DNA from: an uncultured Methanomicrobiales archaeon
Lineage (GTDB): Archaea > Halobacteriota > Methanomicrobia > Methanomicrobiales > Methanospirillaceae
Length of the DNA stretch: 64,000 nt
Direction: 5' to 3'
NCBI GenBank assembly: GCA_903832665.1
Contig: CAILCG010000004.1
Coordinates: forward strand, 1-64,000
In this document: positions 1-64,000 of the stretch, one piece after another
Numbering within the stretch: the first letter of the stretch is position 1
How the letters are laid out: every line of letters starts with the position of its first letter
Program-made: the position numbers and the translations under genes
The notes under the pieces: generated by a model
Database searches by the model: none
Seen by the model: only the letters and a program-made list of their open reading frames with translations
Told to the model about the DNA's origin: nothing

Positions 1-2
1 CG

Positions 3-134
3 ATCGAAAAGGTCAAGCCAGGTCTTGAACTCGTTACCAAGCTCGCTAACGAGAAGATCTCAAAGAACAAAGCAACGCTCGAAGCACGTGCTACGTTCGG
101 TGTGGGCAAGGGACTCCGGAACCCCTACATCTAA
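3..134 (+). CDS. C-terminal fragment of an unidentified protein
   Basis: An open frame enters from the left edge and stops with TAA at 132-134, giving 43 residues that end in GKGLRNPYI. The lysine- and glutamate-rich composition and codon use look like a real gene. I do not recognise the family from this fragment. A T-rich run (TTTTTTTT) directly after the stop fits an archaeal terminator. Confidence 0.6.
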   Translation: MEKVKPGLELVTKLANEKISKNKATLEARATFGVGKGLRNPYI

Positions 135-502
135 TTTTTTTTGGTATCATTGAACCCTTTTAGTTTTCTTCTCATATCCTTGCTGTCATTTCCACCAATG
201 TGAGTGAAAAGACCCGGATATGTTAATGCAATCAAACCGACCGTTTTTTTGCTTTTTTCCTTTCTCAAAAATCCTTGCTTACTGGTGGGGCTTCGATGCG
301 TTCTATCGTTGAGACAAATTTATGATTATAAGAGCCTCTGACGATTATCAAAAACCTCGCCCAACACAATTGCATCGATATTTGACGTTTTACCGGTCCG
401 GGACGGTTTATTGAGATAGACGGAGGGGTTGAAATGACCGTAATTTAGGGTGATACTAAAAAAAAATATCTGATAGGAAATGGAGAAAAAAATGGAAGGG
501 GG
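135..502. other. Gene-free spacer, 368 bp
   Basis: No credible reading frame or RNA fold was seen. It opens with an oligo-T tract that probably ends the upstream transcript. Further T/A runs occur at 246-262 and 459-468. The gene to the right is convergent (minus strand), so this is probably a two-sided terminator region. Confidence 0.5.
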
Positions 503-983
503 CTATTGTACCTGCGGGGGGAAGGGGTAATCCTGATCAATGATTGTGTACTGTTCACCGGAAGTCATCGTCATGACCACGATAACCCGGTCGGTCCGGG
601 TAGTTCCCATCAGCGTAACGGTATCTCCCATACGGGGATTGTCCCGGTTTTGCTGTTCCCTGACGCAATCCGATCGAATCACACTGACATTCATCCGGGT
701 GACCATTCCCAGCCCTAACCCCCCATCAAACGCAACGGTGATAGAAGGGTTTTCTGTTATGGTGTTGCGGTTGACCGTTACACTCACCGCTTCGTATGCG
801 GGAATAATCTGGGTGGGGCCGGGTTCGAGCGAACAGGCCAGCAGGGAGTTGGCCGTTGGGGCTATCGGGGGATTAGTATTTGATAGGGTTGGAACAGGTG
901 CAGGGATTGCGGGTGATGACTGAAGACATCCCCCGGAAGAGTATAATAGCAAGGGAAATGAGTGCAGGAAAACGGTTTTTCAT
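503..983 (-). pseudogene. Small secreted lipoprotein with a frameshift inside the signal peptide
   Basis: The body of the protein is a 149-residue frame read from 952 down to 503. It begins in the lipobox region (SSGGC) and continues as a Pro/Thr-rich linker and a beta-rich domain ending in FPPQVQ. In that frame there is no good start: a TGA lies just upstream. In the neighbouring frame, ATG at 983 starts MKNRFPALISLAIILF, a textbook signal peptide that lacks a lipobox cysteine. Joining the two frames with one base removed near 941-947 gives signal peptide, lipobox LSGGC and mature protein. The span 503-983 is 481 nt, that is 160 codons plus one base, as expected for a single inserted base. 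A functional product from a TTG at 952 would have almost no hydrophobic leader. Family unknown. Confidence 0.55.
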
Positions 984-1115
984 ATCCAGAAATCTGTTCA
1001 TAGCCTAGATTAATTCTCCTCTCATTTCTAGAGTGCTCTATTTTTTAGAATACGGTCACCTGTAATCCTGCCAACTACTGAACTGACATGAGGGATTTTA
1101 AGATGATGTTCATCA

Positions 1116-2273
1116 ATGGAACCAAGTAGATCCTTGCACCTCAGTGTGCAACCGTCTCCGGGCATATGCTCTTTAAGGCACATAGCTGGAAATGGCGTCC
1201 CTGTTCATGATCGTGTCTCCCCCTACTCATCCTACGCACAAAAAACGTTTATCGGTAAAAGGCTAAAGATCACTATCCAGCACACCGGGTGGAGAGACCT
1301 GAAGACCAATATCCTACGCTTCGCAACGATCGTTTCGCTCCTCCTATGTATGATTACACCCGTTTTCGCATCCGTATATTACACAACCAGCGCTCCGGAT
1401 ATTATTACCAAGGGTGACACCTTTACCATCAGCGGTACCGATGCGGAAAACGGCATGGCTACCCTCTGGATCATTGGCAGGAATTACTTTGATACTTTCG
1501 CTATCACCCCCGACCGGCACGGGAATTTTTCATTCTCGCTCAAACCCACTGCGACCGAAAAGTTCTCCAGCGGCCAGTATGCCGTAGTACTTCAGAACCC
1601 GGGTCCGGACGGCATAATGGAGATTGAACCCGGTACTGACAATAACGGGAACCTGACCCTCATGAACAGGGGAAAAATTATTGAAAAACTGGGGACTCTC
1701 CAGGATTTCAAAGGAAATGTCCAGCCGGTAGTTGCGGTCCTTGCCAATTCTGCAAAGATACCGGGCGTTGATGACACATTCGTTACGGAATATTTTTTTG
1801 TAGAAGAACCGTCTGTGCAGTTCGATAACCTTATTGCCGGCATTCCTTCAAAACTCCCTGACAAGATTACCGGGGAAAGCATCGCTTTTACCGGTACAAC
1901 AAATATGGGTCGGGAGAATTACCTCCGTGCCCACATCTATAACCAGAGTACCAATGTGCTCATAACCTCGAACACCCTGCCCGTTATGGCAGGTGGCCGG
2001 ATAAACCGCTGGAGTTACGAAATCAATGCCCCCGGCCTGCCTTCTGGTGAATACTACCTGACTGTCGGTTGGGAAAAAACAAATAAAACCGGTACGGGTG
2101 TAGCAGTGTTTTCCGTGAAAAATCAGAATTCATCCATGCCTCCACCACCCCAGTACCCGGGTATGGAAAAAATCGTGCCGCGTGATGATGGATTCACGTT
2201 CCTCCTTCTTACGATAGGCGGAGTGCTTATTGTTATCCTGATTATCTATGCCGTTGGGAAAAATAACCGGTAG
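1116..2273 (+). CDS. Secreted, membrane-anchored surface protein
   Basis: The frame is 385 codons from ATG 1116, but the first 61 residues look like non-coding read-through. A typical signal peptide (ILRFATIVSLLLCMITPVFAS) starts at about residue 66. The most natural start would be near 1299, where CTG is preceded by GGTGGAG; no ATG, GTG or TTG lies close to the leader. The mature part is beta-rich, with a KGDTFTISGT segment followed by GNFSFSLKPTATEKFSSGQY and PGPDG. This resembles the repetitive surface proteins (DUF3821-like) common in Methanoregula. A Pro-rich linker precedes a C-terminal transmembrane helix (FLLLTIGGVLIVILIIYAV) and the tail GKNNR. Probably an outward-facing anchored protein; function unknown. 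Confidence 0.7.
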   Translation: MEPSRSLHLSVQPSPGICSLRHIAGNGVPVHDRVSPYSSYAQKTFIGKRLKITIQHTGWRDLKTNILRFATIVSLLLCMITPVFASVYYTTSAPDIITKGDTFTISGTDAENGMATLWIIGRNYFDTFAITPDRHGNFSFSLKPTATEKFSSGQYAVVLQNPGPDGIMEIEPGTDNNGNLTLMNRGKIIEKLGTLQDFKGNVQPVVAVLANSAKIPGVDDTFVTEYFFVEEPSVQFDNLIAGIPSKLPDKITGESIAFTGTTNMGRENYLRAHIYNQSTNVLITSNTLPVMAGGRINRWSYEINAPGLPSGEYYLTVGWEKTNKTGTGVAVFSVKNQNSSMPPPPQYPGMEKIVPRDDGFTFLLLTIGGVLIVILIIYAVGKNNR

Positions 2274-2284
2274 ACGTTAATCAA

Positions 2285-2773
2285 TTACTCTTTTTTTGTA
2301 ACGGTTACGGGATCAAGCGTTGCGTCTATCATCAGATCGAAGGCGATCATATCCAGCCAGCCTGCTTTCTCGAACATGCTCATGAAACAGACACCGATGA
2401 CGGTGACCGGGCTGTGCTGCCGGATGAGTGCCTGGACCTCCTCTTTTGTCAGTGGCATGTTTGGCATAGCCATCCCCCCCATAATCACGATTATCTTGGG
2501 ATGCAGCTGAGCTGGATCCCCGCACACCTGCATTCCGACATCGGGAACTTCGATAATCTTTTTTGCTTTTGACTCGTCGAGAAGCGGGACAAAAACCTGT
2601 TCAAGATGCATTCCCCGCATGCTCATCGCCAGTAGCTCGACAAATGGCGTGCAGGTTCCAACGCATCCGTAGTAGACAATCTGGTCTCCGTTCGTGATTT
2701 TTCGGGATTGCAGGTATTCTTTGAACGGCCGGAGGATCCCGGGAACGCTCCTGAAAATTTCTTTGGTAACCAT
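2285..2773 (-). CDS. DUF2124-like archaeal protein
   Basis: This is a soluble protein of 162 residues starting MVTKEIFRSVPGILRPFKEY. I chose ATG 2773 because GAAGAGA lies upstream as ribosome-binding site and the extra 35 residues of the longer frame look unconserved. Visible features are VYYGCVGTCTPFVELLA (two cysteines near residues 36-40), a Rossmann-like strand KIIVIMGGMAMP, and VTVIGVCFMSMFEKAGW. The order and length match my memory of the DUF2124 family of methanogens. No function is established. It converges on the surface-protein gene to its left. Confidence 0.6.
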   Translation of the reverse strand: MVTKEIFRSVPGILRPFKEYLQSRKITNGDQIVYYGCVGTCTPFVELLAMSMRGMHLEQVFVPLLDESKAKKIIEVPDVGMQVCGDPAQLHPKIIVIMGGMAMPNMPLTKEEVQALIRQHSPVTVIGVCFMSMFEKAGWLDMIAFDLMIDATLDPVTVTKKE

Positions 2774-2909
2774 AGTACTGATCTCTTCAGAAAAGATGAT
2801 AAAATTACGGTAAAATCGTAAGAAAACGATAATTGAACTGTCCCGGACTGGCATAAAAAAGGGAACTGCACCCTTCATGAAAACGGAAGTTTCCTCATAA
2901 AATCTTAGA

Positions 2910-3713
2910 TTATTTCATTGTCAGCATTGCGGCAGCACTGAGATGAATCTCGTGCTTTTTGACCGCGTCAACAATGCTGCTGCGGAACTCGTTATTGAGC
3001 CGGGCAATACCGCTGTTTAAAGAAAGGACTGCACCCTCCTGGTGCTTTACCACAATCTCCTGCATATCGGAACGCTTTGCATCGATCTGTTCGGAAAATT
3101 TCCTGATTTCAGTAATGTCCACTCCTTTTCCCGCGAGGGTGAGCAGGAGAGCCGAGCGTTTTTCGGCGCTGGTGTTGAATGCGGCGAGGCGGGCACTGCC
3201 TTTCATCAGCCACAACGAGTCAGAGGTACGTTCAAAGGAAGTCTCTGCATCCGCCTCAGATTCGCTGATGTTCGCTTTCAGATCCACGTCATTACCGTTG
3301 AAGGTGGCCATCTGAATATTTGTTTCATCCAAAAAACGTAATGATTGTGCCTTCATCTCATCCCGCGCGGCAGTGATCTCGTCAGAAGTATATAAGAGGG
3401 GAATCGAAGATGCCGCAGCGAGATAATCTTCCTGTATCCACCGGAGATTGGTAGTACCTGTTCCCTCGGTTATCCGGTCGATATACCCGATCACCCCATT
3501 CATACGGGCCTGCTGCATGACACCAACATATGCAGTATGGGTTTTGAGGAATGCGATATCTTCAGGGTTATCCTTGTTAAGTGGCCCGGTGCTTTGGGGG
3601 ATATCTGCGTTCTCCAGAATAGCGCTGGCAAATGGTGTAAAAATCGCGAAAGAAATTGCTATACAAGCTATAATCCATACAAACCGCTGACGACTGTCCA
3701 AGAACCCCACCAT
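2910..3713 (-). CDS. Secreted helical protein of unknown function
   Basis: The product is 267 residues. ATG 3713 was chosen because GGGTGGGGTGAAG precedes it closely and the following residues form a signal peptide (FVWIIACIAISFAIFTPFASA). The mature part is alpha-helical, rich in Ala, Glu and Ser, with no cysteine. It has no second transmembrane span or lipobox, so it is probably released or peripheral. I recognise no domain. It lies upstream of, and in the same direction as, the DUF2124-like gene, about 135 bp away. Confidence 0.65.
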   Translation of the reverse strand: MVGFLDSRQRFVWIIACIAISFAIFTPFASAILENADIPQSTGPLNKDNPEDIAFLKTHTAYVGVMQQARMNGVIGYIDRITEGTGTTNLRWIQEDYLAAASSIPLLYTSDEITAARDEMKAQSLRFLDETNIQMATFNGNDVDLKANISESEADAETSFERTSDSLWLMKGSARLAAFNTSAEKRSALLLTLAGKGVDITEIRKFSEQIDAKRSDMQEIVVKHQEGAVLSLNSGIARLNNEFRSSIVDAVKKHEIHLSAAAMLTMK

Positions 3714-3945
3714 CTTCACCCCACCCAGATACTGCGAGTAGTTGTTCTCAAGGTGCGAGTCCTGGCAGATAATATTGCTCGGATGGGAAAAGTTATTCAT
3801 CGAACCTGCAGGTTAGCTCATAGCCTCCCGCTCCCAGTAACGTTCAGATCCGATTGATGGGAACTAAAAATTTCCCCGGGTTCCCGCGGGCGAAATACTA
3901 TACCCCTGGGTAACGAAGATCTACACTACGAGAGGAGAGGGCGGC

Positions 3946-4716
3946 GTGAAGAGCGGTTTTTTTTTTACAAGGGGACAGGCAAATATTATTAACGACGATC
4001 TTTTCTCCACCCGCCTTATTGCACCGGAGAGTATCGATCTCGCCATTACGTCCCCCCCGTACAATGTGGATATCCAGTATAACAGTCACGATGACCAGAT
4101 CACCTATGAGAATTATCTCGCATTCTCAAAACGCTGGATGAAACGCTGTTATGGCTGGCTGAAAGACGACGGGCGGTTCTGTCTCAATATCCCGCTCGAT
4201 AAGAACAAAGGCGGCCAGCAGAGCGTTGGCGCTGATCTGACAACGATCGCAAAGAAATGCGGGTTTGCGTACCATTCCACTATTGTCTGGAACGAGGGGA
4301 ATATCTCCCGCCGGACCGCATGGGGCTCGTGGCAGAGTGCATCCGCACCCTATGTTATCGCACCCGTTGAACTCATCGTGGTTCTCTATAAAAATACCTG
4401 GAAGAAGACGAGCGGATCCCGGGAATCTGACATCAGCCGGGAAGAGTTCATGGCATGGACGAACGGGTTGTGGACCTTCAACGGAGAACGCAAGACCCGG
4501 ATTGGCCATCCTGCCCCGTTCCCCTTGGAACTGCCGGTAAGATGCATGAAACTGTTCTCATTCGTTGGGGATACGGTACTCGATCCGTTTATGGGCAGTG
4601 GTTCGACCCTTGTTGCCGCATCCCTGTGCAACCGGAAGGGGATCGGAATCGAGATAGATCCCCACTACTGTGAAATTGCAGCAGGAAGGATAGAAAAAGA
4701 GGGACCGGGTAATTAG
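3946..4716 (+). CDS. DNA methyltransferase, beta class (N4-cytosine or N6-adenine)
   Basis: The protein has 256 residues from GTG 3946, preceded by GAGAGGAGAGGG. The catalytic motif TSPPY is at residues 35-39 and the SAM-binding motif DPFMGSGST at about 212-220. This order (catalytic before SAM site) is the beta class, and the target-recognition part lies between them. The ending GIGIEIDPHYCEIAAGRI is the usual motif X/I neighbourhood. No endonuclease gene adjoins it: a secreted protein is upstream (divergent) and DUF362 downstream, so it appears to be an orphan methylase. The sequence specificity cannot be read from the protein. It shares layout with the second methylase at 31871-32794. Confidence 0.88.
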   Translation: MKSGFFFTRGQANIINDDLFSTRLIAPESIDLAITSPPYNVDIQYNSHDDQITYENYLAFSKRWMKRCYGWLKDDGRFCLNIPLDKNKGGQQSVGADLTTIAKKCGFAYHSTIVWNEGNISRRTAWGSWQSASAPYVIAPVELIVVLYKNTWKKTSGSRESDISREEFMAWTNGLWTFNGERKTRIGHPAPFPLELPVRCMKLFSFVGDTVLDPFMGSGSTLVAASLCNRKGIGIEIDPHYCEIAAGRIEKEGPGN

Positions 4717-4909
4717 TGCAGAATTCTTCGAAGAACCGTCATCTCTTTTCGGTTGCACTATCTTTTTTTTGGGTGAGATTCAATTTTTTTCTCCGTCAAC
4801 AGTCTGAGTTGATTCGTCATCCTTTGTCGTATCTAAAACTCCGCAAGGAAACCGGACCCCCCAAATCGGGCGAATATTCATAACGTATGGCGCGATATCG
4901 TAGAATCAG

Positions 4910-5830
4910 ATGACCCCGTCAGGAAAAGCGGAAATATTCATCGCTGGTGCATCGGACCGGAGGAGTGGCGTTGAGAGGGTGTTGACCGAATTTGACCTAT
5001 CCGGTTTTTCCGGTACATCTGTCGCCATCAAGGCGAACTACAACAGCGCAGATCCTCCTCCTGCGTCCACCCATATTGACACGCTGGATGCTCTCTGCAG
5101 TGCGATTCTTGAACAGAAACCCGCAGGACTTACTCTCGGAGAACGCAGCCGGATGGGAAACACCCGCACTGTTCTGAACGAGATGGGTGTGACTGCCCTT
5201 TCCCGCGAGCGGGGCTTTGCGATGATCGTGCTTGATGAGCTCGAACGTAATGGCTGGCACGAGATCCAGGCACCCGGTCTTCACTGGTTACGGGGGTTTT
5301 ACCTGGCTAACATTTTTGCCCGGGCTGACCGGGTGGTGCAGACCTGCTGTCTCAAAACCCACCGGTATGGTGGGCACTTTACCCTATCGCTCAAAAATTC
5401 CGTGGGTCTTGTAGCAAAACGGGTTCCCGGACTTGATTACAATTTTATGAATGAACTGCATGGATCCCCTTACCAGCGCAGGATGATTGCCGAGATCAAC
5501 AAGTTCCACCGGACAGATCTGATCGTGCTTGATGCAGTTGAGGGGTTTTCAAGCGGGGGGCCGGACCATGGAAAACTTATCAAACCGGACGTAATGATTG
5601 CCGGCACAGATCGGGTTGCCATCGATGCGACCGGCGTTGCCCTGCTCCGTTCATTCGGGACTGTTCCTGACGTGATGAATGGCGGGATATTTGAACTGGA
5701 ACAGATCGCCCGGGCTGCCGAACTGGGTGTGGGGGTGGCGTCTGCGGATCAGATAAAACTCGTCCCGCTGGATAAAGCGGGCGAGGTAGCAGCCCAGAAG
5801 ATACAATCCCAGTTGGATGAGAACCGGTAG
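4910..5830 (+). CDS. DUF362 domain protein
   Basis: The protein has 306 residues. It matches DUF362 by its opening (VAIKANYNSADPPPASTHID), the central KTHRYGGHFTLSLKNSVGLV, and IVLDAVEGFSSGGPDHGK followed by AGTDRVAIDATGVALLR. The family is widespread in methanogens and has no settled biochemical function. Some members carry a ferredoxin domain; this one does not. A TATA-like and A/T-rich leader lies before ATG 4910. A second, divergent copy is at 59008-60099. Confidence 0.82.
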   Translation: MTPSGKAEIFIAGASDRRSGVERVLTEFDLSGFSGTSVAIKANYNSADPPPASTHIDTLDALCSAILEQKPAGLTLGERSRMGNTRTVLNEMGVTALSRERGFAMIVLDELERNGWHEIQAPGLHWLRGFYLANIFARADRVVQTCCLKTHRYGGHFTLSLKNSVGLVAKRVPGLDYNFMNELHGSPYQRRMIAEINKFHRTDLIVLDAVEGFSSGGPDHGKLIKPDVMIAGTDRVAIDATGVALLRSFGTVPDVMNGGIFELEQIARAAELGVGVASADQIKLVPLDKAGEVAAQKIQSQLDENR

Positions 5831-5984
5831 ATTGGAGATTACCTTTTTCATATTCATTTAATGAAAACCTCATGCAGTGTTGTATGACCTTATCTTGATC
5901 AATTCGCACCATTTCGGTTGACTGAGGTTTTCGGGCTTTTTTTTATTTCGGCTCATCGGGAAATTTCTGATATCTTTGTCAACC

Positions 5985-6135
5985 AGTGGGACCCGCGAAT
6001 GATGGGTAAACCAGGAACCGGTAGGCTCTCCCCTCAGAAAAGAGAGGAACCCCCCTTGGGGGTCGGGCCAACCTTTAAGGAAAATGATGCCCCCCCTCTC
6101 ATTGTTATGAGGGGGTACCCCCCACCCCATCCATA
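5985..6135. repeat. G/C-block intergenic element with hairpins (copy 1)
   Basis: This spacer element holds three C/G symmetries: ACCCCCCTTGGGGGT at 6049-6063, a stem CCCCCTCTCAT against ATGAGGGGG around 6090-6115, and the perfect palindrome GGGGGTACCCCC at 6111-6122. The last roughly 34 bp match a segment at 60469-60500 closely (C7, TCT, TTGTT, GAG, GGGGTACC, then CC), so this is a dispersed repeat rather than chance. Both copies sit downstream of a DUF362 gene. Confidence 0.55.
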
Positions 6136-6166
6136 ATCCAGTCCGGCGTGGGAAAAGGAAATTTTG

Positions 6167-6219
6167 TCACATGTACATGTGATTAACGCATGTACATGCT
6201 ACAATCACATGTACATGTT
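6167..6219. promoter_or_regulatory. Three palindromic boxes spaced exactly 19 bp
   Basis: The core CATGTACATG occurs at 6170-6179, 6189-6198 and 6208-6217, each start 19 bp after the last. The first box extends to a perfect 16-bp palindrome (TCACATGTACATGTGA, 6167-6182), the second to 12 bp (GCATGTACATGC), the third to 12 bp (ACATGTACATGT). The regular array of dyads upstream of the gene at 6421 looks like an operator for a multimeric regulator. The distance to the ATG (about 200 bp) leaves the target promoter open. Confidence 0.6.
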
Positions 6220-6420
6220 ACTCAAGGTTGATCCGTTTTGAAAAAAAAGTTCAAAGCCGGGTCTCCGGTTCGAGGGATGCCCCTGTCCCTTTCCTTTCCG
6301 GTCGTTGCCGCGACCACAAATGGTCTGAGAACACACAGGTATCCTGTATGTGAAAAAAAGGGAATAAAACCATTACACATAATTACTGGTCCGTATCACG
6401 TTACACAATCGTTCTCTCTT

Positions 6421-7221
6421 ATGACCACGCCGCTGACTGCTTATATCGATATGGAATTTGCCGGAATCTATGGCACGCACCAGCGAATGCAGATCCCTAT
6501 CGAGATTGGTGTGGTCCTGCATAATCCTGAAACCGATGCCCTCTCCTTTGCGGGAAAACCCTTTCAGGCAGATATCGAAGTGGAATTGTGGAAGAACATC
6601 TTAAACGAGGTTGGAAAGCGGGTTGATGCCCGCAGGAGAGTCTTCAACCTTGCCGAACCTGCCCGCACCCAGACTTTCGATCACCGGTTCCACCTGGGTT
6701 CTGCCGGTGCCCGCAAAGCCCGCACTGCAATCGCCGAGGTGAGCAACGATCTCCGCCTCTTTATGCAGGCCCTGAACAGCAGGAACATCGGGACCCTGGT
6801 CTTTTTTGCCCGCCAGAGGGAGATGGTGGCATTCCGTCAGGCCCGGGTGAGGACAGATGGATTTCTCACCCGCGACATCCAACACGAGATCGCCCATGCG
6901 ATGCAGCTCAGGGAACAGATCTCTCTTGATCGCATGTCAATGATCATCGGGTTTGGCATCTCCAGCACTACCATAAAGTCTTTGCATCTTTCCTACACGA
7001 TCCCTCCCCAGTACCAGTACGTGATCAAACCGCACAAGGCCATCGGCGATGCTGCCCGGATGTTCCTTGTAGACCGGGAGTTCGGACAATACCAGACTGA
7101 GGTTATGGCGGGGATAGAAGATCATCTTCTCCAGTACGAGAAGGCAAGGGAAGCTGCACGGATACTAAGGGAAGAAGTGCAGACCGATGTGCCGGGTGAT
7201 CAGGAACCGGATGAAAACTGA
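6421..7221 (+). CDS. DEDDh-like exonuclease-fold protein (tentative)
   Basis: The protein has 266 residues from ATG 6421. The frame extends upstream to TTG 6238, but that part covers the spacer downstream of the palindromic boxes and looks non-coding. AYIDMEF (D10, E12) resembles the Exo I DxE motif of DnaQ-type nucleases. HKAIGD near residue 215 fits the Hx4D Exo III motif. The expected Exo II aspartate is not evident; the aligned stretch reads FFARQREMVAF. So it may be a real nuclease of an unusual kind or an RNase H-fold protein that lost activity. The C-terminus is charged and probably disordered. Confidence 0.5.
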   Translation: MTTPLTAYIDMEFAGIYGTHQRMQIPIEIGVVLHNPETDALSFAGKPFQADIEVELWKNILNEVGKRVDARRRVFNLAEPARTQTFDHRFHLGSAGARKARTAIAEVSNDLRLFMQALNSRNIGTLVFFARQREMVAFRQARVRTDGFLTRDIQHEIAHAMQLREQISLDRMSMIIGFGISSTTIKSLHLSYTIPPQYQYVIKPHKAIGDAARMFLVDREFGQYQTEVMAGIEDHLLQYEKAREAARILREEVQTDVPGDQEPDEN

Positions 7222-7374
7222 TCCGGTAACGCAGAGATTCCAGGATTTCCGCTTTGGTGAGCAATACCGCACGATGAAACTTATCAGGGCTGGATTTCTC
7301 TGTTTTTAGGGTAATCCTGCAAAAAAAGACCGTTTCCGACCAAAAAACTATGTGAATATCCCTCTCATTGTATA

Positions 7375-7605
7375 ATGATCATGCACTACACCATCATCCT
7401 CGATGCTCAGGCAGAAGGCGGATTTACCGCCCGGTGCGTTGAGTTATCGGAGGCTCTTGGCCGGGGCAGCACACAGGGCGAAGCACTTGCCAGTATTCGT
7501 GAATCCATTGAACTGGTTCAGGTGGCCTACAGTGAAGTCCTGCACAAGACCATAGGTGCAGTCAACTCCGAGATCATCAGGATCGAAGTAGCTGACGCAG
7601 TGTGA
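7375..7605 (+). CDS. HicB-like (UPF0150) small protein, orphan
   Basis: The protein has 76 residues from ATG 7375, or ATG 7381 six bases on. It shows the HicB N-terminal fold: YTIILDAQAEGGFTARCVEL, then GRGSTQGEALASIRESIEL. HicB is the antitoxin of HicAB pairs, where a HicA mRNA-nuclease of about 60 residues lies next to it. Here neither the 153-bp upstream gap nor the downstream sequence encodes HicA. There is no C-terminal DNA-binding domain. It may be a solitary member with a different role. Confidence 0.75.
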   Translation: MIMHYTIILDAQAEGGFTARCVELSEALGRGSTQGEALASIRESIELVQVAYSEVLHKTIGAVNSEIIRIEVADAV

Positions 7606-7715
7606 GTCCTACCGGAAACTTCCGGGGGGTCTTTACCAACAAATTTCTCTATTTTTCCTCGTGAATGCAATTCAGCCGTTGAGGAAGGAATTCTCCTTGA
7701 ATCGTATATAAAAGA

Positions 7716-8156
7716 TCAGAGTAATGTCTCTAAGATCTCCCCGGCGTCCCGCACGAACTTTGCACATTTCGTGTGAAACAGTTTTCTCTCCCGTGCGAGT
7801 GCGAGTGCATTTGGATCGGAAAGATTGTGCCCGATCAGGTCCGTGCAGTTCAGCGAGTGATTTCGCCTCAGGAACTCTGCGATAAACGCGTTGGCGGTTT
7901 CGTAGGTTTTGTCTTTTGCAGCCAGATCGTCCAGACGGGTACGCCCGTACTTCATGCCGATCACCATGAGGCCTCCTGTCACCGCACCGCAGGTATTGCC
8001 CGTGTGTGCCATACCCCCGCCGAGAGCACAGGAGAGTTTAAGGGCAGTCTCGCGATCGATTCCGTAATCTTCTGCAAATGCAACGCAGACGGCCTGCGAA
8101 CAGGAAAATCCGTTCGTGAACGTGGCTGCGGCGTCATCCGCACGGGTCACTGTCAT
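7716..8156 (-). CDS. C_GCAxxG_C_C family protein
   Basis: The 146-residue protein carries the family signature: FSCSQAVC near residues 18-24, then GNTCGAVTGGLM near 55, LNCTDLIG near 105, and KCAKFV near the end. The spaced cysteines suggest a redox or metal-binding role, but the function is not established for the family. No export signal is present. It is convergent or isolated relative to its neighbours, with the aminotransferase gene divergent to its right. Confidence 0.85.
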   Translation of the reverse strand: MTVTRADDAAATFTNGFSCSQAVCVAFAEDYGIDRETALKLSCALGGGMAHTGNTCGAVTGGLMVIGMKYGRTRLDDLAAKDKTYETANAFIAEFLRRNHSLNCTDLIGHNLSDPNALALARERKLFHTKCAKFVRDAGEILETLL

Positions 8157-8292
8157 GATGTACCGGTTGGACTATACAGAAAATAAGGTGATAGGGTAAC
8201 CGGTGAGGAACGAAAACACCTGGCTGGATGCACGGCTTTTTTGGGATACATCGCCAATCAGGTACCGGTATACCTAAAAGCGGGAGCATTTC

Positions 8293-9477
8293 ATGTCAAT
8301 TCACTTCGCGGACAGGATTAAACGTGCACCGGTCTCGTTTCTCTCAGAACTGTTTTCCGTATCGAATAACCCCTCCATTATCTCGTTTGCCGGTGGACTG
8401 CCGTCATCGGCACTGATCGACACCGCAGGTATTGCACAGGCCACCCGTCAGGTTATGGAAGATGATGCCCGGAGTGCGCTCCAGTACACTACTACGGACG
8501 GGTACCTGCCCCTGAGGGAATTTATCGCAGACCGTTATCGCACCCGGCTCGGACTGCACGCAACGGCAGAAGAGATCCAGATCGTTAACGGATCCCAGCA
8601 GTGTCTTGACCAGTTTGCCAAAATTTTTCTCAATGCTGGCGACCATGTGGGAATGGAGCGGCCAGGGTACCTTGGCGCCATTGAAGCCTTTTCGCTCTAT
8701 GAACCGGTCATCGATACCGTTCCGCTGGAAGATGATGGCCTGGATCTTGGTGCATTCGAACAGTTTGTCAAAAAACCCAACGCGAAGTTCTTCTACGGCA
8801 TCCCCAATTCCTAGAATCCGTCCGGCAGGACATACTCGCAGGAGAAACGTAAGGCAATCGCTGATATTCTCCAAAAAAGTGACACCGTCTTTTATGAAGA
8901 TGACGCTTTCGGGGAACTCTTCTTTGACACAAAACAACGCATTCCGGTAACAAAGTACCTTCCTGACCAAAGCGTTATATCCGGTTCATTCTCCAAGATC
9001 ATCGCGCCCGGCATGAGGATCGGCTGGATCTTTGCACCCCCGGAGATCCTTGCCCCGTTCAATGTCGTCAAGCAGGCAGCCGACCTGCATTCCAATTTCC
9101 TCTGCCAGAAGATCCTGCACCGGTACCTGACCACGCATGATCTTGATGCCCATATTCGCCACGTTACCCATGAGTATGGCAGGAAGTGCCGGCTGATGTG
9201 CGATCTGCTCGATGACCAGTTGCCGGAACTTTCTCACACAACTCCCGAAGGGGGTATGTTCCTGATGGCAACCCTCCCGCCCGGCATCTCTTCCCGCAGG
9301 GTCTTTGATGAGGGTGTGAAGCAAAAAGTTGCCGTGCTCCCGGGCATGCCATTTTATGTAGATGGGGGTGGTGAGGATACCATACGACTGAACTTCTCGA
9401 ATCCGGATGAGGAGATGATACCGCTCGGTATCTCGCGGCTTGCCAGTGTGATAAAAGGCCTGGTTTCCGGAAATTAA
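8293..9477 (+). pseudogene. PLP aminotransferase (fold type I, LysN/AroAT-like) interrupted by an in-frame TAG
   Basis: Two open stretches in the same frame (8293-8811 and 8815-9477) are separated only by TAG at 8812-8814. Read through, they give a 394-residue class I aminotransferase of normal length. The N-terminus has SFAGGLPSSALID and LQYTTTDGYLPLREFI. The stop falls in the substrate/PLP motif: FYGIPNS-stop-NPSGRTYS, where relatives have Gln (QNPxG). The PLP lysine is in SGSFSKIIAPGMRIGW, and the C-terminal domain ends with IRLNFSNPDEEMIPLGI. A CAG-to-TAG transition explains it. Readings are a recent nonsense mutation, a sequence error, or amber read-through. The family makes or uses branched, aromatic or 2-aminoadipate-type amino acids; the substrate is unknown. 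Confidence 0.85.
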
Positions 9478-9515
9478 CTTTTTTCTCTCCTCCCGGTACT
9501 AAAAAAAATCGTATG

Positions 9516-9525
9516 CTATAAATAG
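9516..9525 (+). promoter_or_regulatory. TATA box for the PEGA gene
   Basis: CTATAAATAG lies 38 bp upstream of the GTG start at 9563, the right place for an archaeal TATA element with a short leader. It follows the A-run after the aminotransferase stop. Confidence 0.5.
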
Positions 9526-9562
9526 CGATATCTCCTGAAGCTACAGTACTGGAAGAGATAGA

Positions 9563-11170
9563 GTGAAACCACGATTCTTCATGCTACTCGTTATTCTGGT
9601 ACTGTGCACGATCTGTACGATCCCTGTATCAGCAAGTGTCGTTGTAGGGGATGTTACCTCTCCGGTAATTGATCCGACAACAATACCGACCGCAGCACCT
9701 ACTGCAATTCTGACCCTCCCTCCAACGGCCGTCCCTACGATTGTTCCTACTGCGGTTCCCACCTCGGTACCAACGTTAATGCCCACATTGACCCAGCTCA
9801 CAACGGAACCAACCATTACGATTCCGACAATGGTTACCCACGTTACTACTGAGCCTACACAAATCCCAACAACAGAAATTACCATCACGATCGAACCCAC
9901 CCTCGGCGGAGGTAAAGGATGGATTGACACGTATTGCAACATCGATGGTGCCACGGTCTATTTTGACGGTGTCCCCCAGGGTACTATTGCCGGGGGCATT
10001 CTCTCGGTAGGAGTATCTCCCACAGGTTCGCCGGTAAGGACAGTCTCCGTCTCCAAATCCGGTTACACAACCTGGTCGGCCCCGCTCTCCCATATGCCAT
10101 CGAGCGGTGAGCACGTGGAAGAATACTCTACCATAAACCCGGTTGTTACTCCAACAACGGTGCCCCCGGTCCAGAATGGTGCAATCTATGCACAGTCGAA
10201 CCCGGCAGGTGCTGCGATTTACATGAATGGGAATTATTATGGCTATTCCCCCATCACTCTCCCGAATCTGCAACCCGGAACTTATTCGATGAAAGCTACC
10301 CTGAACGGGTATACACCGAACACCCAGATTATCACCGTTTATGCAGGACAGACCGCACCATATTACCCCGTCCTTCAGCAGTCCCCACCAACGCCCCGCA
10401 GCACCGGGACCGTCTATGCGAAATCCAGCCCCAGCGGGGCAAATGTATTCGTTGACGGTACCTATAACGGCATAACCCCGATGACTCTCACCCTCTATCC
10501 GGGTAACCATAACATCGTGCTCAAGCTATCCGGCTATAATGACTGGAGTTCGACGGTGTACGTATCAGCCGGAAGCTCGCAGACGATCAATCCCGGCCTG
10601 ACGCCGGCAATATTCGGCTCTCTTTCCATTGGCTCAGCGCCCCCCGGTGCGAGCGTGTTTATGGACAGCGCCTACCAGGGAATTACCAACCCTTCGGGAG
10701 GTCTCACGCTCAATAATATCCCCTCGGGAAGTCATATCATCAAAGTTACTGCATCGGGCTACAATGACTGGATTGAGACCGTGTATGTAAAACCCAATGC
10801 CAACACGTACGTGCCCGTATATATGACCCCGATCGGTCTCAATCCTACTCCCGTTCCGGCATCCGGGGCGATTAACATTGTCTCGACGCCTTCAGGGGCG
10901 GAGATCTTTATTGATAATATATTTAGGGGATATACTCCGGCAACGATAACGGAGATCGATCCGGGTGTGCACCAAATCCTGCTCAAATACACCGGGTATA
11001 CCGATTATTCAGGCACCGCCACGGTGGTATCAGGACAGACAACCCCGCTGGCAATTGGCATGACACCTGTACCTATCCCCATGCCCAAGAGTGCAACTTC
11101 CCCGGCATTCATTGTCGGAGGAATGGTAACCATCCTGGGAATTGTCATTGGATTAAGGAGGCGAAACTAA
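9563..11170 (+). CDS. PEGA-repeat cell-surface protein
   Basis: The protein has 535 residues from GTG 9563. A signal peptide (residues 1-24, ending TIPVSA) is followed by a Thr/Pro-rich stretch (about 35-115) that probably spans the cell wall. Then come one degenerate and four clear PEGA domains, each about 70 residues, with the marks SNPAGAAIYMNG, SSPSGANVFVDG, SAPPGASVFMDS and STPSGAEIFIDN. The C-terminus is SPAF, a hydrophobic helix and LRRRN, a plan like archaeosortase-processed PGF-CTERM tails though without exact PGF. The role is probably structural or binding at the cell surface. The next gene starts 2 nt after its stop, so they form an operon. Confidence 0.85.
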   Translation: MKPRFFMLLVILVLCTICTIPVSASVVVGDVTSPVIDPTTIPTAAPTAILTLPPTAVPTIVPTAVPTSVPTLMPTLTQLTTEPTITIPTMVTHVTTEPTQIPTTEITITIEPTLGGGKGWIDTYCNIDGATVYFDGVPQGTIAGGILSVGVSPTGSPVRTVSVSKSGYTTWSAPLSHMPSSGEHVEEYSTINPVVTPTTVPPVQNGAIYAQSNPAGAAIYMNGNYYGYSPITLPNLQPGTYSMKATLNGYTPNTQIITVYAGQTAPYYPVLQQSPPTPRSTGTVYAKSSPSGANVFVDGTYNGITPMTLTLYPGNHNIVLKLSGYNDWSSTVYVSAGSSQTINPGLTPAIFGSLSIGSAPPGASVFMDSAYQGITNPSGGLTLNNIPSGSHIIKVTASGYNDWIETVYVKPNANTYVPVYMTPIGLNPTPVPASGAINIVSTPSGAEIFIDNIFRGYTPATITEIDPGVHQILLKYTGYTDYSGTATVVSGQTTPLAIGMTPVPIPMPKSATSPAFIVGGMVTILGIVIGLRRRN

Positions 11171-11172
11171 AA

Positions 11173-11850
11173 ATGACCGGTACCTGTTCAAAATCAACCA
11201 TACTCTGGGTGAGTGCGATTGTCGTGATCCTGATCATTGGATCCCTCACGGCACTTGCGTACACCATTTCCACGGATAATCTCAAGAATACCGCTCACGC
11301 GGGTTTAGAATCGACGGTCGGCGTAATGGCAACCCAGATAAACGCGAGTGATGTGGAGCTGCTCAAAGCCGGCGATGAAGGATCTCCAAGATACCTGTCG
11401 GTGGCAAAAAAACTACGCACGCTTCGCAGCATGGACGACAACATTCTCAATGCCTATATTTTAAAAGTGAACCCGGACCGGTCAGTTACCTTCCTTGTTG
11501 ATGACCTGTACCCCGAAGATCCGCAGGGTTCTGCGAAGATAAGAGAACTTTCGACATCCCCGGATACCATGGAGATCTTTGGGGCATTATCCCGCCCGAC
11601 TTCTTCCAAAGGGCCGTATACTACAAAATACGGATCGTTTATATCGGCCTATGCACCGATTGACGATTCGATGATAGATTCCAATGGCAATACGGTTGCC
11701 GTGCTCGCTATTGACATGTCGGCTATTGATTACACCGATTACATGAGCGGTAAGGGATACCTGATTCTCCTCAGCGGGTTAGTCTCGATGATCATTGCCG
11801 TTGGAGCAATTTTCTGGTTCGGACGCCGGGATGAGAAGAAGGGCGAGTAA
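11173..11850 (+). CDS. Membrane protein with an extracytoplasmic Cache-like sensor domain
   Basis: The protein has 225 residues. One N-terminal transmembrane helix (ILWVSAIVVILIIGSLTALAYTI cut short here) and one C-terminal helix (about 190-212) flank an external domain of about 155 residues. That domain resembles the sensor part of bacterial and archaeal chemoreceptors and kinases (LESTVGVMATQI, then YILKVNPDRSVTFLVDD and FISAYAPIDDS). The cytoplasmic tail is only GRRDEKKGE, so no kinase or HAMP output is attached. It is translationally coupled to the PEGA protein, so the two may act together at the envelope. Confidence 0.7.
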   Translation: MTGTCSKSTILWVSAIVVILIIGSLTALAYTISTDNLKNTAHAGLESTVGVMATQINASDVELLKAGDEGSPRYLSVAKKLRTLRSMDDNILNAYILKVNPDRSVTFLVDDLYPEDPQGSAKIRELSTSPDTMEIFGALSRPTSSKGPYTTKYGSFISAYAPIDDSMIDSNGNTVAVLAIDMSAIDYTDYMSGKGYLILLSGLVSMIIAVGAIFWFGRRDEKKGE

Positions 11851-11917
11851 CAACTGCCCGTAAACGCGGGGCTCATCACCCGCAACTTCTATTTTCTCAT
11901 CATTCCAACCCTAAACT

Positions 11918-12571
11918 ATGTCATCACCAGTGCGCGCCGTACTGCTGGCTTGTGTACTTATTGCAGCATTTCTTCTTGCTGCGGGATGCACCCAGCAATC
12001 GGCATCACCCGTCAAAACTGTAACTCCCGCTGGGAATGTACCGGCAGCGATAACAGCGGAGGTATCCATCCCCGCCGCACCTGCAAGTGGCGCGGCGGCC
12101 TCTATGGATTCCTGGAAACGCGTAAGGCTGTCAACCTCGATGGGAGATATCGTCATCGCGCTCGATCCTGCGATGCCCATAACCACGGGCAATTTCGAGA
12201 CCCTCGTGAATAAGGGATATTACAACAACGTGATCTTCCACCGCGTCATACTCGGGTTCATGCTCCAGGGTGGCGATCCAACCGGTACCGGCCGCGGTGG
12301 CCCGGGTTACATGATTAAAGATGAGTTTGGACCTGCCAACCAGAACAACCGTGGCACCGTCTCTATGGCAAATGCCGGCCCCAACACCGGCGGTTCCCAG
12401 TTCTTCATCAACCTGGTCAACAACAATTACCTGGATACCAAGCACCCGGTCTTTGGGAAAGTGGTGGAAGGTATGGATGTTGTCGACAAGATCGCCAAAG
12501 TGCCGACTTCCGGCGGACAGGAAAACCGTCCGATCCAGAACGTGACTATCGTAAAAGCGGTCATGATTTAA
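11918..12571 (+). CDS. Cyclophilin-type peptidyl-prolyl isomerase, lipoprotein form
   Basis: The protein has 217 residues. An N-terminal leader ends in the lipobox LAAGC (Cys about 27), followed by a linker and a single cyclophilin domain from about residue 68. Active-site and signature residues are visible: FHRVILGFMLQGGD, MANAGPNTGGSQFFI and HPVFGKVVEGMDVVD. It is expected to catalyse prolyl cis-trans isomerisation outside the membrane. It is about 65 bp from, and closely similar to, the leaderless cyclophilin that follows. Confidence 0.93.
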   Translation: MSSPVRAVLLACVLIAAFLLAAGCTQQSASPVKTVTPAGNVPAAITAEVSIPAAPASGAAASMDSWKRVRLSTSMGDIVIALDPAMPITTGNFETLVNKGYYNNVIFHRVILGFMLQGGDPTGTGRGGPGYMIKDEFGPANQNNRGTVSMANAGPNTGGSQFFINLVNNNYLDTKHPVFGKVVEGMDVVDKIAKVPTSGGQENRPIQNVTIVKAVMI

Positions 12572-12650
12572 TCTCTTTTTTTCCTGCCCGCACAGTGCGG
12601 ACATTCGCAACACAGAAGAATCACCGGATCCAATACTATTGCAGCATACC

Positions 12651-13118
12651 ATGACAGCACCAGCAGGAAATTCCGTGCGGCTCGAGACGAACATGGGGAA
12701 CATCACCATTGCGCTCGATCCCGCTATGCCCGTTACTGCGGGCAACTTTGAAACGCTTGTGAAAAAAGGCTTCTATGATGGCATTATCTTCCACCGGGTT
12801 ATCGACGGGTTCATGCTGCAGGCCGGTTGCCCGCAGGGGAACGGTATGGGCGGACCCGGTTACGCGATCAAGGATGAGTTCGGGCCAGCCAACCGGAACA
12901 ACCGCGGCACCATCTCGATGGCAAATGCCGGCCCCAACACTGGCGGTTCCCAGTTCTTCATCAACCTTGTCAACAACAACTTCCTTGACGACAAACACCC
13001 GGTCTTCGGGAAGGTTGTCGAAGGCATGGATGTTGTCGATAAGATTGGCAAGACCACGACCCTTCGCGGCGATCGTCCGGCCAAAGACGTGACGATTATC
13101 CATGCGGTCATGGTCTGA
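12651..13118 (+). CDS. Cyclophilin-type peptidyl-prolyl isomerase, cytoplasmic form
   Basis: The 155-residue protein is a minimal single-domain cyclophilin. ATG 12651 is preferred over an in-frame TTG 12 bases upstream. Motifs FHRVIDGFMLQAG, MANAGPNTGGSQFFI and HPVFGKVVEGMDVVDKI are nearly identical to those of the preceding lipoprotein cyclophilin. A tandem duplication followed by gain or loss of the export signal is the simplest history. Confidence 0.93.
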   Translation: MTAPAGNSVRLETNMGNITIALDPAMPVTAGNFETLVKKGFYDGIIFHRVIDGFMLQAGCPQGNGMGGPGYAIKDEFGPANRNNRGTISMANAGPNTGGSQFFINLVNNNFLDDKHPVFGKVVEGMDVVDKIGKTTTLRGDRPAKDVTIIHAVMV

Positions 13119-13247
13119 AATTACCCTTTTTCTTTTCGTAAAACGCGGGAAATTTGACCGTTTTTCCATAATTATCGATACTTCGGTCAATTTTTTTGTT
13201 CCTTTCAAAAGGAATCCTTTTTAAAAAAATCCGCCTAACCAGAACAC

Positions 13248-13526
13248 ATGAGTCCTGCCCCTCCTGACGAACTCGAAATTATCGGGTTTCAGTCAATGCT
13301 GATTCCGACAATCGCAATTATTGGAGAGATACTGGTTAACAGTTACATCATCTGGTTCCTTCTTATCAGCATCCCGTCAGGGTGTGCACGCCTGGCCGCT
13401 GAAAGTTCCGGGCAGCAGACCTGTGGGATAGAGGCCGGGGCGTATATTATTGCGGGGATCAGCGCGCTCCTGATTCTGTTTGGGGTCTATTATCTTGCAA
13501 ACTGGAATTTTAGGCAGAAAAAGTAA
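13248..13526 (+). CDS. Small membrane protein with two transmembrane helices
   Basis: The 92-residue protein has hydrophobic helices at about 18-42 and 65-85. They are joined by a short loop with two cysteines (SGCARLAAESSGQQTC). The tail NWNFRQKK is positive, suggesting both ends may be cytoplasmic. A TTTTTAAAAAAA tract about 20-30 bp upstream could serve as TATA element. I recognise no family. Confidence 0.55.
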   Translation: MSPAPPDELEIIGFQSMLIPTIAIIGEILVNSYIIWFLLISIPSGCARLAAESSGQQTCGIEAGAYIIAGISALLILFGVYYLANWNFRQKK

Positions 13527-13721
13527 GATTATCCACACATTGATGGGAGATGAAAGGTTGTGGAATACGCTGAGATGCCCGGTTTCCTAATTTCGCTCAT
13601 CAGAGTGCGATTTTTTTTAATCAAAGATCGCTTTGAAAAAAACATCCGGGTCTGCCTAGAAATTTTCAATTAAAGTCTGGTTGAAAAATAAAAATCAAAG
13701 TGTGATTCAAAATCTAAAATA

Positions 13722-13861
13722 AAAGTCTGGTTGTTCCGGATCAACTTTTCAATCGCGATCATGATCTCGGTGAAAATTTTTCACACAAAGTCCGGTTGTA
13801 AAATCACAATCAAAGTCTGCCCGGAAATTTCAAACCACGTTCCTGTTGAGAATTTCAGGAT
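13722..13861. repeat. Higher-order repeat, copy A (140 bp)
   Basis: A 65-bp block followed by three 25-bp units. The same 140-bp arrangement recurs 288 bp to the right, and the 65-bp blocks agree at about 49 of 65 positions. The block contains the palindrome GATCATGATC. Confidence 0.75.
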
Positions 13862-14009
13862 TTGATAGAAATTGCTGAAGATGTTCACGTCAGAGGGTGC
13901 CGCCCCAAGGCTGTCAGCAAATCCATTTTATATCAGGGTCCGGTTGAAAAATTGAGATCAAAGTCTGCTCAAGAATTTTAAATCGCGATCCGGTTGAGAA
14001 TTTCAAATT

Positions 14010-14149
14010 AAGGTTTGATTCTTTTGGATCCGTTTTTCAATGGTGATCACGATCGCGGTGAAAAATTATCAAACAAAGTCTGGTTGTGAAATTATCACCA
14101 AAGTCTGCCCGGAAATTTCAAACCACGTTCCGGTTGAAAATTTCAAATC
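14010..14149. repeat. Higher-order repeat, copy B (140 bp)
   Basis: Second copy of the 65-bp block plus three 25-bp units. The palindrome seen in copy A is here GATCACGATC. The exact 65 + 3x25 layout in both copies shows segmental duplication within the array. Confidence 0.75.
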
Positions 14150-14262
14150 AGGATTTGATTTATTTTTTTCAGGCAGGCTCTGATGTAAAACATGCTCATC
14201 TGTACCTCGTGGTGTGTGTGCTAGTTGGAAGGATGGTGTCGCAGTACAGAAAAAAGAAATGA

Positions 14263-14779
14263 TCAGGTAACTTTTCGCACGTTCGGGCGCGGTGCCAGGG
14301 TCCCGGCAAACTGGAGCAGGGTATCCATACACTGCCGCTTATCCTTTGCAGACACCTTCCGGACTTCAGAGGGATTGAACAGGCTGGTAAAGGCATCCGG
14401 GTTTGCGCCATCACTGTCCACACTTATTCAGGAATACCATGAAGGGCACCTTTGCGCTATGCAGGGAATCGGAGAGATGGCGGGTGAATTGGTCCAGGGG
14501 GCTGGTTACATCCACAAGCAGGATCGCCCCGTCCATACCTTTCGCTATGATCTCCCGGGCAAAATCGAACCGCTCCTGCCCCGGGGTTCCGTAGATATGG
14601 ATACGGCAGCAATTATTCTGAACCCGTCCAAAATCGAGTGCAACCGTTGTTGTGCCTCCGGCACAATTTGCCTCAATATGTTTTGATTCGGGATCCAGCG
14701 TTTTTATCAGGGTGGATTTCCCCGCCCCAAAAGCTCCGAATATGACAATTTTCAGTTTCGTCTCATCTGCCATTGTCAT
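14263..14779 (-). pseudogene. Small Ras/Arf-like GTPase, frameshifted at its NKxD motif
   Basis: The upstream frame gives the P-loop GAFGAGKST, a conserved switch I threonine region (CAGGTTTVALDFG), the G3 motif YGTPGQERF and VPFMVFLNK, then runs into a stop after CGQ. The adjacent frame continues at once with VDSDGANPDAFTSLFNPSEV and ends ...APRPNVRKVT with TGA at 14263-14265. One extra base at about 14422 separates NK from VD of the guanine-specificity motif NKxD. The span from ATG 14779 is 517 nt, 172 codons plus one. If real, the protein ends after the beta-alpha core and cannot select guanine. The family (COG2229-like) often acts with roadblock proteins, none of which is nearby. Confidence 0.85.
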
Positions 14780-14883
14780 TTGAATGGGAGGGATAGCATG
14801 TTTACTAATTCGGTTGAATTGATAAGGAAAATTCTGACAAAAAAGCAAAAAAAAATAAGGACTTAGGGTAAAATGGGAAAATA

Positions 14884-17079
14884 TTATGCCGACAGGTAAT
14901 CTGCCGGGGTTGGCATCTGCTCTTTCAAGCCCTTGCGCTTGCGGATTGCCACTACAACTTCCTTGACCATGTTATTGGGCACGAGTTCGAATCCTGCAAA
15001 CTCCGTGTTCCACATGGCCCGACCCTCGGTTGCAGAGCGGATATCACCTGCAAATCCAAAGAGCTCGGCAACCGGTGCCTTACCAACGACAGTGATCGTG
15101 TCACCCTCGCTCTGCATGTCAAAGACCTGACCGCGCCGTCCCTGGATCTGGGAGGTTGCTGCACCCATCTGGTCCATTGGGACGGTGATCTGGATCCTCT
15201 GGACGGGTTCAAGGAGTGAATCTCCGGCGATTAACATGCCTGCCTTGATTGCACTGCGCACGGCCGGGATAACCTGTGCCGGGCCACGGTGGATGGCATC
15301 TTCGTGCAGCTTGACATCGACGAGTGTCATCTTGAGATTCTGAACCGGTTCATCTGCAAGGGGTCCACCGGCAAGTGCCTCGTGGATACCTTCAATGATC
15401 AGTTCCATGGTCTCATTGAGGTACTGGACACCCTTGGTCCGGTCAATGAGCATGTTGGTGGCCATGATGTCCTTGATGCTCTTGGCATCGTCCTTTTCCA
15501 TGCCCGCTTTCATGAGGATGTCACGGCGCTCGAGCATAGGCTGGTTCATCGAAACTTCGCCTTTCTTGATCAGGTTAACGATCTCGTCAGGCAGAATTTC
15601 GAGGTCGAAATAGAACCGGTTGTGGCGGTTCGGGGACTTCCCTTCGACGGCCTCAATCTTCTGGGTTACGGTCTCACGGTAAACCACGATTGGCTCGGAG
15701 GTGATGATCTCGACACCCTTGTCGCGCTTGATACGACCGGTGACGATCTCAAGGTGCAGTTCGCCCATACCTGATATAAGGTGTTCGCCAGTCTCTTCGT
15801 TGATGGTGATGATCAGCGTCGGGTCTTCCTTTGCAACCTGACGGAGCACTTCAACGAGCTTGGGCAGATCCTTCATGTTCTTAGCCTCGACGGCAACGGT
15901 CATGACGGGTTCAGAGTAGTGCTTGAGTGACTCGAAGGGGGTGATTTCAAGGAGCGAGGTAACGGTCGAGCCGACCATTGCATCTCTCAGGCCAGTAACT
16001 GCAGCGATATTTCCGCCGACAATCTCATCCACCTCAACACGCTTCGGGCCCATGAAGATACCAACCTGCTGGAGCCGGTTCTCTTTCATTGCCGAGCCCA
16101 TGACATAGAGGCTGTCGCCTCGCTTGATGCGTCCCGAGAAGAGACGTCCGGTTGCGACTTCCCCTGCATGGGGATCGAATGAGATGTCGGTAACCATCAG
16201 GGAAACCGGACCGTTCGGGTCGCAGGTGATCATGGCCTTGCCTTCCTTTGACTCCTTGTCACCATGCCAGATGACCGGGATACGGCGCTTCTGTGCGTCG
16301 ATTGGGTTGGGGAGATGGTTTACTACCATGTCGAGAAGAACATCGGAAAGCGGGCTGTTCTTTGCCAGGTACTTCATGTCGCCTGCACGGCATTTGTTGA
16401 ACACATCTTTGAATGAGACGCCACTCTTCTTCATGTACGGAATGGAGACTGCCCAGTTGTAGAGTGCTGACCCGAAGGCAACAGTACCCTGTCCTGCATC
16501 AAGTTTCCAGCCATTGTTATAGGCTTCCTCGTTCATACCCTTGATCAGCTTGTTGACCTTGTCGATCACTTTACCGAGCCGGATCTGCATCTCCATCTCG
16601 TCGACCTTAATCTCGTTAACGAGACGGTCGACTTTGTTGATGAAGAGAACGGGACGGACTCCCTCCTTGAGGGCCTGCCGGAGCACGGTCTCGGTCTGGG
16701 GCATGGTGCCCTCAACTGCGTCCACGAGGACAACCGCTCCGTCGACCGCACGCATCGCACGGGTGACGTCGCCACCGAAGTCAACGTGACCGGGCGTATC
16801 AATCATGTTGATCAGGAAATCCTGACCTTCGTACTCATGCACCATTGAGACGTTGGATGCGTCAATAGTGATACCACGGGCCTGCTCTTCTGGATCTGAG
16901 TCCATGAAGAGCTGCTTTCCCGCAAGCTCCTCAGAGATGATGCCTGCACCTGAAAGCAGGTTGTCAGAAAGAGTCGTCTTGCCGTGGTCAATGTGTGCCA
17001 CAATACCGATGTTCCGAATATGCTTCGGTTCCTTCATGAGCTCAGTTACGCGCTCGACTGATTTTTTGCCGCGGACCAT
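14884..17079 (-). CDS. fusA: Elongation factor 2 (aEF-2)
   Basis: The 731-residue translocase is full length. G-domain motifs are AHIDHGKTT, the G3 motif DTPGHVD and NKVD. The diphthamide-bearing histidine lies in [10 protein letters not shown] near residue 600. It drives GTP-dependent ribosome translocation. It is the third gene of an S12-S7-EF-2 operon. The EF-1-alpha and S10 genes that often follow in archaea are absent here; a broken GTPase gene lies downstream instead. Confidence 0.98.
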
Positions 17080-17103
17080 GAAAATTACCTCAAAAAAAGA
17101 TGT

Positions 17104-17694
17104 TTAACGGGCGGATTTTGCAATGCGCTCGCGTTCTTCCTTTTTCCCTACCGAGTAACACTTCATGTCGCCCTTTGAGGCGGCGATGAGTTCATCGGCG
17201 AGAACTGCACTTGCACTCTTCTTGCTCGTGCTGGATCCTTTCAGGGTTGCTTCTGCAAGGAAACCAATGGCAGTATCGACACGGCGCATGGGGGCAGTGT
17301 CAACCGACTTCGGGACGTTGATACCACCGTATTTCAGACGGACGGTCTCTTCCCGGGGGCCGGCGTTGGCGATTGCCTCAACCAGAACTTCGACGGGGTT
17401 GCGCTTGGTCTTCTTGTTGATGATCTCAAACGCATCCCGCACGATCCGGATTGCCAGTTGCTTCTTTCCGGTATTATTCTCGGTCTGCATGAGGCGGTTG
17501 ATAAGCCGCTCGACAATCATCATGTTGCTCTTGCCAAATTCCTGGCGGGAGAACTTGCCGCAGGAGTGGGGGATGATCTGGGCGGTGAGAGTCACATATC
17601 GTATAAGGCTGGGGTCGGTAACTTTGACTTCGACAACGTCCCATTTGTTGAACAGCAGTTTCTGTCCTGCGCTCTTAGCTTCGGTTTCTGTCAT
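17104..17694 (-). CDS. rps7: 30S ribosomal protein S7
   Basis: The 196-residue protein is typical archaeal S7: MTETEAKSAGQKLLFNKWDV, later GKKQLAIRIVRDAFEIINKKTKRNPVEVLVEA cut here, GPREETVRLKYGG and the tail ERIAKSAR. It binds 16S rRNA and nucleates the 30S head. ATG 17694 with GGTGA upstream is preferred; a GTG at 17703 overlapping the S12 stop is the alternative. It is coupled to rps12. Confidence 0.97.
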   Translation of the reverse strand: MTETEAKSAGQKLLFNKWDVVEVKVTDPSLIRYVTLTAQIIPHSCGKFSRQEFGKSNMMIVERLINRLMQTENNTGKKQLAIRIVRDAFEIINKKTKRNPVEVLVEAIANAGPREETVRLKYGGINVPKSVDTAPMRRVDTAIGFLAEATLKGSSTSKKSASAVLADELIAASKGDMKCYSVGKKEERERIAKSAR

Positions 17695-17699
17695 CTCAA

Positions 17700-18128
17700 T
17701 CACCTGCGCGGTTTCTCTTTCCTGCCAATGACCATTTCATGGAGGCAGACATTGTTCACTTTGGTAACAACGTACCGGACCCCGGGAATATCTCCCATGG
17801 ACCGGCCGAGACGTCCGCCAATGCCTTCGATCTCGACTTCATCGTGTTCATCTATGAAGTTGATTGCACCGTCGCCAACCGCAAATGCGGTGACCTGACG
17901 TCCATTCTTGATCAACTGCACGCGCACGCACTTCCGAATAGCTGAGTTGGGCTGTTTTGCCTCAACACCGACTTTCTCCAGCACAATGCCTCTTGCCTGT
18001 GGAGCACCCTCACACGGGTCTGACTTCACATCAAGATTGAGCTCACGGCGGGCGTAGTTTTTGTCTGCCCACCGGAACTTATTTGAGTCCCGAACCATCT
18101 TTCTGGCTGCAAATTTACCCTGTCCCAT
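17700..18128 (-). CDS. rps12: 30S ribosomal protein S12
   Basis: The 142-residue protein begins [20 protein letters not shown] and ends [25 protein letters not shown] is the invariant decoding-centre loop. It is first gene of the str operon. Its leader carries two TATA-like elements and a strong palindrome. Confidence 0.97.
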
Positions 18129-18156
18129 TAAATAACCTCATTTTAGTTGTTTTTGT

Positions 18157-18213
18157 GGTTATCGATAACCCACACTGAGATATATACAATCGCGGGGTTC
18201 CGATTTATAAATT
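18157..18213 (-). promoter_or_regulatory. Promoter region of the str operon with a palindrome
   Basis: Reading the minus strand, ATTTATAAA (18204-18212) and TGTATATATC (18179-18188) are TATA-like boxes. GGTTATCGATAACC (18157-18170) is a perfect 14-bp palindrome placed where transcription from the second box would start. It could be an operator or a leader hairpin. Confidence 0.45.
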
Positions 18214-18292
18214 GTGGCACTCCACCTGCCTGTCTTATACTATTATCCCTCACTCATAATAATATTATATCCTGCAAGGCTAATAATATGCA

Positions 18293-18694
18293 ATGAAAGT
18301 CGGGATCTATAAAGAGGTGCAGATCGATACCAGCCACCGTCTGCTCCATTACCAGGGGAAGTGCGCCAACCTTCATGGACACCGGTGGAAGATTGAGGTT
18401 TGGATGGAAGGGGAGCCGGACCCTGCAACACAAATCCTGATCGATTATAGTTTGATCAAACAGGTGATTAACAAGTACGATCACCAGATCATCCTGAACT
18501 GCGAGGATCCGATGGTTCCGCGCATTGAGGAGTTCCACCCGGTAATGACCACTCCCGGCGAGCCAACCAGCGAACTGATGGCCGTCCTTATTCGTGATGA
18601 TCTCTTGGCAGTCTGCCGGGAACGGGGAATAAAGGCAACAGTAACTAAGATACGTGTGTGGGAATCTCCCACAGCCTGCGCCGAGCTAACCTGA
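18293..18694 (+). CDS. queD: 6-carboxy-tetrahydropterin synthase (QueD)
   Basis: The 133-residue protein belongs to the 6-pyruvoyl-tetrahydropterin synthase family. Zinc and catalytic residues are visible in SHRLLHYQGKCANLHGHRW (Cys, HxH) and in DHQIILN and PTSELMA. It makes the carboxypterin intermediate of 7-deazaguanine, needed in archaea for archaeosine at tRNA position 15. Its TGA overlaps the ATG of queE, so the three que genes form one operon. A/T-rich TATA-like sequence lies at 18259-18275. Confidence 0.93.
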   Translation: MKVGIYKEVQIDTSHRLLHYQGKCANLHGHRWKIEVWMEGEPDPATQILIDYSLIKQVINKYDHQIILNCEDPMVPRIEEFHPVMTTPGEPTSELMAVLIRDDLLAVCRERGIKATVTKIRVWESPTACAELT

Positions 18695-19303
18695 ATGAAA
18701 GTCACTGAAATATTCAGGAGCCTTCAGGGGGAAGGCAAGAACCAGGGTAAAGTCTGCCTCTTCATCCGGCTTGCCGGCTGCAACCTGAACTGCCATTGGT
18801 GTGATACAGAGTATTCCCGATCCGGGGGCGTGGAGATGGGTCTCGATGAGATTCTTGAGCAGGTCTGGCGCATCAATCCCCCGTACATCTGTATTACCGG
18901 GGGCGAACCGCTCATGCAGGCTGCTGAACTCGAACCATTGCTCGCATCCTTGCACAAGCGGGGCGCATTGATCGATATTGAAACGAACGGTACCTATCCG
19001 TTTACCCGGTTACAATCCTATGCATCGATCTGCATGGACGTGAAATGCCCGTCATCCGGGGAGCAGAGCGACTTATCTCTGCTGAATGCCATACGCCCGC
19101 AGGACAGTGTTAAGTTTGTTCTCAAGGATGAAACGGACTGTCGGTATGCGCAGGAGATCATGGCGTCGCACCGGATTGCCGGGGAAATCTTCTTCTCCCC
19201 GGTTACCGGCAGCAATTATGCCACTATTGCACAATTCATAGTAGTCAACAACCTGCCTGTCAGGTTCCAGCTTCAGCTGCACAAGATCATTGGTGTGAAA
19301 TGA
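18695..19303 (+). CDS. queE: 7-carboxy-7-deazaguanine synthase (QueE), radical SAM
   Basis: The 202-residue protein starts EIFRSLQGEGKNQGK with the radical-SAM cluster motif CNLNCHWC (CxxxCxxC) near residues 29-36 and the SAM-binding GGEPLMQ. It converts carboxy-tetrahydropterin to CDG. It overlaps queC by 4 bases and abuts queD. Confidence 0.95.
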   Translation: MKVTEIFRSLQGEGKNQGKVCLFIRLAGCNLNCHWCDTEYSRSGGVEMGLDEILEQVWRINPPYICITGGEPLMQAAELEPLLASLHKRGALIDIETNGTYPFTRLQSYASICMDVKCPSSGEQSDLSLLNAIRPQDSVKFVLKDETDCRYAQEIMASHRIAGEIFFSPVTGSNYATIAQFIVVNNLPVRFQLQLHKIIGVK

Positions 19304-19965
19304 AAGCAGTATGTTTACTTTCCGGCGGCATGGATTCGTCCACGCTTGCATACCTGGCAAAGAGCGAAGGATATGATATCTGCGCCCTGCACCTGAACTA
19401 TGGGCAGCGGACGGAATCCAAAGAACTGGCCTGCGCACAGAAGATCGCCTCCCACCTCAATGCAAAAGATTTCGTCGCGGTTAATGTTGGTTATTTTTCA
19501 CAGTTTGGGGAGAGCAGCCTCACTGATTCAAAAATTGCTGTCGAGGAATTTGATGCGGCCCGGGCACACGTTCCCAATACATACGTGCCGTTCCGGAATG
19601 CAAACCTCCTCTCCATTGCAACCAGTTTTGCCGAAGCGAAGGATGCAGATGCGATCTTCATCGGAGTCCAGTCGCTCGATTACAGCGGCTACCCGGACTG
19701 CCGCCCGCAGTTTATCGAGGCGTTCCAGCGCGTGATTGATCTCGGCACCAAGGACACGACAACGATTACGTTAAAAACTCCCTTCATCCGCATGACCAAG
19801 ACGGACATTCTGAACGTGGGAATAAAGCTTGGTGTCCCGTACGAAGACACATGGTCGTGTTACCGGAACGAGGGAAAGGCCTGCGGAACCTGTGGGTCAT
19901 GCCACTTCCGGAAGGAAGCCTTTGCCGCAGTTGGAATACGAGACCCGATTGCTTACGAGGAATGA
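19300..19965 (+). CDS. queC: 7-cyano-7-deazaguanine synthase (QueC)
   Basis: The 221-residue protein carries the PP-loop SGGMDSSTLAY near residues 6-16 and the zinc site CYRNEGKACGTCGSC near the C-terminus. It turns CDG into preQ0 with ATP and ammonia. The preQ0 is then placed into tRNA by archaeal TGT, which is not in this window. It is followed at once by the Nudix gene. Confidence 0.96.
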   Translation: MKAVCLLSGGMDSSTLAYLAKSEGYDICALHLNYGQRTESKELACAQKIASHLNAKDFVAVNVGYFSQFGESSLTDSKIAVEEFDAARAHVPNTYVPFRNANLLSIATSFAEAKDADAIFIGVQSLDYSGYPDCRPQFIEAFQRVIDLGTKDTTTITLKTPFIRMTKTDILNVGIKLGVPYEDTWSCYRNEGKACGTCGSCHFRKEAFAAVGIRDPIAYEE

Positions 19966-20463
19966 ATGGAGATCTTCCGTGGCAGGCGCCTCTGGATAGA
20001 GAGCCGCATGATCCGGCTTCCGAACGGGATTGAAAAAAAGCGTGTGATTGTACACCCGAGCAATGCTGTAGCAATTCTTCCCATTGATGGAGAGCGGTGC
20101 AAACTGCTGAAACAGTACAGGTATGCCATCGATCAGTACATTTACGAGGCTCCTGCGGGAACAATGGAAATGGGGGAAGCCCCCCTGCAAACAGCGCACC
20201 GGGAACTGATCGAAGAGACCGGCTTTGCAGCCCAGAAGATGCAGGAAAAAGGGTTCATTTATACAACACCGGGCTATACCGATGAGAAGATCTTCCTCTT
20301 CGAAGCCCGGGACCTCTCCCCCTCACGGGAGTACGGGAAAGATGAGGATGAGATTATTGAGGTGGTGGATGTTGCTATCAGCGATCTGTCTGCCATGGTC
20401 CGTGATGGCACGATAATCGATGCCAAGACGATCTGCCTTTTCCACCACTGTTTCGGGTGCTGA
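19966..20463 (+). CDS. Nudix hydrolase, ADP-ribose pyrophosphatase type
   Basis: The 165-residue protein has a complete Nudix box, GTMEMGEAPLQTAHRELIEE followed by TGF, near residue 65. The preceding strand EAPAGTME and the downstream TPGYTDEKIFLFEARDL fit ADP-ribose and related sugar-nucleotide hydrolases. It hydrolyses nucleoside diphosphate-linked substrates; the exact one is not shown. It starts directly after the queC stop. Confidence 0.9.
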   Translation: MEIFRGRRLWIESRMIRLPNGIEKKRVIVHPSNAVAILPIDGERCKLLKQYRYAIDQYIYEAPAGTMEMGEAPLQTAHRELIEETGFAAQKMQEKGFIYTTPGYTDEKIFLFEARDLSPSREYGKDEDEIIEVVDVAISDLSAMVRDGTIIDAKTICLFHHCFGC

Positions 20464-20466
20464 ATT

Positions 20467-21372
20467 ATGCGGTCATTACTGTCTGTAGGAATTATCCTTG
20501 TCCTGTTTCTCGCATGTGCCGGATGTACAGGTATTCCAGGCACCGTGGCAAAACCTGCATATTCAGTAGATACTAATGGTATCCTTTCCGTCACCTGTGC
20601 CCCGGTAACAACCAGCGAAGACGTACTCTTCTCCAATGAAACGTATACCAAAACCCGGATCGTCATGCATACGCAAAGCGGTGATGTGGTTACGTACCTT
20701 TCCGCTCCTAAAAACCCAAATGCCGTTATTGTTTATTCACCTGGAGCAGGTGAGAAGATCACCGGGCACGAGGAACGAATGGTCCGATATGCAGCAGCCG
20801 GCTATGCGTTCATGTTTATCGATACCCGGGGCAATGGTGCAGAAACTCCTGGTATTCCCTTCAGCCCGCAGCTGGTCCAGCAGGATTACAGCCGGTTTGT
20901 AAAGGGAGACTGGCCGCAATACTATCTCTCGGTCTGCGATCTGGTCAACGCGCAGAAGATCGTTTCCGACCGGTTCTCTGTTCCGGTCTATATGGTGGGG
21001 TCGAGCAATGGGGGGCGGTATGCAGCAGTTGCCGCCGGAGTGGATCCCCAATTTGCCGGGTACGTGGGAATCTCTACCTCCGATTGGGGGTTACTTGATT
21101 CTACGATTCAACAAGGATATTCGGGAGATCCTGTGCGGTTCTCCACATCAGTTGAGCCAAATACCTATTTCTCAAAAATCGCCCCGCGCCCGGTCTGGAT
21201 CTTTCACGCGGTAAATGATCCGATCATCCCGTTTGCAAATGGAAAGCAGTTCTTTGACCTTGCACAAGAACCCAAGACATTCAGCGAGTTTTCCGGAGAC
21301 CATGGCATCAACAGCGATGTCGACACACAGATCATTATGCACTTGAGGCAAATTTATGCCACACAAGGGTGA
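20467..21372 (+). CDS. Alpha/beta-hydrolase lipoprotein
   Basis: The 301-residue protein has a leader with lipobox ACAGC (about residues 16-20). Its alpha/beta-hydrolase domain shows the nucleophile elbow VGSSNGGRYAA, an acidic loop AVNDPIIPF and the histidine in SGDHGIN. It is probably an extracellular esterase or related enzyme with unknown substrate. It is 3 bases after the Nudix gene and before aRF1. Confidence 0.8.
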   Translation: MRSLLSVGIILVLFLACAGCTGIPGTVAKPAYSVDTNGILSVTCAPVTTSEDVLFSNETYTKTRIVMHTQSGDVVTYLSAPKNPNAVIVYSPGAGEKITGHEERMVRYAAAGYAFMFIDTRGNGAETPGIPFSPQLVQQDYSRFVKGDWPQYYLSVCDLVNAQKIVSDRFSVPVYMVGSSNGGRYAAVAAGVDPQFAGYVGISTSDWGLLDSTIQQGYSGDPVRFSTSVEPNTYFSKIAPRPVWIFHAVNDPIIPFANGKQFFDLAQEPKTFSEFSGDHGINSDVDTQIIMHLRQIYATQG

Positions 21373-21407
21373 ATAAGTAATAGCTCCAGAGAGGTTTGAG
21401 ACCGATA

Positions 21408-22679
21408 ATGGCAGAAGAACGGGAGATGGACGACGCGCGAAAGCGTTACGAGTTCAAGAAGGCGCTCGAGAAGCTCGAGTTACAGCAGGGTGACGGGACG
21501 GAACTTATCACGATCTACATTCCCCCTGACAAGCAGATCTACGATGTTACCAATCAGCTCAAGGACGAGTTTGGACAGTGCGCCAACATCAAGAGCAAGC
21601 AGACCAAAACCAACGTGCAGAGTGCCATCTCTTCCATCCTCTCCCGGCTTAAATACTATAAGCGCCCGCCTCTGCATGGGCTTGCAGTGTTCTGCGGGAC
21701 GGTCAAAACCTATGGCGATCGCACGGATCTCCAGTGCACGATCGTAGAGCCCCCCGAACCCCTCAACCTCTATATGTACCGGTGCAGCTCGAACTTCGAG
21801 CTTGAGCCGCTCAAACAGATGCTCGAAGAGAAGTCCATCTATGGGCTTCTTGTTCTTGATCGTAGGGAAGCCTATTGGGGCTTTTTACGCGGTAACCGGA
21901 TCGAACCTGTCGGGGGAACGACCTCAACCGTCCCGGGAAAGACGCGCAAAGGTGGTCAGTCCGCTGCCCGTTTCGGGCGTCTCAGGGAGATTGCGATTGC
22001 CGAGTTTTATACCCGAATCGGGGAACGAGCCAGTGCCATATTCCTTGCCGAGAAGGATTACTTCGAGCGGTTTAAGGGGGTACTCATCGGAGGTCCGAGC
22101 CCGACCAAAGAGGAGTTCGAAGCCGGGAACTTCCTCCACCACGAAGTCCAGAAACGGATCATCGGGATCTATGATGTAGCCTATACCAACGAAGACGGGT
22201 TGTCCGAGCTGGTGGACGCGGCAAAGGATGCTCTCAAAGGCATGGGCGTCATCAAGGAAAAAGCGTTCATGGAGAGGTTCTTACGGGAACTCGTCAAGGA
22301 TGCCAGTATTGCCGCCTATGGGGAAGAGAGTATCAGGAAAAATCTTGAACTTGGGGCAGTCGATATCCTGCTCCTCTCGGCAAATCTCCGCAAATCCCGG
22401 CTCCGGATAAAATGTCAGAACTGTGATTTCACCGATGAGAAGACGGTTCACATCGATGCGGGAAAAACGGTACGGGATATCCCTCTCGGTGCATGTCCGA
22501 AATGTACGGCCCCACTCATTCTCGAAGAGGAGATCGATATTGTGGATGAACTGACCAAACTCGCTGAACAGAGCAGTGCCAAGGTCGAGCTCATCTCCGA
22601 TGATTTTGAAGAGGGATCGATCCTCTTCTCCGCATTTGGCGGGATTGCCGCAATACTGCGCTACAGGACGGGATGCTGA
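21408..22679 (+). CDS. prf1: Peptide chain release factor aRF1
   Basis: The 423-residue protein ends translation at stop codons. NIKS (CANIKSKQTK, near residue 60) is the stop-codon reading motif, and GGQ in KTRKGGQSAARF near 183 is the hydrolysis motif. The C-terminal domain has a zinc-like CxxC pair (CQNC, CPKC). ATG 21408 was taken over ATG 21396, since MAEEREMDDAR follows a normal leader. Its stop overlaps the argS start. Confidence 0.96.
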   Translation: MAEEREMDDARKRYEFKKALEKLELQQGDGTELITIYIPPDKQIYDVTNQLKDEFGQCANIKSKQTKTNVQSAISSILSRLKYYKRPPLHGLAVFCGTVKTYGDRTDLQCTIVEPPEPLNLYMYRCSSNFELEPLKQMLEEKSIYGLLVLDRREAYWGFLRGNRIEPVGGTTSTVPGKTRKGGQSAARFGRLREIAIAEFYTRIGERASAIFLAEKDYFERFKGVLIGGPSPTKEEFEAGNFLHHEVQKRIIGIYDVAYTNEDGLSELVDAAKDALKGMGVIKEKAFMERFLRELVKDASIAAYGEESIRKNLELGAVDILLLSANLRKSRLRIKCQNCDFTDEKTVHIDAGKTVRDIPLGACPKCTAPLILEEEIDIVDELTKLAEQSSAKVELISDDFEEGSILFSAFGGIAAILRYRTGC

Positions 22680-24343
22680 TGTTACTGGAGAAACGAACGA
22701 TACTGGAACGCGTACTTAAGGAGACTACTGGCCTGAATGATGTCCTGCTCGCTGAAGGCGGGGAGCATGCCGATCTTGCTACGACAGTCGCATTCGCACT
22801 GGCAAAACAGAAAAAACAGGCCCCCGTCAAGATCGCACAGGACCTTGTTGCGGATCTTTCCAAACATCCTGAGCTTACCGGGATGACAATAGAGGCGAAA
22901 GGGCCTTATATCAATTTCATTTTTGGCAAGGAATACGTCAGCGAGATCGTGAAGGCAGCACTACAGCCAGGCTATGGTTCGCTGGAGAAGAAAACAACCC
23001 GTGTGGTGCTTGAACACACGAGCGCCAACCCCAACGGCCCCCTCCATGTAGGTCACATCAGGAACTCGATCATAGGTGACACCCTGGCCCGTGCGTTCCG
23101 CAAGGCAGGCTACCGTCTGGAAGTGCAGTACTATGTGAATGATATGGGCCGACAGATCGCCATCGTGGTCTGGGGATTTACCCATCTCGACAGCACCCAG
23201 CACGAGGGAGAGAAAGAGGATGCCCACATCGCCCGCATCTACATAGCAGCGAACCGCGAGATCGAAAAAGATCCCCAGATCACCCAACAGGTCAATGAAC
23301 TGATGCAGCTGGTTGAGAAAGGCGATACTCCCACGGTCAAGAAGTTCAGGAACGAGGTCTCGCGCTGCCTTGACGGGTTCAAAATCACCATGCAGAACCT
23401 CAATGTAACCCACGACCGGTTTGTCTGGGAGAGCGATTTCATCCGGAATGGCTACACCGAGAGGATCATCAACAGGATCAGGAAACTCCCCCAGGTCAGA
23501 CAGGAGGAGACCCTAGCACTTGATCTCTCGGAGTTCGGGTTCGAGAACAAGTACGTGATCCGGCGCAGTGATGGCACCTCCGTCTATGCAGCCCGTGATC
23601 TCGCTTTCCATACCTGGAAGGGTGCAAACTTTGACCGGGTGATCGATGTGCTCGGTGCTGATCATAAACTGATCGGCGCACAGCTCCAGTGTACCATGAA
23701 ACTGCTCGGCGAAAAGGTGCCCGAGATCGTCCACTTCGAGTTCGTTTCCCTGCCGGAAGGATCGATGAGCACCCGGGCAGGCAAGTTTGTCTCGGCCGAC
23801 GATCTTATCACTGAAATCAACAAGCGGGCATTTGATGAAGTGACCGCACGGCGACCCGAACTCGATGAGCCGGCCCGGAAGGCAATCGCCCAGTCGGTCG
23901 GTCTTGCGGCAGTCCGGTATGATATCGTGAAGGTGTCTCCCGAGAAGAGCACCGTCTTTGACTGGAAGGAAGCGCTGGATTTTGAACGCCAGAGCGGGCC
24001 ATACATCCAGTACTCCCATGCCCGTGCCTGCAGTATCCTCGATAAAGCAGGTCCCTTTGAGGAGTGCTATGATCTTGAGACCCCTGCAGAGATTGCCCTT
24101 GCCAAACAGATTGCCAAGCTGCCCATGGTCATCGAGCGGGTAATCGCGGAGCTCCGCCCGCATATCCTTGCCACGTACTCCCGCGAACTTGCCGATGTCT
24201 TCAACTCGTTCTATCACTTCGACCCGGTACTGAAAAGTGAGGGAAAGGTCCGCGATCGCCGGCTTACGCTGGTGAAAGCGGCTCAGAATACACTCAAAGA
24301 GTCGTTAGAGACACTTGGGATCGATGCCATCCGTACCATGTGA
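22673..24343 (+). CDS. argS: Arginyl-tRNA synthetase
   Basis: The 556-residue class I synthetase has the HIGH-type motif NGPLHVGHIRNS near residue 120 and a degenerate KMSKS-like region GSMSTRAGKFVSADDL. The arginine-specific N-terminal domain and the C-terminal DALR anticodon domain ending LGIDAIRTM are present. ATG 22673 and ATG 22679 are both possible; the second would overlap the aRF1 stop as TGATG. Confidence 0.97.
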   Translation: MLMLLEKRTILERVLKETTGLNDVLLAEGGEHADLATTVAFALAKQKKQAPVKIAQDLVADLSKHPELTGMTIEAKGPYINFIFGKEYVSEIVKAALQPGYGSLEKKTTRVVLEHTSANPNGPLHVGHIRNSIIGDTLARAFRKAGYRLEVQYYVNDMGRQIAIVVWGFTHLDSTQHEGEKEDAHIARIYIAANREIEKDPQITQQVNELMQLVEKGDTPTVKKFRNEVSRCLDGFKITMQNLNVTHDRFVWESDFIRNGYTERIINRIRKLPQVRQEETLALDLSEFGFENKYVIRRSDGTSVYAARDLAFHTWKGANFDRVIDVLGADHKLIGAQLQCTMKLLGEKVPEIVHFEFVSLPEGSMSTRAGKFVSADDLITEINKRAFDEVTARRPELDEPARKAIAQSVGLAAVRYDIVKVSPEKSTVFDWKEALDFERQSGPYIQYSHARACSILDKAGPFEECYDLETPAEIALAKQIAKLPMVIERVIAELRPHILATYSRELADVFNSFYHFDPVLKSEGKVRDRRLTLVKAAQNTLKESLETLGIDAIRTM

Positions 24344-25223
24344 TGCCCTGCGCAGGCAGGGATACCAGTTTTTTTCAAAGACTTCAGGTGCTGCTCTCAA
24401 GCCCTGCATGTGGTGCAAACGTGCACTCATGGGCGGCGACATGTGCTACAAGCACCAGTTCTACGGGATCGACAGCCACCGCTGTGTCCAGATGACCCCC
24501 ACCCAGCGCTGCAACCAGCGCTGCCTCTTCTGCTGGCGATCCTACGAAGAGGAGATGGTCGAGACAGAGGAGTGTTCTCCAGAAACAATTCTTGCCGGTG
24601 TGCACAAGTTCCAGAAAAAAGCTCTTGCCGGGTATAATACCGTTCTTGACAATACAGTCACTTCCGCAAAGTGGCAGGAAGCGCTGGATCCAAAACACGT
24701 CGCAATCTCGCTCTCCGGTGAGCCAACACTCTACAGTCAACTCCCGGCGCTAATCGATCTCTTCAACGATAAGGGCTATACGACATTTCTCGTGAGTAAT
24801 GGCACGAACCCCGATATGCTCCGGCAGTGTCACCCGTACCAGATGTATGTCTCGCTCGATGCACCGGATCGGGAGACCTACATCGCAGTATGCCGCCCGC
24901 AGGAGGATTACTGGGAACAGGTGAACGAGAGCCTTGCCCTGCTGGGAACGCGGCGATCCGCTGTTAGGATCACGCTTGTCAAGGATCTCAATGATTTCGC
25001 ACCGGAAAAATATGCGGCGATCCTGCAGGATTCCGGCGCGTCCTTTGTGGAAGTGAAGGGATATATGTATCTGGGATACAGTAGAAACCGGTTGGCTAGA
25101 GAGAACATGCCGGAGCATGAGCGTGTGCGGGCGTTTGCGGAGAAGATTGCCGCTGCGTCCGATTACCGGATCAAAGATGAGAATAAATTGAGCAGAGTGG
25201 TCTGCCTGGAGCGTAAAACATGA
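24324..25223 (+). CDS. taw1: tRNA 4-demethylwyosine synthase Taw1, radical SAM
   Basis: The 299-residue protein condenses pyruvate carbons with 1-methylguanosine at tRNA-Phe position 37, the first tricyclic step of wyosine synthesis. The radical-SAM motif is [10 protein letters not shown] near residue 60. A second cysteine group is [11 protein letters not shown] and HRC upstream of it, for the additional Fe-S cluster. LSGEPTLY is the SAM-binding GGE equivalent. ATG 24324 overlaps argS by 20 bases; an in-frame TTG at 24315 is the alternative. Confidence 0.94.
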
Positions 25224-26872
25224 GATTCAATCCCGAAGAATGGAAACGAAAGTCGCATGAAAATTTTGAAGAGGCATGGCACGAAGGCCCGTCGGTAGTA
25301 ACTCCCCCGGGACATGCAGCAACCTACCCGTGCCTCTCGTTCAAACGGGCCCAGGCGCACCCGATCTTTGCCACGATAAACCGCCTTCGCGAGACCTACC
25401 TTTCGCTGGGATTTAATGAAGCTGAGAACCCGGTTATCATAGAGGAGAAGGATATTTACCGGCAGTTCGGCCCCGAGGCGATGGCCGTGCTCGACCGGGT
25501 CTTCTACCTGGGAGGACTCCCCCGTCCGAATGTGGGGATCGCCCGGAAACAGCTTGATGAGATCAATGAGATCCTGATGAGCCACAAGAGCCCGCTCGCA
25601 CACGGGGATGCAGTCCCAGTTGCTGAAGCCCATCCCCACGGGCATTACGAGCCCATGACCAAGGATACTGAAGAGCGCCTGAGAGAGAAACTCCATGCCT
25701 ACAAGAAGTCGGAGATCGATGGGGACGAACTCACCTTCGAGCTCTCCAAAGTGCTGGATGTTGACGATGCACTGGTAGTGCATATCCTCGATGCGGTATT
25801 TCCGGAGTTCAGGGCACTTGTCCCGGAATCCTCGCGCTCCACGCTGCGCAGTCACATGACGAGCGGCTGGTTCATGACGCTCGGTGCCATCTGGGAGAAA
25901 ACAGCTCTTCCCATTCGTATGTTCTCGGTTGACCGGTGTTTCCGGCGCGAACAGGCCGAAGGACCGACACGGCTCATGACCTACCACTCGGCATCCTGTA
26001 TCATAGCCGGTGAGGATGTCACGATAGAAGACGGTAAAGCAATGAGCGAGGCGCTTCTCTCCGCGTTCGGGTACACGGATTTCCGGTTCCAGCCGGATGA
26101 GAAACGGTCCAAGTATTATATGCCGGATTCGCAGACCGAAGTCTACGCCCGGCACCCGGTACATGGCTGGGTTGAAGTGGCAACATTCGGGATGTACTCT
26201 CCCTCGGCTCTTGCCGAGTATGGCATCGGGGTGCCTGTTATGAACCTCGGATTGGGTGTTGAGCGGCTTGCGATGATCGCGTACAATTCCAATGATGTCC
26301 GGCAACTCTGTTTCCCCCAGTTCTTCCCCCGGCCGATCACCGACAGAGAGATCGCCCGTGCGGTTCATGTGAGGGAAGAGCCGGTGTCTCCGGAAGGAAA
26401 GCAGCTTGCAGCAGCGATTATCCGTGTCGCCTCTGTGAATGGAGCCGCTGCCGGCCCATGTTCGTTCGATGCATGGGAAGGCACTCTTGGCGTGGTATCC
26501 GTAAAAGTGGTTGTAGAAGAACCGGAATCCAATGCAAAGCTCTGCGGTCCGGCCTGCACCAATGAAATATTCGTCCACGATGGATCGATTCTTGGTGTAC
26601 CGGACGTAGAAAAGTGGAAACTGGTGCGGACCGAGGGAGTAGCAACCGGCATCAGCTACCTGAGCGCAGTTGCGGCACTAGCGGCTGCCCGTATTGAAGA
26701 GGCAGCGCGGTGCGGGAAGTCCACTACCGTACAGGTCAAGATGGGAAAACTCCCGAGTGATATCAACTTGAAAGTTGAGGAGTTCGCAATGCGGGCCATT
26801 ACGGATAACAACAAGAAAGTGGATGTACGGGGACCGGTATTTCTTTCCGTCCGTTCAACAATCAGGGAATAA
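25220..26872 (+). CDS. sepS: O-phosphoseryl-tRNA(Cys) synthetase
   Basis: The 550-residue class II synthetase charges tRNA-Cys with O-phosphoserine for conversion by SepCysS. It is restricted mainly to methanogens and relatives. It begins [20 protein letters not shown]. Motif-2-like [20 protein letters not shown] and motif-3-like [14 protein letters not shown] are clear. The ATG overlaps the Taw1 stop (ATGA). Its presence is one of the strongest indications that the host is a methanogen. Confidence 0.97.
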
Positions 26873-26962
26873 TTTCTTTTTTTGCACAGGAGAAATCCTG
26901 CAGTTCTTAAAAATCACTTTTTGACGTTCATGAGTATCATCCACTATCATACCTTCAATATT

Positions 26963-27241
26963 AGTGGGGGGAGGGGGTCGCACAGGAACATTTGACTGTC
27001 CCTGACCCAATCTCCAACCCGGCTTCCAACCTTATATTTACAGTCTTTTCATGGATGACAGAGTATTGTAGGGAACTCCAAAAAGCCAGAGGGTTACGGG
27101 CGGCAAAAATAATATGTACCCATGTGACCCCCTCCCGTACTGATTGGATTACGGACATTTTTTCGCAGGATTCACGTCGAATATTTGAGTATTCAAATGC
27201 TGACGTCGTGATGGGGGGTCACGTGGGGACATTTATTGTGT
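26963..27241. repeat. Intergenic inverted-repeat element with a third partial copy
   Basis: Left arm 26963-26992 and right arm 27112-27141 are imperfect inverted repeats. They share GGGAGGGGGTCRCA and GGWACAT, with roughly 24 of 30 positions matching. A third, direct copy of the motif (GGGGTC, CGTG, GGACATTTA) is at 27210-27235. The 119 bp between the arms show no recognisable gene. This resembles a miniature non-autonomous element, but no transposase or target-site duplication was identified. The rest of the 26873-27291 spacer seems empty. Confidence 0.5.
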
Positions 27242-27291
27242 GGTTCCCGGAAAACCCGGAGATCACGAAGCAGGACGGATAAGAAAATGGT

Positions 27292-29581
27292 TCAGGAAGA
27301 AGCGGTTTCAGAGCTTACTGTATCCATGGCTGATTCAGAGATCACCGGTTCCCGGCAGAGTTCCCTGAGGATAAGCGTGGTTGCAATCTTGTCGAGCGGC
27401 TGGTTGTCATTGCCGCATTTGGGCGAGTAAATGCAGGATGGGCAGCCATCATCACACCGGCAGTCCCGTACCAGGGCATGGGCAGTTGCAAACAGGTCGG
27501 GCAGGATCTCGTAGGCTTTCTCCGCCAGTCCGATACCCCCTTCATATCCATCGTACACAAATATAACGGGCTCCGCTTTCTCACCATATGCAGCCGATGA
27601 CAATCCACCGATATCCCACCGATCGCACATCACATGCAGGGGCATGAGGGCAATGAGGGCATGCTCTGCGCCGTGCAGTCCACCGGCAAAATCCAGATTC
27701 TCTTTCAGAACATGCTGTTCCGTCTCTGGAGCAGGATTGAGCCAGAATGCTTTTGTCCTGAAGGTGAGCGGCGGGAGACTGAGATGCTCAACGCCAATGA
27801 TGGTATCCCCGCGCTTGATCTTGTAGCCGGTGTACTGTTCCGTTACTTCCACAACTCCAAAGCACATTTCACGCCATTCAATTCACGGGTTTCGAGGATT
27901 GCAAGGTCCACCTCTTTTAAGGGTTGCGTATAGTAATCAACATCAGCTTCAGTTACCCGCACGACATGGGTTTCCAGATCCATTTCGTTGACAAGGAACA
28001 TCTCACCCTGGTGGAGAAGGATCGCACCTTTGTGCGCTTCCCGGTATGCCTGCGCCCTGTCCATGGTCTCAAGCACCCTGCCATGACAGATGATCCGGAA
28101 TGATTCGCCAGGTATGCCCCCGAGGCTTACCAGTTCTGCAGCTCAGCCCCGCCCGGAATACACCCACCCGCGGGCAGTTTTCCTGACGAGATCGGTAGAT
28201 GCAAGTTCCGGAAGCAATTGGGGGAATGCATCCCCGAAAAAAACGCGGTCTTCATCTTCACGAAGGGGGAGTTCAGCTGCCGCACAGAGCAGGTGTCCTG
28301 ATACAATATAGGGATTTTTCGTATCAACAATCGCATGTTCATGTGAGCGGGCGAAGAACTGTTCCGGGTGGTTCATGAAATACTGGTCGAGCGGGTTTGC
28401 CTGCGCAACCATGAAGGCCAGGGATACTCCCCCTTCCCTCCCGGCCTGCTGCCAGGTGGACATCATGGTGCCCGGGTAGCCGGATATAATTACTGCATCG
28501 AGCGATCCGATATCAATGCCGAGCTCGAGTGCGTTCGTTGATACAACTCCCTTCATCGTCCCATCCTTGAGGCATGTCTCGATTGCCCACCGGTCCTCGG
28601 GAAGATAACCAGCCCGGTACGCGCAGATCGTATCTGCGAGTTGGACACTCGAGCGCCGTGCATCCTCGCGGGCCCAGAGTGTGACGAGTTCCGCCATCTT
28701 CCGTGATCCGGTAAAACACAGGGTCTGGAGATCGTTCTTCACACAGGAAACCAGGAGATCTTTTGTTTCCTGGTGAGTGGAACGTTCTCCAGCACCATCG
28801 TAGAACGGGTTATAGAGGACGAAGTGTTTCCTGCCATGGGGCGATCCATTCCCATCTACCAGTTCAAAGGCATGACCGGTAAGACGATGGGAGAACTCTT
28901 CCGGATTTGCCAGTGTTGCAGTTGACAGGATGAACTGCGGATGTGAACCGTAGTGAAGGCAAATCCGTGACAGCCTCCTGATCAGCATCGCAATGTGCGA
29001 ACCGAACACCCCCCGGTACCGGTGAGCTTCATCGATGATAATATACCGGAGATTGGCAAACAGCGGGCGCCATTTCATGTGCCATGACAGAACATGGTGA
29101 ATCTCGTGGGGATTCGAGATGATTATCCGCGAGTTATCCCGTATCGCCGCTCGTCTCGACTGGGGGTATCTCCATCATAAATTGCAGGTTTTGCTGAAAT
29201 ACCGGTATAGTCTGCCATCCGCTCAAGTGTGGTGAGTTGATCGTTTGACAATGCTTTTGTCGGGTACAGGTACAATGCGCGGGCGTCCGGGTCGATCTCA
29301 AGCGCGGAAAAAACCGGGATATTAAACGCCAGAGTCTTATCACTTGCGGTTGGCGTGGTGAGAATCACATTTTTTCCGGCCCGGACAAGATTAATGGCTT
29401 CACACTGGTGTGTGTAAAGCCTGATGCCGTTCTGAACAAGGTATGAGCCGATACTTTCAGAAAGGGGTGTATCCAGCGTACCGAAGTGAGGGGGTTCCGG
29501 CTCAATGATTTCCGTGTGTACCACACGATTATGATAGACCGGATTCGTTGTGAGAAGCCGGATTACATCCTCAACAGCCAT
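27292..29581 (-). pseudogene. MrfA/YprA-like DEAH helicase, multiply disrupted
   Basis: Three minus-strand frames join into one helicase of the Lhr/YprA type with a DUF1998 C-terminus. Pieces: QxxAI motif and LTTPTASDKT (Walker A) at the start, YIIIDEAHRYRGVFGSH (DEAH), LELGIDIGSLDAV and QQAGREGG (helicase C), then CPSCIYSPKCGN, the zinc site. Lesions: a one-base loss near 29141 (ERRY to RDNSRIIIS), an in-frame TGA at 28140-28142 where relatives read GRGR, and a one-base loss near 27866 in an A run. In addition Walker A Gly is Asp. Restoring two bases gives 764 codons, close to the 749 residues of Bacillus subtilis YprA. It overlaps mrfB by 11 bases. Confidence 0.85.
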
Positions 29582-30653
29582 AGGATTCCCCCATCAAATG
29601 AAAGAACAACAGCGCAAGCGAGATGATATCCTGCCGGTTGTGCTCAACAATAGGTACGAGGGGTCCGCAATTACCGGTCCGTAGATATGTCTCATAAAAC
29701 TCCGGCACCATCTGGCCCGGGATATCATCCTCGCGGTGAATATGAAGGATTTCCCGTTCCAGTGCGGTGAGGCGCATTGAGGGGAACTGGTCCCGCCAGT
29801 GCCTGCGGCTGAAATGAAGGACATCAAAATGTGGATTACGGGCTGGAATGTCCATACCATAGTACCCGAGACGGTCACTGATATAGGGAAGATCGAATGC
29901 TTTGCCATTGAATGTCACGAGGGCTTTTCGTTCACCCGACAAGTGGCTGATTGTCTCATGGAGCGCTGACTGCTCTTCGGCGATATCCCGGAGCAGGTAC
30001 TGGTGAAAATTCAGTGTTCCGTTCTCAATAACGCCGATGCCAAAGAGGATGATCGGCCGGGAGAAGAGACCCATAGTCTCGATATCAACAAAGACATAAT
30101 CCTCAGGTTTGTGCAATCCTGCAGCTCCCAGTACTAACGGGTGTGATTTTGCATGCCGTTTACCAATCAGCTCCATGATTTCGTGAGAATTCCCATGACA
30201 CATGCAATCAATAACTGGCTGGACATTTGGCCGATACTTCGGATGCCCGGCCAGATCATACAAGGTTTCGTACCCCCGGCCCCTGAGTCGTTTCTCCGTT
30301 GCCCGGCCAATCCCCCGCACGAGAGTTAAATCGCTGATAATACAGTCCCGGTAGTGATCGAGATTGAATGCTGGTGGTTGAATGGGATGCGGACTCGTTA
30401 ACGAAAAGCAGGTGCCGCATTCATTGGAGATCTCTTTTCCGGAAAAAACCGCTTCGAACGGTCGGTCATGGTAACTGGTGATAAGCTGATTGAGCTGCTG
30501 TCGTGCCTGATCGTATTCTGATGAGAATACAACACTATTTGAAAAACTCGTCCCGAATATATTTCCATCACGGACAACATCGTATTCCTTCAGCGACTGC
30601 ATGCGCTGGTGCCAGAGATTACCTATACGGGCAGATGTTTGTAGTGCAGCCAT
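29571..30653 (-). CDS. MrfB/YprB-like RNase H-fold exonuclease
   Basis: The 360-residue protein has a helix-hairpin-helix segment (LTLVRGIGRATEKRLRGRGY, near 125-145) followed by a DnaQ-like exonuclease domain. All motifs are intact: VFVDIETMGL (Exo I), FNGKAFDLPYI (Exo II) and EHNRQDIISL (Exo III). In Bacillus, MrfB is a metal-dependent nuclease working with helicase MrfA in a UvrABC-independent repair path for mitomycin lesions; that role is inferred here. ATG 30653 was chosen over the longer frame because upstream residues do not look conserved. The partner helicase gene directly downstream is broken. Confidence 0.8.
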   Translation of the reverse strand: MAALQTSARIGNLWHQRMQSLKEYDVVRDGNIFGTSFSNSVVFSSEYDQARQQLNQLITSYHDRPFEAVFSGKEISNECGTCFSLTSPHPIQPPAFNLDHYRDCIISDLTLVRGIGRATEKRLRGRGYETLYDLAGHPKYRPNVQPVIDCMCHGNSHEIMELIGKRHAKSHPLVLGAAGLHKPEDYVFVDIETMGLFSRPIILFGIGVIENGTLNFHQYLLRDIAEEQSALHETISHLSGERKALVTFNGKAFDLPYISDRLGYYGMDIPARNPHFDVLHFSRRHWRDQFPSMRLTALEREILHIHREDDIPGQMVPEFYETYLRTGNCGPLVPIVEHNRQDIISLALLFFHLMGESYGC

Positions 30654-30784
30654 CGTCAGGATTACATCAAAGAATATACGTATATACCTCCGGCCGTGCA
30701 GGGTGAAAGTGACGCAGATTGGCTGCAAACAATGGGACGTTTAATCTTACCGGGAACACAATCCTACCGATACAGGGTGATGCC

Positions 30785-31603
30785 ATGAAAAATCCGGCAT
30801 TTGAAAAAGACAGGAATCCGGTCAAAATGAAAATGGAAGGAATAAAAGGTTTTCTCATTGATCTTGACGGAGTGCTCTATATTGGGGACCAGCCCATTCC
30901 AGGAGCACAGGCCGCGATAAGCAACCTTATGAAAAGTGGTTATGCTTTCCGTTTTATCTCCAATACAACGCGTAAGTGCCGAAAGACCCTTTATAGCCGG
31001 TTATCTGCCATGGGTTTTGAGATTCCTGAGGAATATATTTTCACTCCCCCCCTTGCAGCAGTGGCTTATATAAAGAAAACCGGCAGGAAAAATTGTTTTC
31101 TTCTTACCACCGGTGATGTTGACCGGGACTTTGAACCGGTTTGTGCAAGGGATTCCGGTGCAAAGCCGGATTTTGTGATCGTTGGTGACGCCGGCGAGGC
31201 GATTACGTATGACAATCTCAATTCTGCTTTCCGCTGCCTTATGGAGGGAGCGGAGCTGATTGCACTGGAAAAGGACCGGTACTGGATGGCCGATGATGGT
31301 CTCTCCCTGTCTGCTGGACCATTCGTCCAGGCACTCGAATTTGCTTCCGGGAAAAAGGCAATGGTCATGGGGAAACCCTCGGAAGGATTCTTTGCAATGG
31401 CCCTTTTTGATATGGGCTTACAAACCGGGGAGGTGGCGATGATTGGCGATGATATTTATACGGATATCGGCGGCGCTCAGCAAGCCGGTATGAGGACTAT
31501 TTTTGTCAGGACTGGAAAATTCCGGGAAGACATCCTGAAAAGCGCGATGATAAAACCCACAAGGATCATCGATTCTATCGCCAGTTTGGGAGAAATTCTA
31601 TAA
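30785..31603 (+). CDS. HAD-superfamily phosphatase, subclass IIA (NagD-like)
   Basis: The 272-residue protein has motif I DLDGVLYIGD (nucleophile Asp 26, acid Asp 28), motif II ISNTTRK, and motif IV GDDIYTDIGGAQQAGM. The C2A-type cap is between II and III. ATG 30785 was chosen because AGGGTGA sits just upstream; ATG 30827 is an alternative. The family hydrolyses small phosphorylated metabolites; the substrate is not determined. It is divergent from mrfB. Confidence 0.9.
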   Translation: MKNPAFEKDRNPVKMKMEGIKGFLIDLDGVLYIGDQPIPGAQAAISNLMKSGYAFRFISNTTRKCRKTLYSRLSAMGFEIPEEYIFTPPLAAVAYIKKTGRKNCFLLTTGDVDRDFEPVCARDSGAKPDFVIVGDAGEAITYDNLNSAFRCLMEGAELIALEKDRYWMADDGLSLSAGPFVQALEFASGKKAMVMGKPSEGFFAMALFDMGLQTGEVAMIGDDIYTDIGGAQQAGMRTIFVRTGKFREDILKSAMIKPTRIIDSIASLGEIL

Positions 31604-31657
31604 AAAATGGTATAATGAATCTGGAACAACCATATGTCGAAAATTTCATTCTCCTTC

Positions 31658-31870
31658 TCACAGGTTTTTACTTGAACCGAGTATTGCCGTGATGGCAACT
31701 TTTGTAGGGGCCGCTCCAGCACCTTCAGTGTTTTTACCGCATATTTTCCCCTTAAAATTCAGAAATAGACCCTGCGATCCTGCCGGCACCTGAACGGAAG
31801 GGTTACTTTTGGCATTATGTGCCAAGAATTCACGAACATTGTAATAAAATGAGTCAGAGATAGATTGCAA
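31658..31870 (-). CDS. Possible small protein after the DNA methyltransferase
   Basis: A 70-codon frame starts with TTG directly after the methylase TAA and ends with TGA. Composition is plausible (DSFYYNVREFLAHNAK, then FLNFKGKICGKNTEG) but I recognise no family. A further ATG frame with GAAGGAG upstream lies just beyond. These could be remnants of a cognate restriction gene or just noise. Confidence 0.25.
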   Translation of the reverse strand: MQSISDSFYYNVREFLAHNAKSNPSVQVPAGSQGLFLNFKGKICGKNTEGAGAAPTKVAITAILGSSKNL

Positions 31871-32794
31871 TTATTTTCTCTTACAAAGATCTTTTGTGGT
31901 GAGAATTACAGGGTACGGATTTTCATCAACGATTTTCGCTACAATCTCGATATCGGTCACTCGTTTCAATGCCATAGCGCAATACTGATCAGAGACGTCA
32001 ATTCCGATAAACCGGCGCCCGTGTTTTCGAGCAGCAAGGCATGTGGTACCAGCCCCGTTGAAAGGATCGAGCACGATATCGTTTTTGTAGGAGAAAAGTT
32101 TCATCAGTCTTCGGGGAAGCTCTTCGGGGAACATGGCGGGGTGTTCGTAATCCTTCATTCGCGTTTCCTGGGGGAAGATCCACTTTCCAAGCACCCATTC
32201 CTTAAATTCATCACCGGTGATATCGATATCCTCTCTTCTTCCGGCCTTTTTGTGGGTTTCTTTGTCAAAGACTTCTATGAATTCCCATGTGTATTTGATG
32301 TAAGGCATTGAAGGGGATTTCCAGCTTCCCCATGCAGTATATTTTGCATTATAGTTGTTCTTCTCCCAAAGAAATTCAGCTTTCCAGAGAAGGCCCAGAC
32401 TGGCGAGCTGGCGGGAGATGATATGATGAGTTGGAACATAATCAGAATATAGCGGCTGGACGTTTACGGCTATGCGGCCACCCGGTTTGAGGATCCGCTC
32501 ACATTCTTTCCATACCTGCAGGAGTTTTTCGAAATAAACATTCCATTCCCGGGTATCATCTTGGGAATCTTGTGCATAGGTATGACCGAAATTATAAGGG
32601 GGAGACGTGATAACGAGATCAATACTGCTCTCAGGTATGTGAGTCAGAACTTCCCATGCATCACCACAGATTATGCGATTTACAAATGGATTGATTTCAG
32701 GAGGTTCAAGAGCAAGAAAACTCTTATTGGCAGCTTTTGAACCTTGTCTGACCCTGGCCTTGCCCTCTTTATCCTGAACTTTTTCAGTTCTCAT
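31871..32794 (-). CDS. DNA methyltransferase, beta class (second orphan)
   Basis: The 307-residue protein has TSPPY at residues 63-67 and the SAM motif DPFNGAGTT near 250, again in beta-class order. CGDAWEVLTHIPESSIDLVIT cut here is the usual start of such N4-cytosine/N6-adenine enzymes. The middle part contains TAWGSWKSPSMPY, also seen (TAWGSWQSASAPY) in the methylase at 3946-4716, so the two are distant relatives. No intact endonuclease gene lies beside it. Role could be epigenetic marking or a leftover of a restriction system. Confidence 0.9.
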   Translation of the reverse strand: MRTEKVQDKEGKARVRQGSKAANKSFLALEPPEINPFVNRIICGDAWEVLTHIPESSIDLVITSPPYNFGHTYAQDSQDDTREWNVYFEKLLQVWKECERILKPGGRIAVNVQPLYSDYVPTHHIISRQLASLGLLWKAEFLWEKNNYNAKYTAWGSWKSPSMPYIKYTWEFIEVFDKETHKKAGRREDIDITGDEFKEWVLGKWIFPQETRMKDYEHPAMFPEELPRRLMKLFSYKNDIVLDPFNGAGTTCLAARKHGRRFIGIDVSDQYCAMALKRVTDIEIVAKIVDENPYPVILTTKDLCKRK

Positions 32795-32916
32795 GCACTA
32801 TGATCCTATGAGTAAATTACCATTCGTTATGTTAAAAGATACCGAATTACATACTCGTTTATAGTAAGTTGAAAAGCGTTTAATGCAGCGATTGACATAT
32901 TCTCTACGATTGTTTT

Positions 32917-33648
32917 ATGCTGCAGGTCAAAAACTTGTATGTCAATGTCGGGGATAAAGAAGTTTTGCACGACATAAATCTCCAGATTGACGACGGAGAA
33001 ACCCACGTCCTTCTGGGTCCTAATGGATCCGGAAAAACAACACTTCTTATGACCCTGATGGGTTATTCCAACTATACGGTGACAAAAGGGACGATTACCT
33101 ATAATGGAGAGGATGTAACGAATATGCACGCGAATGAACGGGCAAAACGCGGAATCGGGATGCTCTTCCAGCGACCTCCTACAATATCCGGGTTGAAACT
33201 GGGTAAGATGCTTACCGCAATTTCCCGGACCAAGCAGGAAAATATTCCGGAAATGGCAAAATCAGTCCACATGGACAACTTTCTGGAACGGGACATTAAT
33301 AAGGGATTTTCCGGCGGGGAGATCAAGCGAAGCGAGGTGTTGCAGCTGATGATCCAGAACCCGGATTTTGTTATGCTCGATGAACCAGAGAGCGGAGTTG
33401 ATCTGGAGAATATTTCCCTGATTGGAACTACGATTGGAACTCTTCTCGAAAAAGACAAGCACCGCGCAAACCGGAAAAAAAGCGGCCTTGTCATTACCCA
33501 TACCGGGTATATTCTCGATTATCTTGATGCAGATAAAGGACATGTGATGTGTGACGGACAGATACGGTGTCATGGAAACCCCCGTGAGATCTTAAAAGAT
33601 ATCAAACAACGTGGATACAAGGAGTGTCTCGAATGCCGTCACACTTAA
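32917..33648 (+). CDS. sufC: Fe-S cluster assembly ATPase SufC
   Basis: The 243-residue ABC ATPase has Walker A GPNGSGKTT near residue 35, the SufC-type signature FSGGEIKRSE, and Walker B VMLDEPESGVD. It powers the SufBC scaffold for Fe-S cluster formation, which methanogens need in quantity. It overlaps sufB by 16 bases. The pair alone, without SufDSE, is the minimal archaeal arrangement. Confidence 0.96.
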   Translation: MLQVKNLYVNVGDKEVLHDINLQIDDGETHVLLGPNGSGKTTLLMTLMGYSNYTVTKGTITYNGEDVTNMHANERAKRGIGMLFQRPPTISGLKLGKMLTAISRTKQENIPEMAKSVHMDNFLERDINKGFSGGEIKRSEVLQLMIQNPDFVMLDEPESGVDLENISLIGTTIGTLLEKDKHRANRKKSGLVITHTGYILDYLDADKGHVMCDGQIRCHGNPREILKDIKQRGYKECLECRHT

Positions 33649-34748
33649 CTACCCCGGATCTTTCAAAAGTCGACCAGGAGCGGCTTGCCCAGTCTGGTAT
33701 CGATCTCAGTATGAACAACCGGTGCGGCAGTTTTCTCCAGATGGATCAGGACGTTGTTCATGCAGAATGCTCTCAAGAGGGCATTGAAGTTCTCTCATAT
33801 GCAAAGGCGTTTGAAAAATACGCGTGGCTTAAGGATTATAACTGGAAGATGGTCTCTCCTGATAAAGATGATGTCACGAAATATGTTGCCGCGCAAAAAG
33901 ATCCGAAAGGCTACGTGATTATTGCTCACAAGGGATCGAGCAATATCTTCCCCATCCAGGCGTGTCTGTACCTGGGTAAAGACCAGATTCAGCATGTCCA
34001 TAATATCATTATTGCGGAAGAAGGTGCTGAACTCCATATCATATCCGGCTGTACGAGTGGCGAACACGTTGGCAAGGGTGGTGCGCATTACGGGATCTCT
34101 GAATTCTACGTGAAGAAAAATGCGAAGATCAGCTTCACCATGATCCACAACTGGAGTGAAAATATCGAAGTTTACCCCAGGAGCGCATCGATCGTTGAGG
34201 AAAACGGGGTGTTCCTTTCAAACTATGTCTGCATGCAACCCGTTAAAAAAGTTCAGATGTATCCCACAGCGACCCTCAAAGGGGCGAACTCAGTTGCACG
34301 GTTCAGCAGTATCGTTATCGCTACCCCGGGCTCTCTGATGGATCTCGGATCCCGGGCGATTCTCGAAGGGGTTGGTGCGAGTGCTGAATTGATCACCCGT
34401 GCCATCACCAAAGGAGGAACCATTATTTCCCGGGGTCATATTAACGGCAAGACTGCCGGCACTCGCGGGCACCTCGAATGCAAGGGCCTGATACTGAAAG
34501 ATGGTGTCATTTACGCGATTCCGGAGATCGAGGGATCCGTCGTGGGTACCGAGCTTTCCCATGAAGCAGCCGTAGGGAAACTTGCAAAAGATGAGATTGA
34601 ATACCTTATGTCCCGTGGTCTCGATGAAGACGAAGCGACCGCAACCATTATCCGGGGTTTCCTCGATGTAAAGATTAATGGTCTGCCGGGAGCATTACAG
34701 AAGCAGATTGATGCCTCCATTGATGTGGCAGAGAAATCAGGATTCTGA
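33633..34748 (+). CDS. sufB: Fe-S cluster assembly scaffold SufB/SufD-like
   Basis: The 371-residue protein has the SufBD beta-helix core: SGCTSGEHVGKGGAHYGISE, GHINGKTAGTRGHLECKGL and SHEAAVGKLAKDEIEYLMSR. It starts at ATG 33633 inside sufC, so translation is coupled. The protein with SufC forms the scaffold where clusters are built. The cysteine in SGCTSG and histidine-rich loop may be cluster ligands; this is family knowledge, not shown here. Confidence 0.95.
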   Translation: MPSHLTTPDLSKVDQERLAQSGIDLSMNNRCGSFLQMDQDVVHAECSQEGIEVLSYAKAFEKYAWLKDYNWKMVSPDKDDVTKYVAAQKDPKGYVIIAHKGSSNIFPIQACLYLGKDQIQHVHNIIIAEEGAELHIISGCTSGEHVGKGGAHYGISEFYVKKNAKISFTMIHNWSENIEVYPRSASIVEENGVFLSNYVCMQPVKKVQMYPTATLKGANSVARFSSIVIATPGSLMDLGSRAILEGVGASAELITRAITKGGTIISRGHINGKTAGTRGHLECKGLILKDGVIYAIPEIEGSVVGTELSHEAAVGKLAKDEIEYLMSRGLDEDEATATIIRGFLDVKINGLPGALQKQIDASIDVAEKSGF

Positions 34749-34758
34749 CCGGTGAATT

Positions 34759-35409
34759 ATGCAATCCTATCCCCGTGCTGAAGAACGCCGAAGGATGGTA
34801 GAACGTCAGATAGAAGCCCGGGGTATTCATAATCCGGGGGTAATTGCAGCCATGCAGGAGATTCCCCGCCATCTATTCATTCCACCCCCCTATGATCAAA
34901 ATGCGTATGACGATAACCCTCTGCCCATTGGGGGTGGACAGACGATTTCCCAACCGTATATTGTCGCGGTTATGACAGATTTGCTCCATCCTGAACGGTC
35001 GGATAATGTACTTGAAATCGGGGCGGGCAGCGGGTACCAGGCAGCCATTCTGTCCCGTCTTGTGCGCAGGTTGACAACAATAGAACGGATACCAGCGGTG
35101 GCTATTCTCGCAAGAAATAACCTGAAATTACTAGGAATTGGGAATGTTGAGGTTATCGAAGGGGATGGAACACAGGGATATCCACAGAATGCTCCCTATA
35201 ATGGGATCATAATAACGGCAGCGACTCCTGAAATTCCCCAACCCCTCATCGATCAGCTTGCAGATGGGGGAAGGCTGGTGGCCCCGGTGGGAGAACGTGA
35301 TGTCCAGGAGCTGGTGACTCTCGAAAAACACGGGGATAGAATGATTCCTGAATACCATGGGGAGGTCCGGTTTGTACCCCTTATTGGCAAGCATGGCTGG
35401 GAGAACTAA
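34759..35409 (+). CDS. pcm: Protein-L-isoaspartate O-methyltransferase
   Basis: The 216-residue enzyme repairs isoaspartyl residues with SAM. Signature PLPIGGGQTISQPYIVAVM, SAM motif EIGAGSGYQAAIL and EVIEGDGTQGYP are present. It lies 10 bases after sufB and 4 before the cyclase gene, so it is likely cotranscribed. Confidence 0.96.
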   Translation: MQSYPRAEERRRMVERQIEARGIHNPGVIAAMQEIPRHLFIPPPYDQNAYDDNPLPIGGGQTISQPYIVAVMTDLLHPERSDNVLEIGAGSGYQAAILSRLVRRLTTIERIPAVAILARNNLKLLGIGNVEVIEGDGTQGYPQNAPYNGIIITAATPEIPQPLIDQLADGGRLVAPVGERDVQELVTLEKHGDRMIPEYHGEVRFVPLIGKHGWEN

Positions 35410-35413
35410 CGAT

Positions 35414-36016
35414 ATGGAGATTTTTGATGTCACGAGACCCCTTTCTGCCCAGACGCTGGTATACCCCGGGGACAGCAAACCCTCATTTATCCAGCGCGAT
35501 GAGGGAAAATACCTGATCAGTGACCTGCAAATGAGTACTCATTCTGGTACCCATATCGATGCTCCCGTACACTATCTTAAATTCGGTGATACGATTGACT
35601 CTCTCCCTCTCAACAGTCTCATTGGCCCATGCCGTGTTGTGGATGTGAGCGGTGCAGGAAGGTACATCAAGGCCAGCCATCTTGCGGGGAAAACAAAAAA
35701 TATTACCCGGCTCTTGCTAAAAACGTCATTTTCAGGGCAAAATCAGTTCATTGAAAATTATCCATCGCTCTCGTTGGACGCGGCGAATTTTCTTACCCAT
35801 AGCGGGATTCAGTGTATCGGGATTGACTCCCCCTCCATCGAATCCTATCATTGCGATGGAACGGTTCACCGTGAGCTGCTCGGGAAAGGTTGCATCATTA
35901 TTGAACTTCTCGATCTTTCATCGGTACCTGAAGGTGATTACGATATGATCGCGCTACCCTTGCGCCTTGAAGGTCTGGATGGATCCCCGGCACGCGTAGT
36001 ACTAATAAAAACCTGA
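35414..36016 (+). CDS. Cyclase / kynurenine formamidase-like hydrolase
   Basis: The 200-residue protein belongs to the metal-dependent cyclase family. Its key motif HSGTHIDAPVH (HxGTHxDxP) near residue 41 binds the metal, and CIGIDSPSIE and DYDMIALPLRLEGLDGSPAR follow. Start ATG 35414 matches the family's usual opening (DVTRPLSAQTLVYPGD). The substrate is unknown; kynurenine breakdown is not expected here. Confidence 0.85.
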   Translation: MEIFDVTRPLSAQTLVYPGDSKPSFIQRDEGKYLISDLQMSTHSGTHIDAPVHYLKFGDTIDSLPLNSLIGPCRVVDVSGAGRYIKASHLAGKTKNITRLLLKTSFSGQNQFIENYPSLSLDAANFLTHSGIQCIGIDSPSIESYHCDGTVHRELLGKGCIIIELLDLSSVPEGDYDMIALPLRLEGLDGSPARVVLIKT

Positions 36017-36031
36017 ACAAGAGGTATTATT

Positions 36032-36643
36032 ATGGATATTCTCATCGACTCAGTCAACAAACTCGAAGCGATCCTCAAACCCAGCGGGTGTGATGAGGGA
36101 GGAGTCCTGCTCGACGTGAAACCGGATGCAGTGAACTGTCAGTTCGACAGAGGTGCTTGCATGACAGCAACCTTTGGCGGAAGGAGTGCGGATTTTGTCA
36201 CCAACGATCCCATTCGGGCTCAGACTAAGATCTCATTCATGTTCGGAGCTCCCCTTGATTCCCCTGCTGCACGTGGTGCTGCGTGTGCAATGATCAATGC
36301 AGCTACGGGTTTTTTCTGCCTTTCGCGCGTCCTTCATGCATGCCCGGGATCGAAACATGCAGACTGTATGCGAGAACTCAGTATGGTGATGGAGGAGAAG
36401 CGAGTTTTTTGTATGGGAAGTATGCCTTCCATAGAAAATACATCTCGTACAGAAATTGCCACAGAGGCCAAGAGTGCAGACCTGATTCTTATAAACGCTG
36501 AGGGAATTCTTGATACTGGCTTAGGTGACTTTCTCGCAGAATTCGCAGGTAAGAAACGAATACTCTGTCTTGGCCCCTCAACGGCCGGTGTTGCCCGGCT
36601 CCAGCAGATCGAACACTGGTGTCCTTATGGAACAAGCCTGTAA
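36032..36643 (+). CDS. Conserved archaeal protein, Rossmann-like (unknown function)
   Basis: The 203-residue protein has a cysteine-rich first half (SGC, VNCQF, GAC) and a second half with the strand RILCLGPSTAGVARLQQIEHW. The GPST motif and overall layout recall DUF364-like putative metal-chelating proteins, but the match is weak. AGGTATTATT precedes ATG 36032. It ends the suf-pcm-cyclase run. Confidence 0.55.
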   Translation: MDILIDSVNKLEAILKPSGCDEGGVLLDVKPDAVNCQFDRGACMTATFGGRSADFVTNDPIRAQTKISFMFGAPLDSPAARGAACAMINAATGFFCLSRVLHACPGSKHADCMRELSMVMEEKRVFCMGSMPSIENTSRTEIATEAKSADLILINAEGILDTGLGDFLAEFAGKKRILCLGPSTAGVARLQQIEHWCPYGTSL

Positions 36644-36731
36644 AATTCCTGTGTATGAATTCGTCCTGGATTCATGTTCCAATCTATCGAAAGGGTAAAA
36701 CTCTTGTTTCTTAGCATCCCAATAATTTCCT

Positions 36732-37988
36732 ATGCTTTTTGGGTCCTCGGGGATACGCAGAAAATTCGACCAGACCCTGGTTGATACTGCATTAAAAGTA
36801 GGGGCCGCCCTGGCCACTCAATCTTCAGATTGTATTGTCGGAATGGATACCCGTACAACCAGCCCCTTACTCGTGCATCTGGTTGTGTCTGGCATTATGG
36901 GAAACGGGGGAACAGCACATATTTCCGGCATTGTCCCCACTCCTACTGTTGCATTCAACACCCGCTCCGCACAAGCCGGATGCATGATCACCGCTTCCCA
37001 CAATCCCGAGGAATACAATGGCCTGAAGCTGTTCAATCCCGATGGCTCATCCTTTACACTGGCACAACAAGCCGAGATGGAGGTGCTTCTGCAAACCCCG
37101 CACTGGTCGGATTGGCAGCATCAGGGAAGCGCACAGTCGCTTGATGCCATCAGCCCTCACAAAAATGCAATTCTCGATTTAATCAATATTAAGAAAGGTA
37201 TTTCTGTAGTCATCGATTGTGGTAACGGAGCCGGGTGTACACTTACCCCCTCACTTCTGTCGGAGGCGGGTGCAAGAACTACTTGTATCAATTGCGATAC
37301 CTCCGGACATTTTGGCAGACCTTCTGAACCTCTCAAAGAGCATCTTGGTCATGTGGGGGATATGGTTAAAAAAACTGAATCTGCCTGTGCTGTAGTCCAT
37401 GACGGGGATGCAGACAGAATGATGGCTTTTGATGGAAAAGGACGATACATCGATGGAGATCACCTGCTCATGCTCTTTTCCAAATATCTCAATGCCGGAA
37501 AAGTTGTTACAACCAGTGATACTTCAATGATTATCGAGGATATTGCTGAAGTCCGGCGCACACCGGTCGGGGACTCCTACGTTTCTGAAGAACTCCTGAA
37601 ATGGGGGGATTTTGGCGGTGAACCCTCTGGAGCATGGATTTTCCCTCGTATATCGTTATGTCCTGATGGCCCCTATGCTGCAGCTATCTTCTGCGAGATC
37701 GCATCTGAATGGGATGTTGCAACCGAACTGGATGCCATGCCCCGTTACCCTATTCTTCGGGAATCATTCCCCTGTAAAAATGCACGCGACATTGTAATCT
37801 CTCTCGGTGCGTCAAGTCCAACAGATGGCATACGGGTCGCCGATGATGAGGGCTGGTATCTTATCCGGGCGAGCGGCACCGAACCGAAGATCCGTATTAC
37901 TGCTGAAGGAAAATCCCTCCAGAAGGCAAAGGAGATGCTTTCATCGGGGCATGACAAGATCCGGCAGGGGAAAACTGCTTTAATGTAG
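36732..37988 (+). CDS. glmM: Phosphohexomutase, phosphoglucosamine mutase type
   Basis: The 418-residue enzyme shows MLFGSSGIRRKF at the start, the phosphoserine loop ITASHNPEEYNG, metal loop DGDADRMMAF, sugar loop GDFGGEPSGAW and phosphate loop RASGTEPKIRI. It interconverts hexosamine or hexose 6- and 1-phosphates. The position ahead of two GlmU-like genes and glmS argues for glucosamine phosphate. Confidence 0.9.
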   Translation: MLFGSSGIRRKFDQTLVDTALKVGAALATQSSDCIVGMDTRTTSPLLVHLVVSGIMGNGGTAHISGIVPTPTVAFNTRSAQAGCMITASHNPEEYNGLKLFNPDGSSFTLAQQAEMEVLLQTPHWSDWQHQGSAQSLDAISPHKNAILDLINIKKGISVVIDCGNGAGCTLTPSLLSEAGARTTCINCDTSGHFGRPSEPLKEHLGHVGDMVKKTESACAVVHDGDADRMMAFDGKGRYIDGDHLLMLFSKYLNAGKVVTTSDTSMIIEDIAEVRRTPVGDSYVSEELLKWGDFGGEPSGAWIFPRISLCPDGPYAAAIFCEIASEWDVATELDAMPRYPILRESFPCKNARDIVISLGASSPTDGIRVADDEGWYLIRASGTEPKIRITAEGKSLQKAKEMLSSGHDKIRQGKTALM

Positions 37989-38005
37989 TAAGAGGAGCTT
38001 TACGT

Positions 38006-39205
38006 ATGGAATGTGTCGTGCTCGCTGCAGGGGAGGGGAAGAGAATGCGTCCGCTCACGGGCAAGCGTCCGAAAGTTATGCTCCCCCTGGCTAACCGTCC
38101 TATGATGGAGCACCTTGTAATTGCAGCCCGGGATGCAGGAATCACCGACTTTATTTTTGTTGTTGGGTATGGTGAACGGGAAATCCGGAAGCATTTTGGG
38201 GATGGATCCGCGTGGGGGATTCATATCAATTATGCCCCGCAGCGGCACCAGCACGGTACTGCCGACGCGGTTCAATCAGCCCGGGATTACATCACCGGAG
38301 AGTTCCTCGTCATGAATGGGGATATGATCATTAAAAGAGCCGATATTGCAGGTCTCTGCAGGCAAAAAACCCCTTGCATGAGCATAAGTACGACCGATCA
38401 TCCAGGTGATTTCGGGGTTGTGATGGTCGATAATGGTTACGTCAGCTCACTGGAGGAAAAATCCCCGAACCCTAAATCCAATATTATCAATGCAGGAGCT
38501 TATCTCTTCCCATCCAATATTTTTGAGCATTTGGATAAAGTCAAAACATCCATGAGGGGGGAACTCGAACTCACAGATGCCCTTATGGGATTCATTGCCG
38601 ATAAAAAATTATCCGCCTATTCACTCTCATGTTGGATGGATGTCGGCTATCCCTGGGACATGCTTGAAGCAAATGCCAAACTGATGAAATCAATTATCAC
38701 ACAAAATGCCGGAACCATTGAAGAGGGGGTATCGATACAAGGATCCGTCATAATCGGTGAGGGGAGTGTTGTAAAGTCGGGTACATACATCGAAGGCCCA
38801 TGTATCATAGGTAAAAATTGTAGGATCGGCCCCCATGCATATATTCGTGGATCCACGAGCATTGGCGACGATTGTCATATCGGGCATTGTTCTGAATTGA
38901 AAAATTCTATTATTATGAGCGGGACAAAAATTCCCCATTTTAATTACATCGGGGACTCGGTAATCGCCGGTGGGTGTAATTTTGGGGCAGGCACCAAAGT
39001 TGCAAATCTGCGCCTTGATCATGCCGATGTCAGGGTATGCGGAAAAGAGACCCGGCGGAAAAAGTTCGGTGCGGTTGTTGGAGAGAATGTTCAATTCGGT
39101 ATCAACTGCTCTATCAATGTAGGGACTCTGATAGGGAGCAACGCCCAGTTTGCGCCCAATTCCTGTGTTGAAGGATGTATTGGAGATAATGCAGTGATAA
39201 GGTAG
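38006..39205 (+). CDS. glmU: Bifunctional sugar-1-phosphate uridylyl/acetyltransferase, GlmU-like
   Basis: The 399-residue protein has an N-terminal nucleotidyltransferase (VLAAGEGKRMRPLTGKRPK, then HGTADAVQSA and NGDMII) and a C-terminal left-handed beta-helix of hexapeptide repeats (from about residue 245). The acyltransferase end carries NFGAGTKVANLRLDHADV and ETRRKKFGAVVGENV, as in archaeal GlmU. It should acetylate GlcN-1-P and add UMP. It is 18 bases after glmM. Confidence 0.88.
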   Translation: MECVVLAAGEGKRMRPLTGKRPKVMLPLANRPMMEHLVIAARDAGITDFIFVVGYGEREIRKHFGDGSAWGIHINYAPQRHQHGTADAVQSARDYITGEFLVMNGDMIIKRADIAGLCRQKTPCMSISTTDHPGDFGVVMVDNGYVSSLEEKSPNPKSNIINAGAYLFPSNIFEHLDKVKTSMRGELELTDALMGFIADKKLSAYSLSCWMDVGYPWDMLEANAKLMKSIITQNAGTIEEGVSIQGSVIIGEGSVVKSGTYIEGPCIIGKNCRIGPHAYIRGSTSIGDDCHIGHCSELKNSIIMSGTKIPHFNYIGDSVIAGGCNFGAGTKVANLRLDHADVRVCGKETRRKKFGAVVGENVQFGINCSINVGTLIGSNAQFAPNSCVEGCIGDNAVIR

Positions 39206-39208
39206 GTA

Positions 39209-40369
39209 ATGAGCATGCAGGCAGTCATATTAGCAGCAGGAGAGGGAGTCCGGGTTCGTCCGTTGACAAAAAGCCGGCCAAAAGCAATGATTCCAGTAGC
39301 CAACCGTCCTATCATCGAATACGTCATAGATTCGTTGGTAAAAAATGGGATCCGTGATATTGTTGTCGTAGTTGGTTACCGGAAAGAACAGGTAACCCGG
39401 TTTTTAAATCAGCTTGATGTGTCTATAGATGTGGTGGTCCAAGATAAACAGCTGGGAACAGCACACGCCCTTCAGTGTGCCGAATCAAAAATCCACGGGG
39501 ATTTTCTTCTTCTCCCTGGGGATAATTATATCGATCCGCAATCTCTTGGCCGGATTAAAGGGATTCACAATGCTGTTCTTGTAAAAGAACATTCAAATCC
39601 TTCGAATTTCGGCGTTGTGCTGTTGAAAGACGGGTATGTATCTTCGATTATTGAAAAACCCGCGCACGCACCCAGTTTTCTGGTCAGTACAGGTATTTAC
39701 TCCCTGACAAAAGACTTTTTTTCTCACATCAAGGGAAACAACATGACTGATTCGGTTTCTGCAATGATTCAAAACGGAGTACCGGTTCGTGCCCTTGCTG
39801 CGGATGACTGGGAGGATGCAATATTTGCATGGGATCTTCTCAAAATGAACCGGCGCAGGCTGAGCAATCTTACTGCCGGACGGAACGGAACCGTGAGCCG
39901 GCAGACAACAATCGTTGGCGCAGTAAGTATTGGAAAAGGTTCGATAATTGGTCCGAATACTGTGATAACCGGACCTGTAATCATTGGTGAAGATTGTACA
40001 ATTGGATCAAATTGCTGCATCATGCCCAACACCAGTATCGGCTCACGGGTCAGCATTGAACCATTTACCCTTATTGGGAATATTTTGGTTATGGACGATA
40101 CGGTTATAGGATCGCATTCGCGTATCGTCGATGCAGTTATCGGAGAGCGTTGCACTCTTGCGGATCATACTTCCTGCAGCAAAGCACGCGGCCTGTTAGA
40201 AGTTGAAGGAGGTCTCATACGATCGGAATTTGGGGCAATCCTTGGGGATAATGTGATAAGCGGTCCTTTTACGCGATACCAGAATGGGATTGTGGGAAAT
40301 AATTCAAAAGTCGAGGGAAACGAGTCCGTAATATCCCGGAATATTCCGGATGGCTCAATGGTGATTTGA
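39209..40369 (+). CDS. Second GlmU-like nucleotidyltransferase
   Basis: The 386-residue protein begins QAVILAAGEGVRVRPLTKSRPK and has GTAHALQCAESKI and PGDNYIDP in the catalytic domain, then beta-helix repeats. The C-terminus (SKARGLLEVEGGLIRSEFGA) differs from the upstream protein, lacking the ETRRKK-type segment. It may handle another sugar, or only the uridylyl step. Start is 4 bases after the first glmU stop; GTG of glmS follows directly. Confidence 0.8.
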   Translation: MSMQAVILAAGEGVRVRPLTKSRPKAMIPVANRPIIEYVIDSLVKNGIRDIVVVVGYRKEQVTRFLNQLDVSIDVVVQDKQLGTAHALQCAESKIHGDFLLLPGDNYIDPQSLGRIKGIHNAVLVKEHSNPSNFGVVLLKDGYVSSIIEKPAHAPSFLVSTGIYSLTKDFFSHIKGNNMTDSVSAMIQNGVPVRALAADDWEDAIFAWDLLKMNRRRLSNLTAGRNGTVSRQTTIVGAVSIGKGSIIGPNTVITGPVIIGEDCTIGSNCCIMPNTSIGSRVSIEPFTLIGNILVMDDTVIGSHSRIVDAVIGERCTLADHTSCSKARGLLEVEGGLIRSEFGAILGDNVISGPFTRYQNGIVGNNSKVEGNESVISRNIPDGSMVI

Positions 40370-40370
40370 C

Positions 40371-42116
40371 GTGTGCGGAATTGTCGGGTATGTCGGCAGG
40401 AGAGATGCAGCACCTCTGATCGTTGAAGGATTGAAAAAACTTGAATACCGGGGGTACGACTCATTCGGTGTAGCAACGATCGAAAAGGGTCTTGCATTTG
40501 ATAAACACAAGGGAAGAATATCTGAAAATGACCAATCTGCTCTAAGTTTAAAGGGAAAGATCGGAATCGGTCATACCCGTTGGGCTACTCACGGTGTCCC
40601 GAATGATGCAAATGCACATCCCCATTTTGACTGCACAGGAACTATCGCCCTTGTTCATAACGGGATCATTGAAAATTACGCAGAATTAAAAAGAGAACTC
40701 AATTCCCGGGGGCATACGTTTCGGTCCGAAACGGATACTGAAGTCATAGTTCATCTCATAGAAGAGGAATATGCAAAGAAAAAAGATCTCTTCCTTGCAG
40801 TCCAGAATGTTGTCCCAAAACTTGAAGGATCTTATGCACTCCTCGTCATTTCGAACAATGAAGAGCGGATGATTGTTGCAAGAAATGCAAGTCCGCTGGT
40901 GATTGGCATAGGAGATGGAGAGACATTTGCTGCATCCGATATGACTCCCATTCTCGAACACACGGAGCGAGCAATGTTCCTCGAAGATGGTGATATTGCT
41001 AGCATCAGCGGGAATGAAGTGGCGATATACAACCATGGAAGCCGTGTAACACGCCCCCTTGAACTTATTGATTGGTCACTTGAGGATGTAAAAAAAGGTG
41101 GTTTTGCACATTTCATGCTCAAAGAGATTTACGAACAGCCACAGGCGTTCTATAACACTCTTCGGGCGGTAAATTCAGAAACATTCCCGGATTTTGTCCA
41201 TAATCCCGCGTCTGTTACAGTTGTCGCCTGCGGTTCTTCATATCATACCGGGCTTATCTTCAAATATCTCCTGGAAGAGTCCTGCAGGATTCCCGTGAGG
41301 CTTGAATTTGCATCTGAATTCAAATATTACCCCCCCCCGGTAGAAGGGCTTGTTATTGGTATAACCCAATCCGGTGAAACTGCCGATACCCTCATAGCAC
41401 TCAAACAGGCAAAATCACATAATTGCCGAACCTTAGCAATAACCAATATTTTAGGAAGCAGTGTGAGCCGGGTTGCTGATGCAACGATATTCATGCGTGC
41501 AGGACCTGAGATCAGCGTAGCTGCTACCAAATCTTTTATCGCTCAGCTTGCCGTGCTTATGCAGATGGTTAACAACATCTCCGGCAGGAAATGTGGTGAC
41601 ATGCTCATCCATGCCCATCAGGCAATTGAGGAGATCCTGTTAATAGATCTTACAAACGCAGTATCCGTTTGTACTGGGGCAAAAGACATTTTTTATGTGG
41701 GTCGCGGTCCATTCTATCCGGTGGCTCTTGAAGGGGCCTTAAAAATGAAGGAGATCTCATACATCCATGCCGAGGGATATGCGGCAGGGGAACTGAAACA
41801 TGGTCCTTTTGCCCTCCTGTCCCCGGAAACCCCGGTTATTGCACTCTGCCTCCCGGGGGATACCTATGGGGTAATGATCTCCAACATCAAGGAAATGAAG
41901 GCTAGGGGAGCTCCTGTTATTGCAATTGGCTGCGATGGGGATAGTGAACTACCCGATATTGTAGATATTTTCATTCCCATTCCCCGTACGTCTCCCTTTG
42001 TTCTGGTGCTCACCAGTTTGGTTGTACTCCAGCTTCTTGCCTATTATACTGCAGTTGCATTGGGACGCGATGTTGACAAACCCAGAAATCTTGCAAAGAG
42101 TGTGACAGTCGAATGA
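40371..42116 (+). CDS. glmS: Glutamine-fructose-6-phosphate aminotransferase
   Basis: The 581-residue enzyme has a Cys at position 2 (MCGIVGYVG) as N-terminal nucleophile for glutamine, then GHTRWATHG, the EYRGYDS region and two SIS domains ([27 protein letters not shown]). Ending is [13 protein letters not shown]. It makes glucosamine-6-phosphate, the committed amino-sugar step. GTG start 40371. It overlaps the next gene by 4 bases. Confidence 0.96.
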
Positions 42117-42715
42117 TTGAATATGGTATTAATTGTCTTGGCCCTGATGCACAGATATTCGAACCGGTGACTCTTGGTTTTCCTTCAAGAGATAACATGC
42201 AAAAAACCGGTTTTGTCGGGACCACAATCGGAAAAAATTCGGTGATCCGTTCAGGTACTGTTATATATTGTGATGTGATCGCCGGAGATTTTTTCCAGAC
42301 GGGTCATAACGTAGTGATCCGGGAAGGGACGCGTGTCGGAGATCGTGTTTCGATTGGTACAGCTACCGTAATTGATGGTCAAACTGTTATTGGAAACGAC
42401 GTCAGTATCCAGAGCAGGGTGTACATCCCGACAAATACCCGGATAGGGAATCATGTTTTTATCGGGCCAAATGCTGTCTTTACAAATGACCGGTACCCCC
42501 CGAGCCGGATTGGGGGGCTAGAAGGTCCGCATATTATGAATGGCGCAGCAATCGGGGCGAATGCTACATTATTACCGGGAGTAATTATCGGAGAGGGTGC
42601 ACTTGTTGCGGCAGGTGCAATTGTTACCCGCAATGTTCCCGACCATATGATGGCAATCGGTGCACCCGCAAATATCCGGGAATTACCAAAGTCTTTACAT
42701 GTGGGCACGAAGTGA
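42113..42715 (+). CDS. Hexapeptide acyltransferase (WbpD/WlbB-like)
   Basis: The 200-residue protein is a left-handed beta-helix N-acetyltransferase with many I/V-G-x4 repeats from residue 35, a NDRYPPSR loop and the end [20 protein letters not shown]. It resembles enzymes acetylating UDP-amino-uronic acids, a common component of archaeal N-glycans. The context before a glycosyltransferase and AglB supports this. Confidence 0.82.
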
Positions 42716-42764
42716 TCACTACAATCAGCGAATCTCCTTTTGAAAATGAACTGATGTGTGTTTT

Positions 42765-43898
42765 ATGAAAATTCTTCTTGTTTCAACTCAGGATTATATT
42801 CACCACCCGATACCTTCGCGGCATCATTACATATTCGAGGAACTGGCCCGGCGTCACGAGGTACACGTAGCACACTTCCATGTCAGCCGGGGGGAGACTC
42901 GCCCCACTCGTCTCATCGTCGATGAGGCTACCCAGTTTCCCTTTACCAGTCCCCTGTTACATTATACGTCCAATTCTCCCTACCACTTCCATATATTCAA
43001 CAAAATAATCCGGGAAAATGGAATTGATGTTGTGGTTGCTGCGCATGTGCTTGCCGGCACTGCCGTCATCCATGCAGCAAAAAAGTACCAGGTGCCGGTC
43101 GTATTTGATCTCAAGGACTGGTTTCCTGACTCTGCTGCGGCATACTTTAAAAACAAAATCCTCCAGGAAACGGTCCGGAGGAGTGTTTGGGCAATAACAA
43201 AAAGAAATCTGCTTCAGAGTGATAAAATTACCACCGTTTCACCGTCACTCGTAGAAAAATTAAAAGGATACGGTTTTTCTGCAGACCTGATTACAAATGG
43301 TGTAGATACGGATTTTTTCAAACCTTTGGATGGGAGTGTGAAGCGGAAAGAACTCGGTCTTTGTCCAGATGATTTCATCATCGGTTTCTGCGGGAGTATT
43401 GAACGCTGGTATGCCATTGATGAGATGATTCGAGCTCTTCCGGAGTTGATACAGTATCGTTCATCCACAAAAATGCTCATCGTGGGTGGTTCGCTATTCA
43501 CCAATTATGAAATGGAATTAAAGAAACTGGTTGCGGACCTGAACGTTTCAGAGCATGTGATTTTTACCGGGACCAAACCTTATGCTGATCTTCCAAATTA
43601 TATCGCCTGTATGGATGTATGTACGATCCCCCTCTCACCCCCCCAATGGGGAGAGATAGCATTACCCAATAAATTCTTTGAATATTCCGCTTGTGGAAAG
43701 CCTATCCTGATGCGGCCAATTCCTGATGTAACCCGTATCGGGGGACCTAATCTGTTTGTCTATCGGACACAGGATGAGTACATTACAGAAATTAAGGCCC
43801 TGATGAACAATCCGGTTAATTTTTCCATTGATCTCGAAAATTACAGCTGGAAGGAAAAAGCACGCCAGTTCGAGACTCTTTTACAGTCGTTCGTCTGA
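42765..43898 (+). CDS. Glycosyltransferase, GT4 family
   Basis: The 377-residue protein begins MKILLVSTQDYIHHP and has the GT4 features FGxxG-like GFCGSIERW near residue 205, and the donor-site stretch PNKFFEYSACGKPILMRP (E-x7-E-like). It probably adds a sugar to the lipid-linked N-glycan at the cytoplasmic face. ATG 42765 was preferred over GTG 42756. Confidence 0.85.
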   Translation: MKILLVSTQDYIHHPIPSRHHYIFEELARRHEVHVAHFHVSRGETRPTRLIVDEATQFPFTSPLLHYTSNSPYHFHIFNKIIRENGIDVVVAAHVLAGTAVIHAAKKYQVPVVFDLKDWFPDSAAAYFKNKILQETVRRSVWAITKRNLLQSDKITTVSPSLVEKLKGYGFSADLITNGVDTDFFKPLDGSVKRKELGLCPDDFIIGFCGSIERWYAIDEMIRALPELIQYRSSTKMLIVGGSLFTNYEMELKKLVADLNVSEHVIFTGTKPYADLPNYIACMDVCTIPLSPPQWGEIALPNKFFEYSACGKPILMRPIPDVTRIGGPNLFVYRTQDEYITEIKALMNNPVNFSIDLENYSWKEKARQFETLLQSFV

Positions 43899-43962
43899 TG
43901 GATTCATCTAAATTTATTAATGATCACAACTTTAAACTCTGTACCAACGAAAGGTTGGCCTT

Positions 43963-46551
43963 ATGGTAATTTTAAATCTAAAAAACCGCCGAACATATCT
44001 GATTATCGGCCTTGTAACATTGTTTTCGCTCTTCGCCCTCTGGCTTCGTCTCATCCCAATGTTCCTCATGGGGCATACGGATATCCTGATGCTGGTCGGA
44101 AGCGATGACCCGCTCTATAACCTTCGCCAGGTTGAACAGATGCTTGCCAATAATCTTGCATATTCCTGGTTTGATCCTATGACCCTGTACCCCTCAGGTT
44201 CGAATATCTACTGGGGCCCACTCTTCCCAATGATCATCGCTGTTTATTGCATGATTGCGGGAGCGACAACTCGGCCGGAGATCATAGGAGTCGGCCTTTT
44301 GATTCCTGCTCTTATGGCATCTGCTGCTGTTGCAATCATGTACTGGGTGGGAAAGACCTGCGGTGACTGGAAGACCGGTCTACTGGCATCCGGCTTTACA
44401 GCGATAGTTACGGGACAATTTTTCTATCGATCGTTATATGGGTACATGGATCATCATATCGCAGAAGTCCTTTTTTCCGTCATCTTCTGCCTGTTCTATA
44501 TGTTTGCCCTTCTTTCAGAGAAAGATAACAAGATTGATCTGAAAAATATCAATACTTACAAAAAGACCGCAATACTCTCCATTTTGGCGGGTTTTGCGTA
44601 CCTGCTCGGTCTCTTTGTGATGCCGACAATGATCCTCTTTGCAATGATCGCGGGAATATTTACGGTAATACAATTCGTCATCGATGTTCACAGGAAGCGG
44701 ACAAGCGAGTATTTGGTCATTATCAACTGTATTGTATTTGCTATTGCCATTTTTGGACTTCTTCTGTTTGGCCTGAAAAATCCCGGAATTGATCTCTCCA
44801 CCTACTCGATCGGCCACATTTACGCGTATCTTGGTATGATTTTCGGCACCGGTGCGCTTTACTTGATTTCCCGCTATCTGAAGGGAAAAGAATGGTACTA
44901 CTTTCCGGCTACACTCCTCGGATGTGGAATCGTCTTTGCACTGCTGCTGTTTGTCATAAGCCCCGCGCTATTCAATCTGCTCATAGTAGATCTCTTTGCA
45001 TTCTTCGGGCAGGCACCTGTTACTGATACGGTTCAGGAAGCAAGGGGTTGGGCACCAGCATTAGCGTGGATGACGTTTAACTATGGCCTGATCTTGGTGA
45101 TCGGCGGAATCCTGGTTATGGCGTATAACAACCTGCGGGATGAACACCCTGAACAGGTTTTCGCCCTTGTCTGGTCGCTTATCATGTTGTTTTCCACGTG
45201 GCAGCATGTCAGGTATGAATATTATCTCGCTATAAATGTTGCACTGCTATCGGCAGTCTGTGTAAGCTTCGTATGGACTAAGGGGCGGGATGATGTCTGT
45301 CGACTCTTTTCCAGTCGCCCTCTGGATACCTATGCAGAGGAACAGGCAGACGATACCCCGGCTAAGGGGAAAAAACTGAAAAAATCTCCCAAAAAAGGAT
45401 CCGGGGGACACTATCAATCCAATTTCCTGATGGTGGGATCAATTGTCATTATTGTCGGGTTGGGCGTCTTGTTTGCTTATTCCTCGAGTTCACTCAGTTA
45501 TTCCAGTGCATCCGGAAACCCGATAAACATGAATCCGGATTGGCGCGAGTCGCTCGATTGGATGGGGAACAACACGCCGAATACAGGGGTAAATTACTAT
45601 ACGATCTTTGATCCAAAAACTTTCAAATATCCCGCGGAGTCGTATGGAGTAATGTCATGGTGGGACTATGGCCACATGATTACGTATATTTCAAAGCGAA
45701 TTCCGAATGCGAACCCGTTCCAGCAGGGTGTTGCTGGTGAGAATGGGTCAGCCGCTTATTTCATGTCCACATCAGAGGACACGGCAAATTCAATTCTTGA
45801 TTCGGTGGGCACCCGGTACATCATTACCGACATTGAGATGGATACAGGGAAGTTCTGGGCTATGTCGACATGGTATAACAGTACTCTTGCAACTGCCCCT
45901 TACCAGATGACTTTACTCACCTCCGGGCAGAGTAACCCCGATAGTTATGAGCCGGCACTCCTGAACAAACAGCCCTATTATCTCACTACTGTTTCACGGC
46001 TCCACAACTTTGACGGTTCAATGACCCCGGCATCCAGTGTATACTACATAGAATATGCGGATTCTCAAATTACTAAAGTAAACATGCCCGTCATCACAGC
46101 TGGAGAGGCAGTGAATGCCTCGGAAGCAAAACGTCGCGTTGATGAATATAACCTCAAAGCGCCTGCCGGGTATCACGCGATTGCTCTTAGCCCGGCAATA
46201 ACACTACCATTAGATACCGTACCGGCGCTACGTCACTACCGCCTTGTTCATGAATCTCCCAGCAATGTCTTCAGTTCAAAGACGCCGGATGTGAAATACG
46301 TAAAAGTATTTGAATACGTAAAAGGGGCGCATATCAAGGGAGAAGGAATTATCGAAGTCCCTGTTATTTCCAACACCGGCAGGGAATACGTCTACCGTCA
46401 GGGAAGCATTAATGGAGAGTTCATTGTACCATACTCAACCTCAGAAAATCCCTATGATGTAAGGACTACCGGAAAATACAAAGTCATTAGCAGCGGGAAG
46501 CAATATGACGTACCGGAATCTGCGGTGATGAAGGGAACCGTTATTCCGTAA
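43963..46551 (+). CDS. aglB: Oligosaccharyltransferase AglB (STT3 family)
   Basis: The 862-residue membrane enzyme transfers the assembled glycan to Asn in Asn-X-Ser/Thr of exported proteins. It has about 12 transmembrane helices in the first 480 residues and a soluble C-terminal half. Catalytic features are GSDDPLYNLR near residue 47 (DxD-like) and WWDYG near residue 566. A lysine-rich cytoplasmic loop (KGKKLKKSPKK) lies at about 465-480. It closes the sugar cluster and so ties that cluster to N-glycosylation. Confidence 0.96.
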   Translation: MVILNLKNRRTYLIIGLVTLFSLFALWLRLIPMFLMGHTDILMLVGSDDPLYNLRQVEQMLANNLAYSWFDPMTLYPSGSNIYWGPLFPMIIAVYCMIAGATTRPEIIGVGLLIPALMASAAVAIMYWVGKTCGDWKTGLLASGFTAIVTGQFFYRSLYGYMDHHIAEVLFSVIFCLFYMFALLSEKDNKIDLKNINTYKKTAILSILAGFAYLLGLFVMPTMILFAMIAGIFTVIQFVIDVHRKRTSEYLVIINCIVFAIAIFGLLLFGLKNPGIDLSTYSIGHIYAYLGMIFGTGALYLISRYLKGKEWYYFPATLLGCGIVFALLLFVISPALFNLLIVDLFAFFGQAPVTDTVQEARGWAPALAWMTFNYGLILVIGGILVMAYNNLRDEHPEQVFALVWSLIMLFSTWQHVRYEYYLAINVALLSAVCVSFVWTKGRDDVCRLFSSRPLDTYAEEQADDTPAKGKKLKKSPKKGSGGHYQSNFLMVGSIVIIVGLGVLFAYSSSSLSYSSASGNPINMNPDWRESLDWMGNNTPNTGVNYYTIFDPKTFKYPAESYGVMSWWDYGHMITYISKRIPNANPFQQGVAGENGSAAYFMSTSEDTANSILDSVGTRYIITDIEMDTGKFWAMSTWYNSTLATAPYQMTLLTSGQSNPDSYEPALLNKQPYYLTTVSRLHNFDGSMTPASSVYYIEYADSQITKVNMPVITAGEAVNASEAKRRVDEYNLKAPAGYHAIALSPAITLPLDTVPALRHYRLVHESPSNVFSSKTPDVKYVKVFEYVKGAHIKGEGIIEVPVISNTGREYVYRQGSINGEFIVPYSTSENPYDVRTTGKYKVISSGKQYDVPESAVMKGTVIP

Positions 46552-46625
46552 TTCCCGTCCTTTTTTTTGATTTTAAAAAGCCAATCATTTTCAAAGATTG
46601 AAAATAATAGTATCGATCAGCGATT

Positions 46626-47603
46626 ATGGTCCGGTGTTCAGCAATTAAAGGGGATATTTTCTCCCGGCATGATATCAAAAACCACGATGAGAGCAGCGCA
46701 CGTCTGGATGCGGCTTGTGTAGGTGTTCCGGAAGGGATGTCGCTCATCGAACCCACAATTGCATGCGAAAATGATCTTCTTCGGGTTCACACCAGTTCGC
46801 ATGTACACATGATACGCGAGTTTTCCTCTCACGGAGGCCAGCATTTTATCGACCAGAATACCTACGTCAATGGCGAGTCATTCGAAGTGGCTTCTTTTGC
46901 AGCTGGTGCGGCGATCGAAGCAGTGCACCGTTCAATTGATGGAGAACATTGTTTCGCTCTTGTTCGCCCTCCCGGACATCATGCAGAGCCGGACCGGGCA
47001 ATGGGATTCTGTCTTTTTAATAATGCGGCGATCGCAGCATCGGTAGCACTTGACCGGGTTGATCGTGTGGCCATTATTGACTGGGATCTTCACCACGGCA
47101 ATGGCACCCAAAAGATATTCTATACTGATGACCGGGTGCTCTATTGTTCCATCCACCAGGGGAATATATTCCCCCACACGGGATGGGTGGATGAGATTGG
47201 TTCGGGAAAAGGCAAAGGATTCACTATCAATGCACCCCTCCGATCAGGATCGACAATTTCAGATTACCGGTGTATCTTTGAGCAAGTGTTTGTTCCAGCA
47301 CTTGAAAAGTTCAAACCAGATGTCGTGATTGTTTCTGCGGGTCAGGATGCCCTGGCAGACGATCCGAAAAGCGGGATGTCACTATTTCCCCGGGATTTTG
47401 GCACTCTTACCCGGATTGTTCAGGATTCAACGGAACATTCCCTCGCTCTTGTCCTCGAAGGGGGATATGGCCCATCACATGGGGATGCTGTCACTTCGAT
47501 TTTCTCTGCACTTAAAGGAACAACCGGGCTTCCGGAACCTGAGGGGAAACCACATCGAACGACGCAGGAAATAATATACGGGCTCGCCAAACTGACCGCA
47601 TGA
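46626..47603 (+). CDS. HDAC-family deacetylase (acetoin utilisation / APAH type)
   Basis: The 325-residue protein has the HDAC-family catalytic motifs RPPGHHAEPDRAMGFC, WDLHHGNGTQ and VLEGGYGPS. The second zinc-ligand region reads SAGQDALADDP, where many relatives have DAH. Substrates could be acetylated polyamines, small amides or proteins such as chromatin components. It is separate from aglB and followed by DUF2098. Confidence 0.9.
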   Translation: MVRCSAIKGDIFSRHDIKNHDESSARLDAACVGVPEGMSLIEPTIACENDLLRVHTSSHVHMIREFSSHGGQHFIDQNTYVNGESFEVASFAAGAAIEAVHRSIDGEHCFALVRPPGHHAEPDRAMGFCLFNNAAIAASVALDRVDRVAIIDWDLHHGNGTQKIFYTDDRVLYCSIHQGNIFPHTGWVDEIGSGKGKGFTINAPLRSGSTISDYRCIFEQVFVPALEKFKPDVVIVSAGQDALADDPKSGMSLFPRDFGTLTRIVQDSTEHSLALVLEGGYGPSHGDAVTSIFSALKGTTGLPEPEGKPHRTTQEIIYGLAKLTA

Positions 47604-47655
47604 GCCGGATCGGATGTGAACACACCTTTATAGTTGCAAAGATCTCAGTTTCTGT

Positions 47656-47949
47656 ATGTTAGCTGAAGACGTTGTCCAGGGTATGAGGGTGCGGTATCCA
47701 AGGACCGGGACAACCGGCATCATCCTTCGAATCGAACACATCCGCGGAGACATATTTGCTGAGCTTGATAGTACAAATCTCCTGTATCGTATCGACCAGC
47801 TTATCCCGGCATCTGACTCAGATAAGGCAAAAGTTGCCATCAGTGAAGATGCAAAAAAAGTCATCGAAAGGGAACGGGCATTTGCTGCAGGAAACGAGAT
47901 GACAGAAGCGTTAAAAAATATTGACCAGAGTTGTGAGGGTGGGGGTTAA
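47656..47949 (+). CDS. DUF2098 family protein
   Basis: The 97-residue protein is an SH3-like small fold: VRYPRTGTTGIILRI, then ELDSTNLLYRIDQLIPA, matching DUF2098 found in methanogens. A charged helix with tail SCEGGG follows. Function is unknown. The 247-bp spacer after it (47950-48196) shows only the leader of the next gene. Confidence 0.75.
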   Translation: MLAEDVVQGMRVRYPRTGTTGIILRIEHIRGDIFAELDSTNLLYRIDQLIPASDSDKAKVAISEDAKKVIERERAFAAGNEMTEALKNIDQSCEGGG

Positions 47950-48196
47950 GAGGTCTGGTTCAAATAATTAATTTCTCTACTTTTTTTTGTGGGATGTATT
48001 CCGGTATTTTCTTAAAGAATTTTTTGATCTGCGGGATTGTATTTATGTATCAGGCGCTCTATATGATGATCAGCTATGCGTCTATACCTTGTGGGATCTG
48101 ACTTGATTACGGTATCTCACGCGGCGCATAATTAAACATTCTTAATCAGGTGGTCAGGTTGACAGTCTTTTATGGAGCAAGGAGGTTCGATTTCAT

Positions 48197-49432
48197 TTGC
48201 ATGATGTGACAGTCCCCAGTGTCAATATCGGAGTTGTGGGTCATGTTGATCATGGCAAAACCACGCTCGTCAATGCGCTTACCGGTACGTGGACCGACCG
48301 GCACAGTGAGGAAGTGAAGCGGGGTATCTCAATCCGACTCGGATATGCGGACGCGACATTTTACCGGTGCGACAAGTGCGAAGGAACAGAAGCCTTCTCT
48401 ACACATGCTGAATGCCCGGCTTGTGGCGGAACGGGCACTCCATTCCGCTCGATATCATTTGTTGATGCACCCGGACACGAGACGCTTATGGCAACAATGT
48501 TGTCCGGTTCTGCACTGATGGATGGGGCCATGCTGGTAATTGCAGCGAGCGAAAAATGTCCCCAACCCCAGACCAAAGAACATTTAATGGCCTTGGAACT
48601 TGTCGGTATTAAGAATATCGTAATTGTCCAGAGCAAGATCGATGTGGTAAGCCAGAAAGAGGCAGTCGATAATTACCATGAGATCAAGAATTTTATAAAG
48701 GGGAGCATTGCAGAAAATGCACCAATCATCCCCGTCTCGTCCCAGAAGGGGATCAACATGGGGGCGCTTGTGCAGGCTCTCGATATAACCATTCCTGAAC
48801 CAGTCCGGGATCCGGATGCGGAACCCCTGATGTTGATAGCCCGTTCATTTGATGTCAATAAACCTGGCTGCAACTGGAAGGATGTGAAAGGTGGTGTAGT
48901 CGGGGGGTCACTTATCCGGGGAGTGCTTCACGCAGATGAAAAAATTGAGATCCGTCCGGGCAGGCAGACCCAGGTCGAAAATAAGATCAAATGGATCCCA
49001 ATCACCACCACAATCACATCAATCAATGCAGGATCCAAGCATGTGGATGCAGCAACCCCTGGGGGCCTCCTCGGTGTGGGTACAAAACTCGACCCGGCAC
49101 TGACAAAAAGTGATGCGCTTGCCGGTCAGGTACTTGGACTTGAGGGGAAGCTTCCTCCGGTCTGGGATAAGATCCGGTGCAGTGTTACTTTGATGGAGCG
49201 GGTTGTGGGAGCTACAAGCGAGCTCGTTATCGAGCCGCTCAAGCATAGCGAACCTTTGATGCTCTCTGTCGGTACTGCGGTGACTGTCGGCGTTGTGAGC
49301 AACACAAAGAAAGATCACGTTGAGATTGCGCTGAAGCGACCTGTATGCGCTGAAATAGGTTCACGGATCGCTATCAGCCGGCAGGTGGGAGCACGCTGGC
49401 GATTGATCGGGATGGGAGTGCTGGGCGAGTAA
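48197..49432 (+). CDS. eif2g: Translation initiation factor 2 subunit gamma
   Basis: The 411-residue GTPase delivers initiator tRNA to the small subunit. It has GHVDHGKTT, DAPGHE and QSKIDV motifs, plus the zinc knuckle CDKCEG and CPACG characteristic of aIF2-gamma. TTG 48197 is preferred because AAGGAGGT (48179-48186) lies 10 bases upstream; GTG 48206 would be too far. It opens a translation/transcription operon reaching at least 51133. Confidence 0.95.
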   Translation: MHDVTVPSVNIGVVGHVDHGKTTLVNALTGTWTDRHSEEVKRGISIRLGYADATFYRCDKCEGTEAFSTHAECPACGGTGTPFRSISFVDAPGHETLMATMLSGSALMDGAMLVIAASEKCPQPQTKEHLMALELVGIKNIVIVQSKIDVVSQKEAVDNYHEIKNFIKGSIAENAPIIPVSSQKGINMGALVQALDITIPEPVRDPDAEPLMLIARSFDVNKPGCNWKDVKGGVVGGSLIRGVLHADEKIEIRPGRQTQVENKIKWIPITTTITSINAGSKHVDAATPGGLLGVGTKLDPALTKSDALAGQVLGLEGKLPPVWDKIRCSVTLMERVVGATSELVIEPLKHSEPLMLSVGTAVTVGVVSNTKKDHVEIALKRPVCAEIGSRIAISRQVGARWRLIGMGVLGE

Positions 49433-49812
49433 AGATCCTTCTGGATACGAATGCCCTTATGATGCCGGCACAGTTCCAGATCGATCTCTTCGATGAGCTT
49501 CGGATGCTCATCGGGGCATTTGACCCGGTAATACTCTCCGGAGTCTTGAGTGAGTTAAAAGGGCTCGCCTGCGCAAAAGGGCGTGATGGGGCCGCAGCAC
49601 GTTGTGCTCTAACTCTCGCAGAAAAATGCATTCTCGTGCCGGATACCGACCTGAAAACAGAATCGGTGGATGCACAGGTGATCGAATACGCAGTCCAGAA
49701 CAAATGTCTGGTTGTTACCAATGACCGACGAGTTCGGGATGCATTGTTTGCACAAGGAATCGGTGTAATTTCATTAAGGAACCAGAAAAAACTGGAGATT
49801 TTACGGAGGTAA
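49429..49812 (+). CDS. PIN-domain RNase (FCF1-like) with a non-standard start
   Basis: The 127-residue protein has the PIN acids in ILLDTNALM, DAQVIEYA and VVTNDRRVRD. This family commonly follows aIF2-gamma in archaea. The catalytic aspartate in LLDTN lies before the first ATG (49459). From the preceding in-frame stop (TGA 49351) to that ATG there is no ATG, GTG or TTG. The family-typical V/M-KILLDTN begins at GTA 49429, overlapping the aIF2-gamma stop by 4 bases. GGGATGGGAGTG is upstream. The start is therefore probably a near-cognate GTA or a mutated GTG. Confidence 0.75.
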   Translation, partial: VKILLDTNALMMPAQFQIDLFDELRMLIGAFDPVILSGVLSELKGLACAKGRDGAAARCALTLAEKCILVPDTDLKTESVDAQVIEYAVQNKCLVVTNDRRVRDALFAQGIGVISLRNQKKLEILRR

Positions 49813-49816
49813 AAAA

Positions 49817-50452
49817 ATGTATCATAAACTGATGCTCGAGGATAAAGTGCGAGTACCCCCCCAGAGACTGGGTGAAAAACTCGAAAAAGTTATCCTTGAG
49901 GTTCTGCAGGAGCAGCTGGAAGGCAGCATCGATAAGGAGATCGGGATCTTCATTTGCGTAACAAAAGTGCAGGATGTCGGAGAAGGAGAGCTCGTTCCCG
50001 GTGATGGTGGCGTCTATTACGATGTGAAGTTTGAGGCGATGGTGCTCAGGCTCGGATTACAGGAAGTTATCGAAGGCCTTGTTGTCGAAACCACGAGTTT
50101 TGGTGCTTTCGTGAGTCTTGGTCCCATCGACGCAATGCTTCACGTAAGCCAGATTTCTGATGAGTATATCAACTACGATGAAAAGAATGCCCGTCTCATT
50201 TGCCAGGAATCAAAACGATTTATTGGCGTAGGTGACGTGGTTCGTGTCCGAGTGGTCACCCTTTCATTGAATGAACGCGAACCCCGCGACAGCAAGATCG
50301 GCCTGACTATGCGACAGGCAGGACTCGGCACCGCACTCTGGCTCGAAGAAGAGATGATCAAGGAGAAAGAGAAGGCCAGCCAGCCCGAAGGCGCAGTAAA
50401 GGCACCTGAGAAAGCAAAGAGCAAGAGGAAGGAGCATGCCGCCGGCGAATAA
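49817..50452 (+). CDS. rpoE1: RNA polymerase subunit Rpo7 (RpoE')
   Basis: The 211-residue subunit forms the polymerase stalk with Rpo4. It has the N-terminal RNP-like domain (MYHKLMLEDKVRVPP) and an S1 domain (GLVVETTSFGAFVSLGPIDA). A Lys/Glu/Ala-rich tail of about 30 residues extends beyond the usual end. It overlaps spt4 by 17 bases. Confidence 0.96.
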   Translation: MYHKLMLEDKVRVPPQRLGEKLEKVILEVLQEQLEGSIDKEIGIFICVTKVQDVGEGELVPGDGGVYYDVKFEAMVLRLGLQEVIEGLVVETTSFGAFVSLGPIDAMLHVSQISDEYINYDEKNARLICQESKRFIGVGDVVRVRVVTLSLNEREPRDSKIGLTMRQAGLGTALWLEEEMIKEKEKASQPEGAVKAPEKAKSKRKEHAAGE

Positions 50453-50642
50453 GAAGAAACAGGGAAAGGTCTGCCGTGACTGTCATCGTGTAGTTGACGG
50501 AGAGAACTGTGTCATCTGCGGCACTACCAACCTAAGCGAGGACTGGTCCGGTTACCTCGTTATCATTGATCCGGAAAATTCTGAAGTGGCAAAACGGATG
50601 AATATCAAACTTCCGGGCCGCTACGCACTGAAGGTCCGTTGA
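50436..50642 (+). CDS. spt4: Transcription elongation factor Spt4 (RpoE'')
   Basis: The 68-residue zinc protein has CRDCHRVV and CVICGTTNLSEDW and ends with GRYALKVR. It pairs with Spt5 for processive elongation. Start ATG 50436 is inside rpoE1 and its stop is coupled to the next ATG (TGATG). Confidence 0.95.
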   Translation: MPPANKKKQGKVCRDCHRVVDGENCVICGTTNLSEDWSGYLVIIDPENSEVAKRMNIKLPGRYALKVR

Positions 50643-51133
50643 TGCTCACCCTTCCCGAAGAGCACAGGAAGCTCTTCAAGGAACCATTTGGGGAATTACA
50701 CCAGAATATCGAGGAGATCCTTCCTATCCTTTCTAAGGGTATCGTGTATGCGGTAGGTGATGTGGTCACCCACAACCTCCAGAGGAGCGGGATTACCCCC
50801 GCGATTGCGGTGATCGATGGGTATACGATGAGATCCCCCTGCAGCCGGCTGCCGGCAATTATGGGGGAGTGTATGTATGTTAAAAACCCCGCCGGTACCC
50901 TTACTGATGAATTGATTCGCGCTCTTACGTATGCGGTTCTTCATCCCCCGGTAACGATCAACGTAGATGGTGAAGAGGATCTCGCTGTTATCCCGCTTAT
51001 TCTCGCTGCACCTCTGGGGGCGATAGTACTCTACGGCCAACCGCACAAGGGTGTAGTTATGCGCACCGTGAATCGCGAAGCACAGCAGACTGCACAGCAT
51101 TTCCTTGACCATTTTATACGCTCCGATGCATAA
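50642..51133 (+). CDS. GTP-dependent dephospho-CoA kinase (DUF359)
   Basis: The 163-residue protein matches the archaeal DPCK family that phosphorylates dephospho-CoA to CoA with GTP. Visible marks are VGDVVTHNL, AVIDGYTMR, KNPAGTLT and VDGEEDLAVIPL. It is unrelated to bacterial CoaE. It is translationally coupled to spt4 and ends the operon; a new TATA box follows. Confidence 0.9.
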   Translation: MLTLPEEHRKLFKEPFGELHQNIEEILPILSKGIVYAVGDVVTHNLQRSGITPAIAVIDGYTMRSPCSRLPAIMGECMYVKNPAGTLTDELIRALTYAVLHPPVTINVDGEEDLAVIPLILAAPLGAIVLYGQPHKGVVMRTVNREAQQTAQHFLDHFIRSDA

Positions 51134-51220
51134 ATTCTCATTTTAACCGCAAAACGAGCACTTTTTTATTGCATGTCTCATTTGTACCGGGGATTTTTGT
51201 ATCCTCCGAAAAGGTTAGTG

Positions 51221-51228
51221 TTTAAATA
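51221..51228 (+). promoter_or_regulatory. TATA box before rps24e
   Basis: TTTAAATA lies about 30 bp before ATG 51258, in the 124-bp gap after the dephospho-CoA kinase gene. It matches the archaeal consensus and implies a very short leader. Confidence 0.55.
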
Positions 51229-51257
51229 AACCGGTTTCCAATAATTACAGGATATCG

Positions 51258-51551
51258 ATGGACTTTGAGATCACCAGCGATAAAAGAAATGAGCTTTTAT
51301 CCAGAAGAGAGGTTCAGTTTACCCTCAAATACGATGGAGCGACCCCCTCCCGCATGCAGATCATTGGCAAACTCTGTGCACTGCTCAACATAAAGGAGCA
51401 CCAGGTTACCCTTGACACGCTACACAGCAGCTTCGGTAAAACTGAAATCAGCGGTTCAGCCCGCATCTACGAGACCGAAGAGGTCAGGAACAAGACTGAG
51501 CGACCGCACCTTGCAGCGCGCGGTATGCCAAAGGCCAAGGAAGAGGCATAA
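51258..51551 (+). CDS. rps24e: 30S ribosomal protein S24e
   Basis: The 97-residue archaeal/eukaryotic protein begins [19 protein letters not shown] and includes [14 protein letters not shown]. It is followed after 2 bases by S27ae. Confidence 0.95.
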
Positions 51552-51553
51552 TA

Positions 51554-51739
51554 ATGGCAGCACCAAAGAAAGGAGCCAAAGCCAAAGGTCCCCAGAGGGG
51601 CGCATACTTCAAGGTTGAAGGCGCCACCATCACCACCGCAAAGAAATACTGCCCGCGCTGCGGACCCGGTATCATGATGGCGGACCACAAGGATCGCCTT
51701 ACCTGCGGCAAATGCGGATACACAGAATTCAGAAAATAA
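51554..51739 (+). CDS. rps27ae: 30S ribosomal protein S27ae
   Basis: The 61-residue protein has a zinc ribbon CPRCG and CGKCG and a basic N-terminus ([13 protein letters not shown]). It sits between S24e and kae1-bud32, a typical euryarchaeal order. Confidence 0.95.
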
Positions 51740-51745
51740 GCACCA

Positions 51746-53329
51746 ATGCCTGTTTTTGGGCAGATACTCGGGATTGAGGGAACCGCTTGGAACCTCAGTG
51801 CCGCTCTTTTTGATCGTGATCTTGTAACCTTGGTTTCACGACCTTACAGCCCGGCACATGGGGGGATTCACCCCCGTGAAGCGGCCCAGCATCATGCATC
51901 AGTGATAAGAGAGCTTATCGGTTCGGTACTCACGGATCCCGATAAAATTACCGGCATTGCTTTTTCCCAGGGTCCCGGGCTCGGTCCCTGCCTGCGAACC
52001 GTGGCAACCGCCGCACGATCCCTGGCCCTCGCTCTTGATGTTCCTCTTGTTGGGGTCAATCACTGCGTTGCCCACGTAGAGATCGGATGTTTTGCTACTG
52101 GTTGTCGCGATCCTATAGTTCTGTATGCCAGTGGGGCTAACACCCAGGTAATAGGGTATCTCAACGGAGGGTATCGAATCTTTGGTGAGACTCTCGACAT
52201 CGGGATCGGTAACGCACTCGATAAATTTGCCAGATCAAAAGATCTTCCGCATCCCGGCGGTCCCATTATAGAAGCGCGGGGAAAAGGCGGACAGTATATT
52301 GAACTTCCCTATACCGTTAAGGGGATGGATCTTTCCTTTTCCGGCCTCGTATCGGCCGCAAAGGACTGTAAAGCACCAATGCAGGATGTCTGCTACAGTT
52401 TGCAGGAGACTGCTTTTGCAATGTGCGTGGAAGTGACTGAGAGGGCGATGTCCCTTGCCGGGAAAAATGAAGTCCTGTTAGTCGGAGGTGTCGGAGCGAA
52501 CACGCGCCTCCAGGAGATGCTGCGGATTATGTGCGAGGATCGGGGAGCGGAGTTCTTTGTACCCGAACAGAAATATCTCGGTGATAATGGGGCAATGATC
52601 GCCTATACCGGAAAACTGATGCTCGAAAGTGGTGTGACGACTCCTCTGGAATCTTCACAGGTTAATCCTTCCTTCCGTTCTGATGAGGTTGTGGTGACGT
52701 GGAAGCATGAAACCAATCCCGCACATATGGTGAATCACCCCGGAACGGGCACACAGAAGCGGGGAGCTGAAGCCGTCATCACATTCCATGATGGTTTTGC
52801 AGAGAAAAGGAGAGTCTCGAAACGTTACCGGGTGACCGCGCTCGACCGGCGGTTGATTGCAGAACGAACACGGGCAGAAGCACGTCTCGTCCACGCTGCA
52901 CGAAAGGGTGGAGTACCCACACCCATTGTGAATGATGTTACTACTGATACCATCATCATGGAAGATGTGCAGGGGATGCTGCTGACCCATGCGCTGGATA
53001 CATTTACGGTCATGGAAGCCGGCAGGGTGATCGGAAAACTCCACAAAGCAGGTATTATGCATGGAGATCTTACGACAAGCAATATGATCAAGCGAAATGG
53101 CGATGACAAGTGCGTACTGATCGATTTCGGTCTTGCTCAGACCACGACCGAGATCGAGAACCGTGGTGTGGATATTCATGTATTGTTCCAGACCCTGGAG
53201 AGCACCGCCCCTGACCATGCCGATGTACTGAAAGCCGCTTTTGTGGAAGGATATATGGAAACATTTGATGGCGCCCCAGATGTAATCCATCGTGAACATG
53301 AGATTGAACTGAGGGGAAGATACCTGTGA
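51746..53329 (+). CDS. kae1-bud32: Kae1-Bud32 fusion (KEOPS tRNA t6A synthase and kinase)
   Basis: The 527-residue protein joins Kae1 (about 1-325) and Bud32 (about 335-527). Kae1 shows the metal site HCVAH, GIEGTAWN and ASGANTQ motifs. Bud32 has the catalytic HGDLTTSNMI and IDFGLAQ. The complex adds threonylcarbamoyl to A37 of ANN-decoding tRNAs; Bud32 regulates it by ATPase activity. The fusion is common in methanogens. It overlaps the next gene by 4 bases. Confidence 0.96.
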   Translation: MPVFGQILGIEGTAWNLSAALFDRDLVTLVSRPYSPAHGGIHPREAAQHHASVIRELIGSVLTDPDKITGIAFSQGPGLGPCLRTVATAARSLALALDVPLVGVNHCVAHVEIGCFATGCRDPIVLYASGANTQVIGYLNGGYRIFGETLDIGIGNALDKFARSKDLPHPGGPIIEARGKGGQYIELPYTVKGMDLSFSGLVSAAKDCKAPMQDVCYSLQETAFAMCVEVTERAMSLAGKNEVLLVGGVGANTRLQEMLRIMCEDRGAEFFVPEQKYLGDNGAMIAYTGKLMLESGVTTPLESSQVNPSFRSDEVVVTWKHETNPAHMVNHPGTGTQKRGAEAVITFHDGFAEKRRVSKRYRVTALDRRLIAERTRAEARLVHAARKGGVPTPIVNDVTTDTIIMEDVQGMLLTHALDTFTVMEAGRVIGKLHKAGIMHGDLTTSNMIKRNGDDKCVLIDFGLAQTTTEIENRGVDIHVLFQTLESTAPDHADVLKAAFVEGYMETFDGAPDVIHREHEIELRGRYL

Positions 53330-53898
53330 AGCTTACGATGGTTACCAGCAACGCCAATAAAGCCACTGAAGTTGCGGCTTTTTTCAAAGGAGCGCTGGAA
53401 GTTACGCATGTATCGCTTGAGATACCAGAGCACCGATCGGAAAATGTCGGTGAGATTGCAAAAGGGAAGGCTCAGTATGCCTTTGAACGCCTTCGCACAC
53501 CCCTTATCGTTGACGATACCGGGTTCTCGATTGATTCCCTGAACGGATTTCCCGGACCCTATGCAGCCTATGTCCTGCATTCTCTAGGTAATGCCGGGAT
53601 CCTCAAACTCATGGATGGTGTAAAAAACCGGCATGCTCACTTTACCACTGCTATCGCTTTTGCGGACGAAAATGGTGTACGGGTTTTTACCGGGACAATT
53701 TACGGGAACATCACAACATCCCCGCAGGGTAGTAATGGATTCGGCTACGATCCTATTGTTGATATTGACGGGCGGACGCTTGCCGAGATGTCCCTAGAGG
53801 AGAAAAGCATCATCTCCCACCGGGCCAAAGCCCTGGTTGCATTCCGTGACTGGTTTTGTAAAAAGGATCGTTCCGGCTCTCTTGACACAAACGGTTAA
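53326..53898 (+). CDS. rdgB: XTP/dITP diphosphatase (HAM1/RdgB)
   Basis: The 190-residue enzyme removes ITP and XTP from nucleotide pools. TSNANKATEV, the metal site VDDTGFSIDSL, and SNGFGYDPIV with SHRAKAL at the end are family marks. GTG 53326 overlaps the kae1-bud32 stop. Confidence 0.94.
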   Translation: MKLTMVTSNANKATEVAAFFKGALEVTHVSLEIPEHRSENVGEIAKGKAQYAFERLRTPLIVDDTGFSIDSLNGFPGPYAAYVLHSLGNAGILKLMDGVKNRHAHFTTAIAFADENGVRVFTGTIYGNITTSPQGSNGFGYDPIVDIDGRTLAEMSLEEKSIISHRAKALVAFRDWFCKKDRSGSLDTNG

Positions 53899-53943
53899 GA
53901 AGTCTTACAGCTTTGTTATAAGGGCAGACAGGAGTGTATTTCG

Positions 53944-54090
53944 ATGGCAAAATTCCCTGAAGCCGAAGCCCGGTTACTTAACGTGAAGATATGTATGCAT
54001 TGTAACGCACGCAATGCGATCCGCGCAACAAGCTGCCGCAAATGCGGTTACCAGAACCTGCGCCCCAAGAACAAAGAGCGAAAAGCGTAA
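53944..54090 (+). CDS. rpl40e: 50S ribosomal protein L40e
   Basis: A 48-residue protein with two CxxC pairs (CMHCNARN and [10 protein letters not shown]) and the tail NKERKA. Start [12 protein letters not shown] at 53944; AGGAG lies upstream. It completes the ribosomal/KEOPS run. T-rich sequence follows its stop. Confidence 0.95.
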
Positions 54091-54216
54091 TTGAATTTTC
54101 AATATTTTTTCTCTCTTTTTTAGCTTTCTTAAGGAAAGTAAATTTAAAAAAAGCGCGTGTCAAAGTCACCATGACTTTCATGCACGTTTGATGAAATGCG
54201 CCAGCCTTTTCCTAGG

Positions 54217-54867
54217 TTATGCGGAGTAATACGTTACGCGTTTTCCTTTCTTCGCGTATTCTCCGGCAAACGTTTCGATATTGCGCTTGTATCCAATCCG
54301 GTCTTCAAATCCCAGTTCGCGCAATTTTTCGCGAACCCGCATGACATCATGTTCATCTGCCCAGTCCTTGGTATATACGTAAATTACCTTGCGGTTGTCC
54401 CGTGAATTCGGGTTGGGTTTTGCCGTGCTCACTTTTGCCGAGATTCCCAGTTCGAGAGCCACTGTCGCGTTGCGCACTTTTGCCCATGTGGCATCTACCT
54501 GATCCGGCTCCTGGAAGATCAGCCACTTTCCTGCCTTCTCTTCCTCGATTGCTTCAGGGGCACTTCCCGGAGCATCCTGGACGATCCAGTACATCTGCGT
54601 GGTTTTTGTCGGGTGTACCCCTTCACCATTGCAGAGCTGCAGGTATATCGTGTCAAGATTTGAGAAATGGGCAAGCATACCCTCAGCCAGCTGGGGGTAT
54701 TCTTCAGAGAATTTTGAAAAGATTGCCGTGAGTTCCGGTTTGAAATCAATACCCCCTTCGACAAGCGCATAAAGATATTTATCCTGTGCCTGGAGGCTCC
54801 TGTTCAGGAGGTGCTCGAAGATGCCGTATGCCACATCAGCCAGCGCTTCGGGATCGACTTCCGCCAT
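54217..54867 (-). CDS. Bles03/DUF1917-like protein
   Basis: The 216-residue protein has an N-terminal helical region of about 95 residues and a C-terminal domain with GKWLIFQEPDQVDATWAKV, LGISAKVST, KVIYVYTKDWADEHDVMRVR and ETFAGEYAKKG. This succession of motifs matches my memory of the eukaryotic Bles03 (DUF1917) family. No biochemical role is known with certainty. It is convergent with L40e and divergent from htpX. Confidence 0.6.
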   Translation of the reverse strand: MAEVDPEALADVAYGIFEHLLNRSLQAQDKYLYALVEGGIDFKPELTAIFSKFSEEYPQLAEGMLAHFSNLDTIYLQLCNGEGVHPTKTTQMYWIVQDAPGSAPEAIEEEKAGKWLIFQEPDQVDATWAKVRNATVALELGISAKVSTAKPNPNSRDNRKVIYVYTKDWADEHDVMRVREKLRELGFEDRIGYKRNIETFAGEYAKKGKRVTYYSA

Positions 54868-55071
54868 GCGTACCTTTCCGATGTTACAAAATATAAGCTT
54901 GTGTTATTGATCTTTGTAGTGGAGTGCAGTTATTCAGGCAACCCCTGTTTTCTCGCTTTTGTCACACGACCTTTGCATAACTATCCGGAATCCTGAAAGA
55001 AATACAAAATGTAGTGTTTTTTTGCAATAGTCGAATACTTTAAGAGTGCATCCATCGAAAATGTACTAATT

Positions 55072-55953
55072 ATGGAATGGAAACGTGACTGGGGTCTGAC
55101 AAGCAGGGTCTGGCTGACGATGTTCTTACTGTTCATCCTATACCTGGTGTTTATGACTGTGTTGCTGGCATTCGGAGCCGGTTACTGGCTGATAGTTCTC
55201 CTTGCTGTGGGCATGGGATTAGTCCAATATTTCTTCTCGGATAAGCTGGTGCTCTGGTCGACCGGGGCACGCATCATTGAGGATGACGAATACTCCGAAC
55301 TCCACCGGACCGTGGAGAAACTCTGCAAGGAAGCAGATCTCCCCAAGCCAAAGATTGCGATTATGCAAAGTCCGGTGCCGAATGCATTTGCAACCGGCCG
55401 GAGCCCGAAGCATGCGGTAGTTGCCTGCACGGATTCTATTATGCGGCTGCTGACAAGGGATGAACTCGAGGCAGTGCTTGCCCACGAACTGGCCCATGTA
55501 AAGAACCGCGATATCCTGACCATGACCATGGCCAGTTTCATCGCGATGATTGCGTCGATGATCATGCAGAGTTTCTTCTTCTCTGCAATATTCGGCGGGC
55601 GTGATCGCGAAGGAGGGAGCTGGATCATTGTCTGGATTGTTTCGATTATTGTCTATGCCGTCAGTACGCTGCTGATCCTTGCTCTATCAAGGTACCGCGA
55701 ATTTGCAGCAGATCGCGGCAGCGCACTCATCACAAAGAATCCACGTGCCCTCATATCCGCTCTCAACAAAATCAGCGGAAGGATGGATGCCGTACCTCCA
55801 GAGTACAAAGCAAAGGTCGAAGGAGCAAACGCATTCTTCATCATACCCGCGCTTACCGGCAACTCGATCATGGAACTCCTCTCCACACACCCGCCGTTAG
55901 AAAAGCGGATCGCCAATCTCGAAAAAGTGGAGACCGAACTCCGCGGGTACTAA
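55072..55953 (+). CDS. htpX: HtpX-type membrane zinc metalloprotease (M48)
   Basis: The 293-residue protein has two N-terminal transmembrane helices (about 15-60), the zinc motif HELAH near residue 140 and two more helices (about 155-210). The third zinc ligand is Glu in SRYREFAADRGSA. It degrades misfolded membrane proteins. Ends with HPPLEKRIANLEKVE, the usual tail. Confidence 0.95.
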   Translation: MEWKRDWGLTSRVWLTMFLLFILYLVFMTVLLAFGAGYWLIVLLAVGMGLVQYFFSDKLVLWSTGARIIEDDEYSELHRTVEKLCKEADLPKPKIAIMQSPVPNAFATGRSPKHAVVACTDSIMRLLTRDELEAVLAHELAHVKNRDILTMTMASFIAMIASMIMQSFFFSAIFGGRDREGGSWIIVWIVSIIVYAVSTLLILALSRYREFAADRGSALITKNPRALISALNKISGRMDAVPPEYKAKVEGANAFFIIPALTGNSIMELLSTHPPLEKRIANLEKVETELRGY

Positions 55954-56094
55954 AAAAAATCCTTTTCTTCGGATTTTTTTACGAATTCAGGCGTTCAAGT
56001 GCGTCCAATATATGGGTTTTTTCATATCCTCGAGAAAAACTGTTTACTTAATATCCTCTGAACAGATACAGTCAGATCAATAGGATGGTATCCT

Positions 56095-57474
56095 GTGCTC
56101 TCCGTTCTCTTCATAGATGATGAACCCGCCCTTCTGGAAATGATCAAGCTTATGTCAGAACGGTCGCGCGAGATCTCTTTGGATACCGCACAGTCTGCAA
56201 AGGAGGGACTAAAAACTCTTCAGAGTAAAACCTTCGATGCAATTATCGTTGATTATGCAATGCCGGAGATTTCGGGAATCGATTTTCTAAAAACACTCCG
56301 TTCGAAAGGTGATCGGACCCCCGTCATTATCTTCACCGCTGTAGGGCGCGATAATGTGGCAATCGAAGCGCTGAACTATGGAGCGAACTTCTTCTTGCAT
56401 AAAAGAGAAGACCCGCGGATGCAGTTCCGCGAACTGGTAACTGTTGTCACACAGGCTGTTGAACAGAACCCTGTCGGACGATCGCTGAACGCGACCCAGC
56501 GTATCATATCTGAAATGTTTAATTTTTCCTCGGATCCCATCTTCGCCATTGACTCGGATGGTCAGGTAATTGCATGGAATGAGTCGATGGAGCAGCTTAC
56601 CAATGTCCCTGCGAGTACGATTATCGGCAAGGGAGACTTTGCATACGCGGAGCCGTTCTTTGGGACCCGGAGAAAAATGCTGGTGAACCTGGTTTTTGCA
56701 ACGGATGAAGAGATCCGGGAAGCGAAATATATGCTGATCAGCCGGGTCACTAAAGGTACGGTGATTGCCGTCACCCGGGGGGAGAAACCCGATGGGAGTG
56801 AGTGGACTCTCTGGGCAAAAGCAAAGCCTCTTTACGATCTTCATGGTTCTTTCATCGCAGCTGTCAGCACAATCCGGGATGTCACGGCGACATTCGGGGA
56901 TGTAGCTTTACGACAGCAGTCTGGCAACGGGTTTCAGCTAGTTGCCCCTAGTGACAAGACTGCACCGGTAAAGGGATTGATCAAAAAAATGCTTGGGAGG
57001 GCTCTGATTCACTATAAAGAGGGTGTGGATCTGTTTGTGCGCGAGAAAGATTGCACGAAAGCGATTGCAGCCTTTGACCGTGCCCTGTCGATCGATGACA
57101 AACTATCCTATGCCTGGAACGATCGCGGTGTATGTTTCCGCGAGCTGGGTGATAACACCAATGCACTGAAATCTCACCTGAGGGCTGTGGAACTTGCCCC
57201 TGATAACACCGAGTATCTTTTTAACCTGGGCGAGACCCTGGAGCTGATCGGGGTGCTCTACAACAGCAACAAATATGTTGATTCTGCGATCCAGACATTC
57301 AGGATGGTGACAGATCTCCTCCCGAATAATGCGGCAGTATGGGATCATTTGGAGATCTGTTATAAAGAGGTTGGAAAAAATGAGGAATCAAAATTCTCCT
57401 TTGACTGGGCCAGGGATATCCGGCTCGGGAACAAAGATACCCCCATAATCCCCCGGCGCAATGAGTTTCTCTGA
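56095..57474 (+). CDS. Response regulator with PAS and TPR domains
   Basis: The 459-residue protein has a receiver domain (1-120): acidic pair D8/D9, phospho-acceptor D53 in IIVDYAMPE, Thr in IIFTA and Lys in FLHKRE. A PAS domain (about 140-265, with DPIFAIDSDGQVIAWN) follows. A TPR region (about 310-440) has ALIHYKEGVDLF and AWNDRGVCFRELGD. There is no DNA-binding or enzymatic output, so it likely acts by protein contact. GTG start. No partner kinase is adjacent. Confidence 0.88.
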   Translation: MLSVLFIDDEPALLEMIKLMSERSREISLDTAQSAKEGLKTLQSKTFDAIIVDYAMPEISGIDFLKTLRSKGDRTPVIIFTAVGRDNVAIEALNYGANFFLHKREDPRMQFRELVTVVTQAVEQNPVGRSLNATQRIISEMFNFSSDPIFAIDSDGQVIAWNESMEQLTNVPASTIIGKGDFAYAEPFFGTRRKMLVNLVFATDEEIREAKYMLISRVTKGTVIAVTRGEKPDGSEWTLWAKAKPLYDLHGSFIAAVSTIRDVTATFGDVALRQQSGNGFQLVAPSDKTAPVKGLIKKMLGRALIHYKEGVDLFVREKDCTKAIAAFDRALSIDDKLSYAWNDRGVCFRELGDNTNALKSHLRAVELAPDNTEYLFNLGETLELIGVLYNSNKYVDSAIQTFRMVTDLLPNNAAVWDHLEICYKEVGKNEESKFSFDWARDIRLGNKDTPIIPRRNEFL

Positions 57475-57566
57475 TTTTACCTTACATGATGTAGAGTCTC
57501 CAGTCCATTGCCTCCTCTCTTTTACATTTAACGATTTCATCCTTACGGTCTGCAAGGACTAATATA

Positions 57567-58619
57567 ATGGCACAAACGATGCTGAATGCAATGAATCTGC
57601 GATCGCGTCTGGCGGTACTATTCCTGCTTATTCTGTGTATAATTCTTCCGTCTGCTGCTCACGTACCGGTTACCGCTGACGGGAATACTGATATTCGTAC
57701 TGCGTATCCCGTCGAAATCCCGAATAAGTCCTATGTGATGTACGGGCACCTCCACCAAGCGGGAGAGCCGGGCTGGTATCAGCTGCGTATGAAACCGGGT
57801 GATCGACTCGTAGTTTCGCTGATGACCCCCGGGTACAATACCTCTGTTCCGGATATGGTCGTGATGAGCCCGGGAACCTCTTTGTCTCCCGGGGAACAGC
57901 CCCTGTCGATCAATGTCCCGGAAGGATATCGTGCAGAAATTATCAAAGGAGGAGCACCCCGAAGCGCTGCGCACGAGCCATTCAGTCCGGCAGCGGTTTT
58001 TGAGGTGGCATCATACTCAAGGGAAAACACCACCCCGGAATTGTATTACCTTGCCATTGTCAGTTCCGCTAACGAGACCTCATATAGTATTGCAGTAGGG
58101 TACGTTGAAGAGTTCACTCCTCTGGAATGGGTGCTTGTCCCCGTCAATGTGATCACCACGCATCTCTGGGAGGGGCAATCGATCCTCGTGATTCTTACCC
58201 CCTTCCTTGCTGTGGTTATCTTTGGTTTTATCGTGATCTCAAGGCGCGAGAGTCGCAAAGGTCCTCGCATGACGTATTCCGGCTGGCTCGCGACGATTGC
58301 CGGTTTATGTTACCTGGGGGGTGCGGCGATCACAGTGGTACAGATGGTCCGTGCGATTGCGGTTACCGGCCTTGCTTCCTCGGTCGCAGTCACTCTTGTC
58401 TTTGCTATCATTCCTATGGTGCTGGGCATTTGGATGCTGCGCATAGGGCGTCAATCCTCGGGAATGACAATCCACAACCGGATCTTCCTTGTGCTGATAG
58501 CTATTCTGGGATCAGTATTCTGGGCAGGGTTGGTCATAGGACCAGTGATTGCAATCGCCGCTGCAGCATTTCCGCAAAAGATAAAACCGCCCCCGGAAAA
58601 AATGCAAGGCGATGAATAA
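57567..58619 (+). CDS. Membrane protein with an external beta domain and four helices
   Basis: The 350-residue protein has a signal peptide (about 12-34), an extracytoplasmic domain of about 155 residues containing GWYQLRMKPGDRLVVSLMTP, and four transmembrane helices from about 190. The external part resembles pre-peptidase-type beta domains. A short cytoplasmic tail ends KPPPEKMQGDE. Function not recognised. Confidence 0.65.
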   Translation: MAQTMLNAMNLRSRLAVLFLLILCIILPSAAHVPVTADGNTDIRTAYPVEIPNKSYVMYGHLHQAGEPGWYQLRMKPGDRLVVSLMTPGYNTSVPDMVVMSPGTSLSPGEQPLSINVPEGYRAEIIKGGAPRSAAHEPFSPAAVFEVASYSRENTTPELYYLAIVSSANETSYSIAVGYVEEFTPLEWVLVPVNVITTHLWEGQSILVILTPFLAVVIFGFIVISRRESRKGPRMTYSGWLATIAGLCYLGGAAITVVQMVRAIAVTGLASSVAVTLVFAIIPMVLGIWMLRIGRQSSGMTIHNRIFLVLIAILGSVFWAGLVIGPVIAIAAAAFPQKIKPPPEKMQGDE

Positions 58620-58691
58620 TTTTGAACTATCAGCCATGTCAAAAAAAGGATATAGCCAGGGAGTTGTCCCTTTTACAGAATTGGCATACTA

Positions 58692-58715
58692 CAACCCCTG
58701 CTTTATGAGGGGTTG
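58692..58715. other. Perfect hairpin between membrane gene and tRNAs
   Basis: CAACCCCT (58692-58699) pairs perfectly with AGGGGTTG (58708-58715) around an 8-base loop. No T-run follows, so it is not a standard terminator. It may act in RNA processing or be part of a repeat. Confidence 0.4.
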
Positions 58716-58796
58716 AATATTCCTGCTGCTGATTCTGCTGGCACGTGTTCATGACAATCATTAATACAAACGCTCACCAAAATTGTAGAGCACAGT

Positions 58797-58867
58797 GCAT
58801 CGATGGTCTAGTGGTATGACTTAAGCCTTCCAAGCTTATAGCCCGGGTTCAATTCCCGGTCGATGCA
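58797..58867 (+). tRNA. tRNA-Gly (TCC)
   Basis: A 71-base cloverleaf. Acceptor GCATCGA pairs with TCGATGC. The anticodon stem TAAGC/GCTTA closes loop CTTCCAA with anticodon TCC. T-arm CCGGG TTCAATT CCCGG is normal. CCA is not encoded. A TTAATACAAA stretch at 58761-58770 is the likely TATA element. Confidence 0.95.
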
Positions 58868-58869
58868 TC

Positions 58870-58943
58870 GGGCTCGTGGTCTAGTTGGCTATGACGTCGC
58901 CTTCACACGGCGGAGGTCCTGAGTTCGAATCTCAGCGGGCCCA
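58870..58943 (+). tRNA. tRNA-Val (CAC)
   Basis: A 74-base cloverleaf only 2 bases after tRNA-Gly. Acceptor GGGCTCG pairs with CGGGCCC (one T-G pair). Anticodon loop TTCACAC gives CAC. T-arm CTGAG TTCGAAT CTCAG is normal. CCA is not encoded. The two tRNAs are probably one transcript. Confidence 0.95.
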
Positions 58944-59007
58944 TGTATTTTGTGATATTTTTCTGCCGAGGCATGCCTTTATCGCGTGAACCCCGGATAT
59001 TCCTGTT

Positions 59008-60099
59008 ATGAAGCCGGTCTTTGTCAACGGTGTTGTCCCCGGGAGGCGGGCAGATGCGCTCGCTGCCTGTATCCGGGATGTATTTCTGCACGCTGCTGAT
59101 AATCTCTCATGGCTGGGTGATGGCGATACGGTCCTGCTGAAACCAGCGCTCAACTCTCCTGACTCCTATCCCTCAACCACCCACCCGCTCGCGATCAGGG
59201 TTGTCTCCGAACTGCTGGAAGAACACGGAGCACATGTGGTTATAGGGGACCAGTCGGGGATTGAGCATGTGCTCCATCACCCCGGGGGCGTGATCCACGG
59301 CAGCACGAAAGAGAATTACGGGCTGTCGGGGATGGGCATGAAGGATGATGCCAGGTTCGTAAGCTTTGAAGACGGGGGATGGGACGAGGGTTTTTATCAT
59401 CACTGTTCTACGGAAACAATGTCATGGCGGGATGGTTTTTTCATTACTTGGTGGGCGAAGAAAGCTGATCATATCATCAGCCTGCCCCGGGTCAGCGCCC
59501 ACAGCCAGGCCGGTGCTACCTTGGGATTCAAGATTATGGTGGGGATGTTGCGGGAGGACAGTAGGATGGAGTTCCACGCGAACGGTCCATATAACAATTT
59601 CATCACGGCCGCAGCAAGGGGAAGCACTCTCGTTTCCCGCGACGATGGTTCCGGCACTTTTTTCGAGAAGATCATCGAGATCAGCGATGCCCTGAGGGAC
59701 AAGCTGCGTCTTACCCTGTTTGTCGCGACCGAAGCGCAGACTACCTTTGGCCCAAACCGGTTCGGAATACGGTTGGGACAGGTTGGTCTGGGAAGAGCAC
59801 ATGTCATGAGTCCCGAACCCGGGCTGGCATTCGCGAGCGCAGATCCTGTAGCTGCGGAAGTGTTTGCACTTGCTCTGCTCAGGGATCTCAAGCAATCCGT
59901 TCCTTTTTTCCCGCGGCTTTCCGAACGAATCGCTCTTTACCAGAACAAAAATGTACAGGCCTTCACTGCGATCCCGGCCCGGGATCATCCCTGCGTCCGG
60001 CATGCCATAAAGATTGGACTGGGTGAACTACCGGGAGGGATTCTCTATACGGACGTCCCGTGTACTGTGCAGGACCGGTTGAACCAGTATATCATATGA
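59008..60099 (+). CDS. DUF362 domain protein (second copy)
   Basis: The 363-residue protein has VLLKPALNSPDSYPSTTHP, AHVVIGDQSGIEHV, the KADHIISLPRVSAHSQAGATL region with GFKIMVG, and ASADPVAAEVFALALL. It belongs to the same family as 4910-5830 but is longer and clearly diverged. No ferredoxin cysteines are seen. It starts 64 bases after tRNA-Val. Confidence 0.8.
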   Translation: MKPVFVNGVVPGRRADALAACIRDVFLHAADNLSWLGDGDTVLLKPALNSPDSYPSTTHPLAIRVVSELLEEHGAHVVIGDQSGIEHVLHHPGGVIHGSTKENYGLSGMGMKDDARFVSFEDGGWDEGFYHHCSTETMSWRDGFFITWWAKKADHIISLPRVSAHSQAGATLGFKIMVGMLREDSRMEFHANGPYNNFITAAARGSTLVSRDDGSGTFFEKIIEISDALRDKLRLTLFVATEAQTTFGPNRFGIRLGQVGLGRAHVMSPEPGLAFASADPVAAEVFALALLRDLKQSVPFFPRLSERIALYQNKNVQAFTAIPARDHPCVRHAIKIGLGELPGGILYTDVPCTVQDRLNQYII

Positions 60100-60383
60100 A
60101 TAATTCTCCCTGTGCAAATCAACCGGGGTACGACAACCTTTCACTTTTTTCCAGAATCTTACTTGAAAAATGTTCAGGACCTCCTGCAAAACAATCCTGA
60201 GTAAACCGCATATGCCCGGATTTTGAAAAACAAATCCCGATAATTAACTTGTCTCCACTGGAAATGAAGGGGTACATTTATACCGTGATTTGTTGTAATA
60301 AATCGCCCGTGCATTGCACAAGCGTGCCAAAGGTGAATGCAATACTCGGCTTTGGGGCCAGAACAATGGCAGATGGGGCAGGT

Positions 60384-60505
60384 GCCTCTCCGGGTAATTG
60401 GGGGGTGGTACCCTGTCTTGCACAAGAGTGGGGGAGGGTGTACCCCACTCATGCTGAGGATAGGGACCCCCCCCTCTTTGTTTGGAGAGGGGTACCTCCA
60501 TCGGG
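60384..60505. repeat. G/C-block intergenic element with hairpins (copy 2)
   Basis: GAGTGGGG (60426-60433) and CCCCACTC (60443-60450) form a perfect 8-bp stem. CCCCTCT and AGAGGGG (about 60472-60492) form another, leading into GGTACC. The second part matches the element at 6090-6126. The rest of the 60100-60632 spacer has no gene that I can support. Confidence 0.55.
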
Positions 60506-60632
60506 AAAAAAACAGAGTGATCTATCTTGCGTAAAAAAGTCTGATCGAACTCACAGGATCCGGTATTTTAAAACAGTTTAATAATCTGAATGGTAGAAAA
60601 GAATCACATTTTTCCCGTATTCTATTCCCTAT

Positions 60633-62336
60633 TCAGTGCTCCATATGGATCTTCAGCACAGCTAGCCCGCCGGATGCCGAAGAGCTTGCACTGTCCGCAT
60701 GTGCTTTGATAAGGAATCCCCCGAGAAGGAGCATTGCGGACGGATCGTTGAGGATCTCTTCCTCACTGGGGCGCTTCTCGGGCAAAGGGAGGGCAGTGCC
60801 GGTGTACGAGACTTCGGCATCGAGGCTGTGCTCATCGAACGAGACCGCAACAGTCACCGGCCCTGAGGTCCGCGCCTCCCCACTAACAAGCTCGCAGGCC
60901 TCGCTCAGCGCCATTGCCATCCGGTGGATCACCTCACCTCTTGCGGCCCAGGCCTCGCCCTGCCGCTCCATGAGAGTGAAGACCTGATCCGAGATCCGGC
61001 CTTCCGGATCAATGGTTGCTGTGATGTGCTTCTTCACGCCGATCCTCATCACCAGATTCAGGATGATGGCAATGACTGTTGTCAGGGAAAGAGCCGAATC
61101 GAAGAGCGGGCTGAACAGCGGGGGAACGCTGGAGTACGCCCCGGGGATGAGATAGATGCTGATCCCGAAGATGAACGAGATCCCGATCACAAAGATCTTC
61201 CGGGAGTCCAGCATCCGGGTGGTGATGGTCTGAAAACCCCCAACAATGATGAACCCGGCAACATAGATGAGTGTCCCGCCAATGACCGGGCCCGGCATGA
61301 TCAGAAAGACCGTGGCTAGGATCGGGAGAAATGCCAGCACGATCAGGATCCCGCCGGTCATGAACCCGATGTACCGGCTCGTCGAGCGGGTGGCAATTGA
61401 GAGGCCGATGTTTGACGAGGATCCTGTCTGTCCCATTCCCCCGAACAGTCCCCCAAGTAATGATGCGATTCCGTCCGCGAAAAGCCCCGACTGGATGTTT
61501 TTCATGTCGGATCGTTTCCATTCCGTATTGTTGATCCGCTGGCAAATCGAGAACTCGCCAACACTTTTTACAAACGTCACAGTCGCTGCAATTCCGAACG
61601 GGATAAGGAGTACAGGCTGGAAAGAGAGCCCGAAGTAGCGCGGGTCGGGGAAGGCAACAAGAGGTGAGGCGGTGATCTGTCCCAACGGGTCTGCACCCGC
61701 GAGACCGGTTGCAATGCAGAGCGCGTACCCGACAACCATCCCGATGATGACGGGAAAGAGGCGAAACTGTCCCCGGCCCCAGACAGTAACCCCGACCGTG
61801 ACCGAAAGGGTGATGATCGCGATCGCCGTTACGGTCAGGTCCGGGGATGTGGCCGTGCCAGTCATGCCAAAGAATTGTGGCAGGGCATAGGGCACCACCG
61901 CAACCCCGAGCATCATGATCACCAACCCCGTCACTTCAACCGGGAAGAGCACGCGAAGCCGCTGGACCACTCGCGAGAGAGCAACCTGCAATACCCCGGA
62001 ACAGGCGGTCATCCCGCAGAGAAGTGAGAGTCCCCCGGTGTGGATGGCGAGGATCGAGGCCGAGACGTAATTGGGCCCGGCCACCCGGGGAATGAGAAAC
62101 CCTGAACCGAATTCCGGGTGCTTAATCGCCTGGAAGATCGTGGCAATCCCATTCGCGAGCATCGACATCGAGACAAAGAACGCAGATGCGCCAGCCTCGA
62201 GGCCTGCTGCCCGGGCAACGAGGATCGGGAAGACGCACGCTGTCGCGACAATCCCCGTGTGCTGCAGGCCCAGCAGGAAGACCTGAGGAAACGGGGGCTT
62301 GTCATCGGCAGAATATTCGAGATCGGCAGGGCGCAT
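60633..62336 (-). CDS. NCS2 uracil/xanthine-type permease with a C-terminal HATPase-like domain
   Basis: The 567-residue protein has a full permease of about 440 residues. FVKSVGEFSICQRINNTEW and GGMGQTGSSSNIGLSIATRS are the family's transport motifs. About 110 extra residues follow the last helix. They contain VIHRMAMALSEACELV, VTVAVSFDEHSLDAEVSYTG and end GGLAVLKIHMEH. This order resembles the GHKL/RsbW-type ATPase fold, though the N-box Asn and the G1 Asp are not evident. It may be a regulatory or vestigial domain. Transported base is not certain. Confidence 0.85.
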   Translation of the reverse strand: MRPADLEYSADDKPPFPQVFLLGLQHTGIVATACVFPILVARAAGLEAGASAFFVSMSMLANGIATIFQAIKHPEFGSGFLIPRVAGPNYVSASILAIHTGGLSLLCGMTACSGVLQVALSRVVQRLRVLFPVEVTGLVIMMLGVAVVPYALPQFFGMTGTATSPDLTVTAIAIITLSVTVGVTVWGRGQFRLFPVIIGMVVGYALCIATGLAGADPLGQITASPLVAFPDPRYFGLSFQPVLLIPFGIAATVTFVKSVGEFSICQRINNTEWKRSDMKNIQSGLFADGIASLLGGLFGGMGQTGSSSNIGLSIATRSTSRYIGFMTGGILIVLAFLPILATVFLIMPGPVIGGTLIYVAGFIIVGGFQTITTRMLDSRKIFVIGISFIFGISIYLIPGAYSSVPPLFSPLFDSALSLTTVIAIILNLVMRIGVKKHITATIDPEGRISDQVFTLMERQGEAWAARGEVIHRMAMALSEACELVSGEARTSGPVTVAVSFDEHSLDAEVSYTGTALPLPEKRPSEEEILNDPSAMLLLGGFLIKAHADSASSSASGGLAVLKIHMEH

Positions 62337-62463
62337 ATCACACGAAACGAGGTTGTGTAAATATTAAAGCGGTTCGGAAAGACACCCGCGGGAAAATCTG
62401 GTTGATCTCTCCGCGATCAATATACGGCCTCCCACACCATATTCCAGTACACTGGAGATTCCC

Positions 62464-63342
62464 ATGCAGATCACCCCCGCTGTCCACGCACTAAGGCACC
62501 CGTTCCAGGTCCCGGTTGCACCCGGTATCGCTCTCGATCGTTTCGTGTACTCGTACCTCATTGCGGGCGAGACGATCACGCTCATTGATACGGGTGTAGC
62601 GGGTTGTGAAAAGAGGATCTTTGAATATATCAGGTCCATAGGTCGCGATCCTTCGGAGATCTCGCTCGTCATTCTGACTCACTCCCATCCGGATCATATC
62701 GGGTCTGTCCGGGCAATACGGGAGGCCACCCGGTGCAGTGTGGCAGCACACCCGGCCGAACGGGCATGGATAGAGGATGTGGAACGCCAGAACCTGGAGC
62801 GCCCTGTCCCGGGATTTGCCACGCTGGTTGGGGGGTCCGTGTCCATCGATTATGAGCTTGAATCGGGTCTCACCATTGACACCGATGGGACAAGAGAATA
62901 TGATCTTGAGGTGATACATACACCGGGTCATTCCGCCGGTTCCATTGCTCTTTTCATGCCGGGCCAGGGGGCACTCTTTTCCGGTGATGTAATCCCGGTG
63001 ACTGGGGATCTCCCGGTTTACGATGATGCAGGGGGATCTGTCCATTCGATACGCCTTCTACGATCCATACGGGGCATCCGTATCCTCCTTTCAGCATGGG
63101 ATGAGCCCCGGTTTGGTGACGATGCCTATGGCCAGATGGACCGGGCGCTTGCCTATCTCCAGAAGATCCATCTGGCTGTCATAGCATCCGCTAACAACGG
63201 CGATACTGACATGGAAGAGCTCACACGGAAAACAGCAGCAGCTCTGGGGCTCCCTCCGCCGGCGGTCAACCCGCTGCTCACCCGCACTTTTGCAGCAAAT
63301 ATCCGTGCACGGGACACTGATATACCGCTGGACTTTCCTTAG
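62464..63342 (+). CDS. MBL-fold metallohydrolase
   Basis: The 292-residue protein has the metal motif LTHSHPDHIGSV near residue 80, HTPGHSAGSIALF and FSGDVIPV. It has the glyoxalase II-like form. The substrate is unknown. It is divergent from the permease gene and convergent with the 5'-nucleotidase. Confidence 0.9.
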   Translation: MQITPAVHALRHPFQVPVAPGIALDRFVYSYLIAGETITLIDTGVAGCEKRIFEYIRSIGRDPSEISLVILTHSHPDHIGSVRAIREATRCSVAAHPAERAWIEDVERQNLERPVPGFATLVGGSVSIDYELESGLTIDTDGTREYDLEVIHTPGHSAGSIALFMPGQGALFSGDVIPVTGDLPVYDDAGGSVHSIRLLRSIRGIRILLSAWDEPRFGDDAYGQMDRALAYLQKIHLAVIASANNGDTDMEELTRKTAAALGLPPPAVNPLLTRTFAANIRARDTDIPLDFP

Positions 63343-63377
63343 TAACGATAAAGATCTGATGCGGGGGTAAATCCGTG

Positions 63378-64000
63378 TCAGTGGATCCGCTGGATTCTTC
63401 CGTCAGCGGTCATATTCACCGGCTGGGGAAAAGACCCGAGATATGATGCCAGGGTATCAACATCGGACGGCCCGGAGGTAATGAGGGTCCCGTTCGTGAA
63501 TACCGTATAACCGTCACCCCCGATGGAAAGGTAATCCATCATGGCTGATGTATAGGTCGCGTCGGGGTTAAGCGGGACACCCCCGACGCGGATTTCCTTC
63601 ACCCGGCTGACCTCTGGCTGTGCAGCATCATAGGTATAGGTCATTCCCGACACCGCGAGAGGGTGTGGGGGAAGCGGCTCCTGCCATTGCCGTTCAAGCG
63701 CGTCATGGATCTGCTGACCGGTCAGTTCCATTGAAACGATCGTTCCCGAAAACGGCTGAATCTTAAAGAGGTCGCCCCATGTGGCATTTCCTTGTTTGAG
63801 ATCAGCCCGCAGGGTCCCGGTTGTGATAAACGCAACATCGGTCTCCATAATCGAGCGCTGGGAATCAACCAGAAGATCCCCGAGTGCAGATTCCCCTGCA
63901 GCATTTTGTTCCCGGGTGATGTCCTGTGCAACAACGGCAATCTGCCTGCTAATCACCGGGGCAACAGCCTGCGAGTCTGTAGCAAGAAATGCTGTAGTTT
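63378..64000 (-). CDS. 5'-nucleotidase / UDP-sugar hydrolase, C-terminal part
   Basis: The frame runs off the right edge, so only the last 207 residues are seen. NAAGESALGDLLVDSQR, FITTGTLRADL, WGDLFKIQPFSGTIVSMELTG and MMDYLSIGGDGYTVF match the substrate-binding C-terminal domain of secreted 5'-nucleotidases. It should hydrolyse extracellular nucleotides. Confidence 0.88.
   Translation of the reverse strand, partial: TTAFLATDSQAVAPVISRQIAVVAQDITREQNAAGESALGDLLVDSQRSIMETDVAFITTGTLRADLKQGNATWGDLFKIQPFSGTIVSMELTGQQIHDALERQWQEPLPPHPLAVSGMTYTYDAAQPEVSRVKEIRVGGVPLNPDATYTSAMMDYLSIGGDGYTVFTNGTLITSGPSDVDTLASYLGSFPQPVNMTADGRIQRIH

Follow-up and report, generated by a model that had tools for sequence, protein, structure and literature searches.

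The genome of what its relatives indicate to be a Methanoregula species carries an aminotransferase gene that is closed at a single codon by an in-frame TAG. Our analysis suggests that this TAG is probably a real and recent C-to-T nonsense mutation, which would have turned the codon for Gln174 into a stop in a non-essential gene of this Methanoregula strain or population. The gene lies in a stretch of 64,000 nucleotides, hereafter called the window (Table 1), within a 2.88-Mb draft assembly of 28 contigs that is 98.8% complete. The sequence-only reading had listed a recent nonsense mutation, a base-call error, and amber suppression as candidate explanations and had regarded pyrrolysine as unlikely; this list proved sound, with recent mutation as its likeliest entry. 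A literature search returned nothing specific on the case.

Table 1 Positions of the interrupted aminotransferase gene and related features in the window
Feature	Position	Strand	Remarks
Divergently oriented neighbor gene, 146 aa	7716..8156	-	Adjoins the same aminotransferase in genome G007, 91% identity
Shine–Dalgarno-like upstream stretch GGGAGCATTTC before the ATG	8277..8292	+	From alignment; common to relatives, intact here, changed in the G001 pseudogene
Interrupted aminotransferase gene, 394 codons	8293..9477	+	Predicted fold-type I PLP enzyme of the LysN / kynurenine-aminoadipate / archaeal aromatic aminotransferase group
Still translatable fragment, 173 residues, without YEDD and without the PLP lysine	8293..8814	+	PLP lysine is residue 235
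In-frame TAG, codon 174, immediately 5' of the codons for the PLP-binding motif NPSG	8812..8814	+	Gln in all relatives
Earliest possible restart codon downstream of the TAG, ATG at codon 241	9013..9477	+	Beyond PLP lysine 235
Archaeal release factor aRF1, intact	21396..22679	+	TIGR03676 match C4:21444-22670, 569.8 bits, no internal stop

In the aminotransferase frame, 173 codons precede the TAG, and 220 sense codons and a TAA follow it; the first of these counts stands as originally given, whereas the 221 codons previously assigned to the downstream part had included the final stop. No further stop or frameshift was found in the gene besides the TAG. When the TAG is read through, the NPSG motif, the YEDD motif at residue 201, and the SFSK motif with Lys235 are all intact, which agrees with the initial description of an otherwise intact gene with PLP motifs kept on either side of the lesion. 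A 394-codon frame with 85 to 89% identity to its relatives and a single closed codon is not a product of chance.

Sequence searches returned full-length matches to the 2-aminoadipate aminotransferase LysN of Thermus thermophilus (PDB 2egy and 2zp7; E = 1.2e-77 for 2egy) and to the archaeal structures 1x0m and 3aov, both kynurenine/aromatic aminotransferases of P. horikoshii, and 1wst, with E values down to 1e-77. Full-length homology and the presence of the NPxG and SxSK motifs in the read-through product both place the predicted enzyme in the fold-type I group. As no NCBIfam equivalog scored above its cut-off for this gene, we leave its substrate unnamed. In the FQNPTG motif of LysN, Gln173 occupies the position of the TAG, and the adjoining Asn174, as counted from the alignment, is the PLP-binding asparagine. 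Compared with LysN, the gene described here is a distant and TAG-interrupted relative.

Every other locus spanning the site, across about 50 distinct contigs (duplicates fetched from two collections were counted once), encodes Gln at the position of the TAG, confirming that the stop replaces a conserved Gln before NPSG. Among the codons displayed, CAG is used throughout, as had been proposed, apart from CAA in one locus. Likewise, the paralogue in the same genome has Gln at the site corresponding to codon 174. Orthologues in six Methanoregula genomes share 85 to 89% identity with the gene, and the nearest genomes, at about 89% protein identity, keep Gln at the site, which is a comparison above the strain level. 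The sense codon found here in all relatives marks the TAG as a premature stop, as in a nonsense pseudogene. The TGA or TAA codons near residues 391 to 392 in the Methanoculleus and G006 orthologues proved to be normal gene ends rather than lesions. Two further orthologues, L071 and G019:C113:2341-3454, matched in separate pieces and are perhaps broken too.

The selective history of the gene was estimated with a codon model fitted to ten orthologues with stop codons masked. Omega on the gene's own branch was 0.068 versus 0.095 in the background, a difference that was not significant, and amounted to 0.069 before the TAG and 0.061 after it. On the same branch, values above about 0.115 (interpolated) were rejected at the 5% level, and an omega of 1 was rejected with 2dlnL = 42.6. 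There was thus no excess of amino acid changes and no long period of relaxed selection, as in a recent pseudogene. Any neutral phase since the TAG arose is limited to a few per cent of the branch (about 2–7%, depending on the omega assumed for the earlier part). The Shine–Dalgarno-like stretch, still identical in kind to that of the relatives, likewise points to a young lesion. The aminotransferase gene was therefore subject to normal purifying selection until quite recently. The view that the mutation is very recent fits both the codon model and the recurrent loss of this gene among its relatives.

This loss is evident in several Methanoregula genomes. The orthologue of G001 (L019/L069, JAUSBW010000171.1) is the same gene at the corresponding location and is likewise broken by stops, here at codons 14, 102, and 230, with an omega of 0.31 (2dlnL = 18.6). 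It differs from the gene in the window in that its three stops are other ones, Gln is kept at position 174, selection is relaxed, and the upstream stretch is changed. The G001 orthologue is thus a real, older, and independently arisen pseudogene. Among 39 Methanoregula genomes, G015, G022, and G026 (90–97% complete) lack the gene and its closest paralogue alike; in G060 (98% complete), only the paralogue is present. These patterns show that the aminotransferase gene is expendable in Methanoregula.

Other broken genes are present in the host genome. A paralogue of about 50% identity at C16:143976-144882 (L126:5965-6930) has a 254-bp out-of-frame deletion between two copies of CTGCCG in addition to a Gln-to-TAG change, and is clearly dead; seven further long, stop-free PF00155 matches remain in the genome. 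In a MacB/LolD-type ABC ATPase gene (C23:67979-68671; L133:3977-4672), a family-wide look found a TAG in place of the invariant Gln that precedes LSGGQ. Four other conserved residues of this ATPase are altered too, compared with zero to six, mostly zero to two, in its relatives, and these extra departures suggest decay; an intact paralogue with 82% identity is located at C1:47130-47804. A scan for interior stops, covering about 16% of the genome, gave an apparent TGA in a papain-like gene and an apparent TAA in a von Willebrand-like gene (L142:18851 and L143:3970), both from the scan alone, without orthologue comparison. A plain hexamer scan yielded many antisense shadows, which were removed by requiring the best of six frames. 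Separately, the radical SAM match at C14:36713-37154 and the ABC ATPase match at C3:21817-22274 are each split over two frames, by frameshifts or assembly indels.

The type of lesion agrees with simple mutational expectation. Twenty one-transition routes lead to a stop in the aminotransferase gene; 14 of them produce TAG, and 13 of these start from Gln codons. With 13 of 20 such routes being Gln-to-TAG, a TAG at Gln is the expected and commonest nonsense outcome, and three genes with this change in one genome are therefore unsurprising.

If the C-to-T change at codon 174 is real, translation in the cell would stop at residue 173, ahead of the PLP lysine. No ATG, GTG, or TTG occurs between codons 174 and 241, and Lys235 sits after the TAG and before this first restart codon; a restart there consequently cannot rebuild the active site, and no active enzyme would be made. 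Without readthrough, the enzyme would be lost.

We considered whether a full-length enzyme might instead arise by suppression or readthrough of UAG, with Gln or another residue inserted. Three genes of this genome carry TAG at a conserved Gln, and purifying selection is just as strong downstream of the TAG as upstream. An absence of relaxed selection is equally expected under efficient suppression or a base error. However, no tRNA with a CTA anticodon was present among the 46 tRNA genes found, although the search could have overlooked a strongly deviant tRNA-Pyl. These 46 genes have ordinary anticodons, those of tRNA-Gln being ctg and ttg only; the intron-bearing tRNA-Met and tRNA-Tyr were resolved separately, and tRNA-Trp was not recovered, probably owing to an intron, so that the inventory is incomplete. 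The recommended whole-genome search for an amber-suppressor tRNA thus lent suppression no support. TAG is also not avoided as a terminator: of the 61 ORFs in the window, 8 close with it, as do 73 of the 560 coding ORFs sampled over 449 kb, and these include genes that naturally end there. The release factor aRF1, which normally reads UAG as stop, is intact. Two apparent read-through cases in the window dissolved on inspection, as 38006-40369 consists of two adjacent, apparently complete nucleotidyltransferase-like genes in the same frame with a TAG and a few bases between them, and 1116-2273 has its natural end after a membrane anchor. Recoding of Gln, which the three Gln-to-TAG genes had raised, was rejected on the ordinary TAG termination, the lack of a CTA tRNA, the signs of decay that both remaining TAG-bearing genes show, and the apparent interior TGA and TAA stops; TAG at Gln being the default mutational outcome also speaks against it. 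Suppression is accordingly very improbable, as is a low-level or undetected Gln-inserting form that keeps several TAG genes, such as the aminotransferase and the ABC ATPase, functional. That the TAG encodes pyrrolysine, as it does in some methanogens, is close to negligible. Pyrrolysine-coding methanogens of the Methanosarcina type likewise have in-frame TAG codons, but the present host has no PylS match above the cut-off in its 98.8%-complete genome (best 27.9 bits versus 178, a cut-off that one control genome passes), all relatives have Gln at this site, and TAG is an ordinary stop. Pyrrolysine is thereby refuted, save for a pylS in the 1–2% of the genome that the assembly lacks, and the earlier judgment on it is borne out.

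The 173-residue fragment, or the pair of fragments, might alternatively retain a function of its own, and the upstream fragment is indeed undecayed. The downstream part is just as undecayed, however, YEDD and the PLP lysine are both missing from the fragment, the stretch between codons 174 and 241 offers no start codon, and such a split occurs in no relative, making this option extremely unlikely. The main rival to a nonsense mutation is a base-call or consensus error at the TAG, or a minority base that entered a metagenome consensus, in which case the organism itself would carry an unbroken gene. The lesion is single, the own branch is without relaxed selection, the Shine–Dalgarno-like stretch is intact, and the assembly is a draft; in this one assembly, a consensus error would look just like a mutation. 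On the other hand, real-looking nonsense lesions occur elsewhere in the genome, in the paralogue with the 254-bp deletion and in the ABC gene with four departures, and true mutation is therefore frequent enough to be favored as the source. In a well-covered short-read consensus, substitution errors occur less often than such nonsense mutations. We regard an error as unlikely, and a real nonsense mutation that ends translation and costs the cell this enzyme as the probable explanation.

A lone TAG at a Gln codon in a conserved archaeal gene should thus be read with caution, being the default product of one C-to-T transition and not a sign of recoding. The aminotransferase pair would offer a modest example of a lineage in which both copies are being lost, the first of them clearly dead and the second newly broken, and this matches the losses elsewhere in Methanoregula.
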